From: Aquisediminimonas profunda
Lineage (GTDB): Bacteria; Pseudomonadota; Alphaproteobacteria; Sphingomonadales; Sphingomonadaceae
Assembly (NCBI RefSeq): GCF_019443285.1
Contig: NZ_CP080327.1
Location: 3,034,001 to 3,098,000, forward strand
Direction of reading: 5' to 3'
Length of the DNA stretch: 64,000 nucleotides
The translations under genes were made by a program, and so were the position numbers. Positions 1 to 64,000 of this stretch are shown piece by piece. The notes below the pieces were generated by a model. The model saw only the letters and a list, made by a program, of their open reading frames with translations. It was not told the DNA's origin and searched no databases. Within the stretch, counting starts at the first letter, position 1. Each line of letters opens with the position of its first letter.

Positions 1-297
1 GACAGGAACAAGGCCGGGAATGTTGTCCTTTACTGACACATTTGGCGTGAAACTGACCAAGTCGGTTACCGCCTCAATCCGTTTTGTTGCCAGCGCCTCC
101 GCACCGGCGACAGACAGGGTGATCCCGACGTCGAGAGTGCTTTGAGCCCGCTTTTGTGCGGTCACGATGATCTCGCCGCTATCATCACTCGGGGTAGTGT
201 CCTGAGCCTGAGCTTGCGCGGCGGCGCCAAGTGCAAGAGCCGATGCGGCCAGCAAAGTCATATGGCTGTGCGCGTGCAGAGTTTTGCGAGATTTCAT
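1..297 (-). CDS. TonB-dependent receptor, N-terminal part (runs off the window edge)
   Basis: Only the first 99 codons are present; the gene continues to the left of base 1. The N-terminus is basic, then hydrophobic and Ala-rich (LLAASALALGAAAQAQAQ), as in a signal peptide for export to the outer membrane. It is followed by GEIIVTAQKRAQSTLDVGI, the usual opening of the plug domain of sphingomonad TonB-dependent receptors. A GGAGG ribosome-binding site lies 7 bases before the ATG at 297. The gene is divergent from the tandem TetR regulator at 402, with about 100 bp and a palindrome between them, so that regulator probably controls it. Substrate is unknown. Confidence 0.85.
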   Translation of the reverse strand, partial: MKSRKTLHAHSHMTLLAASALALGAAAQAQAQDTTPSDDSGEIIVTAQKRAQSTLDVGITLSVAGAEALATKRIEAVTDLVSFTPNVSVKDNIPGLVPV

Positions 298-346
298 GAT
301 CAATCCTCCCAAGATTGTGTGCTGCCGTTTATTTCGACATTCTGGT

Positions 347-360
347 ATGTCTCCAGACAT
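347..360. promoter_or_regulatory. Perfect inverted repeat ATGTCT-CC-AGACAT, candidate TetR operator
   Basis: A 14-bp perfect palindrome (6-bp arms, 2-bp spacer) lies midway between the divergent starts at 297 and 402. Position and size fit an operator for the TetR-type regulator encoded immediately downstream. Binding is inferred; only the palindrome is seen. Confidence 0.45.
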
Positions 361-401
361 CATAGAAAAAACACTTTTGCAAGCAAATTCGACAACGGAG
401 T

Positions 402-1724
402 ATGAATACACTCCTCTACGAAAAAATTGTGGCATTGTCCGGTTCGGATGCTAAACCAGTTCTCATGGTTGAACTGTTGGCCCAAACACCCTCTGGCACG
501 TCACGGCCCAGACATGCAGTGAAACGGCAGATTTTGCTCGAAGAAGCAGCGCGCCAGATCAACGATCGAGGTGCCGGGGCGGTCAGCCTGAACGATATTG
601 CCGAACGTGCCGGCCTTTCGCGCAATGCGCTTTACTACTACGTTACAGATCGCGCTGATCTGACTTTTCAGTGCTATTTGAGGACCTGTGAGTCAGCGAC
701 GGAGAACTTGGCTATTGCCTATGAGCAGGGCGCCAACGCTCTTGAACGGATCCGCATTTATACTGAAAGAACTCTGAGTTACGAGCGCCCTACACTGGCG
801 GCGCTTTGCGATCCGGATTTCCTTCCGGAGCCGCATCGTGCCACGATCTTGGACCTTGACCGACGCAACATCGAGACACTGGAAAATTTCATCACGGATG
901 GGGTGCATGAAGGCATCATTCGTCCCGTCCATACCGAAATTGCTGCACAGACCCTGCATGGAATGATTAACTGGACACAGCTGTCTTACAAGTGGCTGAA
1001 CCAGAAGGATGGCAAGGCACTTCGCAAGCGCGTCACTGGCTCAATCTTGGACCTGTTCTTTCACGGCCTTGCTGCAAGCGAGGGCAAGAGCTTTGCATGC
1101 CCGATCGATGTCGCGACGCTGACAGCGAGGCCATTCAATGCTTTTGATCGCGCGCAAGCGACACAGGAAAAAATGGCACAACTCGTGGCAGCAGCATCAC
1201 GCCTGTTCAATCGCCGTGGCATCGACGGGGCATCGCTCGATGATATCAGCGCGAGTGTCGGCGCGACAAAAGGCGCAGTGTATCATTATTTCGACGACAA
1301 GATGCATTTGATTACGCAATGCTATGAGCGTGCATTTGATCTTTATTCCATGTTCGTTGATGTGGCGCTGGCACAAGGGACAACAGGCTTCGAGCGCTCA
1401 ATGATGGTCATGCACCTTAATTCGCAAGCGCAGGCTGGGCCCACACCGCCCCTCATGCTCCAACCAGGGTTGCTGTCCGTTCCCGAAAGCCACCGTGCGC
1501 GCTTCATGCTGCAATCACAGGAGATTTGGCGACGCTGCGAAGCGATGATCCGTGAAGGAGTTGAAGACGGAAGTTGCCGACCCTGCGATGCTCGTGCAGT
1601 TGCAGACGTCTCTGCAGGTGCCTTCCTGTGGCTCCACAAATGGCTGCCAGAGAATTATGTGCTGACACCATTCCAAGTTGCGGACGAACAATGCCGCATT
1701 TTGATCAATGGTGTCGCTCGTTGA
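402..1724 (+). CDS. Tandem TetR-family transcriptional regulator with two DNA-binding domains
   Basis: A 440-residue protein, about twice the usual TetR length. Two TetR-type helix-turn-helix segments are visible. The first is near residues 45-95 (SLNDIAERAGLSRNALYYY) and the second near 255-305 (SLDDISASVGATKGAVYHYF). Each is followed by about 140 residues of helical ligand-binding-type sequence, so this is an internal duplication or fusion of two TetR units. It is divergent from a TonB receptor and probably represses it through the palindrome at 347-360. The start is uncertain: the GGAG before the ATG at 402 is only one base away, and the Met at codon 22 is an alternative. The ligand is unknown. 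Confidence 0.85.
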   Translation: MNTLLYEKIVALSGSDAKPVLMVELLAQTPSGTSRPRHAVKRQILLEEAARQINDRGAGAVSLNDIAERAGLSRNALYYYVTDRADLTFQCYLRTCESATENLAIAYEQGANALERIRIYTERTLSYERPTLAALCDPDFLPEPHRATILDLDRRNIETLENFITDGVHEGIIRPVHTEIAAQTLHGMINWTQLSYKWLNQKDGKALRKRVTGSILDLFFHGLAASEGKSFACPIDVATLTARPFNAFDRAQATQEKMAQLVAAASRLFNRRGIDGASLDDISASVGATKGAVYHYFDDKMHLITQCYERAFDLYSMFVDVALAQGTTGFERSMMVMHLNSQAQAGPTPPLMLQPGLLSVPESHRARFMLQSQEIWRRCEAMIREGVEDGSCRPCDARAVADVSAGAFLWLHKWLPENYVLTPFQVADEQCRILINGVAR

Positions 1725-2185
1725 TGCGAAGCGCGATCCGATGCCTGAACGAGCATTATTCAGGCAAGCTAAAGGGCCGACTTCGTGCAGTGACCAACTT
1801 GGATCGAGCGGCTTTGTATTGGAGCGTATTGGAGCGAAGTTGTCGCTTAATCCACGCATGAACGAACGACGGGCAATCCTGATTGAGCCCGCTAAAGAGG
1901 ACGTTCCGGAGTGCCCCACTTCTCAGGAGTTTGAGGACTGAAATTGTATGTCCGCAATGGGGTCGAAAATGGTCTAGCCGCAATGCCGCGTTTGGCGTGG
2001 TTAGCGGACATTGGCATTGCGACACACGCACACTCGGCCCAACCCCAACGCTGCCAACCCGCTAACCGGTTCAATTCCATTGATAGGGCCCAAGCCAGCA
2101 AAATCGCCAGTTTACGCGACTTTCGCGAAGCCGGAGGAATGATATGGTGCCGCAGTGGGACGCGAGTGTGGGAGGTGCGATAGCA
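1725..2185. other. Non-coding gap with a long imperfect inverted repeat
   Basis: No convincing gene is seen here. The short open frames have no ribosome-binding site or recognisable product. Between 1949 and 2010 there is an imperfect nested inverted repeat: outer arms TGTCCGC (1949-1955) and GCGGACA (2004-2010), with weaker inner pairing around CTAGCCGC and GTGGTTAG. It could be a decayed element or an RNA hairpin. Confidence 0.4.
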
Positions 2186-2974
2186 ATGGATCTGGGAATC
2201 GGGGGGCGCAAGGCGCTGGTCAATGGCGGCAGTGCCGGCATGGGACGTGGAGCTGCCCTGGCGCTGGCACGTGAGGGTGCCGAGGTCTTCATCTCCGCAC
2301 GCGGAGCCGCGCGCCTCGAGGCTGCTTGCGCCGCCATCGCGGCCGAAACCGGCACGAAGGTGCACCCGATCATCGCTGATCATGCCAGCAATGAAGGCCG
2401 CGCGGCGATTCTTGATATCTGCCCGGATCCCGACATCCTCGTTGCCACGTGCGCCCCGCCGCCTTTCACGGGCGATTTCCGCGAGGTTTCGCGCGAGGAA
2501 CTCGAGCGTGCCGTTGCAACCGCCCTGCTCAGTCCGATAGACTATATCAAGGCAGTGACCGGACCGATGATGGCGCGGCGCTGGGGCCGGATCGTCAATA
2601 TCAGCACGGGGGCCGCAAAATACCCGGCCGCTATGCGCGTACTCTCCGGACCGCCGCGCGCAGCGCTCGCCAATTATTGCCATGCGATCTCCAAGGAACT
2701 CGTCAAGCACAATGTGACAATCAACTCGGTGCTGCCGGGGATGCATCACACTCCGGGGATCGAGGATGTGCTTGGCCCGCGCGCCGAGGCCAATGGGCGC
2801 ACATATGACGAGGAAGTCGCCGCCTTTGTCAAAGCGGTGCGTCTGCCCGCTGGGCGCTTCGGCAATGCCGAAGACTTGGGAGCGCTGGTGGCGATGTTCT
2901 GCAGTGAGCAGGCGAGCTACATGACCGGCCAGTCGCTGGTGGTCGACGGCGGGATCGGCACCTCCACCTTCTAA
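2186..2974 (+). CDS. SDR-family protein with a degenerate catalytic site
   Basis: A 262-residue short-chain dehydrogenase/reductase fold. The nucleotide-binding turn is recognisable as NGGSAGMGRG (residues 13-22), and the C-terminus VVDGGIGTSTF is typical. The usual active site is not. Where SDRs have Ser, Tyr and Lys, the aligned segment reads NISTGAAK then RVLSGPPRAALANY, with Thr near 141, Ser near 154 and Arg near 158. The NNAG motif is replaced by ATCA. I chose the ATG at 2186 because GGAGGTG precedes it by about 8 bases and the fold starts there; an in-frame ATG at 2144 is possible. No operon partner is obvious. It may bind nucleotide without standard SDR catalysis. Confidence 0.8.
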   Translation: MDLGIGGRKALVNGGSAGMGRGAALALAREGAEVFISARGAARLEAACAAIAAETGTKVHPIIADHASNEGRAAILDICPDPDILVATCAPPPFTGDFREVSREELERAVATALLSPIDYIKAVTGPMMARRWGRIVNISTGAAKYPAAMRVLSGPPRAALANYCHAISKELVKHNVTINSVLPGMHHTPGIEDVLGPRAEANGRTYDEEVAAFVKAVRLPAGRFGNAEDLGALVAMFCSEQASYMTGQSLVVDGGIGTSTF

Positions 2975-3150
2975 ATTTTGTTCCTGTCGAACGGAAGCGG
3001 CAGGAGCGGCAATGCCAGGTTTCAAACTGCCGTCGAAGGTCCGCAACAGTATCGATGCCGGACGATGGCGTATGGCAAATATGGGGTGGAATGCGGACAT
3101 GAGACAAAGCCCGCGCTCTTAGGTTTCTTTCTTGAGCCCGCCGATTGCCG

Positions 3151-3387
3151 TCAATGCAGTCTGTGCTTGTGCCCTTCTGGTAGCATGCCAATGCCGTGAG
3201 CCTTCATTTTCGCGATTTCTGCCTGCGTCTCGCGCAGATCCGCCACAGCATCTTGCTGCAAGTGGGACGGGCTGATGGGTTGCCCAACTGAAACCTCGGT
3301 TGGCTTGCCCTGAATGATCGCAGAATGCACCGTGGCAATTGCGGCTGCACCAATGAAGAAGATCACGGCTTTTGCAGGCAACGTCAT
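3151..3387 (-). CDS. Small protein with N-terminal hydrophobic segment, function unknown
   Basis: A 78-residue open frame. It starts MTLPAKAVIFFIGAAAIATV, which looks like an uncleaved anchor or signal peptide, and then has a polar helical region (LRETQAEIAKMKAHGIGM). It lies 30 bases downstream of the small exported protein at 3418 on the same strand, so the two could be co-transcribed. No strong ribosome-binding site is visible before the ATG. I do not recognise a family. Confidence 0.45.
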   Translation of the reverse strand: MTLPAKAVIFFIGAAAIATVHSAIIQGKPTEVSVGQPISPSHLQQDAVADLRETQAEIAKMKAHGIGMLPEGHKHRLH

Positions 3388-3417
3388 TATGAGATCGCAG
3401 TTGAAGCTGCAGGTGCT

Positions 3418-3702
3418 TTATCTGCGGGCGCGCTTTCTGGTGGTCGTCGAGTGCCGGCTGCCTGCTTCCCGCCGCGTATTCATGCATTCATCCTGCAGTG
3501 TTGCAGAACATGGTGGGTAAACGGTGGGTGTCGCAGTCGGCGCCTGCGCTTGCGGCGCGGGTTGGGACATAGTCGGCATTGGTGCTGGTGGCATTGGCTC
3601 GACAGCAAGTGGAGCGGTCGTCGATTGAGCCGCCAGCGTGGCAGACATCATCAGAAAGGCGGCAGATGGCACCAAAGCCCGAAACCGCATGTTTTTCCTC
3701 AT
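3418..3702 (-). CDS. Small exported Pro/Ala-rich protein with a conserved-looking Cys pair
   Basis: A 94-residue protein with a signal peptide (MRKNMRFRALVPSAAFLMMS, then LAAQ), a Pro/Ala/Thr-rich stretch and a C-terminal YPPCSATLQDECMN segment whose two cysteines could form a disulfide. Small periplasmic proteins with a similar signal, Pro-rich and CSxTxxDxC layout occur in sphingomonads, from memory. The ATG at 3702 is chosen because AGAAGGAAAAG precedes it closely; the longer frame from 3741 would bury the signal peptide. Function unknown. Confidence 0.6.
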   Translation of the reverse strand: MRKNMRFRALVPSAAFLMMSATLAAQSTTAPLAVEPMPPAPMPTMSQPAPQAQAPTATPTVYPPCSATLQDECMNTRREAGSRHSTTTRKRARR

Positions 3703-4020
3703 TTTCTTTTCCTTCTGGTAACGGTGGGGAGACCCAACCACGCAGTTCTTGCCGTTGACAACGAAGCAAGTGCGCTAAGGTTCCTCAATCGAAACAAGAT
3801 TCTGTGGGGTGATCAAGGTCATGGCGGCCGCATGCTGTTTCGCGGCTGCGCCCTCTCCTGACACCGCGCTGGCGATTGGCCACCGTGCAGAGGCTGCCGC
3901 TTGGTACCCGGGAAGCGGCAGGCCCATTTTCAGGTTAGGCTGTTGCGTGTTTGATCTGGCTCGCCCTGTTATGCCCCAATGTGGCCAAGGCAATGCATTG
4001 TCGATGACAGAACGCGAGAC
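3703..4020. other. Gene-free gap
   Basis: About 320 bases between the small exported protein and the small membrane peptide. Short open frames exist on both strands, but none has a convincing start, domain or composition. I see no terminator or repeat. Confidence 0.4.
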
Positions 4021-4134
4021 TCAGTAATATCCGATAGCGAGAAAAATGAGCGCCAGAATGAACAATAGAAGCAGCGCCCCTTCCAAGCTGGCATGCCTGA
4101 TGTGCGTCCGGACGGGTTTGCTCCTGTGCATCAT
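4021..4134 (-). CDS. Candidate 37-residue single-span membrane peptide
   Basis: The minus strand encodes a basic head (MMHRSKPVRTHIRHASLEG) followed by a strongly hydrophobic helix ALLLLFILALIFLAIGYY that ends at a TGA stop. Charge distribution and length are typical of bacterial small membrane proteins. The start is uncertain, because the ATG at 4149 adds five residues. No strong ribosome-binding site is visible. The assignment rests on composition only. Confidence 0.4.
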   Translation of the reverse strand: MMHRSKPVRTHIRHASLEGALLLLFILALIFLAIGYY

Positions 4135-4149
4135 GGCGAGAGAATTCAT

Positions 4150-4444
4150 GTACTTGCATATTGTTCCGGCGCTCGTGGCGATTGTTATTTTGAATGGTCA
4201 TCGCTCCAGCAGTCAGCGGCAGCAACTGCAGCGCCAATGAACTCCGCTCAATTACAGTAAATCGAAGCCTACTCAGGCGAAGGGTCATTGCCGTCGGCTC
4301 GAAATGGCGGTTGTTCTGACAAGCCGAATTACGACCCTCATGGCTGCCCTCTTGCATGCGAATATGGCGTATCCCTTCGCGGCCCTGAAGAGCGCAACGT
4401 TCGCATTCCGCGCCATTGCGCGATCCGGTTTCATCCAAAGACAA
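4150..4444. other. Gene-free stretch before the small-RNA candidate
   Basis: About 295 bases in which I find no supported gene. It would contain the promoters of the small peptide on the minus strand and of the RNA candidate on the plus strand. Confidence 0.35.
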
Positions 4445-4576
4445 TACAATAATTCGCAATTAAGTTGAGACCTTCCCAGGGTTTCAATGGTTCTCATTAT
4501 GCGACCTGGAGGAGGGCTCGGGACCCGAGTGATCCTCAACTGGCCTGGCCTTTCCGGAGGCCAGGCCATTTTTTTT
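4445..4576 (+). ncRNA. Candidate small structured RNA ending in an intrinsic terminator
   Basis: No coding gene lies upstream on this strand, yet a classical terminator ends the segment, and two further hairpins precede it. Hairpin 1 pairs TTGAGACC (4465-4472) with GGTTTCAA (4480-4487). Hairpin 2 pairs GAGGA (4509-4513) with TCCTC (4533-4537), enclosing CTCGG/CCGAG (4517-4521, 4525-4529). Hairpin 3 is the terminator. A TACAAT at 4445-4450 resembles a -10 element and would start a transcript of about 115-120 nt near 4457. No good -35 is visible. I do not recognise an Rfam family. Confidence 0.5.
4541..4576 (+). terminator. Strong intrinsic terminator
   Basis: The stem TGGCCTGGCC (4541-4550) pairs perfectly with GGCCAGGCCA (4559-4568) around an 8-base loop and is followed by eight T residues (4569-4576). 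It is oriented for plus-strand transcription and has no CDS immediately upstream, which supports the small-RNA call. Confidence 0.85.
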
Positions 4577-4732
4577 GCCGCGTTCATTCAACTTCAGGAA
4601 TAGGTCAATCGCGGGTCACGCTTTTTCGTCGCAACTCAGTACGATGGTTACGCCGTTCGTACCAAGGAGACATCGGGCGAAGTCTGAATCGGTTATGGTC
4701 GACAAACCTGAAACTGAACTTCTCCTGCTGGA

Positions 4733-6217
4733 TTAAAGTTGCCCGGCAGCGCGACTTCCCATTGGTCCTTCAGTTCTTTTGACACTGACCCTTTCGTGCC
4801 ATGCAGAAAGCAACTGTTCACTGTCCCCGCTGCCAAAAACATATCGGTCCGGTCGGACGAGAACAGAGTTCACCTCATTCCTGGATAGCCATTTGTCGAG
4901 CGTACCAGCGAAGGGCGCTATTTTGGGATCCGCCAGGCCGGCCTTTTCGATAAGCCAGAATCCAGTGCCAAGCACATCATCCAGACGCGCACCATCCAAA
5001 GCCAGCGTTTGCGGGAAATAGCTGCCTGCTGCAGGGCTGCCCGGCAAAATGGCGCCAACCGAGATTGGCGGATAAGCAACTGGGCCATCAGGGAGCTTGC
5101 GCAATGCCCGTGCCACCTTGAACTTCGTATCCCTCAGGAATGCTGTCCATTTACTCGTTGTGCAAACCATGCGGCCCATCATGATCGCCATCTGGATCGT
5201 GGCACGCAGATTGGGTTCGCGTTCTGGCTGGTATGTGTCGAGGAGGTCGTCCTGTGCGTGGCCACGCAGAACTTCCGCAAGTTTCCACGCCAGGTTGGCT
5301 GCATCGCGCAGGCCCGAGCACATCCCTTGACCGGCAAAGGGCGGAGTCTGGTGCGCCGCGTCACCTGCCAGCAACACGCGCCCTTTTCGCCACCGGTCCG
5401 CAATACGCGCGCGGAAGGTGTAAACGGCCTTGCGTTCCATCCGTACCGCACCATCGACCTTCCAGGGCTCGAGGAGCTTTTCTATGAACGCATCGTCACT
5501 GACCTGTTCGGGAGTTTCGCCCGGCTTGATCATGAATTCCCATCGGTGGCGTCCTTCGCCCATAAGGACGCAGGTCGTCGGCCGGTCCGGATCGCAAATC
5601 TGCAGGTTCGCGGTCGGCAATCTGGAATAATCATCGACCAGCACATCGACGACGAGCCAGGGCTCCTCAAAATTGAGGTCGTCGAATGCTATGCCTGAGG
5701 CTTCTCGCACCGGGGAGCGTGCACCATCTGCGCCGACGAGGTAGCGGGCACGTATGATCTTTTCTCCTTCGGGCGTTTGAAGGCGGGCGGTGACGCCCTC
5801 GGGATCTTCATCAAAGTCCAAGAGTTCCCATTGGCAATGCAGTGTTGCTGTTGACTCATGGGTCAACGAACGTCGCAATGCTGCCTCAACCGATGGCTGA
5901 TGAATCATGTTCGCGCCCGGCCAACCGCCAGGGCCAATCTTGTCCGAGCCGGCAAAACGCATCAGGAGGTCGCCCTTGGCGTTTAGGAAGTCATAACGGG
6001 CTACACGACGGCTGGTTGCCATCACTTCGTCCGCAACACCGGCTTCTTGCAGGATACGCATTCCTTCGTGATCAATATGAGCAGCCCTGGGCAGCGGATA
6101 GATCTCGGCTTCCTTTTCGGCCACAATCACCTTCACGCCGCGTCGCGCGAGCAGAACCGCCAGTGTCACCCCTGTCGGACCGCCGCCCGCGATCAGCACA
6201 TCGCAGTCAAAACTCAT
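4733..6217 (-). CDS. FAD-dependent aromatic hydroxylase (MhpA-like flavoprotein monooxygenase)
   Basis: A 494-residue class A flavin monooxygenase, predicted to hydroxylate a phenolic substrate using NAD(P)H and O2. FAD-binding landmarks are the N-terminal GGGPTGVTLAVLLARRGV (residues 11-28), the DGARSPVR motif and GRVLLAGDAAHQTPPFAGQG with its GD dinucleotide. The best family match from memory is the 3-(3-hydroxyphenyl)propionate / 3-hydroxycinnamate hydroxylase (MhpA) group, but the substrate cannot be fixed. It is last in a minus-strand operon after an extradiol dioxygenase and a fumarylacetoacetase-family enzyme, starting 6 bases after the latter's stop. Together they form a hydroxylate, cleave, hydrolyse set. 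Confidence 0.85.
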   Translation of the reverse strand: MSFDCDVLIAGGGPTGVTLAVLLARRGVKVIVAEKEAEIYPLPRAAHIDHEGMRILQEAGVADEVMATSRRVARYDFLNAKGDLLMRFAGSDKIGPGGWPGANMIHQPSVEAALRRSLTHESTATLHCQWELLDFDEDPEGVTARLQTPEGEKIIRARYLVGADGARSPVREASGIAFDDLNFEEPWLVVDVLVDDYSRLPTANLQICDPDRPTTCVLMGEGRHRWEFMIKPGETPEQVSDDAFIEKLLEPWKVDGAVRMERKAVYTFRARIADRWRKGRVLLAGDAAHQTPPFAGQGMCSGLRDAANLAWKLAEVLRGHAQDDLLDTYQPEREPNLRATIQMAIMMGRMVCTTSKWTAFLRDTKFKVARALRKLPDGPVAYPPISVGAILPGSPAAGSYFPQTLALDGARLDDVLGTGFWLIEKAGLADPKIAPFAGTLDKWLSRNEVNSVLVRPDRYVFGSGDSEQLLSAWHERVSVKRTEGPMGSRAAGQL

Positions 6218-6223
6218 CTGGCT

Positions 6224-7063
6224 TCAGGCCTCCGCGACCATTGTAGCTTCAATATGGCCAAGGCCGTCGATTTCGCATCGCACGGTATCGCCTGCTTTCA
6301 GGAATTGGCGTGGGTCCATTGCCGCGCCGACGCCACCGGGCGTGCCCGTGAACAGCACATCGCCGGGTTCAAGAGTCATGCCGACCGAAAGATGCTCCAC
6401 CTGTTGCCAGACATTGAACACGAGGTGCTTCGTGTTGGAATCCTGCCGCTTTTCGCCATTGACGAAGCAACGCAGCCCCAGTTGATGAGGATCGCCCACG
6501 TCATCGGCTGTAACGATCCACGGACCCATGGGGGCGTGCGTGTCGAAGCTTTTTCCCAGCGACCATTGCGGCGTGGCGTGCTGCCACATGCGCTCCGTAA
6601 CGTCATTGCCGACACAATATCCGAATATTGCCGATTGGGCATCATCTGCGCTGACATGCTTTCCACCTTTGCCGACAATAGCCACCAATTCGACCTCATA
6701 GTCTGCCGTCATTGTGCCCCTGGCGATCTCGATCGGATCGAAGGGGCCATTGACGCTGGTCTGTGCCTTTGTGAACCAGACCTGCCGTTCAGGGGCCGCC
6801 ATGTTCGATTCAGCGATATGGTCGGCATAGTTGAGGCCAATCGCAAAGATCTTGCCGGGACGCTGAACAGGCGCTTCAAGCTTCACAGACGACAGAGACT
6901 GTCCGCCGCCCGCAGCAGCCTTCGCTTCAAGGTCTGGTTTAAGCGCGTCCCAATCCCGAATAAGGTCAATCATTGAGCCGTCGACGCCGGTATCAATGAT
7001 CTTGTCCTCAACGACGATGCCGGTGCGCGTGCGGCCCTCAAAAGTGTAAGTCGCGAGTTTCAT
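6224..7063 (-). CDS. Fumarylacetoacetate hydrolase family protein
   Basis: A 279-residue member of the FAH family (acylpyruvate hydrolases, 2-keto-4-pentenoate hydratases, HpcE-like decarboxylase/isomerases). Signature segments are FAIGLNYADHIAES, MTADYEVELVAIVG (metal-binding Glu residues), and LEPGDVLFTGTPGGVG near the C-terminus. In this operon it would process the ring-cleavage product made by the neighbouring VOC dioxygenase. Its ATG overlaps the stop of the dioxygenase gene by four bases (ATGA), indicating translational coupling. The exact reaction is not determinable from sequence alone. Confidence 0.85.
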   Translation of the reverse strand: MKLATYTFEGRTRTGIVVEDKIIDTGVDGSMIDLIRDWDALKPDLEAKAAAGGGQSLSSVKLEAPVQRPGKIFAIGLNYADHIAESNMAAPERQVWFTKAQTSVNGPFDPIEIARGTMTADYEVELVAIVGKGGKHVSADDAQSAIFGYCVGNDVTERMWQHATPQWSLGKSFDTHAPMGPWIVTADDVGDPHQLGLRCFVNGEKRQDSNTKHLVFNVWQQVEHLSVGMTLEPGDVLFTGTPGGVGAAMDPRQFLKAGDTVRCEIDGLGHIEATMVAEA

Positions 7064-8079
7064 GCAAGGGTTCCCTTAGTTTGGCGGCCAAACAGCCGCT
7101 TGATGCGAAGTTGCAGCGAGGCAAGAAAGGTTATCAGGCCGGGCGGCGGGGCCAGCTTGGCCGCAAACATCGGATGGGGGCTACCCCATTGGACGGCGAG
7201 CAAGGCGCTCATCGGCTGTTTTTGGGGCGGATCTGCTGCCGTGAAGAGGTCCCCATCGGTCCAGTGCTCAAGCTCGTTGCCAAAGGGGTCCTTCCAATAG
7301 TCGAAAACCTGGCTGCCCATGATATGGCGACCAACGCCCCAGGCAGCCTCGCGCTTCTTTGACTTGAGATGTTGGTGGCCCAGCATGAGGTCGTCGAGAT
7401 TCGCGACCTCAAATGCAGCGTGGAGCAGGCCCAGCTTTCCGGGCAGCTGGGCGAGGAAAAGCGTATGATGATCGGCAGGCTTGCTTCCCCTGTCACAACG
7501 CATGAATGCCCCAATGGGCAAATCTTCTGCGGCTTCAACCTCATCAGACGTCAGGAAGCCGAAGCGGTCCTTGTACCATCGTTCCGACGCGCGAAAGTCA
7601 CGGACCTTCAGAACGGCATGGCCGATCCGGACAACATGGGCTGGCCCGGACCCGAGGCGGACAGGGGCACGAAACCGTTGCTTGTCAGAGGCTGTGTTTC
7701 GCATCCCGTCCAGGACAGCGGGCGACGGTTGGGCATTGGCCTGTCCCGCCACAACTTCAACGCCATAACCGTCGGGATCAGTCAGTCGTACAATCATGCC
7801 GTCACCGGGTTCATCCAGTCGCTCCACAGCGACATGTTCTGCTGCAGCGAGCGTCTCCAGATCAGCCAGAGTTTCGGCCCGCAAGCCGATTGCCAGGAAT
7901 TTCGCCTCCCCGGGCTGGGTGACATGCAAAAATGGTCGTCCGTCGCTGCCCTTGCCATACAGCTTCCCACCCTGCTCGAAGCATTCCAGGCCAAAGTCTT
8001 CCAGGAATGCCCGCATGATCGCGAGATCTGGCGCCGCAAAACGGACATGCGCGATATCCTCAACCTTGATGACGGGCAT
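7060..8079 (-). CDS. Two-domain VOC / type I extradiol ring-cleavage dioxygenase
   Basis: A 339-residue protein with two vicinal-oxygen-chelate modules. The N-terminal one begins MPVIKVEDIAHVRFAAPDL. The C-terminal one carries the presumed Fe(II) ligands: His in VVRIGHAVLKVRD, His in KLGLLHAAFEVAN and Glu in DPFGNELEHW. This is the arrangement of type I catechol meta-cleavage enzymes. The start at 8079 is chosen because the fold begins there; longer in-frame extension upstream crosses the operator sites. It is the first gene of the operon and divergent from a TetR regulator. Confidence 0.82.
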   Translation of the reverse strand: MPVIKVEDIAHVRFAAPDLAIMRAFLEDFGLECFEQGGKLYGKGSDGRPFLHVTQPGEAKFLAIGLRAETLADLETLAAAEHVAVERLDEPGDGMIVRLTDPDGYGVEVVAGQANAQPSPAVLDGMRNTASDKQRFRAPVRLGSGPAHVVRIGHAVLKVRDFRASERWYKDRFGFLTSDEVEAAEDLPIGAFMRCDRGSKPADHHTLFLAQLPGKLGLLHAAFEVANLDDLMLGHQHLKSKKREAAWGVGRHIMGSQVFDYWKDPFGNELEHWTDGDLFTAADPPQKQPMSALLAVQWGSPHPMFAAKLAPPPGLITFLASLQLRIKRLFGRQTKGTLA

Positions 8080-8104
8080 AGCTTTGCTCTTCTGCGATTC
8101 GAAT

Positions 8105-8147
8105 TTGACTATTTGGTCAAATAGGTTGCAAATGACCATATAGTCAA
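8105..8147. promoter_or_regulatory. Two matching 16-bp operator-like sites between divergent genes
   Basis: TTGACTATTTGGTCAA at 8105-8120 and ATGACCATATAGTCAA at 8132-8147 are the same near-palindrome in opposite orientation (consensus TTGACTATWTGGTCAW), with centres 27 bp apart. They sit in the 81-bp gap between the dioxygenase operon and the TetR gene. They are the natural binding sites for that TetR protein on both promoters; this role is inferred. TTGACT within the sites could also serve as -35 elements. Confidence 0.65.
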
Positions 8148-8160
8148 GTACAAACACGTG

Positions 8161-8793
8161 ATGGCTCTGACAAACGATCTTTCCCCCCGCGCTGCGCGAA
8201 CGCGGGCCGCCCTGATTGCAGCAGGCTTTGATCTTCTCGCTGAAAAGCCCATCGACGCCATCCCGATCGATGAAGTCGTTGCAACTGCCGGTGTAGCCAA
8301 AGGCAGCTTTTTCAACCATTTCGCCGATAAGCAGGCCTTTGCATCCGCCATAGCGAGTGAGGTCCGCATTGAGCTTGAAAGTCAGGTTGCGCGAGCAAAC
8401 GCAGGGGTAACGTACCCGGTCGCGCGCATCGCTGGCGGTATGTTGGTCGGAGCGCTATTTGCCATCGACAATCCCAAACGGACGACGGTGCTGCTCCGCA
8501 GTCACGGCAATTCAACGGCACGCAGTCATCCACTCAACAAGGGGTTGGTCGACGATTTCGAAGCAGCCTGTGCGCAGGGGCTGTTGAGGCATGAGGCGCG
8601 CGACAGCGGCGTCCTCTATTGGCTGGGCCTCTGCCAGATACTGATGAGCAATCTCGTCGAACGTAAGCTGGATCGGAGCGCTGCAGATCACCGCATCGCT
8701 GAAATGATCATTCTTGGCCTGACGGGATTAGGGATAGACTATAGCGAAGCTGCAACACTGGCGGCTCGATTGTCCAGCGTGCGGCCTCGATAA
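8161..8793 (+). CDS. TetR-family regulator of the adjacent aromatic cluster
   Basis: A 210-residue TetR/AcrR protein. The helix-turn-helix is near residues 27-60 (IDEVVATAGVAKGSFFNHF), followed by a helical effector domain. It is divergent from the dioxygenase-hydrolase-hydroxylase operon, and the intergenic region carries two matching operator-like sites, so it most likely represses that operon and itself. The ATG at 8161 is preferred over an adjacent in-frame GTG at 8158; neither has a clear ribosome-binding site. The inducer is probably an aromatic substrate or its ring-cleavage product. Confidence 0.85.
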   Translation: MALTNDLSPRAARTRAALIAAGFDLLAEKPIDAIPIDEVVATAGVAKGSFFNHFADKQAFASAIASEVRIELESQVARANAGVTYPVARIAGGMLVGALFAIDNPKRTTVLLRSHGNSTARSHPLNKGLVDDFEAACAQGLLRHEARDSGVLYWLGLCQILMSNLVERKLDRSAADHRIAEMIILGLTGLGIDYSEAATLAARLSSVRPR

Positions 8794-8848
8794 CCTGCCG
8801 CGAATGCTTTAGCCTTTACAGAATTATCGAGCCGCTTGGGTCGCTTGC

Positions 8849-9358
8849 CTAAGGGTGCTCGGCAGCTTTCGTCAGAGACAGCCATAGCCATTCGGCAAAG
8901 CTGCGCCAGACATCCACTGTCCAGCGCGTCTCGGTTTCCCGGGACAGAATGATTTCGACGCCCTCGTAGATTGTTCGGACTGTGCGACCGACAGCAAAGC
9001 GTTCGAGATCGAGCGGGCAGCCCGCGTTGAGCACTTCACGGGCAGACGCGCCCTCAAGCACAAGTCCGACCGAGCGTTCCGATATGTCGACAATGCTCAC
9101 GGGCAGGCCTGATCCCAAATCTCTGGGCTCGCCTGCTGCCGATCGCCATAGCCATTCATCGGGCCCAAGGCAGGCAATCTCTCCGAGGGTTTCGCCGATC
9201 CGTCCGGGGATCTTCACCCCAAGCAGTTCCTCGAGCCGCTTTGCGTCGCGGGCGCGCAGAGACCAGCGCCGCATCGGTTGCGCGAGCGCTATCGTCAGAT
9301 CGCCATGCCGGACAGGCGCCGCAGGCACAGGGTCCAGGCGAGTGAGCGCGTCAGCCAT
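8849..9358 (-). CDS. soxG: Sarcosine oxidase gamma subunit
   Basis: A 169-residue gamma subunit of heterotetrameric sarcosine oxidase, which oxidatively demethylates sarcosine to glycine in the cytoplasm. The family-typical segments are LGPDEWLW, VSIVDISERSVGLVLEGASAR and LNAGCPLDLERFAVGRTVRT. Its ATG at 9358 lies inside the end of soxA (8-base overlap); a longer in-frame extension into soxA is not conserved-looking. It is last in the soxBDAG series and therefore the end of a long operon that starts near fhs. Confidence 0.92.
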   Translation of the reverse strand: MADALTRLDPVPAAPVRHGDLTIALAQPMRRWSLRARDAKRLEELLGVKIPGRIGETLGEIACLGPDEWLWRSAAGEPRDLGSGLPVSIVDISERSVGLVLEGASAREVLNAGCPLDLERFAVGRTVRTIYEGVEIILSRETETRWTVDVWRSFAEWLWLSLTKAAEHP

Positions 9359-12212
9359 TGAGCCGGGCTCCTTCCGGATCATAGAACACCATGCCCGAAA
9401 CTTTCGCCGCAATCGTTCTGCCCGGCATGGGAATGTAGAGCGTTTCGCCTGTGCGCCCCTGCCCGCCCGCCACCATTGCGATCGCGATCGAGCGACCGAG
9501 CGTCGCACTCCAGTATGATGAGGTGACATGCCCGATCATCGTCATTGGAATGGGCTGAGCGGAATCAGCAACGATCTGCGCCCCTTCTTCCAGCACCTCA
9601 TTGGGATCATCGGTCAGCAGCCCTACCAATTGCTTGCGCCCGGGCGCAACAATGTCAGGGCGCGCAAGAGAACGCTTGCCGACAAAATCCGGCTTCTTCT
9701 TGCCGACTGCCCAGTCAAGGCCGGCGTCGTAAGGCGTCAAGGTGCCATCGGTATCCTGCCCGACAATGATGAAACCCTTTTCGGCGCGCAAGACATGCAT
9801 CGTTTCCGTACCATATGCCGTGAGACCAAGCTCTTGTCCGGCCGCCCACAGCGCTTCCCAAACCGCGCGACCAAAGCCGGGGGGCACATTGATCTCGAAT
9901 CCGAGTTCCCCGGTAAAGCTGACGCGGAACAAGCGGGTCGGCACGCCGCAGATGGTCCCGTCACGCACGGCCATGTGCGGAAAGGCCTCGGGCGAAAGAT
10001 CGATGCTCTCGACAAAAGGCGCAATCAAATCGCGCGCCTTGGGGCCCTGAAGCGCAATGACCGCATACTGTTCGGAAATGCTGGTCAGCCAGACGTCGAG
10101 GTCCGGCCATTCCGTCTGGAGATAATCCTCCATCATGTTGAGCACGCGCGCAGCGCCGCCGGTTGTGGTGGTCAGGTGAAAACGGTCTGGCGCAAGTCGC
10201 GCCGAGACACCGTCATCGGTAATGAACCCATCTTCTCGCAACAACAGGCCGTAACGGCAACGACCCGGTTCGAGCGCCTTCCACGGATTTGTGTACATCC
10301 GGTTGAGGAATTCCGCCGCATCCGGACCAACAACTTCGATCTTGCCCAGGGTCGACGCATCGAAGATGCCAACCGCATTGCGGACGGCCAGGCACTCGCG
10401 GTTCACGGCTGCATGCATGTCCTCCCCTGCCTTGGGGAAATAGCGGGTACGACGCCATTGCGCGACCGGCTCGAAGACCGCGCCCTGCTCTTCTGCCCAA
10501 CTGTCGATAGGCGTCTTGCGCGTCGGTTGGAACAAGGCATCCTTGGCGTGCCCGGCAAATGCGCCGAAACTCTGGGGCGTATAGGGTGGGCGAAAAGTCG
10601 TCAGGCCAACCGCCTCAATCGGCTTGTCGAGAAATCCAGAGGCCAGCTGAAGCGCATTCAGGTTGGATGTCTTGCCCTGATCGGTCGCCATGCCATTGGT
10701 CGTATAGCGCTTGATATGTTCGACCGAGCGATAGCCCTCGCGCACTGCCAGGGCGATGTCCTTTGCGGTGACATCGTTCTGGAAGTCCACAAACGCCTTG
10801 ATTGTCGCAGGATCCTTCGGTGTGGGCAGCTGCCCCAGATTGATCCCCTGGCCGAAATTCCAGTTGCCGGCACAGGCCCCGACACAGCGCACATTCTCAT
10901 TTGGCTTGTCTGGCAGGAATGCGCCCCAAACGTCAGACCAGCGGATGCTGCCCTTGCTGTGCGACCAAAGGTGGATGCTGGGTGTCCACCCGCCCGCCAT
11001 CAGGAGAGCATCGCACGATACAGACTGCTTCCTGCTGCCGTCATTCGCGGCAAACTTGATTCCTGTAACCGCATGTCGGCCAGAGACACCAAAGACGCTC
11101 GAGCCAAGATGGACCTGAATGCCAGCAGCACGGGCGGCCTCGACAAGATCAGGCTCAATCACATCCCGCACGTCAATGATCGTCGAGACTGCAACGCCAG
11201 CGTTGTGCAGCGCGATTGCGTCCTTCCAGCCGCTGTCATGCGCAGCCATCACGGCAACACTCTTGCCCACCGCCACACCATAGCGCAACGCCCAGACCTT
11301 GGCGGCGGAGGCCAGCATGACCCCCGGCGTATCGTTGCCTTCAAAGACCAGCGGCCGTTCAATAGCGCCCTGGGCAAGGATCACTTCGCCGGCTCGGATT
11401 TTCCAAAGCCTTTCACGCGGGCCTGTGCCCGTGCTCGCGAGATGATCGGTCAGCCGTTCGACGGCCCCAATGAAATTGTCGTGAAAATAGCCAAACGCCG
11501 TCGTTCGAGTCAGGACGATGATGTTCCGGGCATCGGCCAACGCCTTCCTGCTGCGCTCCAGCCAGGGCCAGAGCGAGGGATCGGACAGCGCACCACCGCC
11601 CAGTTCGTCCTGCTCGTCAATCAGGATGACACGCTTGTTTGTCCCGCTCGCTTCCAGCGCCGCATCGATACCGGCTGGCCCGGCGCCGATAATCAGCAAC
11701 TCACAGTGCGCATGGCCGGCGGCATAGTCATCGGGATCGGTCTCGCTTGGCGCGTCACCCAGACCGGCCATACGGCGGATCGCGGGCTCATAGAGCTTTT
11801 CCCAGAAGGACCGCGGCCACATGAACGTCTTGTTGTAAAAACCCGCCGGAAAGAACCGGCCGAGCCGGTCATTGATCGCGCCAAAGTCAGTCTTGAGTGA
11901 GGGCCAGCGATTCTGGCTTCTGGCATTCAGGCCGTCGTAAATCTCGATCGCCGTCGCGCGCAAATTCGGTGTGAAACGACCACCACCGCGATCCACGGTG
12001 ATCAGGGCATTGGGTTCTTCAACTCCGGCACCGACCAGACCACGCGGGCGGTGATATTTGAAGGATCGGCCAAAGAGCGTCTCACCGGCCGCGAGCAGGG
12101 CGGATGCCAAGGTATCGCCAGCGAAGCCCTCATAGGACTTGCCATCGAAGGTGAAGCGCACGGTCCTGCTGCGGTCGACGCGACCGCCTTCCTTGATCCG
12201 AAACCCGCTCAT
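9351..12212 (-). CDS. soxA: Sarcosine oxidase alpha subunit
   Basis: A 953-residue alpha subunit, normal length. Order of parts: N-terminal 2Fe-2S-like fold region without the cluster cysteines (RTVRFTFDGKSYEGFAGDTL, FGRSFKYHRPRGLVG), an NAD/FAD-binding dinucleotide fold (LLIIGAGPAGIDAALEA) and a C-terminal GcvT-like aminomethyl domain that binds tetrahydrofolate (GFEINVPPGFG and downstream). The enzyme converts sarcosine, O2 and THF to glycine, H2O2 and 5,10-methylene-THF. The start overlaps the soxD stop by ATGA. It shares an operon with Rieske and DMGDH-like genes upstream. Confidence 0.96.
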   Translation of the reverse strand: MSGFRIKEGGRVDRSRTVRFTFDGKSYEGFAGDTLASALLAAGETLFGRSFKYHRPRGLVGAGVEEPNALITVDRGGGRFTPNLRATAIEIYDGLNARSQNRWPSLKTDFGAINDRLGRFFPAGFYNKTFMWPRSFWEKLYEPAIRRMAGLGDAPSETDPDDYAAGHAHCELLIIGAGPAGIDAALEASGTNKRVILIDEQDELGGGALSDPSLWPWLERSRKALADARNIIVLTRTTAFGYFHDNFIGAVERLTDHLASTGTGPRERLWKIRAGEVILAQGAIERPLVFEGNDTPGVMLASAAKVWALRYGVAVGKSVAVMAAHDSGWKDAIALHNAGVAVSTIIDVRDVIEPDLVEAARAAGIQVHLGSSVFGVSGRHAVTGIKFAANDGSRKQSVSCDALLMAGGWTPSIHLWSHSKGSIRWSDVWGAFLPDKPNENVRCVGACAGNWNFGQGINLGQLPTPKDPATIKAFVDFQNDVTAKDIALAVREGYRSVEHIKRYTTNGMATDQGKTSNLNALQLASGFLDKPIEAVGLTTFRPPYTPQSFGAFAGHAKDALFQPTRKTPIDSWAEEQGAVFEPVAQWRRTRYFPKAGEDMHAAVNRECLAVRNAVGIFDASTLGKIEVVGPDAAEFLNRMYTNPWKALEPGRCRYGLLLREDGFITDDGVSARLAPDRFHLTTTTGGAARVLNMMEDYLQTEWPDLDVWLTSISEQYAVIALQGPKARDLIAPFVESIDLSPEAFPHMAVRDGTICGVPTRLFRVSFTGELGFEINVPPGFGRAVWEALWAAGQELGLTAYGTETMHVLRAEKGFIIVGQDTDGTLTPYDAGLDWAVGKKKPDFVGKRSLARPDIVAPGRKQLVGLLTDDPNEVLEEGAQIVADSAQPIPMTMIGHVTSSYWSATLGRSIAIAMVAGGQGRTGETLYIPMPGRTIAAKVSGMVFYDPEGARLNG

Positions 12213-12481
12213 TTGCGAGCCTCGCCAGCCTTGTAGGTCAATTCGAATTTGTCGGTTACGGTATCCCGAACAGCATTGAAAAAGCGTCCGCAGCCAAAGG
12301 AGTGCCGCCAGCGCTCATTGTGCCGCCCCCTCGGATTCGCGCGGATGAACAGATACCGTTCCCATTCTTCGTCTGACAGTGCCGAAGGATCCGGCGGACG
12401 CGCAATATGGCCCTCCCCGCCATAGGCAAATTCGATCTCGGGGCGCTTTTCGTCGCAATAGGGGCAATGAATCAGGATCAT
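12209..12481 (-). CDS. soxD: Sarcosine oxidase delta subunit
   Basis: A 90-residue zinc-binding delta subunit. It begins MILIHCPYCDEKRPEIEF with the conserved Cys6-x2-Cys9 pair. The later zinc ligands lie in WRHSFGCGRFFNAVRDT. It is needed for assembly of the heterotetramer. The gene starts one base after the soxB stop and overlaps soxA by four bases, the classical BDAG order. Confidence 0.95.
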   Translation of the reverse strand: MILIHCPYCDEKRPEIEFAYGGEGHIARPPDPSALSDEEWERYLFIRANPRGRHNERWRHSFGCGRFFNAVRDTVTDKFELTYKAGEARK

Positions 12482-12482
12482 C

Positions 12483-13736
12483 TCAATGCGCCACCGCTGC
12501 AGCAGCCGCTTCGTCGATCAGGCGTCCGTTCCGGAAGCGATCCAGATTGAACGGAGCGTTGATGCGATGCGGTTCATCCTTGGCAATCGTATAGGCCAGC
12601 AGGTCAGCCGCTCCCGGTGTCGCCTTGAAGCCGCCTGTTCCCCAGCCGCAATTGACATAAAGGCCCGGCACAGGAGTCTTCCCAAGGATCGGGGAACGAT
12701 CCGGCGTCACATCGACGATCCCGCCCCAGCTACGCAGCATCCGCATCCTGCGAAAGATCGGGAAAATCTCGCAGATGGCCGCAATATTATGTTCAAGAAT
12801 GTGGAGTGCGCCGCGTTGTGAATAGCTGACATACTGATCCGTGCCAGCACCGATCACCAGTTCGCCCTTGTCAGACTGGCTCATATAGGCGTGCACGGTG
12901 TTCGACATGACGACACATGGAAAGACCGGTTTGACCGGCTCTGACACAAGTGCCTGCAGAGGATAGCTCTCCAATGGGAAATCCAGACCGGCCATCCGCA
13001 TGACGACCGACGTATTGCCGGCCGCCGAAACGCCGACTTTCTTCGACGCGATGAAGCCACGCTCCGTCTCCACGCCTTCGATAGCGCCTTGCCTGTCGCG
13101 ACGAATGCCCGTGACCGCACAATTCTGGATGATATCGACGCCCAGCCGTGCTGCAGCACGCGCATATCCCCAGGCAACACTATCATGCCTGGCAGTCCCA
13201 CCGCGACGCTGGAGCGCTGCGCCCAGCACCGGATAGCGCGCGTCTGGCTCGATGCTCAGCGGGGGGCAATAGGCCTTGGCCTCTTCCGGGGTCAGCCATT
13301 CATTGTCGACGCCATTGAGGCGGTTTGCATGAATATGTCGCTTGAAGCTCTGCACGTCATGCACATTGTGCGCGAGCATCATCACGCCGCGCTTTGAATA
13401 CATCACGTTGAAATTGAGATCCTGCGAAAGCCCGTCCCACAGTTTCACGGCATGGTCGTAGAGATGGGCACTTTCATCATAGAGATAGTTGGATCGGATG
13501 ATTGTGGTGTTGCGCCCCGTATTGCCGCCGCCCAGCCAGCCTTTTTCAATCACCGCCACATTCGTGATTCCGTAGCGACTGGCCAGATAATAGGCGGCGC
13601 CCAGACCATGTCCGCCAGCGCCAACAATGATCACATCATAGGATTGTTTGGGGGCTGCATCCGGCCAATGCTGTGGCCATTTCTCGTGGCTCGACAAGGC
13701 ATTGGCGAACAGGCTGAGGGCGGAAAACCGGGTCAT
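12483..13736 (-). CDS. soxB: Sarcosine oxidase beta subunit
   Basis: A 417-residue FAD-dependent beta subunit, normal length. It starts MTRFSALSLFANALSSHEKW, as SoxB proteins do, followed by the dinucleotide fold VIIVGAGGHGLGAAYYLA. The C-terminal NCGWGTGGFKATPGAA is the conserved flavin-contact region. It carries the sarcosine-oxidising site and the noncovalent and covalent flavins of the complex. The ATG overlaps the stop of the upstream cupin gene (ATGA); a longer frame from 13781 would run into the cupin gene. Confidence 0.95.
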   Translation of the reverse strand: MTRFSALSLFANALSSHEKWPQHWPDAAPKQSYDVIIVGAGGHGLGAAYYLASRYGITNVAVIEKGWLGGGNTGRNTTIIRSNYLYDESAHLYDHAVKLWDGLSQDLNFNVMYSKRGVMMLAHNVHDVQSFKRHIHANRLNGVDNEWLTPEEAKAYCPPLSIEPDARYPVLGAALQRRGGTARHDSVAWGYARAAARLGVDIIQNCAVTGIRRDRQGAIEGVETERGFIASKKVGVSAAGNTSVVMRMAGLDFPLESYPLQALVSEPVKPVFPCVVMSNTVHAYMSQSDKGELVIGAGTDQYVSYSQRGALHILEHNIAAICEIFPIFRRMRMLRSWGGIVDVTPDRSPILGKTPVPGLYVNCGWGTGGFKATPGAADLLAYTIAKDEPHRINAPFNLDRFRNGRLIDEAAAAAVAH

Positions 13737-14068
13737 GCGCGTGCCTCGACCAGCGGCGCGTAAACGATCATCATCAGACATCCGTTCTTGCTGCCTGCGC
13801 GGTGCATTGTTCCCGGCATGCGTAGCACGAAGTCGCCCGGGCCATAGTTCGCGTCATCATCGAAGAAATCGCCTTCGATGACATAGATCTGTTCAATCTC
13901 TTCATGCGCGTGCAATTCGCCCAAAGGCTCCGGCGGGACTTTTGACAACATAGTCCGATAGCCGCGCGGGTCGTCGACCAGTGGACAGACAAGTTCGCCC
14001 GGCCGAGCACCCGGCTGCCAGCCTGATGCGCTGCTTGTAACCGTTCCGGCGATTGGAAGCCCCATCAT
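13733..14068 (-). CDS. Small cupin-domain protein inside the betaine operon
   Basis: A 111-residue single-domain cupin. The conserved motifs read GELHAHEEIEQIYVIEGDFFDD (first metal-binding His/His/Glu motif) and YGPGDFVLRMPGTMHRAGSK (second motif with His). It resembles ChrR/anti-sigma-type cupins but has no second domain. It is coupled at both ends by ATGA overlaps, with the Rieske oxygenase gene upstream and soxB downstream, so it probably acts in the same pathway. Its role is unknown. A metal-dependent housekeeping step on formaldehyde or a methylated intermediate is a guess only. Confidence 0.75.
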   Translation of the reverse strand: MMGLPIAGTVTSSASGWQPGARPGELVCPLVDDPRGYRTMLSKVPPEPLGELHAHEEIEQIYVIEGDFFDDDANYGPGDFVLRMPGTMHRAGSKNGCLMMIVYAPLVEARA

Positions 14069-15312
14069 GCAGCACCCTCGCCCAAGGCGGATTTTGCCGT
14101 TTCGACGTAGAACTCCTTGAATTCCTCGACCAACCGTTCCTCCAATGCATAGGGGCCGGGGCGGTAACCGTCGGTGGCAATTCCCGCGTGATTAAGCTCA
14201 GCCAGCATGCTGTCCTGTCGGTTGGTGGCACGCCAGACGGCAGCGAGGTTGTCGACATCATAGTCGACACCTTCCACTGCATCCTCATGGACCAGCCAAC
14301 TGGTCCGCAACAACGTGCGATCGGCATCGAGCGGAGTCAGTGAAAAGGTCACCGCATGGTCCTGACAGAAATGGTGCCAGGAATTGGGCTGTGTCCAGAC
14401 GGAAAGGCTGGAATCGCCGGTTCCGGGGTGCACACAGATCGGAACGCGCGAAGCCGGTTCCCCGTCAATGGTCTGTGATCGCGAGCCATTGGCGAGAGGC
14501 AGGCGGACCACACGGTGCCAGCCGTCATCCGGAAATTCGACCAAATGGGTATAAAGACCTGCCTCGCGCCAAGCCGCCTGTTGCGCCGCGAGATATTCCT
14601 CGTAGCGCGCGCCCTGAGCCGCTTCCGCATCGTCACCCGGCAAGCCCTTACCAAAACCGCTTGTCCCCAGGGACTTCAGCAATTCGGGATGGTTCACGTC
14701 GCAGTGGTAACACTCGCGATTGTTTTCCATCACGAGTTTCCAGTTGGCTGCTTCGACAATATCGTCCTGCACAGCCACTTTGCAGTGTTCGAGGTTGTAG
14801 ATCGCAACGCGTTCGGCGATGTCAGCGCGTGCATGCTCGATCGTCGGCGGATCGTCCGACAGGCAAATGAAGATCAGACCGCCGATATTTTCCAGCCTTG
14901 CCGGCTGCAGCCCGTGATCGGCCTTTTCAAAGCCCTCCGGCATGTTGCGGGCGGCAAGCAATTTGCCATCGAGGCTGTATGTCCATTGGTGGTATGGGCA
15001 CATGATGCGCGGTGCGCTGCCTTGTGCCTGACTGCAGAGTTTCGCGCCGCGATGAGCGCAGCTGTTGTGGAATGCTCTCACTTCCCCATCGCGACCGCGC
15101 ACGATGATGACCGATGTGTTGGCCATTTCGAACAGGTAGAAGTCGCCCGGCTTTTTTACATGCGCAACCGTGCAAGCATAAAGCCAGACCCGCTTGAGCA
15201 TGACCCGCGTATCAAACTCGAACGCAGCTCTGCTGACATAAAGGCCTTGCGGCAAGGTGTATCCTTGCCGATCCTGACCAAGCCATTGGGTGACAGAGGA
15301 ATATTCCGACAC
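14065..15312 (-). CDS. Rieske oxygenase, GbcA-like (probable glycine betaine or related N-demethylase)
   Basis: A 415-residue aromatic-ring-hydroxylating-type oxygenase alpha subunit. The Rieske 2Fe-2S ligands are Cys85, His87, Cys105 and His108 (SCAHRGAKLC ... MCPYHQW). The mononuclear iron site is in ENNRECYHCDVNHPELL, with His203 and His208. The overall pattern matches the family of glycine betaine monooxygenase (GbcA), stachydrine demethylase and choline/carnitine monooxygenases. Context (DMGDH-like and sox genes) favours betaine to dimethylglycine plus formaldehyde. It starts with GTG four bases after the preceding stop. No GbcB-like reductase gene occurs in the window. Confidence 0.85.
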   Translation of the reverse strand: MSEYSSVTQWLGQDRQGYTLPQGLYVSRAAFEFDTRVMLKRVWLYACTVAHVKKPGDFYLFEMANTSVIIVRGRDGEVRAFHNSCAHRGAKLCSQAQGSAPRIMCPYHQWTYSLDGKLLAARNMPEGFEKADHGLQPARLENIGGLIFICLSDDPPTIEHARADIAERVAIYNLEHCKVAVQDDIVEAANWKLVMENNRECYHCDVNHPELLKSLGTSGFGKGLPGDDAEAAQGARYEEYLAAQQAAWREAGLYTHLVEFPDDGWHRVVRLPLANGSRSQTIDGEPASRVPICVHPGTGDSSLSVWTQPNSWHHFCQDHAVTFSLTPLDADRTLLRTSWLVHEDAVEGVDYDVDNLAAVWRATNRQDSMLAELNHAGIATDGYRPGPYALEERLVEEFKEFYVETAKSALGEGAA

Positions 15313-15316
15313 GATC

Positions 15317-17824
15317 TCAGGCTCTTAGCGCGTTGTTTTCCGGGTCGAACGGGCTGTCGGCGATGATGATCGCCTTATGCCGGGTACCGAGAATCGAAAT
15401 TTCGAGTTCTGTACCGACTGCAGCGAGTTCGGGCCGAACCATGGCAAGCGCTAGGCTCTTGCTCACACGCCAGCCATACCCGCCTGATGTCACCCGCCCG
15501 ACAATCTCGTTCCCCAAGTACACCGGCTCGGATCCGCGTGCGTCAGCGTCAGTGACGTCCAACACCTCAAGAGTAACCAGCTGGTTGGCAAGTCCCGCGT
15601 CCTTCTTCGCGAGCAGGCCATCCTTGCCGTGGAAACCCGGCTTCTTGAGACTGATGAAGCGGTCCAGCCCGCTTTCATAGGCATTGTACTCAATCGAAAG
15701 TTCACGCGGGATGAGCTTGTAACTCTTTTCCAGGGCCATCAGCGTCATGGCCTTGATACCGAACGGCTTGATGTCAAATTCGGCACCTGCTTCCATCAGC
15801 TTGTCGAAAATATAATTCTGCATTTCGATCGGGTGATGGATTTCCCAGCCGAGTTCCCCGATGAAATTGACGCGCAGCGCGTCTACAGGCGCAGCACCGA
15901 TACTGATGCGTTGACCGGTCAGCCAAGGGAATGCTTCGTTCGACAGGTCCGCGCGCGTCACCTTGGACAAGACGTCGCGTGCGCGAGGTCCTGCGAGAAC
16001 CAGGACGCCCATCTGTGTCGTCAGCCGCTCGAAGCGGACCGATCCGTCAGTCGGCAACGCCTTTTGGAGGTAGTCCTGATCATGGCGTTCATAGGCCCCC
16101 GCCGAGACCAGATAATAACTTTGCGGCCCACTCTTGTAGACTGTGAACTCCGCGCGAACCCCGCCTTCCTTTGTCAGGAGGTAAGACAGGGTAACGCGAC
16201 CGATCTTCTTCGGCACGGCATTTGTCAGCAAGCCGTCAAGCCAAGCCTCGGCACCGGGACCGGAAATACGGCACTTTGCAAACGCGCTCATATCCTGAAG
16301 ACCAACCTTTTCAGTCACATGGCGGCACTCATTACCAACATGTTCGAAATAATTGGATCTCCGGAACGACCATTTTTCGCGGATGGGCTCACCTTCGACG
16401 ACCGGGTGATTGTGGTTCAACAGCACATCGGGCGCATCCAGATCTGCCGGAGTCAGTTCATAGCCGGGAGGGGCAAACCAGCCGGGACGTTCCCAGCCGA
16501 ACACGGATCCAAAGACGGCGCCCAGTGCTTTCATCCGGTCATGGCACGGCATTCGACGCAGCGCGCGGCCGCCTTCCCGTTCCTCATCCGGATAGTGGAC
16601 GGTAAAGACCTTGGCATAGGCCTCCTCGTTCTTTTCGACGAGATAGCCTTCGCCTGCATAATCACCGAAGCGGCGCGGATCGACACCCATCATGTCAATG
16701 GTCGGTTCACCATCGACAATCCAATGAGCAAGTTGCCAACCCGCGCCCCCAGCGGCTGTGATCCCGAAACTATGGCCTTCATTGAGCCAGAAGTTCTTGA
16801 GACCCCATGCCGGACCGACGATCGGCGACCCGTCGGGCGTATAGGCGATTGCACCGTTGTAGACTTTCTTGACGCCCACTTCCCCGAAGGCGGGAACACG
16901 GGCGATCGCCGTTTCAATGTACGGCATCAGGCGTTCAAGATCGTCCGGGAACAGCTCATATTCGCTGTTCGACGCAGGACCCTTTACATAACAGGCTGGC
17001 GCTCCGATTTCATAGGGGCCCAGCAGAAGGCCCCCCGCCTCTTCGCGCATGTACCAGCTTGAATCGGACTCGCGCAGGACGCCCATCTCCGGAAGTCCCT
17101 TTGCCCGTCGCTCCATGATCGCAGGGTGCTGGTCAGTAACGATGTATTGATGCTCAACCGGAATAACGGGAACATCAAGCCCCACCATGGCACCGGTCTG
17201 TCGCGCAAAGTTGCCCGTTGCAGAGACGACGTGCTCGCAGGTGATGTCGCCCTGGTCCGTGTGGACAACCCATTCGCCATTCGGCTTCTGGGTAATGCCA
17301 GTCACGGACGTGTTTCGATAGATCTCCGCCCCACGTTGGCGTGCACCTTTTGCAAGTGCCTGTGTGAGGTCAGCGGGCTGGATATACCCGTCTGCGGGGT
17401 GCTGGATTGCACCAAGGATGCCATCCGTATTGCAAAGCGGCCAGATTTCCTTGACCTGATCCGGCGTGAGGAAGTTGACTTCCACGCCGATCGTCTTGGC
17501 GACGCCGGCATAATATTCATACTCGTCCATTCTGTCCCGCGTGCGGGCAAGCCGAATATTCGAGCAATTCGAGAAGCCGACATTCAGCTCGGTTTCGGCT
17601 TCCAGACTGGGGTAGAAGCCAACCGAGTATTGGTGGATCTTCCCGACCGAATAGCTGAGATTGAAAAGAGGCAATAGCCCTGCAGCATGCCAGGTGGAGC
17701 CCGAGGTCAGTTCCTTCCGCTCGACGAGCACAACGTCCGACCAACCCATCTTGGCAAGATGATACAGCGTGCTGACGCCCACCACGCCACCACCGACCAC
17801 CACCACGCGCGCCGTTGTTTTCAT
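15317..17824 (-). CDS. FAD-dependent GcvT-fold demethylase (dimethylglycine or sarcosine dehydrogenase family)
   Basis: An 835-residue protein of the DMGDH/sarcosine dehydrogenase family. The N-terminal half is a DAO-type flavin domain (VVVVGGGVVGVSTLYHL). The SGSTWHAAGLLP motif has its His46 at the position that carries covalent FAD in this family. The C-terminal half (from about residue 430) is a GcvT-like tetrahydrofolate-binding region ending in glycine-cleavage-T C-terminal barrel sequence. It should transfer an N-methyl carbon from dimethylglycine or sarcosine to THF as methylene-THF. It lies upstream of the Rieske gene in the same operon; with soxBDAG also present, dimethylglycine is the likelier substrate. 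Confidence 0.88.
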   Translation of the reverse strand: MKTTARVVVVGGGVVGVSTLYHLAKMGWSDVVLVERKELTSGSTWHAAGLLPLFNLSYSVGKIHQYSVGFYPSLEAETELNVGFSNCSNIRLARTRDRMDEYEYYAGVAKTIGVEVNFLTPDQVKEIWPLCNTDGILGAIQHPADGYIQPADLTQALAKGARQRGAEIYRNTSVTGITQKPNGEWVVHTDQGDITCEHVVSATGNFARQTGAMVGLDVPVIPVEHQYIVTDQHPAIMERRAKGLPEMGVLRESDSSWYMREEAGGLLLGPYEIGAPACYVKGPASNSEYELFPDDLERLMPYIETAIARVPAFGEVGVKKVYNGAIAYTPDGSPIVGPAWGLKNFWLNEGHSFGITAAGGAGWQLAHWIVDGEPTIDMMGVDPRRFGDYAGEGYLVEKNEEAYAKVFTVHYPDEEREGGRALRRMPCHDRMKALGAVFGSVFGWERPGWFAPPGYELTPADLDAPDVLLNHNHPVVEGEPIREKWSFRRSNYFEHVGNECRHVTEKVGLQDMSAFAKCRISGPGAEAWLDGLLTNAVPKKIGRVTLSYLLTKEGGVRAEFTVYKSGPQSYYLVSAGAYERHDQDYLQKALPTDGSVRFERLTTQMGVLVLAGPRARDVLSKVTRADLSNEAFPWLTGQRISIGAAPVDALRVNFIGELGWEIHHPIEMQNYIFDKLMEAGAEFDIKPFGIKAMTLMALEKSYKLIPRELSIEYNAYESGLDRFISLKKPGFHGKDGLLAKKDAGLANQLVTLEVLDVTDADARGSEPVYLGNEIVGRVTSGGYGWRVSKSLALAMVRPELAAVGTELEISILGTRHKAIIIADSPFDPENNALRA

Positions 17825-17835
17825 GATTTTGGAAT

Positions 17836-17862
17836 GCCCCTAGAAGCTGAATGAACAGGGGC
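17836..17862. other. Hairpin in the leader between the MttB-like and DMGDH-like genes
   Basis: GCCCCT (17836-17841) and AGGGGC (17857-17862) are perfect complements around a 15-base loop in the 120-base gap just before the DMGDH-like start. It lacks a T-run, so it may be a processing or attenuation hairpin rather than a full terminator. Low confidence. Confidence 0.3.
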
Positions 17863-17944
17863 TATGCCAGCCAATCACGCATTCGCGCAACCGGATGACG
17901 CGGCATTTGCCAGATTAATGCTGATGATTATTGAGCCGATGCAC

Positions 17945-19501
17945 TCAGTAGTTGGCATCCGGCATAGAAGATTTGCGCTTGTCGATAAACGCGCAGAGTT
18001 CTTCATGCACACCTTCGTCCAAAACTGGCGAGACATGTTCGGCCAGCACTTTCTTCCAGGCTGCGTTTGCGCGCTGCTGAATATCGAGTGCGCCTTCGGC
18101 CTCCCATTTTTCCCAGCTGTCATAATCAGCTAGCGGTGAACGATAGAAAGCTGTCTCAAAGTTGGCCTGCGTGTGAGCACAGCCAAAGAAGTGCTTGCCG
18201 GGCCCTACGTCGCGGATGGCATCCATGGCCTGTCCATTTTCGGTGAGATCATACCCCCCAAGCATTTTCTGCATCATGCCAAGCTGATCGCAGTCCATCA
18301 TGAATTTTTCATAGCCCGTGACCAGCCCGCCTTCGAGCCAGCCCGCCGACTGCAGAACGAAATTCGCGCCGCCCATGCACGTTGTGAGCAAGGTCTGGGC
18401 TGATTCATAGGCTGCCTGCCCGTCCGCAATCTTTGAGGCGCACAGGCTGCCGCCCGTTCGAGACGGGACACCCAATCGGCGCGCAAGCGCGAGCAGGGCA
18501 TTGATCATCAAATTGCATTCAGGGGTGCCATAAGTCGGCGCACCAGACTGCATCGAAAGGGTTGTGACAAAGCTGCCGAAGATCACCGGGGCGCCTGGCT
18601 TGACCAACTGCAGAAACGCCATGCCGGCCATTGCTTCCGCAAGCGTGACTGCAATGGCGCCGGCGAGCCCAGTTGGCGCCATAGCCCCGGCCATGATGAA
18701 CGGCGTGATCAACGTTGCCTGATTGGCACGCGCAAGCACCTTGGCTGCGCCAAGCATCGTCGCATCAAACGTCAGAGGTGAATTGCCGTTTATGACCCCG
18801 GCCAGACAGGTGTTGGGTTCGCCCGTTTCGGCATTCATCCACCTGTCGCCGAACAGGATGCTGGCCATGTCCACACAGTCCTGCGATCGGCTGGGTGCCG
18901 AAACGGCACTGAAGAAGCATTTGTCGGACAATGTTGCGTTGCCATAGAACATATCGAAGTGGCGCTTGTTCACAGGCAAGTCGACCGGTTCGCACATCGC
19001 CGTCGACGAACTGTGAAGCCAAGGCGAAGCATAAGTCAGCTTCGCAAAATTGTTGAAGTCTTCGATCGTGCCATATCGCCTCCCCTTGTCGAGACAACGC
19101 ACGAAGGGCGGACCGGCTGTGGGCGCAAATACGGTCCGTTTGCCCCCGATTATGATATTTCGCGCCGGGTTCCGTGCCTGTTGCGTGAATTCGCGCGGGG
19201 CATGGTCCTGGATGAGCTTGCGGCACATGCCGGGAGGCATCCTCACCAGCTCGCCCTTCACATCGGCGCCGGCGGCCTTCCAGATTTCAAGTGCTTCCAG
19301 GTCGTCGCGAAATTCCACACCAATTTCGGTCAGAATCGTCTCTGCATTCGCTTCGATCAGGCTCAGGCCTTCCTCGCCAAGCAAATCGACATAGGGCAGC
19401 TTGCGCTCGATGAAGGGGGCAAAGGTTGCGACGGCGCCAAGACGCGCTGCGCGCTTGGCTTCGCGTCCGCCTCCGCGGCGGGAATGGACTGGGTCGGACA
19501 T
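17945..19501 (-). CDS. Non-pyrrolysine MttB-superfamily methyltransferase, copy 1
   Basis: A 518-residue trimethylamine methyltransferase (MttB/MtgB) family protein, full length with no internal amber codon. It is therefore the non-pyrrolysine type exemplified by glycine betaine methyltransferase MtgB and relatives for carnitine or proline betaine. It shares long conserved blocks with the copy at 36202, for example CEPVDLPVNKRH, SMQSGAPT, WLEGGL and CAHTQANF (CSHTQANF in copy 2). It would move a methyl group from a quaternary amine to Co(I) of a corrinoid protein. Here it is in the DMGDH/Rieske/sox operon with no corrinoid gene beside it, so it would depend on the corrinoid protein at 43143. 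Confidence 0.88.
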   Translation of the reverse strand: MSDPVHSRRGGGREAKRAARLGAVATFAPFIERKLPYVDLLGEEGLSLIEANAETILTEIGVEFRDDLEALEIWKAAGADVKGELVRMPPGMCRKLIQDHAPREFTQQARNPARNIIIGGKRTVFAPTAGPPFVRCLDKGRRYGTIEDFNNFAKLTYASPWLHSSSTAMCEPVDLPVNKRHFDMFYGNATLSDKCFFSAVSAPSRSQDCVDMASILFGDRWMNAETGEPNTCLAGVINGNSPLTFDATMLGAAKVLARANQATLITPFIMAGAMAPTGLAGAIAVTLAEAMAGMAFLQLVKPGAPVIFGSFVTTLSMQSGAPTYGTPECNLMINALLALARRLGVPSRTGGSLCASKIADGQAAYESAQTLLTTCMGGANFVLQSAGWLEGGLVTGYEKFMMDCDQLGMMQKMLGGYDLTENGQAMDAIRDVGPGKHFFGCAHTQANFETAFYRSPLADYDSWEKWEAEGALDIQQRANAAWKKVLAEHVSPVLDEGVHEELCAFIDKRKSSMPDANY

Positions 19502-19548
19502 GAAACTCAGCCTAACCGAGAAATATCAGGCCCGGCCATTCAAAATCG

Positions 19549-19562
19549 TCATGCTATCATGA
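19549..19562. promoter_or_regulatory. Inverted repeat upstream of the MttB-like gene
   Basis: TCATG-CTAT-CATGA is a perfect 5-bp-arm inverted repeat, about 48 bases upstream of the ATG at 19501 in the short gap after fhs. It may be a regulator site or an RNA feature; nothing else supports a role. Confidence 0.25.
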
Positions 19563-19576
19563 CCGCACGCTGATAA

Positions 19577-21277
19577 TCAGGCCAGCCCCACGATGTTCCC
19601 CTCATCATCAAGATAGATGCCTTCGGACGCAGGACGCCGTGGCAGGCCGGGCATCGTCATGATGTCTCCGCAGACCGCAACCACGAAGCCAGCCCCGGCC
19701 GAAAGCCGGACGGACCGAACTTCCAGCGTGTGCCCTGATGGCGCGCCGATTTCGGTGGGATGCGTCGAAAAGCTGTATTGCGTCTTCGCGATGCAGACCG
19801 GTAGATTCCCGAAACCAAGCTTCTCAAAGTCCTTCAGGTTACGTTCCGCCTCTTCGACGATCACGACCTTGCCAGCATGATAGATCTCTCGCGCAATCGT
19901 TTCGATTTTCTCGGCCAGCGGCATCGCATCGGGATAAAGCAGCTTGATCTCGGGTGAGCCTTGCTCCAGCTGCGCCTTGACTTCACGCGCAAGCTCTTCG
20001 GCACCTTCGCCGCCTTCGGCCCAATGCTTGGCGACGGCTGAACGCGCATTATAACGGTCGCAAACAGCCTTCAAAGCTGCGATCTCTTCATCGCTGTCTT
20101 TTACGAAATGGTTGATCGCGACAACAGGCGTCAGGCCAAATTTCTGCAAATTTTCGATATGGCGCGCCAGGTTCACAGCGCCGCGCTCCAGCGCCGCAAC
20201 GTCGGGCGTTGCGAGGTCTTCCTTTGCAACGCCACCTTGCATCTTGAGCGCACGAACAGTTGCCACCAGTACGACTGCATCGGGGCGAAGACCGGACTGC
20301 CGGCATTTGATGTCGAGGAACTTCTCAGCACCCAGGTCAGCGCCAAAGCCGGCTTCTGTCACAACTGCATCAGCAAGGCACAAGGCAGTCTGCGTCGCCA
20401 TGACCGAGTTGCACCCATGCGCAATGTTCGCAAATGGCCCGCCATGAATGAACGCCGGGTTGTGCTCGATTGTCTGGACCAGATTGGGTTGCAAGGCATC
20501 GCGGAGCAACACTGCCATCGCGCCATCCGCTTTGAGATCGCGCGCTGTCACAGGCTTTTTGGCGTATGTCCGAGCAACAATGATGTCGCCAAGACGGCGC
20601 TGAAGGTCCTTGAGATCGGTCGCGAGACACAGGATTGCCATGATCTCTGACGCCACCGTGATATCAAATCCCGTCTCGCGTGGGACGCCATGTGCCGCTC
20701 CGCCAAGACCAACGTTGATGTTGCGCAGCGCACGGTCGTTCATGTCGACGACGCGCCGCCACACGACACGACGCGGATCAATGTTCAGCTCATTGCCCCA
20801 CTGCAAATGGTTGTCCAGTATCGCCGCGAGCAGGCTATGAGCCGAGGTAATTGCGTGGAAGTCTCCGTTGAAATGAAGGTTGATGTCCTCCATCGGAATC
20901 ACCTGAGCGCGTCCGCCACCAGCCGCTCCGCCCTTCATGCCAAAACAGGGTCCAAGTGAGGGCTCCCGCAAGCAGACTATGGTTCGCATGCCGATACGAT
21001 TGAGGCCATCTGTCAGGCCTACGCTTGTTGTTGTCTTTCCTTCACCTGCAGGTGTCGGTGTGATCGCCGTGACAAGGATCAGTTTCCCACGCGGGCGATC
21101 CTTGACGGAATTGACCAGTTCGAGGCTGACTTTGGCCTTGTGGTGCCCATAAGGGACCAGATGTTCTGGCTCGATGCCCAGCGTTTCATGAGCAAGCGAA
21201 AGGATGGGTGCCATGTGCGCAGCACGGGCAATGTCGATATCCGGTGCACCCGGCGGCGGCAATTGGTTCTCTTGCAT
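19577..21277 (-). CDS. fhs: Formate-tetrahydrofolate ligase
   Basis: A 566-residue formyl-THF synthetase, normal length. The ATP-binding loop is [15 protein letters not shown] (around residues 74-88), and [14 protein letters not shown] and the C-terminal [10 protein letters not shown] are family signatures. It interconverts formate, ATP and THF with 10-formyl-THF. Beside betaine, dimethylglycine and sarcosine demethylases it can run towards formate plus ATP, clearing one-carbon units from THF. The ATG at 21277, preceded by GGTGAG, is chosen over an in-frame GTG two codons upstream. It precedes the MttB-like gene by 75 bases on the same strand. Confidence 0.96.
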
Positions 21278-21462
21278 GATCACTCACCAGCGCGAAAGCG
21301 CCCCCCTTTTCATCTGCTCTGACGCGAAACCTGATCTGTCCAGGCCACGACGGATGGCGCGATTTGGTTCAATAGGCAGGAATTCTCAATTCGATTTTGC
21401 CCAACCGCAAGAAAGTAATCGCTACCATTTTGTGGGCTAATGGAGAGCAAAGCACCAATGGA

Positions 21463-22434
21463 TCAATCGTCCCCCAGAGTGAGCAGTTCCTCAAGCCAGG
21501 GCAATTTCGCGACGATGTCCGGAAAAACCTCATCTTTCAAAATCAGACGACACTCCTCAACAAGAGTTCTTGGCGCGGAACCAAGGATCTGTTCCCGCGC
21601 GACCATCGTCATCCTCCGACCGAACTTGCCTCTCACAATAGGCTGTACGGTCAGCTCTTCAAAAATGCCGGGGACCTGAAAGAGGCAGAGCGGTGTCGTA
21701 ATGCCCCAGCCCAAACCATAGGACACGGCTTTGGCATGGCCGACAACGGAATCGAATTCGATCTGGCTTGGAAACTTGAGCTGAAGACGGCTGAGCTGGG
21801 CTTCGGTCTGCCGCCCGGCCGAAGAACGCAGGGAAAACCGGATAAGCGTACTGTCGGCCAGATGCGGGCCCAATTCCTGCGGCAGGGCAAAGTCCTTCGG
21901 GAAGATCAGGACATAGGGTTCGGTGAACACGCTATACCGTTCGACATCGATCATGTCGGACGTGTTGCTTTCCTCCGTAATGATCAGGTCAGCCGCATGG
22001 GTGTTGAACTTGGCACGCTGCTCTGGCATCAACCCATTGGAAATACGCCAGAATTTCGCAATATCAGATCTACGACGATAGAGCCGAGGGCCGAGCACAT
22101 TGGCAAGGCTTTCCGGCATGGCAATATTGAGTGATGGCAATTCTCCGCTGTCGCTTTCAGTCGCCTCGACAAAAGCGTGTTGAAGGTCGCCAATGATCTT
22201 CTGGCTCTGGCGAAGCAGAACCTGGCCAACCTTGGTCAGTATGATCGGACGCATGCCCCGATCGAACAATTGCCGACCCACAGTCTCTTCCAGACCGGCA
22301 ATGATTTGAGACACACCGGACTGGGTCAGCCCCAGAACCTTGGCGGCTTGGGTCATACTGCCCTGCTCTGCAGTGGTGACAAACACCTGCAGCGCACGAA
22401 ACTCGAAATTGTGCGGGATTTGAGCCTTGCTCAT
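21463..22434 (-). CDS. LysR-family transcriptional regulator
   Basis: A 323-residue LysR-type regulator. The N-terminal winged helix is FRALQVFVTTAEQGSMTQAA then LGLTQSGVSQIIAGLE, and the rest is a periplasmic-binding-protein-like effector domain. It lies between fhs and the betAB set on the same strand and probably controls one of these operons. The ATG at 22434 is chosen. A longer frame begins at a TTG at 22500, but a TATAAG -10-like box near 22470 would place the transcript start after it. The ligand is unknown. Confidence 0.85.
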   Translation of the reverse strand: MSKAQIPHNFEFRALQVFVTTAEQGSMTQAAKVLGLTQSGVSQIIAGLEETVGRQLFDRGMRPIILTKVGQVLLRQSQKIIGDLQHAFVEATESDSGELPSLNIAMPESLANVLGPRLYRRRSDIAKFWRISNGLMPEQRAKFNTHAADLIITEESNTSDMIDVERYSVFTEPYVLIFPKDFALPQELGPHLADSTLIRFSLRSSAGRQTEAQLSRLQLKFPSQIEFDSVVGHAKAVSYGLGWGITTPLCLFQVPGIFEELTVQPIVRGKFGRRMTMVAREQILGSAPRTLVEECRLILKDEVFPDIVAKLPWLEELLTLGDD

Positions 22435-22533
22435 CGACTGCGACTGTGCGGGTAGCGTACCATTAGCAATACTTATAGTGTATGCCGACGCATCGCTCAA
22501 GCGAAAGCTCGCGGCATACCGATGCCGGATCGA

Positions 22534-23898
22534 TCATGAAATTCGCGCGCCCTGCCGCTGCAACTCGCGCTGAATTGCGTGCATGTCGACGTCACCAAAA
22601 TCGCGGCCGGACTTGATGGCGGTAGCAGCCGCAACTCCGGCGCCCTGCCCTGCCACTGCGCAGCACATCATGTTGCGGACTGCGGCATGGCTCACCTTGT
22701 CGCCACCGATCACACGGCCCGTGACCAGCAGGTTTTTCACGCCTTTCGGCAACATCGAGCGATACGGGACGTGAAAGTAGCGTCCGGTCGTCGGGAGGAT
22801 CAAATAACCATAGCCGTCGATGAATTCGGGGAAGATGCCGATCGTGTCTTCAAATCGCCCTTGTTCGAGGACATCCGCGCTTGTCATGTTGTAGACGGCA
22901 TCAATCTTGCGCGTATCGCGAATGCCAAGGGTCATTCCGAAGTTGCGAAGCTTTGCATCCTCGCATCCCGGCATGAAGGATTTGAGCGCATTGATCGCAT
23001 ACATGGCCTGTTTGCGCCCGGCCATCTCCCCATGCGTGAGTGCATCAGGGTCGGTCCCGTCGAGATAGAGGTGACACATGTTGAGGTAAGTCAGGTCACC
23101 CTGATCGGATACCGTGCCCCAAGTGCCCGCCATGGTTTTCACACTGTCTGGAATCAGACCAGCCTCCAGGGCTTTCTGAAAAGGCTTCCTCAGGAATGGC
23201 GAGAACATCTCGTCTTCCTTGCCGCTGGTAATCACTTCCCACTCGCCACCCACAGCCCAATCGCCATAGGTCTGCGGGTCCGCCTTCACGGCGTCGATAA
23301 ACCGCGCCTTGTTGACGCCGCACATCGAAAACATCACCGAGACCGACATCATCTCGTCAACCGGATGCTTGTGCGTGGGCGCACCAGCCCGATAGGCAAT
23401 ATCGGCATCGCCCGTCGCATCGATCACGCATTTCGCAAGAATGGCTTCGCGGCCGGCCTTGCTCTCGACGATCACGCCGCGGATCGTGTCGCCTTCCATG
23501 ATCGGCGCGACGAAAAGGCGATGGAGCATCGGGATAACGCCCGCTTCCTCGACCAGCGTGTCCGCGACCACCTTGAAGCCTTCTGCATCCAGACTGTGGC
23601 TGATCGATTGCGGCTCGGGCATCGCTGCGCCCATTGCCTTGGCGCGCTCTTCAAATTCCCGCCCGATGCCTTCGCTGTCGATTGTCTGGGGGTGGCGATA
23701 CCAGGCAAAGCCTTCGACACCCACTTGCGTGATATTCCCACCAAAACAGCCATAGCGTTCAAGAAGAACGGTCTCGACGCCGGCGCGGGCCGCCGCAAGC
23801 GCCGCCGCCAATCCACCCGGTCCGGAACCAACGACAAGCAAGTCGGTTTCACGGATCACATCGGTTTGCCGCGCCGGTTCCGAGATGCTGGCGATCAT
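22534..23898 (-). CDS. FAD-dependent oxidoreductase of the FAD_oxidored (PF12831-like) family
   Basis: A 454-residue flavoprotein. The FAD-binding start is LLVVGSGPGGLAAALAAARAGVETVLLERYG, followed closely by GCFGGNITQVG. Later CVIDATGDADIAYRAG and NLLVTGRVIGGDKVSHAAVRN are typical of this family, whose members oxidise diverse substrates and are usually annotated without a known reaction. The ATG at 23898 overlaps the betA stop (ATGA), so it is translationally coupled to choline oxidation. It has no assigned place in the choline-to-betaine pathway and could act on a choline analogue or on another amine. Confidence 0.8.
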   Translation of the reverse strand: MIASISEPARQTDVIRETDLLVVGSGPGGLAAALAAARAGVETVLLERYGCFGGNITQVGVEGFAWYRHPQTIDSEGIGREFEERAKAMGAAMPEPQSISHSLDAEGFKVVADTLVEEAGVIPMLHRLFVAPIMEGDTIRGVIVESKAGREAILAKCVIDATGDADIAYRAGAPTHKHPVDEMMSVSVMFSMCGVNKARFIDAVKADPQTYGDWAVGGEWEVITSGKEDEMFSPFLRKPFQKALEAGLIPDSVKTMAGTWGTVSDQGDLTYLNMCHLYLDGTDPDALTHGEMAGRKQAMYAINALKSFMPGCEDAKLRNFGMTLGIRDTRKIDAVYNMTSADVLEQGRFEDTIGIFPEFIDGYGYLILPTTGRYFHVPYRSMLPKGVKNLLVTGRVIGGDKVSHAAVRNMMCCAVAGQGAGVAAATAIKSGRDFGDVDMHAIQRELQRQGARIS

Positions 23899-25562
23899 CG
23901 CTGCGAGGTTTCCCAATTTTCCGCAACAAAATAGGCCGCGTTCGACGGCGCAAGCAGCGGCTTGCCAAGAATATGGTCGGCTCCCTTTTCGCCAATCATG
24001 ATCGTTGGCGCATTGAGATTACCGGTCGTAATCGACGGCATGACCGAACTGTCCACCACCCGCAGCCCATCGACGCCAATCACGCGCAGCTCCGGATCGA
24101 CCACAGCCATGGGGTCGGCAGGATCGCCCATCTTGCACGTGCAGGACGGATGCAGCGCACTTTCGACATGCTCCGCGATAAAGGCGTCAATATCCGCATC
24201 GGTGGTACAATCGGCACCTGGTTGAATTTCGCGCCCCCGAAATGGCGCAAAAGCCGGCTGCTGGAAAATCTCCCGTGTCAATCGGACGCAGGCCCTCATT
24301 TCGGACCAGTCGTCTGGGTGGCTCATATAGTTGAAGAAGATTTTTGGCTTCTCGTGCGGGTCCGCGCTCCTCAGCGTCACAGACCCCCGGCTCTGTGAGC
24401 GCATTGGACCGACATGCGCCTGAAAACCGTGTTCGCTGGCGAGTGACGTCCCGTCATAATTGATCGCCATCGGGAAGAAGTGATACTGGATGTCCGGATA
24501 TTTGATCCCGGCGCGGCTGCGAATGAAGCCGCAGCTCTCGAACTGGTTCGAGGCCCCGACACCGGACCTGAGGAACAGCCACTGCGCCCCGACCAGCGCC
24601 TTGCCCAGCAAATTCGCCTTGCCGTAAAGCGTGATTGGCTGGGTGCATGCCATCTGGAAGTAGAATTCGAGATGATCCTGCAGGTTGGCCCCGACTCCCG
24701 GGCGGTCTGCCAGCACATTGATCCCGTGCTGCCTCAGCTCGTCTGAGGGGCCAATACCTGACAGTTTGAGCAGCTGCACCGAATTGATCGACCCACCGGA
24801 GAGGATGACTTCCCGTGAGGCGCGGATCTGGTGGAGCTTGCCCTTACGCTCATATTCGATGCCCACTGCGCGCTTGCCCTCGAACAGGACGCGGGTCGCC
24901 AGGGCGTGATCGATCACAGACAGGTTTGCCCGCTTGCGGGCCCCGTAAAGATAGGCCTTCGCCGCGGAACAACGGGTGCCATTGCGCACGGTCATGTCCA
25001 TTCGGCCAAAGCCTTCCTGACGATAGCCGTTGTAATCCTCCGTCAGCGCGTAGCCGGCCTGCTGCGCAGCTTCGAGCCAGGCCGTGTGCAACGGATTCTT
25101 GAGGGGGCCATAGCTGGTCGAAAGAGGACCATCACCGCCGCGATATTCATTTCCGCCCTCGGCACGCGTCTCTGCGCGTTTGAAATAGGGGAGCACATCC
25201 GCATATCCCCATCCTCGAGCGCCTTCCTCATCCTTCCACCGTTCAAAATCGAGCGCATTGCCCCGAACGTAGACAAGACCGTTGATCGACGATGATCCGC
25301 CCAAGCCCTTGCCACGCGGACAATTCAGGCGTCGATTGTTGAGATGGGGTTCCGGTTCGCTCTCATAGCCCCAGTTCCAGCGCTTCGTGTTCATGGGGTA
25401 GGCAAGCGCTGCCGGCATCTGGATTAAGATGGACCGGTCGCTGCCCCCGAATTCAAGCAGGACAACCTTGTTCTGTCCATCTGCACTCAAGCGGTCGGCC
25501 AGCACGCAGCCAGCGGATCCGGCTCCGACAATGATGAAGTCCGCTTGATCAATAGGGGGCAT
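23895..25562 (-). CDS. betA: Choline dehydrogenase (GMC oxidoreductase)
   Basis: A 555-residue GMC-family flavoprotein. FAD-binding is FIIVGAGSAGCVLADRLS (residues 9-26), then GKGLGGSSSINGLVYVRG (GMC signature 1) and SGGSINSVQLLKLSGIGP (signature 2). The active-site region includes SALHPSCTCKMG and the C-terminal TTGNLNAPTIMIGEKGAD. It matches BetA, which oxidises choline to betaine aldehyde (and can go on to betaine) at the membrane. It overlaps the upstream BetI-BetB fusion by 14 bases, so the two are tightly coupled. The ATG at 25562 fits the conserved start. Confidence 0.9.
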   Translation of the reverse strand: MPPIDQADFIIVGAGSAGCVLADRLSADGQNKVVLLEFGGSDRSILIQMPAALAYPMNTKRWNWGYESEPEPHLNNRRLNCPRGKGLGGSSSINGLVYVRGNALDFERWKDEEGARGWGYADVLPYFKRAETRAEGGNEYRGGDGPLSTSYGPLKNPLHTAWLEAAQQAGYALTEDYNGYRQEGFGRMDMTVRNGTRCSAAKAYLYGARKRANLSVIDHALATRVLFEGKRAVGIEYERKGKLHQIRASREVILSGGSINSVQLLKLSGIGPSDELRQHGINVLADRPGVGANLQDHLEFYFQMACTQPITLYGKANLLGKALVGAQWLFLRSGVGASNQFESCGFIRSRAGIKYPDIQYHFFPMAINYDGTSLASEHGFQAHVGPMRSQSRGSVTLRSADPHEKPKIFFNYMSHPDDWSEMRACVRLTREIFQQPAFAPFRGREIQPGADCTTDADIDAFIAEHVESALHPSCTCKMGDPADPMAVVDPELRVIGVDGLRVVDSSVMPSITTGNLNAPTIMIGEKGADHILGKPLLAPSNAAYFVAENWETSQR

Positions 25563-27567
25563 CAATCGCCTCCATCGCGACATAGACGCTCTTCAACTGA
25601 GTATAATGCTCGATCGCTGCCTTGCCATTCTCCCGGCCAAGGCCTGATTGCTTGTTACCGCCGAAGGGCAGCTCGATCGGGGTGATGTTGTACGTGTTGA
25701 TCCAGCAGGTCCCTGCATCCAGTGCCGCAATCACGCGATGGGCGCGCTTCAGGTCATTGGTGAAGATACCTGCCGCAAGGCCGAAGCTCGTATTGTTTGC
25801 GCGGGCGATCACGTCGGCTTCATCCTCGAAATCAAGGACCGCCATTACGGGGCCAAAAATTTCCTCCCGCACGATGCCCATGTCGTCGGTACAGCCGGTA
25901 AAGATCGTCGGCTGGACAAATGCTCCCTTGGCAAGCGCACCAGTCGTCACGCGATGGCCGCCCGTCAACAAGGTCGCCCCCTGCTCCCGGCCAAGGGCGA
26001 TATAGCCAAGGACCTTTTGCATATGCGCTTCGGAGATCAACGCCCCGATCTGGGTTTGAGGATCCAGAGGATCGCCAATCACCATGGCTTCGGTGCGTGC
26101 CTTCAATTTCTGGAGGAAAGCCTGTCGGACGGCCTTGTGCACGAACACGCGCGTGCCGTTTGTGCAGACTTCGCCCGCAGAATAGAAATTGGCCAGAAGT
26201 GCCCCGGACACGGCCTCGTCCAGGTCGGCGTCCTCAAATACGATCAGCGCGGATTTGCCACCGAGCTCCAGCGTGACGTACTTGAGGGTCCCTGCCGCAT
26301 CGACCATGACCTTTTTCCCGGTTCCCACTTCGCCAGTGAGCGATACCTTGGCAATGCCCGGGTGCAGGCTGAGCATCCGCCCCGTTTCAGCCTTGCCCTG
26401 CACGACCTGAAACAGACCATCTGGCAGCCCGGCATCCCGGTAGGCTTTTTCGAGCTCTATTGCGGTCAGCGGTGTCAGCTCGGCCGGCTTGAAAATCATC
26501 GCATTGCCGCAGGCAAGGGCCGGTGCGCTCTTCCAGCAGGCAATCTGAATGGGATAGTTCCATGCCCCGATCCCCGCCACGACGCCCAGGGGTTCGCGCC
26601 GGGTATAGCCAAATGCGCCGGGGCCCAGGTCCAGGTGCTCACCGGCAATCGTCCTTGCGACACCGGCAAAATATTCGATGCAATCGGCGCCCGAAAGCAC
26701 ATCGACCGCAATCGTTTCCTGAATCGGCTTGCCCGTGTCCTGCGCCTCAAGTTTCGCCAGTTGTTCATTGCGCTCCACGAGCAATTGAGCGGCACGGGCA
26801 AGAATGCGGCCGCGCTCAACGCCGGGAGCCCGCGCCCAATCCCGTTGCGCGTGTGCAGCGCGGGCTACGGCCTTGTCCACATCGGACTGGGCATCAATGC
26901 GGATGGTGGCAAGCACATCACCCGTCGCAGGATTGATCGTGTCAAAACTCACCTCGGGCGCTTTGACGACGCCCCCTTCGCCAAGGCGATGCACTTCGAG
27001 GTTGGTATCGACAAAATCGAAGATCCAATCGGTCGGGACCTCCGCCTCCGGCTTCCAGGCGTTGGCAAGTGCCGTGCGCAGCCAGAAGCCGTCAATCATG
27101 GCCGCAATGGTTTCGGCTACCCGGTCAACCTCGCCCGGCTGGATGAGGCTTCGCAGTTCATGCCGCAGGTTTGAAAGCATGCGTTCCTGATGAACACGCT
27201 GGAGGCGGGCAAGCGCGGGCACGTAAAGCGCCATACCCCAAAGCGAAAGCCATGCACGCGACGCTTCCGACGTCAATTCCGCTGGATCAAGATGCGCCTG
27301 AACAAAAGCGCGCAAACGCTGTTCGGGCCCGCGCGCCATGGCAAGCGCCCGCATCGGCAATGTCGTTACACGCTCCACCAAAAGGCGAAATGTCGCTTCC
27401 AGCAGGCTGTCGCGATCACCGAAATAATGCACGATCAGTGCAGCAGACACATCCGCCCGCCGCGCCACTTCTGCCAAGGTAAAGTCCCCGATGCCCGTTT
27501 CCGCGAGTGTCGCCATCGCGGCCTGCAACAATTGGATGCGACGATCTTCCGCTTCGCGCCTGCGCAT
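25549..27567 (-). CDS. betB: BetI-BetB fusion: TetR-type regulator joined to betaine aldehyde dehydrogenase
   Basis: One 672-residue open frame holds two proteins that are normally separate. Residues 1 to about 195 are BetI-like: a TetR helix-turn-helix (FTLAEVARRADVSAALIVHYFGDRDSLL, residues 29-56) and a full effector domain. Residues about 206-672 are BetB-like aldehyde dehydrogenase, starting SFDTINPATGDVLATI, with the catalytic Glu434 in VTLELGGKSA and Cys468 in GEVCTNGTRVFV. The dehydrogenase lacks about 15-20 residues of its usual N-terminus. ATG at 27567 has GGGGGTG before it. It converts betaine aldehyde to betaine with NAD(P)+. A frameshift or assembly artefact is possible but no stop or shift is visible. 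Confidence 0.88.
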   Translation of the reverse strand: MRRREAEDRRIQLLQAAMATLAETGIGDFTLAEVARRADVSAALIVHYFGDRDSLLEATFRLLVERVTTLPMRALAMARGPEQRLRAFVQAHLDPAELTSEASRAWLSLWGMALYVPALARLQRVHQERMLSNLRHELRSLIQPGEVDRVAETIAAMIDGFWLRTALANAWKPEAEVPTDWIFDFVDTNLEVHRLGEGGVVKAPEVSFDTINPATGDVLATIRIDAQSDVDKAVARAAHAQRDWARAPGVERGRILARAAQLLVERNEQLAKLEAQDTGKPIQETIAVDVLSGADCIEYFAGVARTIAGEHLDLGPGAFGYTRREPLGVVAGIGAWNYPIQIACWKSAPALACGNAMIFKPAELTPLTAIELEKAYRDAGLPDGLFQVVQGKAETGRMLSLHPGIAKVSLTGEVGTGKKVMVDAAGTLKYVTLELGGKSALIVFEDADLDEAVSGALLANFYSAGEVCTNGTRVFVHKAVRQAFLQKLKARTEAMVIGDPLDPQTQIGALISEAHMQKVLGYIALGREQGATLLTGGHRVTTGALAKGAFVQPTIFTGCTDDMGIVREEIFGPVMAVLDFEDEADVIARANNTSFGLAAGIFTNDLKRAHRVIAALDAGTCWINTYNITPIELPFGGNKQSGLGRENGKAAIEHYTQLKSVYVAMEAIDAPY

Positions 27568-27924
27568 CTCACCCCCTGTCTACCGTTGAACGTCTATTCA
27601 ATAGAATTGAGTGAACTCTCTCACCATATAAAACGCGCGGCAGCCCGCTTTCATAAGTCCATTTGATGCACATCATTAGCCCCAAGTTTTATTGCTGCCA
27701 AACGTTAGGGTTCATGCGCATTTGCACCCCATGCATTCGGCAGGAACAGAGAGAATGGCGCAAGAATCGCGCCGCTTTCTCGTCATTATTAGCAACAGTT
27801 TGGCCGAGATTGGGTTGCACGGCCGTTCAATATGGTTCATTCTCCCCTCATCGTTAGGGCTGCAGGGCGGATCCCGATCGGGCCACGGCATGAGGGCGCC
27901 GCCTGAGAATCAAGGGGGGAACCA
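27568..27924. promoter_or_regulatory. Divergent promoter region between betIB and a TonB receptor
   Basis: This 357-base gap has no gene. TTGAA-CGTCTA-TTCAA (27586-27601) is an inverted repeat 18 bases before the fusion gene and is a candidate BetI operator. Further along, CATGCGCATTTGCA (27713-27726) and CCATGCATTCG (27729-27739) lie as two related half-sites. By eye these recur in other intergenic regions of the window: TGCGCATTAGCACC near 46427, and CCATGCATTCG at 55256-55266, ahead of the other TonB receptor. They may be sites for a shared activator. Confidence 0.4.
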
Positions 27925-30387
27925 ATGGCCATATCAATCAACGTTCAGGCACAGACCAAGGCGTTGCGCTGGAGCGTGCCGCTCAGCTTCGCAACGGCGA
28001 GTCTCCTGGCAATTGCGCCGGCGCATGCACAGAGCGCACCGGCCGAAGAAGGTGCCGACTCTGGCTCGACCGACATTGTGGTCACGGCGCAAAAGCGCGA
28101 ACAGAAGCTTCGCGACGTCGGCATTGCCGTTTCGGTGCTCAATGCGGAGGAAGTGTCCCGCTTCAACATCTCGAGCGCGACCGACGTTGTCCGCGCGATT
28201 CCCAATATCAAGTATAACGCCTATGGCTCTTCCCAGGTCGTTTTCAACATTCGCGGGGTCAGCCAGAACGACTATGGCGACCAGCAGGAACCGCCGGTGG
28301 CCGTCTACCAGGATGACAGCTACGCAAGCTCAATAACGTCAGCCAGCTTCCCAGTGTTCGATATCGCACGGGTCGAAGCGCTGCGCGGTCCACAGGGCAC
28401 ATTGTTCGGGCGCAACGCAACGGGCGGTGCGATCCAGTTCATTTCAAACCAGCCGACAGACACATTGGATGGCTATGTCAGCGGCACCTATGGCCGGTAT
28501 AACCAGACCATCCTGGAAGGCGCGGTGTCCGGGCCGCTGGGCGAAGGCGTCTCCGCCCGCATTTCTGGCATATATGACCGCGATGACGGATATATCCGGA
28601 ACATCACACCCGGCGAAAAGGACCGCGGCGCAAACAATCACTGGGCACTGCGCGGCATTCTTGCGCTGGAGCCCTCAAGCAACTTCAAGGCGCGGCTGAC
28701 AGTTCGCTATGCCCAGGCGGATCGCGAGCGTCAGGCGGGCAATTACTCCCTTGCTCCGGCGTGCCCCAATGCGCAGTTCCAAGGCGAATTCCTGCCGGCC
28801 AACCAGGTTTGCGAATATTGGAACAACTATTTTGGTGCCTCCTACAATGGCGGCGTCCCGGGCTCTACGGCAAATGGATATACCAACCCGGCGATCACGC
28901 CGTCGCAGGGCGGCAACCCCTGGCGCACGGCAGGAACCGGCCCGGCCTATGTCGATCGGAAGATCTTTGGTGCCAGCCTGCGTATGGAAGCAAGCCTCGG
29001 CAAGGTCGACCTGGTTTCGATCACCGATTATTCCAGCCTCAAGAAGTTCTACATCGAAGGTGGCGATGGCCCGCCGGAACTTCCCTATGATTTCGCCAAT
29101 CCCACAGCCTATTCACCATTCACAACTGGTCCCTGCCCTTCACCCGCACAGGCCGTGACCTGCTACGCGTCCGGTACGCTGTTCTTTCAGCGCGCCGACA
29201 CCAACCAGATTTCGCAGGAATTGCGCGCATCGGTTGCGTCCGACCGCAACTTCTTCGTGGTCGGTGCCTATGGGCTGATCATCGATGGCAAGTTTGATGC
29301 AAAATATGCCACGCCGTTTGACCAATATGATCCCACAGTAGCGATCAAGCAGAAGACAAAGTCCTTTGCATTTTTCGCACAGGACGAATTCAAGGTCAGC
29401 GACACGATCAAGCTGATTGCCGGTCTGCGTTACTGGCATGACAGCAAGCGCGGCCGCTATGACGCGAGCGAGCATTTTTCGGGATTTTCCCTGCATTGGG
29501 GACCGGATCAGATCAGCTACAACGATCCCACGGGAACCACACCGCTGACAGGTGTGACTGTGACACCGGCTGCAGCGACGCCAAGCTTCAACGGCCTGAC
29601 GGCCCGCATCGGGATCGATTGGAAGCCGACGCCTGACACGCTGGTTTACGCCAGCTACAACCGTGGCAGCAAATCAGGCGGCTTTACCTTCTCCACCGGC
29701 ACACCATTTCTTGGGCAGGCGGTCATCGATACACTCAACAATATTCCCTACAGCCCTGAAAAGCTTGATGCCTATGAAGTCGGTCTGAAAACCAAGCTGG
29801 GACCGCGCACGGAACTCAACCTGGCCGCGTTCTACTACAAGTATCATGACTATCAGGCCTTTGTGCAGGTCGGCTTCACCCAACTGGTCCGCAACCTGCC
29901 TGCCAGCAACAAAGGTATCGAGGCCGAATTCACAACCCGCCCGGTTGATGGACTGACGATCCAGCTAAATGCCGCCTGGCAGGACAGCAAGGTCAAGAAT
30001 GTCCTCCTGCCGGATGGCGTGACGATCCAGAATCATGACCTTCCCCAAGCGCCGAGTTTCTCGGGGAATGCGCTCGTCCGCTATGAGTTCGATGCGGCTG
30101 GAGGACGGGCATCCATTCAGGCGGATTCGCTTTATTCCGGCAAGTTCTGTTTCACGGTCCTGTGCGCACCTGTGGAACGCGAAAGCTCATACCACGTCGA
30201 AAATGTCCGGCTCGGCTTCAAGCCCGGTGATGGCAACCTCGACATTTCGGTGTTTGCGAACAACATCTTCAAGCGCAAATATCGAGTTTACGCCTTCGAC
30301 GGTTCGCTGTTCTGGGGTGACTCGCTCGGTGTCTATGCGAAGCCGGTGACTTGGGGCATCACCGCGCGTTACAACTTCGGCCGATAG
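27925..30387 (+). CDS. TonB-dependent receptor
   Basis: An 820-residue outer-membrane receptor. A signal peptide ends near AHAQ (about residue 36). The plug begins DIVVTAQKREQKLRDVGIAV and includes FNIRGVSQNDYG and RVEALRGPQGTLFGRNATGG. The rest is a beta-barrel ending WGITARYNFGR. GGGGGG precedes the ATG by a few bases. It is divergent from betIB and is followed by an APC-type permease on the same strand, so the pair likely imports a choline- or betaine-related compound or an amino-acid-like substrate across both membranes. Substrate not determinable. Confidence 0.9.
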   Translation: MAISINVQAQTKALRWSVPLSFATASLLAIAPAHAQSAPAEEGADSGSTDIVVTAQKREQKLRDVGIAVSVLNAEEVSRFNISSATDVVRAIPNIKYNAYGSSQVVFNIRGVSQNDYGDQQEPPVAVYQDDSYASSITSASFPVFDIARVEALRGPQGTLFGRNATGGAIQFISNQPTDTLDGYVSGTYGRYNQTILEGAVSGPLGEGVSARISGIYDRDDGYIRNITPGEKDRGANNHWALRGILALEPSSNFKARLTVRYAQADRERQAGNYSLAPACPNAQFQGEFLPANQVCEYWNNYFGASYNGGVPGSTANGYTNPAITPSQGGNPWRTAGTGPAYVDRKIFGASLRMEASLGKVDLVSITDYSSLKKFYIEGGDGPPELPYDFANPTAYSPFTTGPCPSPAQAVTCYASGTLFFQRADTNQISQELRASVASDRNFFVVGAYGLIIDGKFDAKYATPFDQYDPTVAIKQKTKSFAFFAQDEFKVSDTIKLIAGLRYWHDSKRGRYDASEHFSGFSLHWGPDQISYNDPTGTTPLTGVTVTPAAATPSFNGLTARIGIDWKPTPDTLVYASYNRGSKSGGFTFSTGTPFLGQAVIDTLNNIPYSPEKLDAYEVGLKTKLGPRTELNLAAFYYKYHDYQAFVQVGFTQLVRNLPASNKGIEAEFTTRPVDGLTIQLNAAWQDSKVKNVLLPDGVTIQNHDLPQAPSFSGNALVRYEFDAAGGRASIQADSLYSGKFCFTVLCAPVERESSYHVENVRLGFKPGDGNLDISVFANNIFKRKYRVYAFDGSLFWGDSLGVYAKPVTWGITARYNFGR

Positions 30388-30427
30388 AATGTGCAAGACG
30401 AATAAGTAGAAGCGGCATGGCGCAGAA

Positions 30428-30460
30428 CCGGATGCCGTCCGACTGACGGAATCCGGTTTT
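30428..30460 (+). terminator. Hairpin with short T-run after the TonB receptor gene
   Basis: CCGGAT (30428-30433) pairs with ATCCGG (30451-30456), and inside it CCGT pairs with ACGG, followed by TTTT. It is 40 bases after the receptor stop and 28 before the permease start, so it could partially terminate between the two and lower permease expression. Confidence 0.55.
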
Positions 30461-30487
30461 GCCGTCCGAAGTAAAAGGGTGGGTCGA

Positions 30488-32104
30488 ATGGATCAATCAG
30501 CGGCAGCAGACGCTCTGACGCAACCCGCGCTCAAGCGCCAGCTGACCTGGGTCGATGCCTTCTGGGCCTCCAGTGGTGTGCCTGCAGGCGTCCTGCTGAC
30601 AATGGGCGGCATCGCGACCATCATTGGCCAGCCCAGCTGGATCGTCTGGATCGTGTCGATCATGATGGGATTCATCCAGGCCTTCGTTTATGCCGAAATT
30701 GCGGGGCTTTATCCGCACAAGTCTGGCGGCGCATCGGTCTATGGCGCGGCAGCCTGGCTCCCTTACGGCAAGTTCATCGCGCCGGTGTCCGTCTGGTGCA
30801 ATTGGCTTGCATGGTCGCCTGTCATGGCCTTGGGGACCAGCCTGGGGGCGGGCTATGTCATGGCCAGCCTCTTTGCCCCGGATGCGGCAATCAACACTTG
30901 GCGCATCACACTCCTTGATCTGGGATTCATTCGCGACGGTTTGCATCTGCGGATCAATTTCGTCTCGATTATCGCGACAGGCTTCCTTCTGCTGACCTTT
31001 GCGCTCCAGCACCACGGAGCGTCGCGGGCAGCCAATTTTCAGAAGGTGCTGGGCATTATATGCCTGTCTCCGCTGGTGCTTGTCGGATTGGTGCCGATCC
31101 TGACGGGCGACCTTCCATCGGATCACCTGTTTCCCTTGTTGCCCCTGATCCGGGACACCGCTGGCCATATGAGTTTTGGCAGCTGGAATATTCTTGGGCT
31201 GACAGTCCTTGCAGGGGCCATGTTCGGTGCGGGCTGGTCAACCTACGGCTTCGAAACGGCCGTGTGCTACACGCGAGAGTTCAGCAATCCGCGGCGTGAC
31301 ACGGTTCGGGCGATCATGGCAGCGGGGCTCTTGTGCATCGTGATTTTCACGCTTGTACCGCTCGCCTTTCAGGCAACCCTTGGGCTTGATGCCTTGCTCG
31401 ATCCCAAGATCTACGACGGCTCGGGTGTGGCCCTGGCTCTGGCAAAGATCGTCGGCGGCGGCGCAATCGTGACCAATGTCTTTGTGGCAATGCTCATCCT
31501 GGCCCTGCTCCTGATCGTGATGACATCCATGTTGGGATCGTCGCGCACCCTCTATCAGGCGTCAGTCGATGGCTGGCTGCCGCGCTACCTTTCGAGGGTA
31601 AACAAGCATGGCGCGCCGACCGCTGCAATGTGGACCGACCTCGGGTTCAACCTGATCTTGCTGCTCGCTTCAGATTATTTCGCCGTGCTGATGATTTCCA
31701 ACGTCTGCTATTTCATTTTCAATTTCCTGAATCTGCAGGCCGGCTGGATCCACCGCATGGATCGCGGCCACTGGGCACGTCCATTCCGCTGCCCGACATG
31801 GCTCCTGGCGCTCGCGGCCACCTTCGGTTTCGTCAATATGGCTTTCATGGGTGCTGGCGCAGACGTCTGGGGCGAAGGCACTTTGCGCAACGGCCTGCTG
31901 GCCGCAATGCTGATCCTGCCTGTCTTCTGGTTCCGCCACTATGTTCAGGACAAGGGCGTATTTCCGACGTCGCCCGTAGAGGCCGAATATGCGCCAGGCG
32001 ACGAAGCGATTACACGCCGCGCCGGCTGGCTGCCGTATCTGGCGCTCGCGGCCTGCGCTGCAATGGTTTGGCTCTTGCACATCAGCGCGCAATTGCCAGC
32101 GTGA
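30488..32104 (+). CDS. APC-superfamily amino acid/amine permease
   Basis: A 538-residue integral membrane protein with about 12 hydrophobic spans. The N-terminal FWASSGVPAGVLLTMGGIAT and the following AEIAGLYPHKSGGASVYGAA carry the APC-family first-helix and TM2-3 pattern for sodium- or proton-coupled uptake of amino acids and amines. GGGTGGG precedes the ATG at 30488, preferred over a GTG nine bases earlier. It follows the TonB receptor in the same direction and ends one base before the convergent tdh gene. Substrate unknown; a cationic or zwitterionic amine fits context. Confidence 0.85.
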   Translation: MDQSAAADALTQPALKRQLTWVDAFWASSGVPAGVLLTMGGIATIIGQPSWIVWIVSIMMGFIQAFVYAEIAGLYPHKSGGASVYGAAAWLPYGKFIAPVSVWCNWLAWSPVMALGTSLGAGYVMASLFAPDAAINTWRITLLDLGFIRDGLHLRINFVSIIATGFLLLTFALQHHGASRAANFQKVLGIICLSPLVLVGLVPILTGDLPSDHLFPLLPLIRDTAGHMSFGSWNILGLTVLAGAMFGAGWSTYGFETAVCYTREFSNPRRDTVRAIMAAGLLCIVIFTLVPLAFQATLGLDALLDPKIYDGSGVALALAKIVGGGAIVTNVFVAMLILALLLIVMTSMLGSSRTLYQASVDGWLPRYLSRVNKHGAPTAAMWTDLGFNLILLLASDYFAVLMISNVCYFIFNFLNLQAGWIHRMDRGHWARPFRCPTWLLALAATFGFVNMAFMGAGADVWGEGTLRNGLLAAMLILPVFWFRHYVQDKGVFPTSPVEAEYAPGDEAITRRAGWLPYLALAACAAMVWLLHISAQLPA

Positions 32105-33157
32105 TTATTCGACGGTCCAGTCAAGGATAATCTTGCCTGACTGCCCCGACCGCATCGTCTGAAAGCCCTGCTCGAATTGGGTGTAAGGCAACCGGTCAGT
32201 GATCAATCCCGAGACGTCCAGGCCCGAACCGAGCATCGCGAGCATCTTGTACCAGGTCTCGAACATTTCCCGACCATAGATGGCTTTGATCGTCAGGGCC
32301 TTGAAGACAATCCTGCTCCACTCGATGCGGGTTTCGCCGGGCGGAAAGCCCAACATGGCAACTTTGCCACCCATCACCATGTTATCGACGATCTGGTCGA
32401 GCGCAGGAGCAGCGCCGGACATCTCCATCGCCACGTCAAAGCCTTCCGTCATGCCGAGCTTGTGACGAACGGAGACAAGGTCTTCGTTGGCCACATTGAC
32501 CGGCAGACAGTCTGCGATCCTGCCGGCAAGCTCCAGTCGATACGGATTGATGTCGGTGATCACGACATGCCGTGCACCGACATGACGGGCCACTGCCGCT
32601 GCCATGATACCGATGGGACCGGCCCCCGTAATGAGGACGTCTTCTCCGATCAGGTCATATGCAAGCGCGGTGTGGACAGCATTGCCCAGCGGATCAAGCA
32701 TGGCCGCCACGTCCATGTCCACATGATCTGGCAAGGCAATCACATTGAACGCCGGGATACACAGATAACGCGCAAAGGCTCCGGGCCGGTTGACACCGAC
32801 GCCTTGCGTTTCCGGATCAAGATGAAAATGTCCGGCGCGAACGGCGCGGCTCTTTTCGCCAACGAGATGGCCTTCGCCGGAAACCCTCTGGCCAATCTGA
32901 AGCGCGCGCTTCACATGATCCCCGATCGCGACGATTTCCCCGCCAAATTCGTGACCCACGATCATCGGCACCGGAATGGTTCTTTGGGCCCAATCATCCC
33001 AATTGTAGATGTGGATATCCGTCCCGCAAATTGCCGTGCGGTGGACCTTGATGAGGACCTCATCCGGGCCGGGTTCCGGAACGGGCTGCTGCTGCAGCCA
33101 AATTCCCGGCTCCGGCTTGGCCTTGACGAGAGCGGGCATCATGTTTGGCGCTGTCAT
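32105..33157 (-). CDS. tdh: L-threonine 3-dehydrogenase lacking the structural-zinc cysteines
   Basis: A 350-residue zinc-type alcohol dehydrogenase family protein matching Tdh. Catalytic zinc ligands are Cys44 in [16 protein letters not shown] and His69-Glu70 in VGHEFGG. The NAD site is [20 protein letters not shown]. It oxidises L-threonine to 2-amino-3-ketobutyrate. The segment that normally holds four structural-zinc cysteines reads [20 protein letters not shown] here and contains none. It starts one base after kbl, its usual partner, for the threonine-glycine interconversion. Confidence 0.92.
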
Positions 33158-33158
33158 G

Positions 33159-34361
33159 TCAAATCACTCCCAGCTTGCGCCCGACTTTGGAAAAGGCGGC
33201 AATCGCAAGCTCGATATGCTCGTCTGTATGGGCCGCACTCATCTGCGTGCGAATTCGGGCTTCGCCATGTGGCACGACCGGGAAGGAAAAACCCGTCACA
33301 TAGACGCCCTCGTCAAGCAGAGCCGCAGCCATGTTCTGCGCCAGCCGGGCATCGCCCAGCATCACCGGAATGATGGGATGTTCGCCCGGCTTCAGGGTGA
33401 AGCCGGCGCTTTCCATCCCGGCACGGAATTTCGTCGCATTGGCAAACAGTCGGGCCCGAAACGGATTGCCCGCCTCGAGCATGTCGATGACCTTTATGCT
33501 CGCCCCGACAAGACCTGGCGCGAGCGCGTTTGAGAAGAGATACGGCCGGGCGCGCTGGCGCAACAAGTCGATGACCTCCTGTCTCGCACAGATATAGCCA
33601 CCCATCCCGCCGCCCAGGGCTTTGCCAAGTGTGCCGGTCAATATGTCGATCCGGCCGACAACACCACAATGCTCTGCTGTGCCCCTGCCGGTTTCGCCGA
33701 TGAAACCTGCAGCATGGCAATCATCGACCATCACCAGCGCATCATATTTGTCCGCGAGGTCACAAATCGAACGCAGGTTTGCAATATACCCGTCCATCGA
33801 AAAGACGCCGTCAGTCACGATGATCTTGGTCCGGGCACCTGCCGCATCTGCCGATTGAAGCTGGACTTCCAGATCACGCATGTCGTTGTTTGCGAAGCGG
33901 TAACGCTTGGCTTTCGAGAGACGCACCCCGTCAATAATCGAGGCATGGTTCAATGAATCCGAGATGATCGCATCATCTTCGCCAAAAAGCGGTTCGAAAA
34001 CCGCACCATTGGCATCAAAGCATGCCGCAAAGGTTATCGCATCCTCATAGCCGAAGAACCGGGCAAGCCGTCCCTCCAGTTCCCGGTGAAGGTCCTGCGT
34101 TCCGCAAATGAATCTGACCGAGGCCATTCCAAACCCATAGCGCCGGCTCGTTTCGGCCGAGGCTGCGATGAGTTCGGGATGGTCGGCCAGGCCCAGATAG
34201 TTGTTGGCACAAAAATTGATCACCCGTCTCAGTCCATCGGGCGTGATCACGTCGACGTCCACCCCTTGGGCCGAGGTCAACAGACGCTCATGCTTCGAGA
34301 GTCCCTGTTCTTCAATGTCATCAAGGGTATTGCGCACCCGCGTATAGAACGCATTGTTCAT
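33159..34361 (-). CDS. kbl: Glycine C-acetyltransferase (2-amino-3-ketobutyrate CoA ligase)
   Basis: A 400-residue PLP enzyme of the alpha-oxoamine synthase family. The PLP lysine is K247 in [16 protein letters not shown], and [17 protein letters not shown] is the conserved PLP-binding Asp/His region. It links glycine plus acetyl-CoA to 2-amino-3-ketobutyrate, the partner reaction of Tdh. The ATG at 34361 follows a strong AGGAAGGAGG site. Placed downstream of betaine-methyl-transfer genes, it could channel the glycine produced by full demethylation of betaine, or produce it from threonine. Confidence 0.95.
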
Positions 34362-34416
34362 GCCAATGCCTCCTTCCTGGGGCACGGGATGGCAGACCGA
34401 ATTGCATCCGTCCAGA

Positions 34417-34438
34417 ATATGCAAATTTGATATGCTGG
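34417..34438. promoter_or_regulatory. Direct repeat ATATGC in the kbl promoter region
   Basis: ATATGC occurs at 34417-34422 and 34430-34435, 13 bp apart, and runs on into ATGCTGG (34432-34438), which is also one arm of the palindrome upstream of the BCCT gene. Regularly spaced direct repeats are typical of AraC/GlxA-type binding sites. It lies 56-77 bases before the kbl start. The role is inferred. Confidence 0.3.
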
Positions 34439-34481
34439 CATGCCTGTGGCGCCAGCCGATTGGGGCCTGGTCGGCCTCCGT

Positions 34482-36053
34482 CTAATCGATATGCCGCCTG
34501 TGAAGGACCATCAGGCCCTTGAAGGTTCCAAAGCACATGAGAAGCAACACAAGCCCAAGCGGCAGACCCGTCGCAATGGACCCCGCCTGAAGCGAATTCA
34601 GACCGCCCGTAAGGAGGAGCATCACGCCGATTCCGCCCACTGCAAAAAGCCAGAAGGCCTTTTGCCGCAAAGGCGTATCGGTGCGCCCGCCTGAGGTCAT
34701 TGTGTCGATCACTAGCGTTCCGGAATCCCACCCGGTCACGAAAAAGATGAGGATAAGACAGATTGTGACGAATGAGGTGACCTGCGCCCAGGGCAGTGCG
34801 CCAAGAAGGACGAACAGTTGCTGGTCGAGGGTTGCATGCGCAAGGCCGGCTTGGTCGCCTGCGACAATGTGTGCAATGCTCGCATCGCCGAAAATCGTGA
34901 GCCAGATGATGCCGAGAACGCTTGGCGCAATCATCGCCCCTGCGACAAATTCCCTGACTGTTCGCCCAAGTGAAATGCGTGCCATGAACATGCCGACAAA
35001 GGGGGCCCAACTGAGCCACCAGGCCCAATAATATACCGACCAATCCCGATAAAAGCCAATGTCTGCGCGGGCCACCGGGTTCGAAAGAGCCGGCAGATTC
35101 TGTAGATAGATGAATGTGTTTCTGACAAGGTCCGAAAGCAGGTCCCGGACCGGGCCCGTCACCAGCACAAAAAGCAGCAGGACCAGCGCAACGACCATGT
35201 TGAGTTCGCTCAGGATGCGAATGCCGCGATCAATGCCCCCATGCACCGAGAGGAAAGTGACTCCGGCCATGATCGCAATCAGTCCGAGGATGGACCAGGG
35301 TGTGCTTGGCACATGATAGAGAAAGGTGATCCCGGCCATGGCTTGCTGTGCGCCAAGGCCAAGGGACGTCGCCAGACCGAAAATCGTTGCGAAGACGGCA
35401 AGGATTTCGATCACATCGCCCAGCCTCCCCCACACCGCCTTGCCAAAGATGGGATAAAAGGCCGATCGCATCGAAAGCGGCATGCCGAAATCATAGGCAA
35501 ACACTGCAAGCGCAAGGCCAGTTACGGCAAACATCGCCCAGGGATGGAGCGCCCAGTCAAAGATTGCCGCAGACATCGCCAAATCCCGCGAAAGGCCCGC
35601 ATTTTGTACAGCACCGCTCAACGGGGCACTGGCTCCGCCAACCATTGATGCCGTGAAATGCGATACAGGTTCCGACACGCCGTAGAAGACTAGACCAATG
35701 CCCATCCCGGCCCCGAAGAGCATCGAAAACCATGACATGCGCGAATAGTCGGGCGTCGCGCCCTTGCCGCCAAGGCGGATCTTTCCCAGGGGCGAAACCG
35801 CTACTGCCACGCAGAACAGCAAAAGGACATTGCCTGCCGACATGAAGAACCAGTCAAAATTGTCGGTCGCCGATTTGCGGATGTTCGAGAACAGGTCAGC
35901 CGAACTCTGGGGATAGGCAATGCTGTAGGCGATGACCGCCATCGAAATAATCGCGGTCGGAAAGAAGACGAGCGGATCAATCAGGAGGCCGGCAAATTTT
36001 CGGCTCGACTGTCCATATCCTCCGGTATCGATGTCCTTCGACCAGTCCGCCAT
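34482..36053 (-). CDS. BCCT-family betaine/carnitine/choline transporter
   Basis: A 523-residue membrane protein of the BCCT family, about 12 spans. The characteristic Trp-rich signature is in YYWAWWLSWAPFVGMFMARI, and GMGIGLVFYGVSEPVSHF is the conserved TM3-region sodium/substrate motif. BCCT carriers take up glycine betaine, choline or carnitine by sodium or proton symport or by exchange. It lies between the corrinoid methyltransferase operon and kbl-tdh on the same strand, which fits substrate import for that pathway. The C-terminus is short, so osmotic gating like BetP is less likely. Confidence 0.92.
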   Translation of the reverse strand: MADWSKDIDTGGYGQSSRKFAGLLIDPLVFFPTAIISMAVIAYSIAYPQSSADLFSNIRKSATDNFDWFFMSAGNVLLLFCVAVAVSPLGKIRLGGKGATPDYSRMSWFSMLFGAGMGIGLVFYGVSEPVSHFTASMVGGASAPLSGAVQNAGLSRDLAMSAAIFDWALHPWAMFAVTGLALAVFAYDFGMPLSMRSAFYPIFGKAVWGRLGDVIEILAVFATIFGLATSLGLGAQQAMAGITFLYHVPSTPWSILGLIAIMAGVTFLSVHGGIDRGIRILSELNMVVALVLLLFVLVTGPVRDLLSDLVRNTFIYLQNLPALSNPVARADIGFYRDWSVYYWAWWLSWAPFVGMFMARISLGRTVREFVAGAMIAPSVLGIIWLTIFGDASIAHIVAGDQAGLAHATLDQQLFVLLGALPWAQVTSFVTICLILIFFVTGWDSGTLVIDTMTSGGRTDTPLRQKAFWLFAVGGIGVMLLLTGGLNSLQAGSIATGLPLGLVLLLMCFGTFKGLMVLHRRHID

Positions 36054-36115
36054 GTGCTTCCCCCTCGTGCAGGCGCAACGCTAGCCACAGATCGCGCGGC
36101 GCGTCCATAGCATTG

Positions 36116-36131
36116 CCAGCATTGATGCTGG
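36116..36131. promoter_or_regulatory. Perfect 16-bp palindrome upstream of the BCCT gene
   Basis: CCAGCAT-TG-ATGCTGG is a perfect inverted repeat with 7-bp arms, 63 bases before the BCCT start and 70 after the mttB copy 2 stop. The half-site ATGCTGG reappears upstream of kbl at 34432-34438. A likely regulator site for separate control of transport; the binding protein is unknown. Confidence 0.45.
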
Positions 36132-36201
36132 TCATAAGCCCTTCAGGCAAAGAAAACCGATGGGACGCCTTTACCCTTGGAAGAAAGCCCGAGACGCCCG
36201 C

Positions 36202-37737
36202 TCAGCTGATATTCGAATCCGGGAAGCTCGCCTTTTGAGTTTCCATGAACGAAATGAGGCGCGCGTCAATGTCGGGATCAAGCTCTGGCGCCTTGTAGCT
36301 CGCGAGCATGTCCTTGTAGACCTTCTCGGCCCGCTGTTCCGCATCGAGCTTGCCGTCCTCGACCCACTGCTCGTAGCTGTTGTTGTCAGCAATCGTCGAA
36401 CGATAGAAGGCCGATTTGAAGTTGGCCTGCGTGTGGCTGCAGCCGAGGAAGTGCTGCCCGGGCCCTACTTCGCGCATTGCATCCATGGCCTGACCATTTT
36501 CGCTCATGTCTACTCCGGCGGCATAGATGGCCATCATCGCCGCTTGGTCGCAATCCATGACAAATTTCTCATATCCCATGGCAAGGCCGCCTTCGAGCCA
36601 GCCGGCGGTATGCAGCATGAAATTGACACCAGCGAGCAGACCCTGCTGGAGCGTATTGGCAGCCTCATAGGCCGCTTGGGCATCTGCAACCTTTGAAGCT
36701 GTAAAGCCGCCCGCGCTCCTGAACGGAACGCCCAGACGCCGGGCCAGCGCAGCACCGACGTTGAGGATCAGCGACGCTTCGGGAGAGCCGAACGTGGGCG
36801 CACCGGATTGCATCGACATTGATGAGACAAAGTTGCCATAAATGACGGGTGCACCCGGACGAACCAGCTGCGCAAGCGCCATGCCGCACAACCCTTCGGC
36901 AAGGCTTTGGGCCGCCACCGCAGCGACCGTCACGGGCGACATGGCCCCTGCAACGATGAAGGGACTGATCATTGTTGCCTGATTGTGGCGCGCGTAGACT
37001 TTGAGGGCTCCAAGCATGGTTGCGTCAAATGTCATTGGCGAGTTGGCGTTGATGAGGTTCACCATGACACAATTTTCTTCGACGAAATCGTCACCGAAGA
37101 CGATCTTGGCCATGCTCACCGAGTCCTCGGCGCGCATTGGATGGGTCACCGAGCCCATGAAGGCCTTGTCCGAATATTTGATGTGCGAATAGACCATGTC
37201 GTAGTGGCGCTTGTTCACCGGCAAATCGACAGGTTCGCAAATTGTGCCGCCGGAATGGTGCAAGCTGTCTGCCACATAGGCAAGCTTCACGAAGTTCCGG
37301 AAATCCTCGATCGTTGCATAGCGGCGACCACCTTCGCGGCTATAGACAAAGGGTGAGCCATAAGAGGGCACAAGGACCGTCTTGTTCCCTCCGATAACGA
37401 CATTGTTCGACGAATTCCGGGCGTGCTGCGTGAAAATCGCAGGAGCATTCTTCTGGACAATTTCTCGGCACATGCCGCGCGGAAACCGGACCCGAACGCC
37501 ATCCGCCTTGGCTCCGGCAGCCACAAATATTGCGATGGTTTCTGGATCGTCCTTGATGTCGATTCCGATCTCTTCGAGAATCGTTTCGGCATTGCCTTCC
37601 AGAATGGCGAGATCAGCATCCCCAAGCACTGAATAGGGCGGTATGGCCCGCTCGATATAGGGCTTGCGAGGCGCGGTTGCGGCGGCGTTTGCTTCTGCAC
37701 GGCCGCGACGGCCACCGGTACGTTCGTTTCTCGACAT
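36202..37737 (-). CDS. Non-pyrrolysine MttB-superfamily methyltransferase, copy 2
   Basis: A 511-residue MttB/MtgB-type methyltransferase, paralogous to the copy at 17945. Shared blocks include CEPVDLPVNKRHYD, SMQSGAPTFGSPE, WLEGGLAMGYEKF and GCSHTQANFKSAFYRS. No amber codon interrupts the frame, so it is not pyrrolysine-dependent. Glycine betaine is the best guess for the substrate given the neighbours, but carnitine or proline betaine homologues exist. It is the last gene of an operon encoding its corrinoid acceptor, activator and methyl-THF methyltransferase, which makes a complete substrate-to-THF route. It starts 17 bases after the activator stop. Confidence 0.9.
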   Translation of the reverse strand: MSRNERTGGRRGRAEANAAATAPRKPYIERAIPPYSVLGDADLAILEGNAETILEEIGIDIKDDPETIAIFVAAGAKADGVRVRFPRGMCREIVQKNAPAIFTQHARNSSNNVVIGGNKTVLVPSYGSPFVYSREGGRRYATIEDFRNFVKLAYVADSLHHSGGTICEPVDLPVNKRHYDMVYSHIKYSDKAFMGSVTHPMRAEDSVSMAKIVFGDDFVEENCVMVNLINANSPMTFDATMLGALKVYARHNQATMISPFIVAGAMSPVTVAAVAAQSLAEGLCGMALAQLVRPGAPVIYGNFVSSMSMQSGAPTFGSPEASLILNVGAALARRLGVPFRSAGGFTASKVADAQAAYEAANTLQQGLLAGVNFMLHTAGWLEGGLAMGYEKFVMDCDQAAMMAIYAAGVDMSENGQAMDAMREVGPGQHFLGCSHTQANFKSAFYRSTIADNNSYEQWVEDGKLDAEQRAEKVYKDMLASYKAPELDPDIDARLISFMETQKASFPDSNIS

Positions 37738-37754
37738 GGCTTGTCCTTTCTGAA

Positions 37755-39713
37755 TTATCGACGGTCGCGCGGACGGCTGCGCCGTCCCCGCCCTGATGCT
37801 GAATCACCCACGGCCTCGGGAGCAGTCGGGAAGGCCATGCTGGCGACGAAATAGTCCTGAAAGCGGGGCTCGGTGGCCGTCTCCACCTTCTCGATATGCT
37901 TGACAGCTTCAATGATGCGGGCCTTTTCGTCGCGGCTCAGTAGCGCCATCGCTGCGCCCATGCCAGCAGCATTGCCAATGGAACGGACATTGTCAGCTGT
38001 CGCACCCGGAATGATGCCGATATCCGCCACATATTTGGCATCAAGGTGTGTGCCGAATGCTCCGGCGAGCAGCACTTCCTCGAACGCATCGCAACCAAGA
38101 TGATCGTTCAGAAGCGATACACCCGCTGCCAGCGCCGCTTTGGCCAATTGCACCGCCCGAACATCCGTCTGCTTGATGTAGATTGGATTCTCCGGCCGAT
38201 CGACCAGCAGAAATTTCCAGCTTTGCCCTTCCGGAACAAGGCGCTCATGCGCCAGGTCCGAGCGAAAGAGTCCGCTGCGATTGATCACGCCTGCATTGGC
38301 CAGTTCGACCATGACTTCAAAGATCCCGGACCCGCAAATGCCGGAAATGCGATGCGCTTCCAGTTCGTCAGGCCGCGCATCGGAAAGCCAGCCGTCATGG
38401 CCAATGATCTTGATTTCGACCGCCCGGCTTTCGGGGTCTATCCGCACCCGTTCGATCGCGCCGGGGCTGGCCCGCACGCCTGCACTGATTTCAGCGCCCT
38501 CGAAGGCCGGCCCTGTCGGCGAGGACGCAGCGGCAACCCGCCCGCCATGACTGAGCACGATTTCAGCGTTCGTGCCGATATCGACCAGAAGGACCGAGCG
38601 TCCCTCGATCGCGTTGATCTGGGTCAGATAGGCGCCCGTGGTATCGGCACCCACATGCCCGCCGACAAGCGGCAACATCGCGATGCGCGCCGTTTCCGAA
38701 ATGCCAAGCTCAAAGCGCCATGCTGGCGCCTCGAACCAATCCTTCACGGCAAGCGTAAATGGCGCCTGTCCCAATTCGACCGGATTGATGCCCAGGAACA
38801 GGTGATGCATGATCGGATTTCCGACCAGGACAACTTCCAGAATCTGGTTCGGGCCAAGATCAAGGGCAGCGCGGGCCTGTTCGAGCATGGCAGCGATCTG
38901 CTTCCTGATCTCCGCGGTCAAGCGCTCCTCACCGCCCTTGTTCATCATGACATAGGAGACGCGACTCATCAGATCTTCGCCGTAACGGATCTGCGGATTC
39001 ATCGCGGAATCCTCCCAAACCAGTTCGCCTCGCGTAAGATCGTAAAGATAAAGCGCGACTGACGTCGATCCGATGTCCACGGCCGCGCCATAGGCATCAA
39101 AGGGGGACGGCGGCCAGACGTCGATAATCCATTGATCGTCGCGCACGACAGCGATCAGCTGTCGCTCGTTCTGGGCAAGGATCGGTTGCAACTTGATGAG
39201 GGTGCGATGCTCGGGCCTGGCCTCGATCCCAAACTCGCGCAAGGCTGCCATCAACGCCTCGGCATCGCTCGGATTGTCGTCAAGTTCCGGTTTCGGCAAT
39301 TCGCACATGTAAAGACGAATGGCAGGGTTGGGTTCACACTCGATTGCGGTCCCTGTTTTCGAATTGACCGACTGATGCTGGCGTGCGTCGCTTGGAACCT
39401 CAATGACAGCATTGCCGCAAAGTTGCGCACGACAGGCAAGGCGACGCCCTTCTCGCATCAAGCCCTTTTCGACAGCCTTGGCTTCGCTGTCCGTGAAGGG
39501 AGACAGTGCATCAGCACTGACGCTGATCTTGAACTTTGCGTGCTCACCGGGCGAAACTTCAATCTGGCAGCGCTTGCAGAGGCCCTTGCCGCCGCAAATG
39601 GACTGAATGTCGACTCCTGCCGCAAGCGCCACATCATAGACGGTCTGGCCCGGCCGCGCTTCAGCGCGAATGCCGGAGGGCGTGAAGATCACCTTATGCG
39701 TGCTGACGCCCAT
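37755..39713 (-). CDS. 2Fe-2S/ASKHA protein, RamA/RACo-like corrinoid reactivator
   Basis: A 652-residue protein. The N-terminal ferredoxin-like domain has Cys40, Cys46, Cys49 (CGGKGLCKRC) and Cys94 (RRLACRAQLC) for a 2Fe-2S cluster. From about residue 190 an ASKHA/DUF4445 fold follows (GAAVDIGSTSVALYLYD, VLLVDIGTNAEIVL, CGSGIFEVMVELANAG, EVLLAGAFGTHLDAKYV). Proteins of this layout reduce accidentally oxidised Co(II) corrinoid back to Co(I) at ATP expense. It therefore keeps the methyl-transfer cycle alive, a particular need in an oxygen-exposed cell. Its start overlaps the GFA gene stop by one base (TGATG). Confidence 0.9.
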   Translation of the reverse strand: MGVSTHKVIFTPSGIRAEARPGQTVYDVALAAGVDIQSICGGKGLCKRCQIEVSPGEHAKFKISVSADALSPFTDSEAKAVEKGLMREGRRLACRAQLCGNAVIEVPSDARQHQSVNSKTGTAIECEPNPAIRLYMCELPKPELDDNPSDAEALMAALREFGIEARPEHRTLIKLQPILAQNERQLIAVVRDDQWIIDVWPPSPFDAYGAAVDIGSTSVALYLYDLTRGELVWEDSAMNPQIRYGEDLMSRVSYVMMNKGGEERLTAEIRKQIAAMLEQARAALDLGPNQILEVVLVGNPIMHHLFLGINPVELGQAPFTLAVKDWFEAPAWRFELGISETARIAMLPLVGGHVGADTTGAYLTQINAIEGRSVLLVDIGTNAEIVLSHGGRVAAASSPTGPAFEGAEISAGVRASPGAIERVRIDPESRAVEIKIIGHDGWLSDARPDELEAHRISGICGSGIFEVMVELANAGVINRSGLFRSDLAHERLVPEGQSWKFLLVDRPENPIYIKQTDVRAVQLAKAALAAGVSLLNDHLGCDAFEEVLLAGAFGTHLDAKYVADIGIIPGATADNVRSIGNAAGMGAAMALLSRDEKARIIEAVKHIEKVETATEPRFQDYFVASMAFPTAPEAVGDSASGRGRRSRPRDRR

Positions 39714-40120
39714 CAGTTGCCCAAAGCCTCCGCTGGATAGCGATCGAACTGCGGCAGGCCATCATCGATCTCGTAATAACCACCCTTTTCGGACACGAAG
39801 ATATGCCCGCCCACATCTATTCCGTCGGTATTTTCAAGCCCTCCGGGAAGAACGCTAATGGAGTTCGTGCTCCTGTTGGCCCAAAAAAGCAGGCTGCCGC
39901 ATTGCGCACATCGTGCGTGTTCGGCTGCGCCGGAATGCGGCGACCAGACTATATCGCCAGACACAAAAAGACGGTCTCGTCGGGTTCTGCAGGCAGCGAG
40001 AAAATGTCCTGTCAGGCTTCGGCATTGAGTGCAGTGGCAATACCAGATGTCGGCAAGCCCCGTCGCGCGATACGACACCGCACCGCACAGGCATTTGCCG
40101 TTATATTCGCGATCAACCAC
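39713..40120 (-). CDS. GFA/CENP-V-fold zinc protein
   Basis: A 135-residue GFA-domain protein. Zinc-type cysteines are C10 and C12 (KCLCGAVSY), C28, C30 and C33 (WYCHCTQCRSLTG) and a later CAQC pair. The founding member was described as a glutathione-dependent formaldehyde-activating enzyme, though most homologues are uncharacterised. I place the start at GTG 40120, preceded by GAAGGAG and overlapping the end of the methyltransferase gene. The frame from 40225 would run over the methyltransferase C-terminus. Formaldehyde handling fits a demethylation operon but is inferred. Confidence 0.8.
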   Translation of the reverse strand: MVDREYNGKCLCGAVSYRATGLADIWYCHCTQCRSLTGHFLAACRTRRDRLFVSGDIVWSPHSGAAEHARCAQCGSLLFWANRSTNSISVLPGGLENTDGIDVGGHIFVSEKGGYYEIDDGLPQFDRYPAEALGN

Positions 40121-41018
40121 GACGGCGGCCACTCCTTCGGCCTTCGCGCCCGCCCCGGCCCTCTCCCTCGGGCGAGGGTTCGCGGAACTGGCGGATCCAG
40201 TTTGCACAATTTGGATCGACGCCATTCAGCACATCCGCGGCCTTGATTGCAGGCACGAGGCCTTCATGCAGCGGGTTGAGGATGGCGCTCGTCATGCCCA
40301 TGCCAGCAATCATCGGCAGGAAGCTGTTGTTGATCGCGTGGCGGTTCGGCAGGCCGAAGCCGATGTTGGATGCACCGCAGGTCGTATTGACCTTCAGTTC
40401 CTCCCGCAGACGCCGCACGAGCTGGAAAACATCGCGGCCAGCCTTGTTGATCGCACCAATCGGCATAACGAGGGGATCGACCACGACATCTTCCGGCTTT
40501 ATGCCATGATCCTGCGCACGCTGGACGATCAGCTTCGCAATTTCGAAGCGTTCGTCCGGGTCTTCCGAAATGCCGGTTTCGTCATTGGAGATGGCAACAA
40601 CTGCTGCTCCATATTTTTTGACTAGAGGGAGAACGCGCTCCATCACTTCGCTCTCTGCGGTCGTGGAGTTCACAAGCGCGCGACCCTTGTAAACCGCCAA
40701 CCCGGCCTCGAGTGCCTCAATGATCGAGGAATCGATGCACAGGGGAACGTCCGTAACCGACTGCACAAGTTGGATGACTTCAGCCAGAATCTTGGGTTCG
40801 TCCGCCAGCGGAATGCCGGCATTGACATCAAGCATCTGGGCGCCTGCAGCGACTTGTGCCAGCGCATCTGCAACAACGCGATCGTAATTGCCTTCCTTCA
40901 TTTCGGCAGCGAGGAGCTTCCGGCCTGTTGGATTGATCCGCTCTCCGATCATCACGAAAGGCTGGTCGAAGCCGATGACGACGTCTTTGGTGGCAGAGCT
41001 CAGTACGGTTCTTGTCAT
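40113..41018 (-). CDS. Methyltetrahydrofolate:corrinoid methyltransferase
   Basis: A 301-residue protein with a pterin-binding (DHPS-like) TIM barrel: MIGERINPTGRK, AGAQMLDVNAGIP, PLCIDSSIIEALEAGL, LVNSTTAESE and TTCGASNIGFGLPNR. It belongs to the AcsE/MtgA-type group that moves methyl between a corrinoid protein and tetrahydrofolate. In this operon it should take methyl from the MttB-charged corrinoid protein at 43143 to THF. The C-terminus is a basic tail rich in Arg/Gly. Start at 41018 has AAGGA upstream; the longer frame from 41138 is in another gene's region. Confidence 0.93.
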   Translation of the reverse strand: MTRTVLSSATKDVVIGFDQPFVMIGERINPTGRKLLAAEMKEGNYDRVVADALAQVAAGAQMLDVNAGIPLADEPKILAEVIQLVQSVTDVPLCIDSSIIEALEAGLAVYKGRALVNSTTAESEVMERVLPLVKKYGAAVVAISNDETGISEDPDERFEIAKLIVQRAQDHGIKPEDVVVDPLVMPIGAINKAGRDVFQLVRRLREELKVNTTCGASNIGFGLPNRHAINNSFLPMIAGMGMTSAILNPLHEGLVPAIKAADVLNGVDPNCANWIRQFREPSPEGEGRGGREGRRSGRRRG

Positions 41019-41029
41019 GAAAATGTCCT

Positions 41030-42073
41030 TCAGTTTTGCGCTGATTTGTAAGTCGATTGAGCCAAAGGCGGATGCGGCGCAGCCCAGGGCTTGCGGCTGC
41101 CAAGAACTCCGGAACGGCCGACGATCTCGCCAATCCATTCTTCCTGCTTGTAGGCCATGAGATGGACGCCGGACACGCCTTCAATCTCGGCCAGTTGCTG
41201 CATGAGTTCGACAGCGATGGCGCGGCCTTCCGCTTTAGGCTTTTCGGCTTGCTCCAGCCGCCGAATGATGGCTTCCGGAATGTGTACCCCCGGAATGGCG
41301 CTTCGCAGCCACTTGGCTGTCTTTGCCGAAGCGAGCACGCCCACACCCATCAGCACATAGCATTTCTCGGTCAGGCCAAGATCGCGCGCCTGAACCATGA
41401 ATTGGCGAGCCATCTCGATATCAAAGCAATATTGCGACTGGACGAACTGCGCACCAGCCGCGACCTTCTTGGCGAATTGGTCTGCTCGATTGGCATAGGG
41501 CGGCGCAAAGGGGTTGATGGACGCGCCGAGAAACAGGCGCGGCGGATGGTCAATCGTGCGACCGCTCAGGAAGCGACCTTCGTCGCGCAAGGTCTGCACA
41601 GTGGATAGCAGCGAGACGCTGTCCAGATCAAATACGGCCCGCGCTTCCGGGTGATCGCCGACGCTCACATCATCGCCGGAAAGACAAAGCACCGAACAGA
41701 CGCCCAGAGCCGCCGCTCCGAGAACATCGCCCTGGATCGCAATGCGGTTACGGTCTCGGCACGAAATCTGTATGATCGGGGAATAGCCGACGCGCGTCAG
41801 GATCGCGCACACACCCAGACTGGACATGTGGCAATTGGCGCCCGATCCGTCGGTCGCATTGATGGCGTCGACGTGGCCATCGAACAGGATCGCACGGCGC
41901 AAGACTTCGTCAGGATCAGCAGAATCTGGCGGTGCTATTTCGGACGTAATCGCAAAATGCCCTGCGCGCAGGACACGCTCGAACCGTCCATGCGAAACAT
42001 GTCCGGGCAACATGGGCAAGGGATCGCCCGGGTTGGCACCATAGGCTTCGAACTGTTCATGCGCGTCAAGCAT
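41030..42073 (-). CDS. MetF-like methylenetetrahydrofolate reductase family protein
   Basis: A 347-residue MTHFR-family barrel, with FAITSEIAPPDSADPDEVLRR (Glu in the conserved ExxPP), VDAINATDGSGANCHMSSLG and FVQSQYCFDIEMARQFM. Here it would run in reverse of the biosynthetic direction, oxidising methyl-THF produced from betaine to methylene-THF. The next upstream gene (42066) encodes a separate MTHFR C-terminal-type cysteine protein and overlaps it by 8 bases, suggesting a two-protein enzyme. The methyltransferase gene starts 11 bases downstream. Confidence 0.88.
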   Translation of the reverse strand: MLDAHEQFEAYGANPGDPLPMLPGHVSHGRFERVLRAGHFAITSEIAPPDSADPDEVLRRAILFDGHVDAINATDGSGANCHMSSLGVCAILTRVGYSPIIQISCRDRNRIAIQGDVLGAAALGVCSVLCLSGDDVSVGDHPEARAVFDLDSVSLLSTVQTLRDEGRFLSGRTIDHPPRLFLGASINPFAPPYANRADQFAKKVAAGAQFVQSQYCFDIEMARQFMVQARDLGLTEKCYVLMGVGVLASAKTAKWLRSAIPGVHIPEAIIRRLEQAEKPKAEGRAIAVELMQQLAEIEGVSGVHLMAYKQEEWIGEIVGRSGVLGSRKPWAAPHPPLAQSTYKSAQN

Positions 42074-42506
42074 CGCGCGCCATCCTCAGCCAGGAAGACT
42101 GACCTTTGGCCTGGTTGTCGACGGCGAATTGCAAGGTCTTGATTGCAGAGCCGCCCTTCATGCGGGACGCACCGTCCCACGCAGCGACCCAAACGCACCG
42201 CATTTCAGGCCTGACCTCACAATGGCCATTCTCGCGGACGCCGCCACACGGACCATTGCGAATGGTCTTGGGGCAATTCATCGGGCACGACATGCCAGTG
42301 CTCGAAAGCACGCAGTTTCCGCACATCTTGCAATCGAAGAAAAGGCCCTTCCCCTTTGCCTCCAATGCCGTGATCGGCTTGTCCAGACGGGTCCCAAAGA
42401 CGCGAGTGACAACGCGAAGCAGTCCGACGATGGCCGGATTGACCAGATCATAGGTTCGCTCCATCGCGCGCGAATGTTTCACCGACCATAGTCGCAAGCT
42501 ATACAT
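42066..42506 (-). CDS. Cys-rich MTHFR C-terminal-domain protein
   Basis: A 146-residue protein of the methylene-THF reductase C-terminal family. Cysteine clusters CKMCGNCVLSSTGMSCPMNCP and GPCGGVRENGHCEV, plus a later MRCVW, look like an iron-sulfur or zinc site. In acetogen-like systems the equivalent protein is the electron-transfer partner of MetF. It sits between MetF and DUF1638, overlapping both by 8 bases. The ATG at 42506 is chosen as the conserved start (MYSLRLWSVKHSRAMER). Confidence 0.82.
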   Translation of the reverse strand: MYSLRLWSVKHSRAMERTYDLVNPAIVGLLRVVTRVFGTRLDKPITALEAKGKGLFFDCKMCGNCVLSSTGMSCPMNCPKTIRNGPCGGVRENGHCEVRPEMRCVWVAAWDGASRMKGGSAIKTLQFAVDNQAKGQSSWLRMARDA

Positions 42507-43116
42507 GGGCCGCTGCGTCCTTGCCGCCTGCCTTGGCCAGGAATGGTGCAAGGTCACCATATCCGACACGATGGTAGACATAGTTCAGACCAAGTTTTTC
42601 GGCCGCTGCTCTGGCCTGCTCCTGCAAGGCCGGGCTTTCCGTTTGGGCCAGATAGACAAGATCCCGATAATTCCCGAAATAGCTGTCCCGTAAATGCGGG
42701 AAGCGATCGAGCCCGAGCCCCCCGAAGACCAGCCGATCGAAATTGCGCACGAGATAGTCCGTCAGGAAGAAGCTGCCGATTTCAGCGTCGGTGATGTCAG
42801 CAAACCGAGCACTGCCAGCATAGAATTCATAACAATGCGCGTGCGGGAGCCTTACCGCATCATGCTTGGCGAGAACTGCATCCAGGGCGCCGCCCGTTCC
42901 GCATTCTCCATAGCCAACCAGAACCTGTTCAAACTCCCCGCGGCGTTCGGTCAGTATCTCGTCAACGCGCGGGGCAATCTTGCTTGGCGTATTATGGAAC
43001 TCGGCTGGCAGGCACTGCAACTCCGTTTCGCCGTCGCCCAGTCCCAATTGCTTGCGAAGTGCGACGACTTCTGCCGCCAGTGCGCCGCAAGCAAGGATCA
43101 GGCATTTTCCGCTCAT
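42499..43116 (-). CDS. DUF1638 protein of the corrinoid operon
   Basis: A 205-residue DUF1638 protein. The core motifs are CLILACGALAAEV, LPAEFHNTPSKIAPRVDEIL and VLVGYGECGTGGALDAVL. From memory, members occur mostly beside corrinoid methyltransferase genes, but no biochemical role is established to my knowledge. It is 26 bases after the corrinoid gene and overlaps the MTHFR C-terminal gene. A helper for corrinoid charging or folate handling is plausible but unproven. Confidence 0.85.
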   Translation of the reverse strand: MSGKCLILACGALAAEVVALRKQLGLGDGETELQCLPAEFHNTPSKIAPRVDEILTERRGEFEQVLVGYGECGTGGALDAVLAKHDAVRLPHAHCYEFYAGSARFADITDAEIGSFFLTDYLVRNFDRLVFGGLGLDRFPHLRDSYFGNYRDLVYLAQTESPALQEQARAAAEKLGLNYVYHRVGYGDLAPFLAKAGGKDAAAHV

Positions 43117-43142
43117 CGCAGGGGCCTTTCGTCGCGATCCCC

Positions 43143-43826
43143 TCAGCTGTTCCGGCCAACCAGCGCACGGGCGAGTTCAGCACTGATCGCCGCGTCGCGG
43201 CCATAGCTGTGCGCACCAATGGCGTCTGCAAATTCCTGATTCAGCGGTGCGCCGCCCACCATGACGGGGAGTTCCTTGAGAATGCCACGCTTATCAAGCT
43301 CCTCGATCACGACGCCCATATAGGGCATCGTCGTGGTCAGCAGGGCCGACATGCCGAGGATCGCCGGCCGATGCTCGTCAATCGCGGCCAGATATTTTTC
43401 AACCGGGTTGTTGATCCCGAGGTCAATGACTTCGAACCCCGCACCTTCCAGCATCATGCCGACGAGATTCTTGCCGATGTCATGAATGTCGCCCTTCACG
43501 GTGCCGATAACATATTTGCCAAGGCTCGCCTTGCTGTCCGTTGCTGCCAGAATTGGGCGAAGCAGCTCCATGCCGCTCTTCATTGCTCCGGCGCATTGAA
43601 GAACTTCAGGGACGAACAGAATGCCGTCGCGGAAATCCACACCGACGATCCGCATGCCTTCGACGAGCGCTTCCGACAGGATGTTGTTTGCATCCCATCC
43701 TCGCTCAAGCAAAATCTGCGTGCCTTCATGCACTTCGTCGGCAAGACCATCATAAAGATCGTCCTTCATCTGGTCGACCAGATCTTCGTCATTCAGGTCC
43801 CGCAGGATGATTTCGTCGTCAGCCAT
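43143..43826 (-). CDS. Corrinoid (cobalamin-binding) methyl-carrier protein
   Basis: A 227-residue MtaC/MttC/MtgC-type protein. An N-terminal helical cap (residues 1-100) is followed by a Rossmann-like B12 domain with the DxHxxG motif (D113-I-H115-D-I-G118), SALLTTTMP and VMVGGAPLN. His115 should be the lower cobalt ligand. It shuttles methyl from an MttB-type enzyme to the methyl-THF methyltransferase. It is the first gene of the minus-strand operon; GAGGAA precedes its ATG at 43826. It is the only corrinoid carrier in the window, so both MttB copies presumably use it. Confidence 0.95.
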   Translation of the reverse strand: MADDEIILRDLNDEDLVDQMKDDLYDGLADEVHEGTQILLERGWDANNILSEALVEGMRIVGVDFRDGILFVPEVLQCAGAMKSGMELLRPILAATDSKASLGKYVIGTVKGDIHDIGKNLVGMMLEGAGFEVIDLGINNPVEKYLAAIDEHRPAILGMSALLTTTMPYMGVVIEELDKRGILKELPVMVGGAPLNQEFADAIGAHSYGRDAAISAELARALVGRNS

Positions 43827-43942
43827 GGAATTCCTCGCCCATTTTGCTTCAATGCATGAAAGATGCGCCAAAGGCTGCATTCAATATATTCCAGAATCGC
43901 CATTTTCTGTTATAAGATCGACATGCGCTTTTGGCATGCCCG
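43827..43942. promoter_or_regulatory. Divergent promoter of the corrinoid operon and its GlxA-type regulator
   Basis: This 116-bp gap holds CATGC-GCTTTTG-GCATG (43922-43938), a perfect 5-bp-arm repeat that ends just before the regulator ATG. The repeat resembles the TGCGC-type half-sites seen near 27715 and 46427. A TATAAG box near 43912 can serve the plus strand, and a TATATT-like box near 43885-43890 the minus strand. It is a good place for the regulator to act on both genes. Confidence 0.45.
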
Positions 43943-45019
43943 ATGACGGAAACCTCAAGACAGGAAGCCCTGGAGCGGCGCGGGACGCTGCCACGGCATT
44001 TCGTGTTCCTGCTCGTCCCGGAGTTTTCGCTGATGCCATTCACCGCAGCCGTCGAGCCGCTTCGGGTCGCGAACAGGATGCACGGCGGCACGCCCTATAG
44101 CTGGAGCACCGCAAGTGCTGACGGTTTGCCGGTGCGCGCAAGCAACGGCACGTTGGTTCAGGTGGACTCCGCACTCGGCACCAGCAGCCAGGCCGATGCC
44201 GTGATTGTCTGCGGTGGCATTGCCGTTGCCGAAAAACTCGATCCGGCGGTGGCCTCCCGGCTCCGGCGCTACTCGCGGCGGGGCGTGCAGTTGGGAAGCG
44301 TCTGCACGGGCAGCGTCATCCTTGCGGATGCGGGCCTTCTTGATGGCTACCGCTGCACCGTTCACTGGGAAGAAATTGACAGCCTTGCCGAAAACTATGC
44401 CGCACTGACCGTCACGCGCAGCCTGTTCGAGATTGATCGGGATCGCTTCACCTGCTCCGGCGGAACAGCACCGCTTGACCTGATGCTCCACTTCATCTCC
44501 GCCGATTTCGGGCGTGAACTGGGAGCGCGCGTCGCGGACCAGATGCTGCATCATACGGCGCGGCAAGCCTCGGAACCCCAGCGCCTTGCGCTTTCAGAGC
44601 GGACTGGGGTGCGTCATCCCCGCCTTCTTGACGTCATCGCAGCAATGGAAAGCAATCTGGAAAGCCCGCTGCCACTCTCGGACCTGGCGCAGGCAGGGGG
44701 CATGTCATTACGCCAGATGGAACGCCTGTTCATGCAGAATCTGACTACACATCCAGCGCGCTATTACCGCAACCTGCGTCTCAATCGCGCCAGGCAAATG
44801 GTGCAACAAACGGGGATGTCGATGATCCAAATTGCGGTTGCGACCGGCTTCACGTCCGCTGCGCATTTTGCAAAGGCTTATGGTTCGCTGCACGGCCTGC
44901 CGCCCAGCCGCGACCGATCTTCGGCTTCGGCGAGCCGAAATACCGGGTTTGAGCCAGCTAGTCGGCGTCCGGCTCCAGGCCTCGAGCGAGACGCTCCCGG
45001 AACAAAAGGATCACAATAG
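43943..45019 (+). CDS. GlxA-family AraC-type transcriptional regulator
   Basis: A 358-residue regulator. The N-terminal DJ-1/PfpI-like domain carries the Cys in GSVCTGSVILADAGLLDG. The C-terminal AraC domain includes PLSDLAQAGGMSLRQMERLF and IAVATGFTSAAHFAKAYGS. This layout is that of GbdR, the glycine-betaine-responsive activator, and of CdhR for carnitine; I cannot tell which ligand it uses. It is divergent from the corrinoid operon and probably activates it. The ATG at 43943 is chosen over a TTG at 43931. The 3' end overlaps the convergent POT gene by 62 bases. Confidence 0.9.
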   Translation: MTETSRQEALERRGTLPRHFVFLLVPEFSLMPFTAAVEPLRVANRMHGGTPYSWSTASADGLPVRASNGTLVQVDSALGTSSQADAVIVCGGIAVAEKLDPAVASRLRRYSRRGVQLGSVCTGSVILADAGLLDGYRCTVHWEEIDSLAENYAALTVTRSLFEIDRDRFTCSGGTAPLDLMLHFISADFGRELGARVADQMLHHTARQASEPQRLALSERTGVRHPRLLDVIAAMESNLESPLPLSDLAQAGGMSLRQMERLFMQNLTTHPARYYRNLRLNRARQMVQQTGMSMIQIAVATGFTSAAHFAKAYGSLHGLPPSRDRSSASASRNTGFEPASRRPAPGLERDAPGTKGSQ

Positions 45020-46319
45020 CCCCGCCGACCGCAATCCCGGCGTCCATTGCCCAGAAGGCAGACGGGCTCATCTGGTCGAAATAGCTGCCGACCCACCCCG
45101 CCAGCGTGTGGCCGACAAATGGCGAGAGGAACGCAACGCCCATCATCGTGGCCGTCACAGACGCGGGCGCGCACCTGCTGACCAGCGCCAGCGTCGTTGG
45201 CCAGTAGTACATCCAGGCCAGCCCCATGATCAGCCAGGCCGCAATGGCCCAACCGGACCCGACACTGTCCGGAGCGGATGTCCCAAAGTTTCCGATCGAG
45301 AGGAGCATGGCAGAAAAGGCCACGATTGCCGTCCCGATGCCGATCTTCGTCACGCTGCCCGGCTCGCTCGCCCTTTTCGATTGCCAGGCCCAGAAGGATA
45401 TCAACAGTGGCGCAGCGGCAATCGCCCCGATCGAATCCGCCGACGCAAACCAGCTTGACGGAACTTCGCCCCACATCGTCTGAAGGTTCACATATTGATC
45501 AACCCAGAGGATGCCGATGCTCCAGAACATCGGGTAGGCAATTTCTGCCGGTATCGTCAAAATGATGACTAGGAGAAGGACAAGGATGCGACGTCGTTCC
45601 GCTGGTGAGAGTGGCTGGGCCTTTTCACGCTTGCGGCCAACCGGACGGTCGTCCGGCAAATGGCGCTGGCCAAGAACATAGGCAGCCAGGGCCAGCAACA
45701 TGAGGACAGCGGCGACGGCGAACCCGGCATGCCATCCGTAAAGTGCAGCAACCAGGCCAGTGACAAACGGGCCGGATGCCGCGCCAATGCAAATGCCTGT
45801 CGAAAAGATCGTGAAGCCGCGCGACCGCCGCGATTCATCATCGACTGGATAGAGTGAGCCGACCTGCGCGGAAATATTGCCCTTCAGAAAGCCTGAGCCG
45901 AGGATCAGCAGCACGAGCGCGATCAGGAAGCTCTGGTAGAATGACATGGCGAGATGGCCCGCACTCATCAAGAGAACGCCCACCATCACCGTGCGCTTTG
46001 CGCCCAGAATGCGGTCTGCCACCCAACCGCCCAGGATCGGTGTGAAATAGACGAGCCCCGCATACCAGCCATAAATGATCGAAGCGAAGGCGAGATCACT
46101 CATCGCACCCCGAAACTCGAACACGCTTCGCAATGTGGCAAGGCCAAGCACCTGAGCGGCATTCAAGGGAAGGAGCAATTCCTTGACCATGTAGAGTGCC
46201 AGCAAGGCCGACATGCCGTAAAAGGAGAAACGCTCCCACATTTCGGTGAAGGAGAGAAAATAGAGCCCTTTCGGATGGCCCGCAAACGTATCCATCTCAA
46301 CCTGCTTTGCGGCATCCAT
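44958..46319 (-). CDS. POT-family (PTR2) proton-dependent peptide transporter
   Basis: A 453-residue membrane protein with about 12-14 spans. The POT signature is EMWERFSFYGMSALLALYM, with the ExxER motif used for proton coupling, followed by IIYGWYAGLVYFTPILGGWVADR. These carriers import di- or tripeptides, and some relatives transport carnitine-like or choline-ester compounds. GGAGGAG precedes the ATG at 46319. It is divergent from an MFS gene, with a repeat in between, and convergent with the regulator. Confidence 0.85.
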   Translation of the reverse strand: MDAAKQVEMDTFAGHPKGLYFLSFTEMWERFSFYGMSALLALYMVKELLLPLNAAQVLGLATLRSVFEFRGAMSDLAFASIIYGWYAGLVYFTPILGGWVADRILGAKRTVMVGVLLMSAGHLAMSFYQSFLIALVLLILGSGFLKGNISAQVGSLYPVDDESRRSRGFTIFSTGICIGAASGPFVTGLVAALYGWHAGFAVAAVLMLLALAAYVLGQRHLPDDRPVGRKREKAQPLSPAERRRILVLLLVIILTIPAEIAYPMFWSIGILWVDQYVNLQTMWGEVPSSWFASADSIGAIAAAPLLISFWAWQSKRASEPGSVTKIGIGTAIVAFSAMLLSIGNFGTSAPDSVGSGWAIAAWLIMGLAWMYYWPTTLALVSRCAPASVTATMMGVAFLSPFVGHTLAGWVGSYFDQMSPSAFWAMDAGIAVGGAIVILLFRERLARGLEPDAD

Positions 46320-46400
46320 AATCAATTCTCCTCCCCGGCATTTTGCTATGGCTGCCGCTTTTCAGCACCGTCGCTGATCAAAAGACCCGGTGTCAACTCG

Positions 46401-46439
46401 AATGCGCACAACACATGGTCAGCCGTTGCGCATTAGCAC
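46401..46439. promoter_or_regulatory. 8-bp-arm inverted repeat in the divergent transporter promoter
   Basis: AATGCGCA (46401-46408) and TGCGCATT (46427-46434) are perfect complements 18 bases apart, midway between the POT and MFS starts. The right arm continues as TGCGCATTAGCACC (46427-46440), which matches TGCGCATTTGCACC at 27715-27728 in 13 of 14 positions. The repeat across regions points to a common regulator. Confidence 0.5.
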
Positions 46440-46557
46440 CAACCCTTGGACCGGGATGACGGCCTGATGCTCTATCAGTTGAAAGCAGCGTTTGATTGAC
46501 TGCGGCAGGGTAAACCGAAAGAAGCGACATACGGGACATCGCAGAGGCGGGATGCGA

Positions 46558-47802
46558 ATGAAGAATGCCGATACAAACGCGAGATATACGGGCGGAGCTC
46601 TTCTAGTCGGCCTCATGGGTCTGTCGTTATTTGTCAATTATATTGATCGCGGCAATCTGGCGACGGGAGCAACACAAATCAGGGCAGAGCTTGGGCTATC
46701 CGCCACAGCATATGGTGCGCTGCTCTCAGCCTTCTACTTTGCCTACGCCTTCTGCCAACTCCCCGCCGGTGCTCTCGCCGATCGCATTGGTGGCAAACTG
46801 GTACTCGGGATTGGCGCAGCTCTCTGGTCGATTTCGACAATCCTGACGGGAATCGTCCATGGCTTTATCGGACTGTTCATTCTTCGCATGATGCTTGGTG
46901 TAGGAGAAAGTGTCGCTTTTACAACGACATCGAAGATAATCGCCAGCAATGTTCCGCGCACAAAGATTGGCCTTGCGAATGGTATCATCGGGTTCGGCTA
47001 TCTGGTTGGTCCCGCTGTCGGCACGTTGATCGGCGGCCTTGTAATGGCAAAGTGGGGCTGGCGGTCGACATTCCTGATTTTCGGCGCGATCTCTCTCCTC
47101 TGGCTTATTCCGTGGAGCCGAGTCCGGATCCGCGAGGCGCTGCCGGACGCGTCTGAAACGCACGAGCCCGTTGAACCCGTCACACTCTCGCAGATCTTGC
47201 GACAACGCGCTTTGTGGGGCGCATCGCTCGGCCATTTTGCTGGCAACTGGAACTGGTACTTCATTCTTGGCTATTTGCCGATGTATCTCGAAATGGGCCG
47301 CGGCTTTTCAAAGGAGCAAATGGCGACCGTGGTGTCCGGCGCCTATTTCGTGAATGCCATCGCAGCGCTCGTTGGCGGATGGGCGATCGACAAGGCGATC
47401 AAGTCAGGCTGGTCTCCTTCGCTGTCCTGCAAACTGCCATTGGCCGCAGCGCATATCGCCGGTCTGGGTTGCATGATGGCCATGCCCGTCATGCCCCTTG
47501 CCGCATGCATTGCACTGCTCTTTGTCTACGAAATCTTCCTGGGGCTTTCCTGCCCGGCTTATTTCATCATTCCGCAAATCATGGCTGGCCCCAATGCCGC
47601 TGCGCGCTGGGTCGGCGTCCAGAACATGGCCGGAAATCTGCCAGGCATAATCGGGCTGCTCTTTGCCGGAATTCTCATTGATGCCGAGAGCGGATCCTAC
47701 TTCACGGCCTTCCTGTTTGCGAGCCTCGTCAATGTCCTCGGATTGATAGGCTGGATAGGCATTCTGCCCAAAGTTCAGGAAATTGATTGGCGCACAGCCT
47801 GA
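46558..47802 (+). CDS. MFS transporter (ACS-like anion:cation symporter group)
   Basis: A 414-residue 12-span MFS protein. The N-terminal half has GLSLFVNYIDRGNLATG and FYFAYAFCQLPAGALADRIGGK (MFS motif A), as in hexuronate/glucarate-type ACS symporters. AGAGGCGGG is at good spacing for the ATG at 46558; the ATG at 46552 is too close. It ends exactly at the convergent stop of the next MFS gene. Substrate unknown; a carboxylate or betaine-like zwitterion fits context. Confidence 0.82.
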   Translation: MKNADTNARYTGGALLVGLMGLSLFVNYIDRGNLATGATQIRAELGLSATAYGALLSAFYFAYAFCQLPAGALADRIGGKLVLGIGAALWSISTILTGIVHGFIGLFILRMMLGVGESVAFTTTSKIIASNVPRTKIGLANGIIGFGYLVGPAVGTLIGGLVMAKWGWRSTFLIFGAISLLWLIPWSRVRIREALPDASETHEPVEPVTLSQILRQRALWGASLGHFAGNWNWYFILGYLPMYLEMGRGFSKEQMATVVSGAYFVNAIAALVGGWAIDKAIKSGWSPSLSCKLPLAAAHIAGLGCMMAMPVMPLAACIALLFVYEIFLGLSCPAYFIIPQIMAGPNAAARWVGVQNMAGNLPGIIGLLFAGILIDAESGSYFTAFLFASLVNVLGLIGWIGILPKVQEIDWRTA

Positions 47803-48960
47803 TCAGGCCTTGTCCAATCTGCGTGCGACCGGAACGGCGATTGCGATGGCCATGATGCAAAATACCCCACCAAGCGGACCAATGGGCGTGTAACCGCCAA
47901 AGCTCTGCGCAACATACCCGGCAACAAGCGATCCGAAACTTTGTGACAAAAGCCAAGTGCCGGTTGTCATGACCGCAAGCCGGCCGCTGGAATCATGGGC
48001 ATAGGCGAGCCCGAGCAGAAGCGGATACGTGAGGAACCAACTGATCATGTAGGCAATGAAGGCGCCCGCGAAGGCAAACTCGCTGCCGACAGTCGTCAAC
48101 AGGACACAGGTCAGTCCGCACCCTCCCAGCGCCGCCACCAATGGCCATGTCCGGGGCAACCGCTTGATTACAGCGGCCAGAATGGCATTGCTCAGCGCAC
48201 TTGCCAGGACGGCCATGCTCTGGAATTGGCCGAACCGTGTGGCGGGAATGCCGATCGCGTGGGCAGTGCGCTCGATGAATGGCCAAATGGCGAGCGACCC
48301 GAATGCAAACAACGCCATGGCAATCAGAACGCGCTGCCCCTCGGCCCCAACGCCAGCGCCTGATTTTGGGTCATCAGACCCTGCTACCGGATCAACACCG
48401 CCGGGAAGGAACATGGCGAGCAATCCAAGACTCATGCTGAGGCCAGCGAGTGCCAGAAACATGCCGGAAACTCCGAATGACTTGCCAATCATGGGCAGGC
48501 CGATGCTGACAACCGAATACAGGATGGTCTGAACCGTTATTCCAAGCGAGATCCATCGCGCAGGATGTTCAGTGCGACCCGCCGCCAGATTGACCGCGCT
48601 GTTCATGATTCCAAAGCCGAACCCTGTGCCGATTCTACCCGCGAAGAGCAGCGCAAAAGTTCCCGTATGAGCTGAGACGACCTGCGCAAGGCAGACGAGC
48701 GCCGTAGCCAACACTGCCAACATCCGTGCATCCATTGATCGCGACCGCGGTGCGACCAGGAACATGGCCGCAGCATAGCTTAGCGTTTCAGCCATGTTCC
48801 AGGCGCCCATTTGCGATGGCAAGAAGCCAAAGCGGTCAATCAATCCGCCGACAAGGTAAGTCGTGAAATTGTTGCCGATGTGGGCCGCGCCGGTCGCCGC
48901 GCCGATTCCGATCAGTGTAAAGGCAAAGGGCCTGGGCTTTTGCCCTGCCCCGGCGTTCAA
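47803..48960 (-). CDS. MFS transporter, last gene of the choline-sulfatase operon
   Basis: A 385-residue 12-span MFS protein; the first span begins LIGIGAATGAAHIGNNFTTYL. The only plausible start is TTG at 48960, which overlaps the betC stop as TTGA, preceded by GTGAGG. That suggests weak initiation coupled to translation of the sulfatase. Co-expression with BetC suggests transport of choline sulfate, choline or another intermediate. Confidence 0.78.
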   Translation of the reverse strand: MNAGAGQKPRPFAFTLIGIGAATGAAHIGNNFTTYLVGGLIDRFGFLPSQMGAWNMAETLSYAAAMFLVAPRSRSMDARMLAVLATALVCLAQVVSAHTGTFALLFAGRIGTGFGFGIMNSAVNLAAGRTEHPARWISLGITVQTILYSVVSIGLPMIGKSFGVSGMFLALAGLSMSLGLLAMFLPGGVDPVAGSDDPKSGAGVGAEGQRVLIAMALFAFGSLAIWPFIERTAHAIGIPATRFGQFQSMAVLASALSNAILAAVIKRLPRTWPLVAALGGCGLTCVLLTTVGSEFAFAGAFIAYMISWFLTYPLLLGLAYAHDSSGRLAVMTTGTWLLSQSFGSLVAGYVAQSFGGYTPIGPLGGVFCIMAIAIAVPVARRLDKA

Positions 48961-50471
48961 GACCTCACCCGCGGAAATCGAGCCATTGCTTCAAGGTCTT
49001 CAAGGTCCATATGGGCCCTTACATATTCCTGTGCTGCGTCACGCCTTGGTTGGAAATCCCAAGGCGACAGCACACCGGTTGCGTTGGCAAGGGCAACAAG
49101 GCGCCGACGGCGCTGGCTGGCAAGCACATCAGCGGTTATCGCCTCAAAGTCCCATCTGTTCATCACTTCATTGCGCAACTCCGCGACAAGCCCTGCACAA
49201 GACGGTTCGCACGCAACATTGTTAAGTTCATCAGGATCATCCGAAAGGTTGAACAACTGATCCGGGTCAATGGGACAATGAACGAACTTCCATGGACCCC
49301 GGCGGATCATGACCACGGGAGCCAGGGCGCCTTCGCCCATGTATTCGCCTATGACCTCATCATGGCCTGTTCCACTTTCGAGATGCGGGACAAGGCTCCG
49401 ACCGTCGAGCGGAACTGCTGGTTCAACGTCCACGCCGCCGAATTCGAGCAGCGTCGGCAGCAGGTCGACAAGTGAAACACTGGCGTCCACCCTGCGCGGT
49501 GCGTACCGCTTTGGCGCATGGACGATCAGGGGAATCCGCGCGGCCCCTTCGAAGAAATTCATCTTGTACCAAAGGCCGCGTTCACCCAGCATGTCGCCGT
49601 GGTCGCCACAGACAAGGACTATGGTGTCGTCCCGCAAGCCAGTTTCAGAGAGCGTTTGGAGTACGGACCCAAACTGGTCATCGACATAGCTTATTGAACC
49701 GAAATAGGCCCTTCGCGCTGCTCGAACCTGGTCTTGCGTGACTTCATCAAGATCCACTCCGCAAACGTGGCGCAACCGCCGGGAATGGGGATCGGTCCGG
49801 TCGATGGGAATCGAGACTTTCGGCATGGGAATCTCGATGCCGTCATACCGGTTCCAATATGTTTCCGGGCACGCATAGGGATCATGTGGATGCGTCAGTG
49901 AAAGTGTCAGGAAAAAGGGGCGCTCATCATTGTCGCGCGCAATGTCATAGAGTTTTCGTCGTGTCGCAAAGACCGCCTCTTCGTCGAAATCGAGCTGGTT
50001 GGTGCGAACTGTCGGACCGGCTGTCAGAACCGAATCCATGGAATGATACCAGCTTGGTCGATGCTCGAAATCGCTCCAGTCCGGCGTCCAGCCAAAGTCT
50101 GCGGGATAGATGTCGGTCGTAAGACGTTCTTCGAATCCGTGCAGCTGATCCGGACCAACGAAATGCATTTTCCCGGCCAGAATCGTGCGGTAGCCTGAGT
50201 AGCGCAGGTAATGGGCCATGCACGGCGTCGCTGCGGGAAGCTCGCAGGCATTGTCATAGGCCCCGATGCGGGACGGCAGTTGTCCGGCCTGCATGGTAAA
50301 CCGCGCCGGCCCGCACAGCGGACTGTTGGAATAGGCCGACGTAAACAGCACCCCCTCTTCCGCCAGACGTGCGAGATTGGGGACCAGAACCGGTGAGTCC
50401 GCATAAAAGGGCAGAAAGGGCGCAGCCATTTGGTCCGCCATCAGGATCAGTATATTTGGTTTGCGCGCCAT
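48957..50471 (-). CDS. betC: Choline-O-sulfatase
   Basis: A 504-residue type I sulfatase. The formylglycine motif is C-x-P-x-R in NSPLCGPARFTMQAGQLPSR (Cys53, Arg57). Metal ligands include Asp13 in LMADQMA and VCGDHGDMLGE. The C-terminal WDFQPRRDAAQEYVRAHMDL is the choline-sulfatase-specific tail. It has no signal peptide, so it hydrolyses choline-O-sulfate to choline and sulfate in the cytoplasm. ATG 50471 has GGCGGAG upstream. It lies 32 bases after the CaiD-like gene, in the gamma-butyrobetaine CoA operon. Confidence 0.93.
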   Translation of the reverse strand: MARKPNILILMADQMAAPFLPFYADSPVLVPNLARLAEEGVLFTSAYSNSPLCGPARFTMQAGQLPSRIGAYDNACELPAATPCMAHYLRYSGYRTILAGKMHFVGPDQLHGFEERLTTDIYPADFGWTPDWSDFEHRPSWYHSMDSVLTAGPTVRTNQLDFDEEAVFATRRKLYDIARDNDERPFFLTLSLTHPHDPYACPETYWNRYDGIEIPMPKVSIPIDRTDPHSRRLRHVCGVDLDEVTQDQVRAARRAYFGSISYVDDQFGSVLQTLSETGLRDDTIVLVCGDHGDMLGERGLWYKMNFFEGAARIPLIVHAPKRYAPRRVDASVSLVDLLPTLLEFGGVDVEPAVPLDGRSLVPHLESGTGHDEVIGEYMGEGALAPVVMIRRGPWKFVHCPIDPDQLFNLSDDPDELNNVACEPSCAGLVAELRNEVMNRWDFEAITADVLASQRRRRLVALANATGVLSPWDFQPRRDAAQEYVRAHMDLEDLEAMARFPRVRS

Positions 50472-50503
50472 GTCTTGAATTCTCCGCCTGTCCCTGTTGA
50501 AAA

Positions 50504-51283
50504 CTATCGACCCATCCATCTTGGCGGGCGCCCCTCGGCAAAAGCGCGCGGCCCCTCCAATGCATCTTCGGACTCAAGCATAGCTCTGTACGAGCGCAAC
50601 GAACCGCTCCGCATCAACTCATACCCTTGCCGAACAGTCATTCCTTCAGTGGCCCGAAGGACCTGGCGGGCAGCGACAATGGCGAGCGGCGCTCCCGCAG
50701 CAATGTTGCGCGCCAGCTCAAGTGCAGAATCGAGGAGACTTTCCGGATCCACCACGCGGCTTGCCAAGCCGAATGTGGACGCTTCATCAGCATCAAGCTT
50801 CCGGCCGGTCAGAATCATTTCCCGCGCCAAGGGCGCCGGTATGACTTTTGGCAGGCGCAGTAATCCGCCGGAATCGGGCAAGATTCCGAGCTGAACTTCA
50901 GGTAGCCAAAAGCGGGCGGACGTGCTGGCCACGATAAAATCCGCGGCAAGAGCGAGTTCGAAGCCGCCGCCCACAGCGAGCCCGTTCACTGCAGCAATGA
51001 CAGGCTTCGTCAGATCAAAATATTCGGTAAGCCCGGCAAATCCGCCGGGACCGTGATCGGCATCGACTGCCTCGCCCTCATTGGCAGCGCCAAGGTCCCA
51101 TCCCGCGGAAAAAAAGCGGCCCGCACCTGTTACAATGCCGACACGTAAAGCCGGATCCTCATCAAGAGTTCTGAACGCGGCAAAGAGCTCATGACTGGTC
51201 GCCACATTGATGGCATTCGCCTTGGGCCGATCCAGCGTGATGACAAGAATATTGTCGTGACGTTCTAGCCTGACAGCACTCAT
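50504..51283 (-). CDS. caiD: Crotonobetainyl-CoA hydratase-like enoyl-CoA hydratase
   Basis: A 259-residue crotonase-fold enzyme. The oxyanion/active region [18 protein letters not shown] and the following [20 protein letters not shown] strongly recall E. coli CaiD, which hydrates crotonobetainyl-CoA to L-carnitinyl-CoA. With the acyl-CoA dehydrogenase, ligase and thioesterase genes it makes a gamma-butyrobetaine to carnitine series. Its start overlaps the ligase stop by ATGA. A generic enoyl-CoA hydratase role is the alternative. Confidence 0.85.
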
Positions 51284-53373
51284 GCGAACTTTTCCCTCAT
51301 CCTGATCAGCGCATCAACAGCCACAGCTCCCGTCCGCAGCGCGAGCAAGGGGTTGATGTCCATTTCTTCGAGATGGGTAGAGTGTGTCTCCGCAAAGTGC
51401 ACGATGGCCTCAATCGCGTCCACGAGCGCAGCCATGTCGCATCCCGGCCGTCCACGAAAGCCAGACAGCATCTGATGCACAGGCAAACGCGACAGCGCTG
51501 CTTCGATGTCGCCTCGACCAGCCGGAAGCAGCAGGTGTTCTACACTCCGCAGCAATTCCACAAAAACCCCGCCTGCTCCGATCGTCATGAACAGACCGAA
51601 CTGGGGGTCACGCCCGATCCCGACGAGAAGCTCGGCAACCACGTCATTGACCATGTCCTCTACAAGAAACCGATCGGTCAAATGGGTCATTCGCTCTGCA
51701 GCAAGCACGAGCTCCTCACGACTGGAGATATTCAGCGCAACACCACCAACCTCCGTCTTGTGGGCGAGATCGTTCCCGACTGCCTTGAGCACCACCGGAA
51801 ACTGAACCGGAAGCGGATTGCACGCGTCACGGCTCAAGGATTTCAGTTCCTCCATCGAAACCAGTTTGCTCGAAGGGATCGGCACGCCGGCCGCACGCAG
51901 GGCCGCCTTGCTCCGAGCTTCGTCCCATAAAGAGGCAACTCCTGGAGAGGCCGGATTTTCGTCAGGCAAAGTCGGCGGACAGGGGCGTGACCAGGCCATC
52001 CCGATGCGGGCCGCCGCAGCAACTGACGCCATAGCCTCAGCCAAGCCATTCGCCGGGACGATGCCATTCTCAAGAAGCATTGTCGCAACGCTTTCCGGCA
52101 TTCCTTCTGCGATGGAGCTCGCAACAATTCGGACCGATCCTGGTGGCGCAGCTATTGCCTGATGTGCGGCAACAAACGCCTTCAAGGTCACGTCCCATTC
52201 AGCGGATTCGCATCGATCGGCGCGCGGATAGTCGAGGATCAATATCGATACTTCAAAACCGGCTTTCAGCAAGGCTGAAAAGCAACGCGTCTGCGCCGCA
52301 GCGTCCCCCCAGATGTAAGTATGGTAATCAAGAGGATTGGCCACAGCGACGCGCGGCCCCAGCACCTGTTCCAGCTCGGACTGGACAGAAGCAGCGAAAT
52401 CAGGGGTTTCCAACTGGAGCCGCTCCGCAAAGTCAGCGACAAGGGACGCTTCGCCGCCCGAGCAACTCGCGCTCGTGATGCGTTTGCCCGACAGGGGGCC
52501 TGCAACGTGCAACAGCTTGAGTGCTTCAAGGAAGCTCGACGGATCGTAAGCGCGCGCTACGCCGTATCGGTCAAAAAGCACATCACACAAGGAATCGGCC
52601 CCCGCCAGCGAACTGGTATGCGAAAGGGTCAAAGCGGCCCCCTTGATCGATGACCCCGTCTTGAGCACGACGAGCGGCACGCCCGCTGCCCGGGCATTGA
52701 CGCACGCCTGTGAAAAGCGAGCAACCGAACCAAGCCCTTCGAGGTGCAAACCAATTGCGCTGACGCGTCTGTCGGCAATCAGGGCTTCGATCAGCTCTGC
52801 CGGAGTCACGTCCGCGCAATTGCCGATGCTGATCACATAGCCAATGGGAAGGCCGCGCGCCTGCATGGTCAGATTGAGCGCAAGATTGCCGCTCTGGCTT
52901 ATGATCGCGACACCCCGCCCCTCTTTGATCGGCTGGCATCCATGCTGATCCGGCCAGAGCGCAACGCGATCAAAGGCGTTCAGCATGCCGTAGCAATTGG
53001 GCCCGATAAGAGGCATCCCTGCAGCAGCTTCGACCAACCTATTCTGGCGGTCGCGACCGGCCGGGCCGACTTCGGCAAACTCGGAAGCATAGCAAATAGC
53101 CCCGCCTGCCCCGCTGGCCGCCAATTCACCAGCAAGCGTTATGCTGGGTTCCGCCGGTGCGGCCAGGAACACTGCATCAGGTGGAGACGGCAATCCCGAT
53201 ATATCGGAAAAACACCGCTCCCCTGCCATTTCCTCACGCTTCGGATTGACCGGCCACAATGCGCCGGAATATCCGAAGTCTCGACATTGGCGAAGCGCCT
53301 CTTCCGCCGCCTTGCCGCCAACGAAGGCAATGGAGCGTGGTTGCAAGAGTCGGCTGAGGGACCTCCCGCTCAT
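51280..53373 (-). CDS. ADP-forming acyl-CoA synthetase (acetate-CoA ligase type)
   Basis: A 697-residue NDP-forming acyl-CoA ligase. The N-terminal CoA-binding domain ([20 protein letters not shown]), flavodoxin-like segments ([20 protein letters not shown]) and a C-terminal ATP-grasp part ([55 protein letters not shown]) are in the usual order. It would activate gamma-butyrobetaine or a related acid with CoA and ATP to ADP plus phosphate. The gene overlaps both neighbours by ATGA. It takes the place held by AMP-forming CaiC or BcoA-type ligases in other organisms. Confidence 0.85.
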
Positions 53374-54518
53374 TTTTCCAGCGGACGCAGAATGGCTCGC
53401 GAAATGATATGGCGCTGGATCTCGCTGGTGCCATCCCAGATACGCTCGACGCGCGCATCTCGCCAGAAGCGCGCAATGGGCAACTCGTCCATCAAACCCA
53501 TGCCGCCGAATATCTGGATCGCATGGTCCGTGACGCGCGCAAGGGCTTCAGACGCGAACAGCTTGGCCATTGCCGCGTCGGTATCCGTCATCGAACCGCG
53601 ATCGTCTTTCCAGGCTGCCCGAAAAGTCAACAGTTCGGCGGCGTCAAGCTCCGTGGCCATGTCAGCCAGCTTGAATCCCGTTCCCTGAAACTTGCCGATA
53701 GATTGGCCAAACTGCTTTCGTGTTGCGGCCCATTCCGCAGCCATTTCGAGCACACGCTGGCCACGCCCGACAGATGTGGTTGCGACCTGCAGTCGGGTCG
53801 ATCCCAGCCACTGCCCCATCAGGTCGAAGCCCCTGTCCAACTCTCCAAGCAGGCTCGATGCCGGGACCCGACAGTCTTCGAAGATCAGTTCACATTGATG
53901 ATAGCCACGGTGCGACACGCAGTTCGGGCCACGGCGCCGTGTCAATCCCGGCGTATCGAAATCAACCAGGAAGCAGCTGATCGTCTTCTTGCCGGCAACT
54001 TCGCCCGTCGCCGCGCACAGAATCACGAAATCTGCAACATCGGCATGGCTGATGAAATGTTTCGTTCCGTTGATGACGAAATCGCCACCATCTGCTCGGG
54101 CGAAGGTTCGCATCGAACGGACGTCGGAGCCAGCGTCCGGCTCCGTCATGGCCAGACAGTCGTGTCGCTCACCCCGAATGGTCGGGAGCAGATAGTCGTC
54201 AATCTGCCGCCCCGCACAGCCCCGGAGGATGTTGCTCGGTCGTGCCACCAGCATCTGGAGGCCGTAACTTGCCCGCCCGAGTTCACGCTCCATCAACGTC
54301 GTATCGAATGTCCCGAGACCGCCTCCACCGAGCTCGGACGGCATGTTGACGGCATACAGCCCCAATGCCTTGGCCTTGCGCCGAATATCGTCCGCAAGTT
54401 CGGCCGGCACATCGTCCGTCTGCTCGACAAGATTTTCATGGGGATAGAGCTCGGTCTCGACGAAGCGCCGGACAGTCTCGACCAGCATCTCCTGTTCGGA
54501 CGAGAGGGCAAAGTCCAT
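53370..54518 (-). CDS. Acyl-CoA dehydrogenase, probable gamma-butyrobetainyl-CoA dehydrogenase
   Basis: A 382-residue acyl-CoA dehydrogenase. FAD-binding motifs CLAMTEPDAGSDV and NGTKHFISHA and the catalytic-Glu region RIWDGTSEIQRHII are clear. AAWKDDRGSMTDTDAAMAKL resembles the matching region of E. coli CaiA. In this operon it would oxidise gamma-butyrobetainyl-CoA to crotonobetainyl-CoA, with electrons going to an ETF not found in the window. It starts 4 bases after the thioesterase stop and overlaps the ligase by four bases. Confidence 0.85.
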   Translation of the reverse strand: MDFALSSEQEMLVETVRRFVETELYPHENLVEQTDDVPAELADDIRRKAKALGLYAVNMPSELGGGGLGTFDTTLMERELGRASYGLQMLVARPSNILRGCAGRQIDDYLLPTIRGERHDCLAMTEPDAGSDVRSMRTFARADGGDFVINGTKHFISHADVADFVILCAATGEVAGKKTISCFLVDFDTPGLTRRRGPNCVSHRGYHQCELIFEDCRVPASSLLGELDRGFDLMGQWLGSTRLQVATTSVGRGQRVLEMAAEWAATRKQFGQSIGKFQGTGFKLADMATELDAAELLTFRAAWKDDRGSMTDTDAAMAKLFASEALARVTDHAIQIFGGMGLMDELPIARFWRDARVERIWDGTSEIQRHIISRAILRPLEK

Positions 54519-54522
54519 CGGT

Positions 54523-55173
54523 CTAGCCGCGCCTTATGCCAATGCTGCGGCCTGCCTGAGCCGGCTTGGCAAGGCCCGAATGCGCAGCAAGGATCGCCGA
54601 AACACGCTCCTGCAAATCTGCCGGCATAGGCGCCGAACGCCCGGCGTTCATGTCGACATGGACAAGCATTTGCTCTGCCGTCGCCAGCAAATCCCCGGTC
54701 TGGGCATTGTGCATTGTGTGAAAGATATGCAGCCGCTTTTCATCTGCATCAAGCAGTTGCAGGGACAGGTTAAGCCGATCATTCAGATGAGCTTCGGCAA
54801 GGTTGAAGATCATTGTCTGGACCGTGAACAGCGAATGGCCCGCTGCGCGATAGGCTTCGTCAATGCCAATCAACCGGAAAAACGCGTCTGACTGGTCACC
54901 AAAGACCAGGAGATAGCAAGACTCACTCATGTGGCCGTTATAATCGACCCACTCGGCTGTAACGGTCGGGCTGATCAGTCGCAAAGGCGCTTCGATTGGA
55001 TCACCTGCGCGCCACGGCGCTGCAGGTACGCCCTCCAGCGGCGTACGCAGGCCGTGCGACTGCTCACCAGCTACTGTTCGTTCAACCCTTTCGCAAACCA
55101 AGCCATCTTCCCCGCTGGACAGCCGAAATTCGCAGACTGGATTGCAACGGGTATGACTCAACTTGCAAGGCAC
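54523..55173 (-). CDS. Thioesterase-family protein, probable carnitinyl-CoA or betainyl-CoA thioesterase
   Basis: A hot-dog-fold thioesterase with TVTAEWVDYNGHMSESCYLL, HSLFTVQTMIFNLAEAHLND and RLHIFHTMHNAQTGDLLATAEQMLVHVDM. It matches the C-terminal half of the carnitine dehydrogenase fusion at 62442 (which has WIDYNEHLTES) and CdhB-type betainyl-CoA thioesterases. It is the first gene of the gamma-butyrobetaine CoA operon, so it probably releases free carnitine. The 216-residue frame starts at a GTG with an untypical Cys-rich extension of about 60 residues; an internal start nearer residue 60 is possible. Confidence 0.75.
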   Translation of the reverse strand: MPCKLSHTRCNPVCEFRLSSGEDGLVCERVERTVAGEQSHGLRTPLEGVPAAPWRAGDPIEAPLRLISPTVTAEWVDYNGHMSESCYLLVFGDQSDAFFRLIGIDEAYRAAGHSLFTVQTMIFNLAEAHLNDRLNLSLQLLDADEKRLHIFHTMHNAQTGDLLATAEQMLVHVDMNAGRSAPMPADLQERVSAILAAHSGLAKPAQAGRSIGIRRG

Positions 55174-55416
55174 ACTGTGCCCGCCCGTTCAACTTATACT
55201 GTTCATTACTGGGCATTATATGGCGGTTTTCCGATTGACTCCTCATCCTCAGCGGCCATGCATTCGCCTCAGGTCAGGGAGACACCAGAAGCGTGAGCAA
55301 ATCTCAAGCAGCACGACACCTTTGTCGATTGTGGATGCTGGACCCTGCCTGCCGATATCATTCCATGAATTTCTGACCAAAACGCACCGGGCCGAAGCAA
55401 GGCCAAAGGGGGGAAA
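55174..55416. promoter_or_regulatory. Divergent promoter between the gamma-butyrobetaine operon and a TonB receptor
   Basis: No gene is seen in this 243-base gap. It contains TATACT- and TATAAG-like -10 boxes on both strands near 55195-55222. It also contains CCATGCATTCG at 55256-55266, identical to 27729-27739, which lies upstream of the other complete TonB receptor. The distance to the receptor start is similar (about 150 versus 186 bases). Confidence 0.4.
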
Positions 55417-57894
55417 ATGAAGCGTCAATTGTTACTTTCTACCGCAATGCCTGGCCTTTTGCTGAGCCTGTCGGGCACTGCAGCTATGGCACAGTCCGCA
55501 CAGCCTGCAGCTGATGCAGCCGATGATTATGGGGTTGCGGACATTGTTGTCACCGCATCGCGTCGCTCGGAAAAGCTGCAGGACGTACCAATTGCCGTTC
55601 AGGCCCTCGGGGGCGACCAATTGCAACAGCGGGGCATCACCAATTTCAGCGAGCTGCTGAAGGAATTGCCACAGGTTCACTCTGGCGGACGTGGTCCAGG
55701 TCAGAATACCGTTTCAATCCGTGGCCTCAATCTGTCCCAGATCGGTTTGCAAGGCTCCGGAACTGCCGGCGTTACGCCGACGGTCGCGATCTATCTTGAT
55801 GACGCCACAGTTGCTGTGCAGGGCCGAAATCTCGATGTGTATGTGACTGACCTCGCACGCGTTGAAGTCCTAGAAGGACCGCAAGGCACCTTGTTCGGTG
55901 CGAGCGCGGAAGGCGGCGCGATCCGCTACATCACCAATAAGCCGGATCTGAGCAAATTTCAGGCGGGTGTTTCACTCAATGGCGCGACGACCCGGAAGGG
56001 TGCTCCAAGCTTCGCTGCCAATGGCTATGTCAACATCCCGATCATAGAGGACAAGCTTGCCTTCCGCGCGACCGTGTTCGTTGATCGGCAGGGGGGATAT
56101 ATCGACAATGTTCCCTCCACCTATCAGCAGCCGCTGACCGCGTTCAATGCGGACGGATCGGTCGCCTACAATCTGCCCGTCACAGCTACGCGCCCGACGA
56201 TCAATAACGCCGCATTTGCGAAAAAGGATTTCAACTCTGCGACCTATGCTGGTGGGCGAGCATCCTTGAAATGGCAATTTGCGCCTGATTGGAGCGTGAA
56301 CGTCCAGCACATGTATCAGACCCTGGAGGTCGACGGTGTGTTCCAGTATGATCCCACGCTGGGCGATCTGAAGGTCAATCGTTTCTCACCTGACAGAAAC
56401 GAGGACACGTTCAACCAGACGCAATGGTCAATCGAAGGCAAGCTGGCGGGGCTGGATCTGGTCTACACAGGCTCCTATCTCAATCGCAAAGTCAACCAGA
56501 AGCTTGACTACACGCGCTACGCGGAAGTTGGTCCGTTCGTTCCCTACTATATTTGCAGCTATCCGGGATACGCCTCATGCGCTTCGCCGCGGATGACCTA
56601 TCTGGACAATTCAAAGAACACACGCACGAGCCACGAATTCCGCATCAGCACGCCATCGGAAAAGCGCTTCCGTGTGCAAGCCGGTGCCTATTATGACAAA
56701 GCCAAGCTTATCGTAGACAATGTCTTTTACTATGAAGGCGCAGCTACGCAGGGTTACAAAGGGCAACGTCCCGGCGGGACCGACAAGATCCGGGACTATA
56801 TCCGGCCCGATGGCGGCGTATATTTCAACGATGCGCTGCGAGGTGAGAGTCAGTTTGCTCTGTTCGGCGAAGCCAGCTTCGACATAACCGATCAGCTCAC
56901 CCTGACGGCAGGCATTCGCTATTATAATCAGAAAACCTATCTCAAGGGGTCGGTGAACTGCGGCAGTGCTTTCCTAACTAAGAATGTGGTGCTGCCCAAC
57001 GGCCATACATGCGGTAGCGGCAACTTTGCCGTTTCGCTGGCTGGTCTGAGCCCGACAAGAGAAAAGGGCACAACCCCGAAAGTCACTTTGAGCTACAAGC
57101 CAAATGAAGACCTGTTGTTCTACGCCACCTATTCGGAAGGATTCAGACCTGGTGGGTTCAACCGCCGCGGTGGACCGAGCAAGGATCCAACATTCTTTAT
57201 TCCCTTCACCTATACATCAGACAGCGTGAAGAACTACGAACTGGGCTGGAAGACCGAATTTGCCGACCGCAAGGTGCGGTGGAACGGCGCAATCTTCTAT
57301 ATGGACTGGACCAATATTCCGGTCAGCATTTATGCCCCGAAAGTCAGCAATTCGACCTTTGTCCTCAATGGGCCGGATGCGAAGGTGAAGGGCCTGACGA
57401 CGGACCTGGCGTGGCGCGCAACGTCGGAGTTCACGATCACGGGCAATCTCGCCTATCTCGACACCGAACTCAGCAGTTATGGATCGACACCGGCAGGCTT
57501 TCAGCCTGCACCCGGCGATGGGCCGAGGGCTTTGACCTTCAAGCCACTTGGAAGTCCGCTTGCCTTGGTTCCCAAGTTCCAGGGCGGGCTGCGTTTCCGT
57601 TACGAACATGAGAACTCTTCTGGCACCACCATGTTCGGCCAGTTGGGAGCTCAGTTTGTCGGGAAATCAAGGACTTCAACGATCAAGGTCGTTGACTTCC
57701 CCTTGCCAAGCTACGCCCAGTTCGATGCTTCCGTCGGTGTCAAGCGCGACTCATGGAATATGGAACTCTATGCCGCCAATTTGACTGACAAGCGGCCGGA
57801 CACCTATATTTCAGTGGACGACAATCGGAGACTCAATTCGACCCTCCGCCCGCGCACCATCGGGCTGCGGTTCACATGGAACTATGGAGAATAG
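55417..57894 (+). CDS. TonB-dependent receptor
   Basis: An 825-residue outer-membrane receptor. A signal peptide (MKRQLLLSTAMPGLLLSLSG, then AMAQ) precedes the plug domain, which opens with ADIVVTASRRSEKLQDVPIA and includes VSIRGLNLSQIG and RVEVLEGPQGTLFGASAEGG. The barrel ends GLRFTWNYGE. GGGGGG stands just before the ATG. It is divergent from the gamma-butyrobetaine/choline sulfate operon and followed by a sulfotransferase-like gene, so import of a sulfated or quaternary amine compound is plausible. Confidence 0.9.
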   Translation: MKRQLLLSTAMPGLLLSLSGTAAMAQSAQPAADAADDYGVADIVVTASRRSEKLQDVPIAVQALGGDQLQQRGITNFSELLKELPQVHSGGRGPGQNTVSIRGLNLSQIGLQGSGTAGVTPTVAIYLDDATVAVQGRNLDVYVTDLARVEVLEGPQGTLFGASAEGGAIRYITNKPDLSKFQAGVSLNGATTRKGAPSFAANGYVNIPIIEDKLAFRATVFVDRQGGYIDNVPSTYQQPLTAFNADGSVAYNLPVTATRPTINNAAFAKKDFNSATYAGGRASLKWQFAPDWSVNVQHMYQTLEVDGVFQYDPTLGDLKVNRFSPDRNEDTFNQTQWSIEGKLAGLDLVYTGSYLNRKVNQKLDYTRYAEVGPFVPYYICSYPGYASCASPRMTYLDNSKNTRTSHEFRISTPSEKRFRVQAGAYYDKAKLIVDNVFYYEGAATQGYKGQRPGGTDKIRDYIRPDGGVYFNDALRGESQFALFGEASFDITDQLTLTAGIRYYNQKTYLKGSVNCGSAFLTKNVVLPNGHTCGSGNFAVSLAGLSPTREKGTTPKVTLSYKPNEDLLFYATYSEGFRPGGFNRRGGPSKDPTFFIPFTYTSDSVKNYELGWKTEFADRKVRWNGAIFYMDWTNIPVSIYAPKVSNSTFVLNGPDAKVKGLTTDLAWRATSEFTITGNLAYLDTELSSYGSTPAGFQPAPGDGPRALTFKPLGSPLALVPKFQGGLRFRYEHENSSGTTMFGQLGAQFVGKSRTSTIKVVDFPLPSYAQFDASVGVKRDSWNMELYAANLTDKRPDTYISVDDNRRLNSTLRPRTIGLRFTWNYGE

Positions 57895-57922
57895 GCGCAA
57901 CTCAGCCTAGTTAAGTAACTTC

Positions 57923-57973
57923 AAGGCCCGGTGGACCCGCGTGCTTCCAAGCGCTAACGGTCCCCCGGGCCTT
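57923..57973 (+). terminator. Hairpin terminator after the TonB receptor gene
   Basis: AAGGCCCGG (57923-57931) pairs with CCGGGCCTT (57965-57973) and GGACC (57933-57937) with GGTCC (57959-57963), 29 bases after the receptor stop. The T-run after it is short and broken (TTCTTCGTT), so termination may be partial and allow some read-through into 58011. Confidence 0.6.
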
Positions 57974-58010
57974 CTTCGTTCGGGCCTAATTGGTGGAGCA
58001 AAATTGCGCA

Positions 58011-59978
58011 GTGTCGGACACGCTTCTTGAACAAGCCAAGCGCGCACTGGCTGGCGGCGACGCTGAGCAAGCCTGGGTACTGACGCAGCAGGCCGTTGAA
58101 CAGGCTCCTGACAATATCGAGACCTTGTACTTGTCAGCCGTCCTTTGCCGCCTTCGCGGCGATCTGCGCCAGGCACATGTGCAGCTGGATGCTCTGCTTG
58201 CGATCAGGCCTGGTTTTGGTCGTGCGCATCAGGAACGTGGTCATTGCTTCCGAACAGAAGGAAAGCGGGAGCCGGCTGTTGCAGCCTATGAAAAGGCCGT
58301 CTCCTGCAATCCACTTTTGACAGCATCTTGGCAATTGCTCGAAGCGCATTATCGGCAAGCTGATCCTGCAAAGGCAAGAGAGGCCAAGGACAAGATCGCC
58401 GAAGTGGAAGCCATGCCGCTTGAACTGCGAGCCGCCCTTGCCGCTTACTATGATGAGGACTTCGCACTTGCCGAAGAACGTGTCCGTTCCTTTCTGATGC
58501 AGGTACCCGATCATCCCGCCGCCATGCGCCTCCTCGCAGAACTCGGAACGCGCATGGGCGAATACGAAGATGCGCAGTTCATTCTGGAAAAGTGCAAGGA
58601 ATTGAATCCCGGCTATTTGCAGGCGCGTTTCGACTTGGCCGACGTTCTCGGGAAGCGCTTCCACTACGAACATGCCCTGCGCGAGGCCGAGGAACTCGTC
58701 TCGGTAGAGAGCCAAAACCCCAATTTTCTCATGCTTCGGGCTAACCTTCTGCTGCAGACCGGCGAGACCGATCTGGCACTTCAGGAATACCAGACGCTTC
58801 ACGATCGGGAAGGTGACAATATACGGGTAAGCCTGACGCTGGGGCACGCGCTCAAGGCACTGGGCCGGATCGAAGAGGCCATTTCGGCCTATCGCCAAAC
58901 CTATGGCCTGAAGCCGGACTTCGGCGATGCATATTGGAGCCTTGCCAATCTCAAGACTTATCGCTTCACCGATGGCGAACTTGGATCAATGATCTCGGAA
59001 GAGGCCAATCCGGCGATCGACCGGGATGATCGCATCCATCTTTGCTTCGCGCTGGGCAAGGCGCTTGAGGACCGTGGAGACTTTGCTCGCTCTTTCGAAT
59101 ATTATGCGCGTGGCAACGCGCTTCGGCAGGAGGTCGTGGGCTATCGCGCTGCGGCTGTCACGCGCGAGATCGACGAACAGATTGCGCATTGCACGTCCGG
59201 GCTTTTCGCTGCCAAATCTGGATCAGGGTGCGTTTCGGAAGACCCGATCTTCATTGTCGGATTGCCGCGTGCGGGATCGACGCTCCTCGAACAGATACTC
59301 GCCTCGCACAGCATGGTCGAAGGGACGACCGAGCTGCCAGACATCATGGCAATCGCGTCGCGCCTGAACGGGCGGCAAGAACAAAGCGAAGCAGATCGCT
59401 ATCCTGGCAATCTGGCAGAGCTCTCGGTTGAAGAGCTTGGCGCACTTGGTTCCGGTTACATCAAGTCGACACAGGTCCATCGTCGGGAAGGCAAGCCGCG
59501 CTTCATTGACAAGATGCCCAACAATTTCCGCCACATCGGCCTGATCCATCTGATCCTGCCAAACGCGCGGATCATCGATGCCCGGCGCGATCCGATGGAT
59601 TGCGGCTTTTCCGTATTCAAGCAGCTCTTTGCGCAGGGACAGGATTTTTCTTACGATCTCGATCATATCGGCCGATATTATCGCGATTATGTGCGGCTGA
59701 TGGATCATTGGGACACCGTGTTGCCGGGCCGCGTCCTGCGCGTGCAGCATGAAGACGTCCTTGATGACCTCGAAGGGCAGGTCCGCCGCATCCTCGACTA
59801 TTGCGGACTTCCCTTCGAACAGTCCTGTGTCGAGTTTCACCGGACCGAACGGGCAGTGCGCACGCCAAGTTCCGAACAGGTCCGCCGCCCGATCAACCGC
59901 GACGGTGCCGGCGTGTGGAAGAATTTCGAGCCTTGGCTTGATCCACTGAAGACTGCGCTAGCGGGTCAGTTGGCCTGA
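58011..59978 (+). CDS. TPR-repeat protein with C-terminal sulfotransferase domain
   Basis: A 655-residue two-part protein. Residues 1 to about 390 are TPR-like helical repeats (for example LGHALKALGRIEEAISAYRQ). The C-terminal part is a sulfotransferase with the PAPS 5'-phosphosulfate loop GLPRAGSTLLEQILASH and the 3'-phosphate motif region ARRDPMDCGFSVFKQLF. It would sulfate an unknown acceptor in the cytoplasm. The GTG at 58011 follows a GGAG, and upstream TTG/GTG codons are less convincing. The end overlaps the convergent hydrolase gene by 13 bases. Confidence 0.82.
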   Translation: MSDTLLEQAKRALAGGDAEQAWVLTQQAVEQAPDNIETLYLSAVLCRLRGDLRQAHVQLDALLAIRPGFGRAHQERGHCFRTEGKREPAVAAYEKAVSCNPLLTASWQLLEAHYRQADPAKAREAKDKIAEVEAMPLELRAALAAYYDEDFALAEERVRSFLMQVPDHPAAMRLLAELGTRMGEYEDAQFILEKCKELNPGYLQARFDLADVLGKRFHYEHALREAEELVSVESQNPNFLMLRANLLLQTGETDLALQEYQTLHDREGDNIRVSLTLGHALKALGRIEEAISAYRQTYGLKPDFGDAYWSLANLKTYRFTDGELGSMISEEANPAIDRDDRIHLCFALGKALEDRGDFARSFEYYARGNALRQEVVGYRAAAVTREIDEQIAHCTSGLFAAKSGSGCVSEDPIFIVGLPRAGSTLLEQILASHSMVEGTTELPDIMAIASRLNGRQEQSEADRYPGNLAELSVEELGALGSGYIKSTQVHRREGKPRFIDKMPNNFRHIGLIHLILPNARIIDARRDPMDCGFSVFKQLFAQGQDFSYDLDHIGRYYRDYVRLMDHWDTVLPGRVLRVQHEDVLDDLEGQVRRILDYCGLPFEQSCVEFHRTERAVRTPSSEQVRRPINRDGAGVWKNFEPWLDPLKTALAGQLA

Positions 59979-61009
59979 CCGGTTCGAGACCAGGCGCAAA
60001 TCCCAAGCGTCTGACGCTTCAGGTCCACTGGCCCATTCGCCAGCTTTGCGCGGCCATGATCGCAGACGAGGGTCTTGTCGCCAAAGCCGGCCACATCAAC
60101 CAGCAGCTGATCCCAATGGCGATACTGCACGTCATGCCCTTCGCCCGGGTATCGGCGGAACGTGACCTTGCCTTTGACCTTGCTTGCCCAATATTCGCCC
60201 TGTGAAGGCGGCACAGCCTTGTCCGCTTCGCCATAATAGAAATAGGCGGGGGCGGTGAAACCCGACACATCGGCAGCCGGATCGCAAAAACGCTTATATT
60301 CACGGGCCACGCCACGGGCATCGCCCTTCTGGCCAGCAATGAAGAAGGCATGGGCGCCTTCATCGGCCGTTCGGTCTGCAAACCCCCTCACCTTCCCGAC
60401 GACACCGTCCTTTGGCATGTCCCACCAGATGCGCGGCGCGTCGACCTGAGGCGCAAGCTGCGCGCGCAAGCCGTCAAGGTCGAGCGCGCATGTCGGAGCT
60501 CCGGCTGGCATGGAGGCTATGGCGGCCAACATGTGCAGAGAGACAATCCGTTCCGGCATGGCAGCAGCGACATGTCCGGCATAGGCGCCGCCACCTGAAA
60601 TCGCGACAAGGGAAAATCGATTGATGGCGAGATGCCCGAGAACCCGCCGCACATCGCCTACATAATCGTCAAACGTCCAGTCGGCGTCATAGGCAGTATC
60701 GCCCAGACCGTTGCGTTCAACCGCGACGATACGGAGCTTCAGCCGCCGACGCATCGTATCGAGGAATGCAACCAATTCGGGAGCACGTGCGCTCGTCCCC
60801 ACGCCGCCAATAAACAGCATTGTCGCCCAGCCGGATTCACCCGTATCCGTGAAATGGATTGTGCGCCCCTTGTCGCCCGCGATCTGCTGAACCGGTGTTC
60901 CAATCGCGTCGAACTGATCCGGAAAGGCGATCGGTGCGCTTGCCGCTTCCAAAGGGGCGACCGGAGCAAACGCCATCATGGCCGCAATCCCAATTCCAGC
61001 GCATTTCAT
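59966..61009 (-). CDS. Exported alpha/beta hydrolase
   Basis: A 347-residue alpha/beta hydrolase. A signal peptide (MKCAGIGIAAMMAFAPVAPLEAASA) indicates export to the periplasm. The nucleophile elbow is VAISGGGAYAG, the acid is likely the Asp in YGEADKAVPP, and the His is in PGEGHDVQYRHW. The gene overlaps the NCS1 permease stop by four bases and is the last gene of the carnitine operon. A periplasmic esterase freeing carnitine or choline from an ester, to feed the transporter, fits the context but is inferred. Confidence 0.8.
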   Translation of the reverse strand: MKCAGIGIAAMMAFAPVAPLEAASAPIAFPDQFDAIGTPVQQIAGDKGRTIHFTDTGESGWATMLFIGGVGTSARAPELVAFLDTMRRRLKLRIVAVERNGLGDTAYDADWTFDDYVGDVRRVLGHLAINRFSLVAISGGGAYAGHVAAAMPERIVSLHMLAAIASMPAGAPTCALDLDGLRAQLAPQVDAPRIWWDMPKDGVVGKVRGFADRTADEGAHAFFIAGQKGDARGVAREYKRFCDPAADVSGFTAPAYFYYGEADKAVPPSQGEYWASKVKGKVTFRRYPGEGHDVQYRHWDQLLVDVAGFGDKTLVCDHGRAKLANGPVDLKRQTLGICAWSRTGQAN

Positions 61010-62412
61010 CTTACCGGCTCCGTTTCGAGGTTGCGATCCAGCGTATCAATTTGTTGCATTTCAGCCGGCAGGTCGAGGTTGCGGCAAAACAAGAGATAGG
61101 CAAGTGCCGAAACAGGAAGTCCGACAAGCATCGACACATCAGCACCGCCGAGCGCCTGCGCGATGGGCCCCACATACAGCCCGGTCTTGAAGAACGGCAC
61201 CATCGCAACGAAGCCCAGCGCATATGCGGACAATCCGCGCCAGTTCCAGCGGCCATAGAGGCCGTCGGCCATGAACATCGCCCGAATGGAATAGCGGCCC
61301 TTCCTCACGAAAAAGAAGTCCACAAGATTGATCGCCGTCCAGGGTGTGAAAAGGTAGGTCAATATTCCGAGAAAGGCTTCGAACCCGTGTAGCACATTGC
61401 CACTTGCCGCCAGAGAGAGCGACAAGGTCACGATGAACACAGCGGCCAAGGCGGAGACGCGCGACTTGATCCCCAGGGTCACAGTGCTGAGGCTATCGAT
61501 GACACTCAGCAACGTCAGCGAAGCGCCATAGAAATTGAGCGAGGTAATCGTGATCAGCCCGAGGAAGCTTGTGACGAGCACAAAAAGGCCAAACCCTGGC
61601 AGCATTGCGTCCCCGCTCGCGCGCAACGCAGCGACAATATCCGTCGTACCGAAGGCTGCGGCGGCAAATGCTCCGATCAGCATCATCCAGGCGCCGCCAA
61701 CAAATGCGCCCCAAAATGTCCAGAAGAATGAATCCCGAATGCCGACGTCACGCGGCAGGTAACGCGAATAATCCGACACATAGATCGACCAGCTCAACTG
61801 GTAAGCAGCAGCTGCAAAGAACTGCACCAGAAACAGCGTGGGCTTCAGAGGCCCGGGTTGCAACAGCACTCCAAAATCAACGATCGTGAATGAACCGGCG
61901 GTATAGAGTGCCAGCACCACAAGCATGGCAAACGCCAAGAAACGTTGCGCCTTGTGGATCAGGTCATAGCCAATGACCGCGACAAGCAAGGCAACAATCG
62001 CAAATATCACGATCGTCGGGCGCTCGGGGAAGCCTCCCAATTCCCTGAGCGTGCTCGCTGCGAGCGATTGGTTCAGGGCGTTGAAGCCAATAAAGGTGAT
62101 CAAGGCCACAACCCACACAAGCAATGCGCCGACGTAGCCGAATTGAGGACGGGACTGGATCATCTGCGGCAGGCCGAGGTGCGGCCCTTGGGTACAATGG
62201 AACGCCATGAGGACAGTGCCGAGCACGCATCCTCCCAGAATCGCTATCCCCGACCAGAACAGGTCGAGGCCACCGACCACACTGATCGCGCCCGTCGCAA
62301 GTGTCGCCAAATGGGCGTCGCCGGTGAACCAAATGGGCCAGAGGTGCCAGACCTTGCCATGCCGTTCGGCTAGCGGAACATAGTCGATCGACCGGGACTC
62401 AACCAATGCCAT
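61006..62412 (-). CDS. NCS1-family permease
   Basis: A 468-residue, about 12-span cytosine/purine/allantoin-type (NCS1) carrier. Typical segments are PIWFTGDAHLATLATGAIS, SYQLSWSIYVSDYSRYLP-like SWSIYVSDYSRYLPRD and FTPWTAINLVDFFFVRKGRY. It sits between carnitine dehydrogenase and the exported hydrolase in one operon, which hints at uptake of carnitine or an amine rather than a nucleobase. GGGAGGG precedes the ATG at 62412. Confidence 0.85.
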   Translation of the reverse strand: MALVESRSIDYVPLAERHGKVWHLWPIWFTGDAHLATLATGAISVVGGLDLFWSGIAILGGCVLGTVLMAFHCTQGPHLGLPQMIQSRPQFGYVGALLVWVVALITFIGFNALNQSLAASTLRELGGFPERPTIVIFAIVALLVAVIGYDLIHKAQRFLAFAMLVVLALYTAGSFTIVDFGVLLQPGPLKPTLFLVQFFAAAAYQLSWSIYVSDYSRYLPRDVGIRDSFFWTFWGAFVGGAWMMLIGAFAAAAFGTTDIVAALRASGDAMLPGFGLFVLVTSFLGLITITSLNFYGASLTLLSVIDSLSTVTLGIKSRVSALAAVFIVTLSLSLAASGNVLHGFEAFLGILTYLFTPWTAINLVDFFFVRKGRYSIRAMFMADGLYGRWNWRGLSAYALGFVAMVPFFKTGLYVGPIAQALGGADVSMLVGLPVSALAYLLFCRNLDLPAEMQQIDTLDRNLETEPVR

Positions 62413-62441
62413 GCAAATTCCCTCCCCCGCGCCCGACGTAC

Positions 62442-63917
62442 CTAGCCGGGCATTTTTATGTGTCGTCCCTGCCCTTCGGGCAATCCAAGATGCGCCTGCA
62501 AGGCCATCAGACCCATGGCAGCGACCTGGATTTTCTGCGGCGCAGGCACCGACCGTTCCGATTTGGCATCCACATGCAGGAGCATGTGTTCCGCAGTCGC
62601 GATCAGAGTATCCTGTTTCAGGCTGAACATTTCATGGAACAGATGCAAGCGCTTGCTGTCCGCGCCAAGGACGCGCGACCGCACTTCGATGGGTTCACCA
62701 AGCCGGGCTTGCCCGAGATGCCGGATATGCGTCTCCACAGTGTAGAAACTGTGCCCGCGCGCCACATAGTCGAGTCCGGCGCCAATGCGGCCGAGCACAA
62801 CATCGGTCGCATCGCCAAACAGCTTCAGATAGGCGGATTCCGTCAGATGCTCGTTGTAGTCGATCCATTCCGGCTGGACTGGCGTCGCAATGGTCCGCAT
62901 CCTGCCTTCCGAGTCAGGCTTGCCGTCAGCCACTGGCTGACCACTAAGCCGCGCACGATGGGCTTTTGCAATCGCCCCGGAAGCAAAATCATTCCGTTCG
63001 AGCGCATGCGTGAGATCGACCAAGCAATTGTCGCGCAACCGTTCATAAGTGCGCAAGTCAACATCGCCTGCCTGCTCGTCTGACTGCCGGGCAATTGTTT
63101 CGACCAGCTCATCGGTCAATTTCGGGCCGACAAGCTTGGTCCATGGCCATTCCATCGACGGGCCAAACTGATGCAGAAAATGCCGCATTCCGGCCTCGCC
63201 GCCAGCAAGCCGGTACGTCAGAAACGTGCCCATGAATGACCAGCGCATGCCGGCTCCAAAGCGGATCGCATCGTCGATTTCCGAGGCTGTGGCGATTCCA
63301 TCATCGATCAGCCAGAGCGCCTCCCGCCAGACAGCCTCCAGCAACCGGTCGGCAATGAAGCCGTCGATTTCCTTTCGGACATGAAGCACCTTCATGCCGA
63401 TCCGTTCGTAAATGGCACTCGCAATATCGATCGTCGCCTGGCTGGTCTGTTCGCCGCCGCAGACCTCGACCAAGGGCAGTAAATAGACAGGATTGAACGG
63501 GTGGCCGACGACGAGCCTGTCAGGTCGCCGCATCTTTGCCTGAAGCCGGGTTGGCAACAAGCCGGATGTAGACGATCCGATCACGGCATGATCGGGCATC
63601 GCTGCATCCATCTCTGCAAGCAGAGTCTGCTTCAGATCTTCCCGTTCCGGCAGGCTTTCCTGGATGAAATCGGCGTCGCGCACCGCTTCGGCCACGCTCG
63701 CCGCAATCGTGACGGACCCTTCCGTCGGAAGAGCCTGTCCAAAAAGCCGCGTGTTTGCGACGCGCGCATTTTCGAGAACCTCGCGAGCCTTTCGCTCGAT
63801 CTCCGGGTCGGGGTCATAGATCGATACGTCAATGCCATTGAGCGCAAAGCGAGCCGCCCATCCGGCCCCAATCACGCCACCACCGACGATGCCAACCTTT
63901 CGAACTTCGCGCATCAT
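62442..63917 (-). CDS. cdhA: L-carnitine dehydrogenase fused to a thioesterase
   Basis: A 491-residue fusion. Residues 1 to about 320 are a 3-hydroxyacyl-CoA-dehydrogenase-like L-carnitine dehydrogenase: NAD site VGIVGGGVIGAGWAARF (residues 8-24), VGHPFNPVYLLPLVEVCGG and FIADRLLEAVWREALWLIDDG. Residues about 345-491 are a hot-dog thioesterase (EWIDYNEHLTESAYLK). The first half oxidises L-carnitine to 3-dehydrocarnitine. The second would hydrolyse betainyl-CoA after the DUF849 enzyme has acted. Such fusions are known in rhizobial carnitine pathways. It starts 10 bases after the DUF849 stop. Confidence 0.93.
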   Translation of the reverse strand: MMREVRKVGIVGGGVIGAGWAARFALNGIDVSIYDPDPEIERKAREVLENARVANTRLFGQALPTEGSVTIAASVAEAVRDADFIQESLPEREDLKQTLLAEMDAAMPDHAVIGSSTSGLLPTRLQAKMRRPDRLVVGHPFNPVYLLPLVEVCGGEQTSQATIDIASAIYERIGMKVLHVRKEIDGFIADRLLEAVWREALWLIDDGIATASEIDDAIRFGAGMRWSFMGTFLTYRLAGGEAGMRHFLHQFGPSMEWPWTKLVGPKLTDELVETIARQSDEQAGDVDLRTYERLRDNCLVDLTHALERNDFASGAIAKAHRARLSGQPVADGKPDSEGRMRTIATPVQPEWIDYNEHLTESAYLKLFGDATDVVLGRIGAGLDYVARGHSFYTVETHIRHLGQARLGEPIEVRSRVLGADSKRLHLFHEMFSLKQDTLIATAEHMLLHVDAKSERSVPAPQKIQVAAMGLMALQAHLGLPEGQGRHIKMPG

Positions 63918-63927
63918 GTTGTCTTTC

Positions 63928-64000
63928 CTATCGCTTGGTCAGTTTAAGCTTGGCGCGAACCTCCTCGGGGCCAAGGATGCGTGCGCCCATGCCCGTGAGA
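63928..64000 (-). CDS. cdhC: DUF849/BKACE enzyme, C-terminal end (probable dehydrocarnitine cleavage enzyme)
   Basis: Only the last 23 codons and the stop are in the window, reading LTGMGARILGPEEVRAKLKL then TKR. This matches the C-terminus of the beta-keto acid cleavage (DUF849) family. In carnitine catabolism that enzyme converts 3-dehydrocarnitine and acetyl-CoA to betainyl-CoA and acetoacetate. Placement directly before cdhA supports the call, but the fragment is too short for certainty. Confidence 0.6.
   Translation of the reverse strand, partial: LTGMGARILGPEEVRAKLKLTKR

Follow-up and report, generated by a model that had tools for sequence, protein, structure and literature searches.

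The structured stretch at positions 4445-4576 of the window, the 64,000 nucleotides of DNA analysed here, contains at 4497-4576 (+ strand) a divergent member of a small-RNA family characterized by a GCGACC box at the 5' end. We consider it rather probable that this copy is a divergent satellite paralog within a Sphingomonadaceae-wide, multicopy family of base-pairing small RNAs of the Hfq type, which act in trans. An earlier note on this DNA had proposed an independent, orphan structured RNA of about 120 nt with three hairpins. As to the kind of element this proposal is supported by the covariation, the terminator of its own and, in most members, a promoter box of its own, but the RNA is not an orphan and the length is doubtful.

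Structure of the stretch

The three stems that had been proposed are present on the + strand (4464-4488, 4509-4537 and 4541-4568), and the stretch folds with a minimum free energy of -57.1 kcal/mol, compared with a mean of -38.6 kcal/mol for shuffled sequences (z -4.93, with 0 of 200 shuffles as good). The last stem had been taken for a terminator and is indeed a strong one, the hairpin at 4541-4568 being followed by T8. When the pieces were folded separately, the terminator reached z -5.16 (0/200 shuffles as good), the hairpin-1 piece z -2.50 and the stem-2 piece z -2.30 (4/200 shuffles as good for each of the two), so that most of the folding signal comes from the terminator. As is usual for inverted repeats, the antisense strand likewise gives a good fold (z -3.17, 3/200 shuffles as good).

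The segment GGAGGAGGG (4508-4516), previously read as partly exposed, belongs for the most part to the 5' arm of stem 2, in which GAGGA at 4509-4513 pairs with UCCUC at 4533-4537. The conserved single-stranded element is GCGACC at 4501-4506, which lies directly 5' of stem 2 and is unpaired when 4497-4540 is folded alone. Around hairpin 1 a closing helix of 5 bp is predicted (4454-4458/4500-4504), which, if transcribed, would mask part of this box. The features are collected in Table 1.

Table 1. Positions of the features on the window and the evidence for each.
Feature	Position	Strand	Evidence or remark
Possible degenerate promoter remains	4427-4450	+	GGTTTCATCCAA 4427-4438 and TACAAT 4445-4450
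Hairpin 1	4464-4488	+	Fold, z -2.50; seen in the window copy only, not in the family alignments
Small-RNA body by family model (5' single strand, hairpin, linker, terminator)	4497-4576	+	R2 52.9 bits, R3 46.2 bits
GCGACC, invariant 5' box, proposed exposed seed	4501-4506	+	120/120 members
Stem 2	4509-4537	+	Folds alone; topology shared with own paralog L183
Stem 2, lower helix GAGGA/UCCUC	4509-4513/4533-4537	+	Fold
Stem 2, upper helix GCUCGG/CCGAGU	4516-4521/4525-4530	+	2x2 internal loop below, loop GAC
Rho-independent terminator hairpin, 12 pairs	4541-4568	+	Fold; covariation in family
T8 tail of terminator	4569-4576	+	Sequence

Family models and membership of the window copy

A first covariance model (R1), for which only the window sequence was used, was scanned over 397 Sphingomonadaceae genomes, and several of the loci that it returned have GCGACC(C)GAAGG in common, followed by a hairpin and a terminator. 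From 25 loci of this window-made model, 11 were kept for their common GCGACC and 14 dropped, and the 11 (alignment A3), with the window excluded, served to build a second model, R2. On the window's own genome R2 scores 4497-4576 with 52.9 bits (E 2.8e-8), a value that is somewhat inflated because the founders were chosen by GCGACC among window-model loci. Since the R2 founders came from the window-made model, we built a third one, R3, from 32 members, none of them in the R2 set and two of them paralogs from the window's own genome, again with the window excluded. Scanned over the 64-kb window, R3 gives 46.2 bits to 4497-4576 and 11.9 bits to the second-best place; the own paralog at 1404811, which is not among its members, reaches 57.7 bits, and the best out-of-family locus (L279) reaches 35.9 bits, only 10 bits under the window copy. 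With both R2 and R3 the window copy stands above the out-of-family background of 34-36 bits.

By DNA similarity alone the copy is single in its own genome, without an orthologue in 12 other genomes of the same genus and without a match in plasmids or phages. R2 finds four members in the own genome (852825-852909, 853004-853083, 1404811-1404897 and 3038497-3038576, the fourth of which corresponds to window 4497-4576) and, at E<=0.1, matches in 280 of the 397 Sphingomonadaceae genomes and 76 of 96 genera, with up to five matches per genome, so the RNA can no longer be called an orphan. At E<=1e-4 about 203 of the 397 genomes (a hand count) retain a match, and none of the out-of-family matches listed does. 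Among the other same-genus genomes listed for the R2 scan, 7 of 10 have a match.

A sample of the class (190 genomes) gave R2 matches at E<=0.1 in 27 genomes, among them three listed under the own or the same family; the matches outside the family indicate that this threshold admits chance matches. None of the latter exceeds 34 bits, and all seven that were fetched lack GCGACC and resemble gene terminators. In a sample of the order, 57 of 176 genomes match R2 at E<=0.001, every one of them Sphingomonadaceae. At the sensitivity used, the small-RNA family is confined to the Sphingomonadaceae.

One candidate relative was rejected. A family signal of 34 nt (query 82-115) corresponds to argG codons of other genera, to which window 4511-4544 is up to 85% alike, in frame with GGLDTSVILKW; the resemblance was taken as chance because the own genome's argG is visibly less alike there. 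As a separate observation, a manganese riboswitch (RF00080, 63.7 bits) lies near argG in another sphingomonad genome (L009 611-808).

Conserved anatomy and covariation

GCGACC is invariant in the 120 collected members, and GCGACCCGAAGG is present in 95 of them. In the lower part of the family hairpin a GAAGG-like sequence pairs with a CCUU-like one. Across 102 aligned members 92.6% of the cells are paired, 18 of the 20 pairs show double changes, and the double-change cells number 400 against a shuffle mean of 119, while sliding-partner controls bring the pairing down to 31-64%; the alignment was fitted to the R2 structure, and the contrast with the controls is large. For the main helix of the terminator the share of paired cells is 95%. 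Alignment A5 comprises 100 sources with R2 scores of at least 45 bits, and weak members are absent from it because of this threshold; alignment A7 was left out because MAFFT had misaligned some of the terminators. Lower-stem pairs 3 and 5 of the window copy depart from the family majority (A-U to G-C and G-U to A-U, respectively) with the pairing kept.

Conserved pairing, whose absence the earlier note had named as grounds for rejecting its proposal, is borne out by covariation in the relatives for stem 2 and the terminator, but not for hairpin 1, which the relatives do not have. Hairpin 1 sits where they have promoter DNA, which argues for a family RNA of about 80 nt and not 120. The length of about 120 nt given in the earlier note is doubtful also in that the start of the relatives lies shortly before GCGACC, which leaves about 80 nt up to the end of the T run. 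The family RNA probably starts a few bases before GCGACC and consists of one short hairpin and a terminator with a U tail.

A conserved promoter box, missing at the window copy

Outside all of the models, the box TGTCGnTTnnATnCAAT is matched at 10 or more of its 13 positions at 32-33 nt before GCGACC in 103 of the 120 members; at control spacings, 0 of 600 placements reach this value. The box ends about 17 nt before a -10-like element, at whose place 75 of the 120 members have TA, and this placing points to a start a few bases before GCGACC and to an RNA of about 80 nt. Its position would suit an activator or an unusual -35, and its conservation about 17 nt upstream of the -10-like element at the main-locus copies suggests activation by a dedicated regulator. 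Since the box is usual in the family and not universal, it was not used to define membership.

In the own genome TGTCGnTTnnATnCAAT occurs exactly at 2 places, both small-RNA copies, and with one mismatch at 24, a total of 26 compared with 4 for the reversed control; one of the one-mismatch places lies before the other tandem small-RNA copy. The box may serve other genes too. One-mismatch places in this genome include 71103, 257782, 2836262, 3049683 and 3144884 (G000:C1), and at four loci (L155, L185, L188 and L200) two box-like sites stand in tandem 5' of the small RNA. In the literature searched the box sequence occurs in two papers, which by their listing are unrelated.

At the conserved spacing the window copy matches TGTCGnTTnnATnCAAT at 4 of 13 positions and has no TA at the -10 place. 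The window's best match, GGTTTCATCCAA at 4427-4438, reaches 9/13 and lies 61 nt before GCGACC, but 14 of 120 upstream regions, when shuffled, also score 9/13 or better. Whichever of the box alignments tried is used, the window copy has more sequence ahead of GCGACC than the family spacing would give. A sigma-70 scan of window 3000-6500 returned no promoter. The window copy is without the family promoter, so its transcription is only putative.

Neighbouring genes

Most of the collected members are found at the rrf2-sufB locus, shortly upstream of an AraC-type gene. Longer flanks were inspected at 39 loci, namely the 30 best scorers together with selected loci from the own genome, the same genus and elsewhere (L163 and L171 being near-duplicates), and the next same-strand gene is AraC-type in 31; the 8 loci where it is absent downstream are the reason why this gene was not used to define the family. 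In 20 further members the next same-strand gene is AraC-type in 12, DUF885 in 5, rrf2 in 2 and unrecognised in 1. At the main locus of the own genome the small-RNA pair has, by Pfam, dihydroorotate dehydrogenase on its far side and is followed by two AraC-type genes (HTH_18, DUF6597; of these the second stays below both cut-offs), then by Rrf2 and SufB. The pair consists of tandem copies before the AraC-type gene (L182, 3326-3410 and 3505-3584), and a same-genus genome has the same arrangement (L184, 2531-2614 and 2724-2798). It is gene position that would link the family to iron-sulfur or oxidative stress. We calculated the pairing of the four own copies with the starts of AraC1, AraC2, Rrf2, SufB and GPx (20 sRNA-gene pairs) and found nothing convincing among them, the best being equalled by 2 of 200 shuffles.

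Satellite copies have other surroundings. The own satellite at 1404811 (L183) lies directly before a glutathione peroxidase gene. For the window copy, we agree with the earlier note that no convincing coding gene lies close upstream of 4445-4576 on the same strand; to the right follows an opposite-strand monooxygenase gene (4733-6217), no AraC-type gene comes next downstream, and of the + strand genes scanned the first further on to have a Pfam match is a TetR gene at 8158. In the monooxygenase neighbourhood, blastn and R1 over 68 named loci found no relative of the small RNA. At six satellites (L163, L171, L174, L189, L194 and L328) ORF inspection confirmed no gene on the same strand over about 200 nt, and because satellites are mostly without a close same-strand gene downstream, an independent RNA is favoured over a leader.

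Two further ORFs of the window were recorded: that at 402-1724 (+) has TetR_N and TetR_C_24 stretches twice each and is thus a TetR repressor duplicated in tandem within one protein, and a putative small membrane ORF at 4024-4137 (-), of about 36 aa and ending ALLLLFILALIFLAIGYY, is unmatched in 12 other same-genus genomes.

Comparison with described RNAs

Multicopy Hfq sRNA families such as Qrr, AbcR and LhrC have several near-redundant copies per genome, a short RNA and a strong terminator, and the family here resembles them in copy number, shortness and terminator. Neither the window nor 11 member loci reach the gathering cut-off of any family in Rfam 15, and the best sub-threshold matches of the window are sX13, suhB and SorX. 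Both sX13 (RF02232, 18.2 of 50 bits), a Xanthomonadaceae family by its Rfam title, and SorX (RF02784, 14.3 of 46.6 bits) are alike in their short stem-loops and terminator, with the cut-off missed. The suhB/mmgR family (RF00519), an alphaproteobacterial trans-acting small RNA, follows the same plan of hairpin, pyrimidine-rich linker and terminator, but its model consensus lacks the GCGACC box and the window scores 15.9 bits against a gathering cut-off of 41; the member locus L205 reaches 31.7 bits, also sub-threshold. Two suhB-like RNAs of the own genome, slightly under the Rfam cut-off, are found at G000:C1:2607045-2607123 (L286) and 1325050-1325131 (L287).

SuhB of Sphingopyxis granuli TFA, which binds the thnR 5' UTR with Hfq, is the nearest studied sphingomonad small RNA that we met in the parts of the literature seen (PMC6563040). 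No such small-RNA family is named in the open-access literature searched, nor is such an RNA named in the portions seen of Zymomonas sRNA papers (PMC6970203, PMC7064620) and Sphingopyxis dRNA-seq papers (PMC7713065, PMC7083833). The GCGACC-box family seems to be undescribed.

Alternative explanations

The family might be a cis-acting leader, an attenuator of the AraC-rrf2-suf locus in which hairpin and terminator decide read-through from the box start, the satellites being captured or stranded leaders. The AraC-type gene directly downstream on the same strand (31/39 and 12/20 loci), rrf2 or DUF885 in 7 more and the L183 copy before the glutathione peroxidase gene all speak for such a function, and at the main locus the RNA may act as a leader. 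As an account of the family we nevertheless regard it as unlikely, since the window copy, with an opposite-strand gene downstream, has no same-strand gene to control, the six satellites listed above have no confirmed one within about 200 nt, L182 and L184 each have a tandem pair of copies in front of AraC, no conserved alternative antiterminator was seen, and 95% of the cells of the main terminator helix are paired. An assignment to suhB/mmgR, or to a similar described alphaproteobacterial sRNA family, would account for the weak sub-threshold matches of the window and L205 and for the similar plan, yet the window and 11 member loci miss the gathering score of 41 and the own genome's best RF00519 matches lie elsewhere (40.9 and 34.2 bits, just under the cut-off), which makes it extremely improbable.

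For the window copy in particular, a silent, decaying paralog whose promoter was broken by insertion or rearrangement is conceivable though doubtful. Box and -10 are missing at their conserved places, extra sequence precedes GCGACC and DNA similarity finds no match in 12 other same-genus genomes, as a pseudogene would have it; against this, the RNA body is intact, with GCGACC, a stem with two compensated pairs and a terminator with T8, and the intact stem counts against silence because in a silent copy one would expect the pairing to decay. We hold it to be very improbable that the element is a mere transcription terminator guarding convergent genes, the rest being coincidence: the terminator dominates the fold (z -5.16) and is convergent to the monooxygenase gene, and the model's out-of-family matches look like plain gene terminators, but many relatives have the 5' box and stem 2 too, their pairing covaries and a promoter box stands at a fixed distance.

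Proposed mechanism and meaning

For the trans-acting small RNA that we prefer, we propose that a short transcript would be stabilised by Hfq through its U tail and that its exposed 5' box, UGCGACC, would pair with mRNAs carrying GGUCGC-like sites, possibly together with the pyrimidine-rich stretch that precedes the terminator. A DNA-binding protein at the promoter box, perhaps the neighbouring AraC protein, would regulate the small RNA. In the window copy the RNA body would have been kept under structural constraint and the family promoter lost, so that either another promoter drives it, for example the TACAAT at 4445, or it is silent; driven from TACAAT, the RNA would be longer, including hairpin 1, and its GCGACC box would be masked.

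An AraC-type activator at the iron-sulfur assembly locus that switches on near-redundant GCGACC-box RNAs, which in turn retune mRNAs in iron-sulfur or oxidative stress, while satellites, their promoters rewired, place the seed under different signals or compete, is a speculative picture that we put forward with low confidence. Sphingomonads are used in bioremediation and lignin work. Since no Rfam 15 cut-off was reached in the loci tested, annotation that relies on Rfam would miss the family; the genome annotation of S. granuli TFA, in the part of its description seen, relied on Rfam (PMC4741004). The window copy appears as a paralog with its RNA body kept and its promoter replaced or lost, and the GCGACC-box family is of greater interest than this copy itself: with an almost invariant 5' box, several copies and a location at rrf2-sufB, it is a candidate global riboregulator of the sphingomonads.
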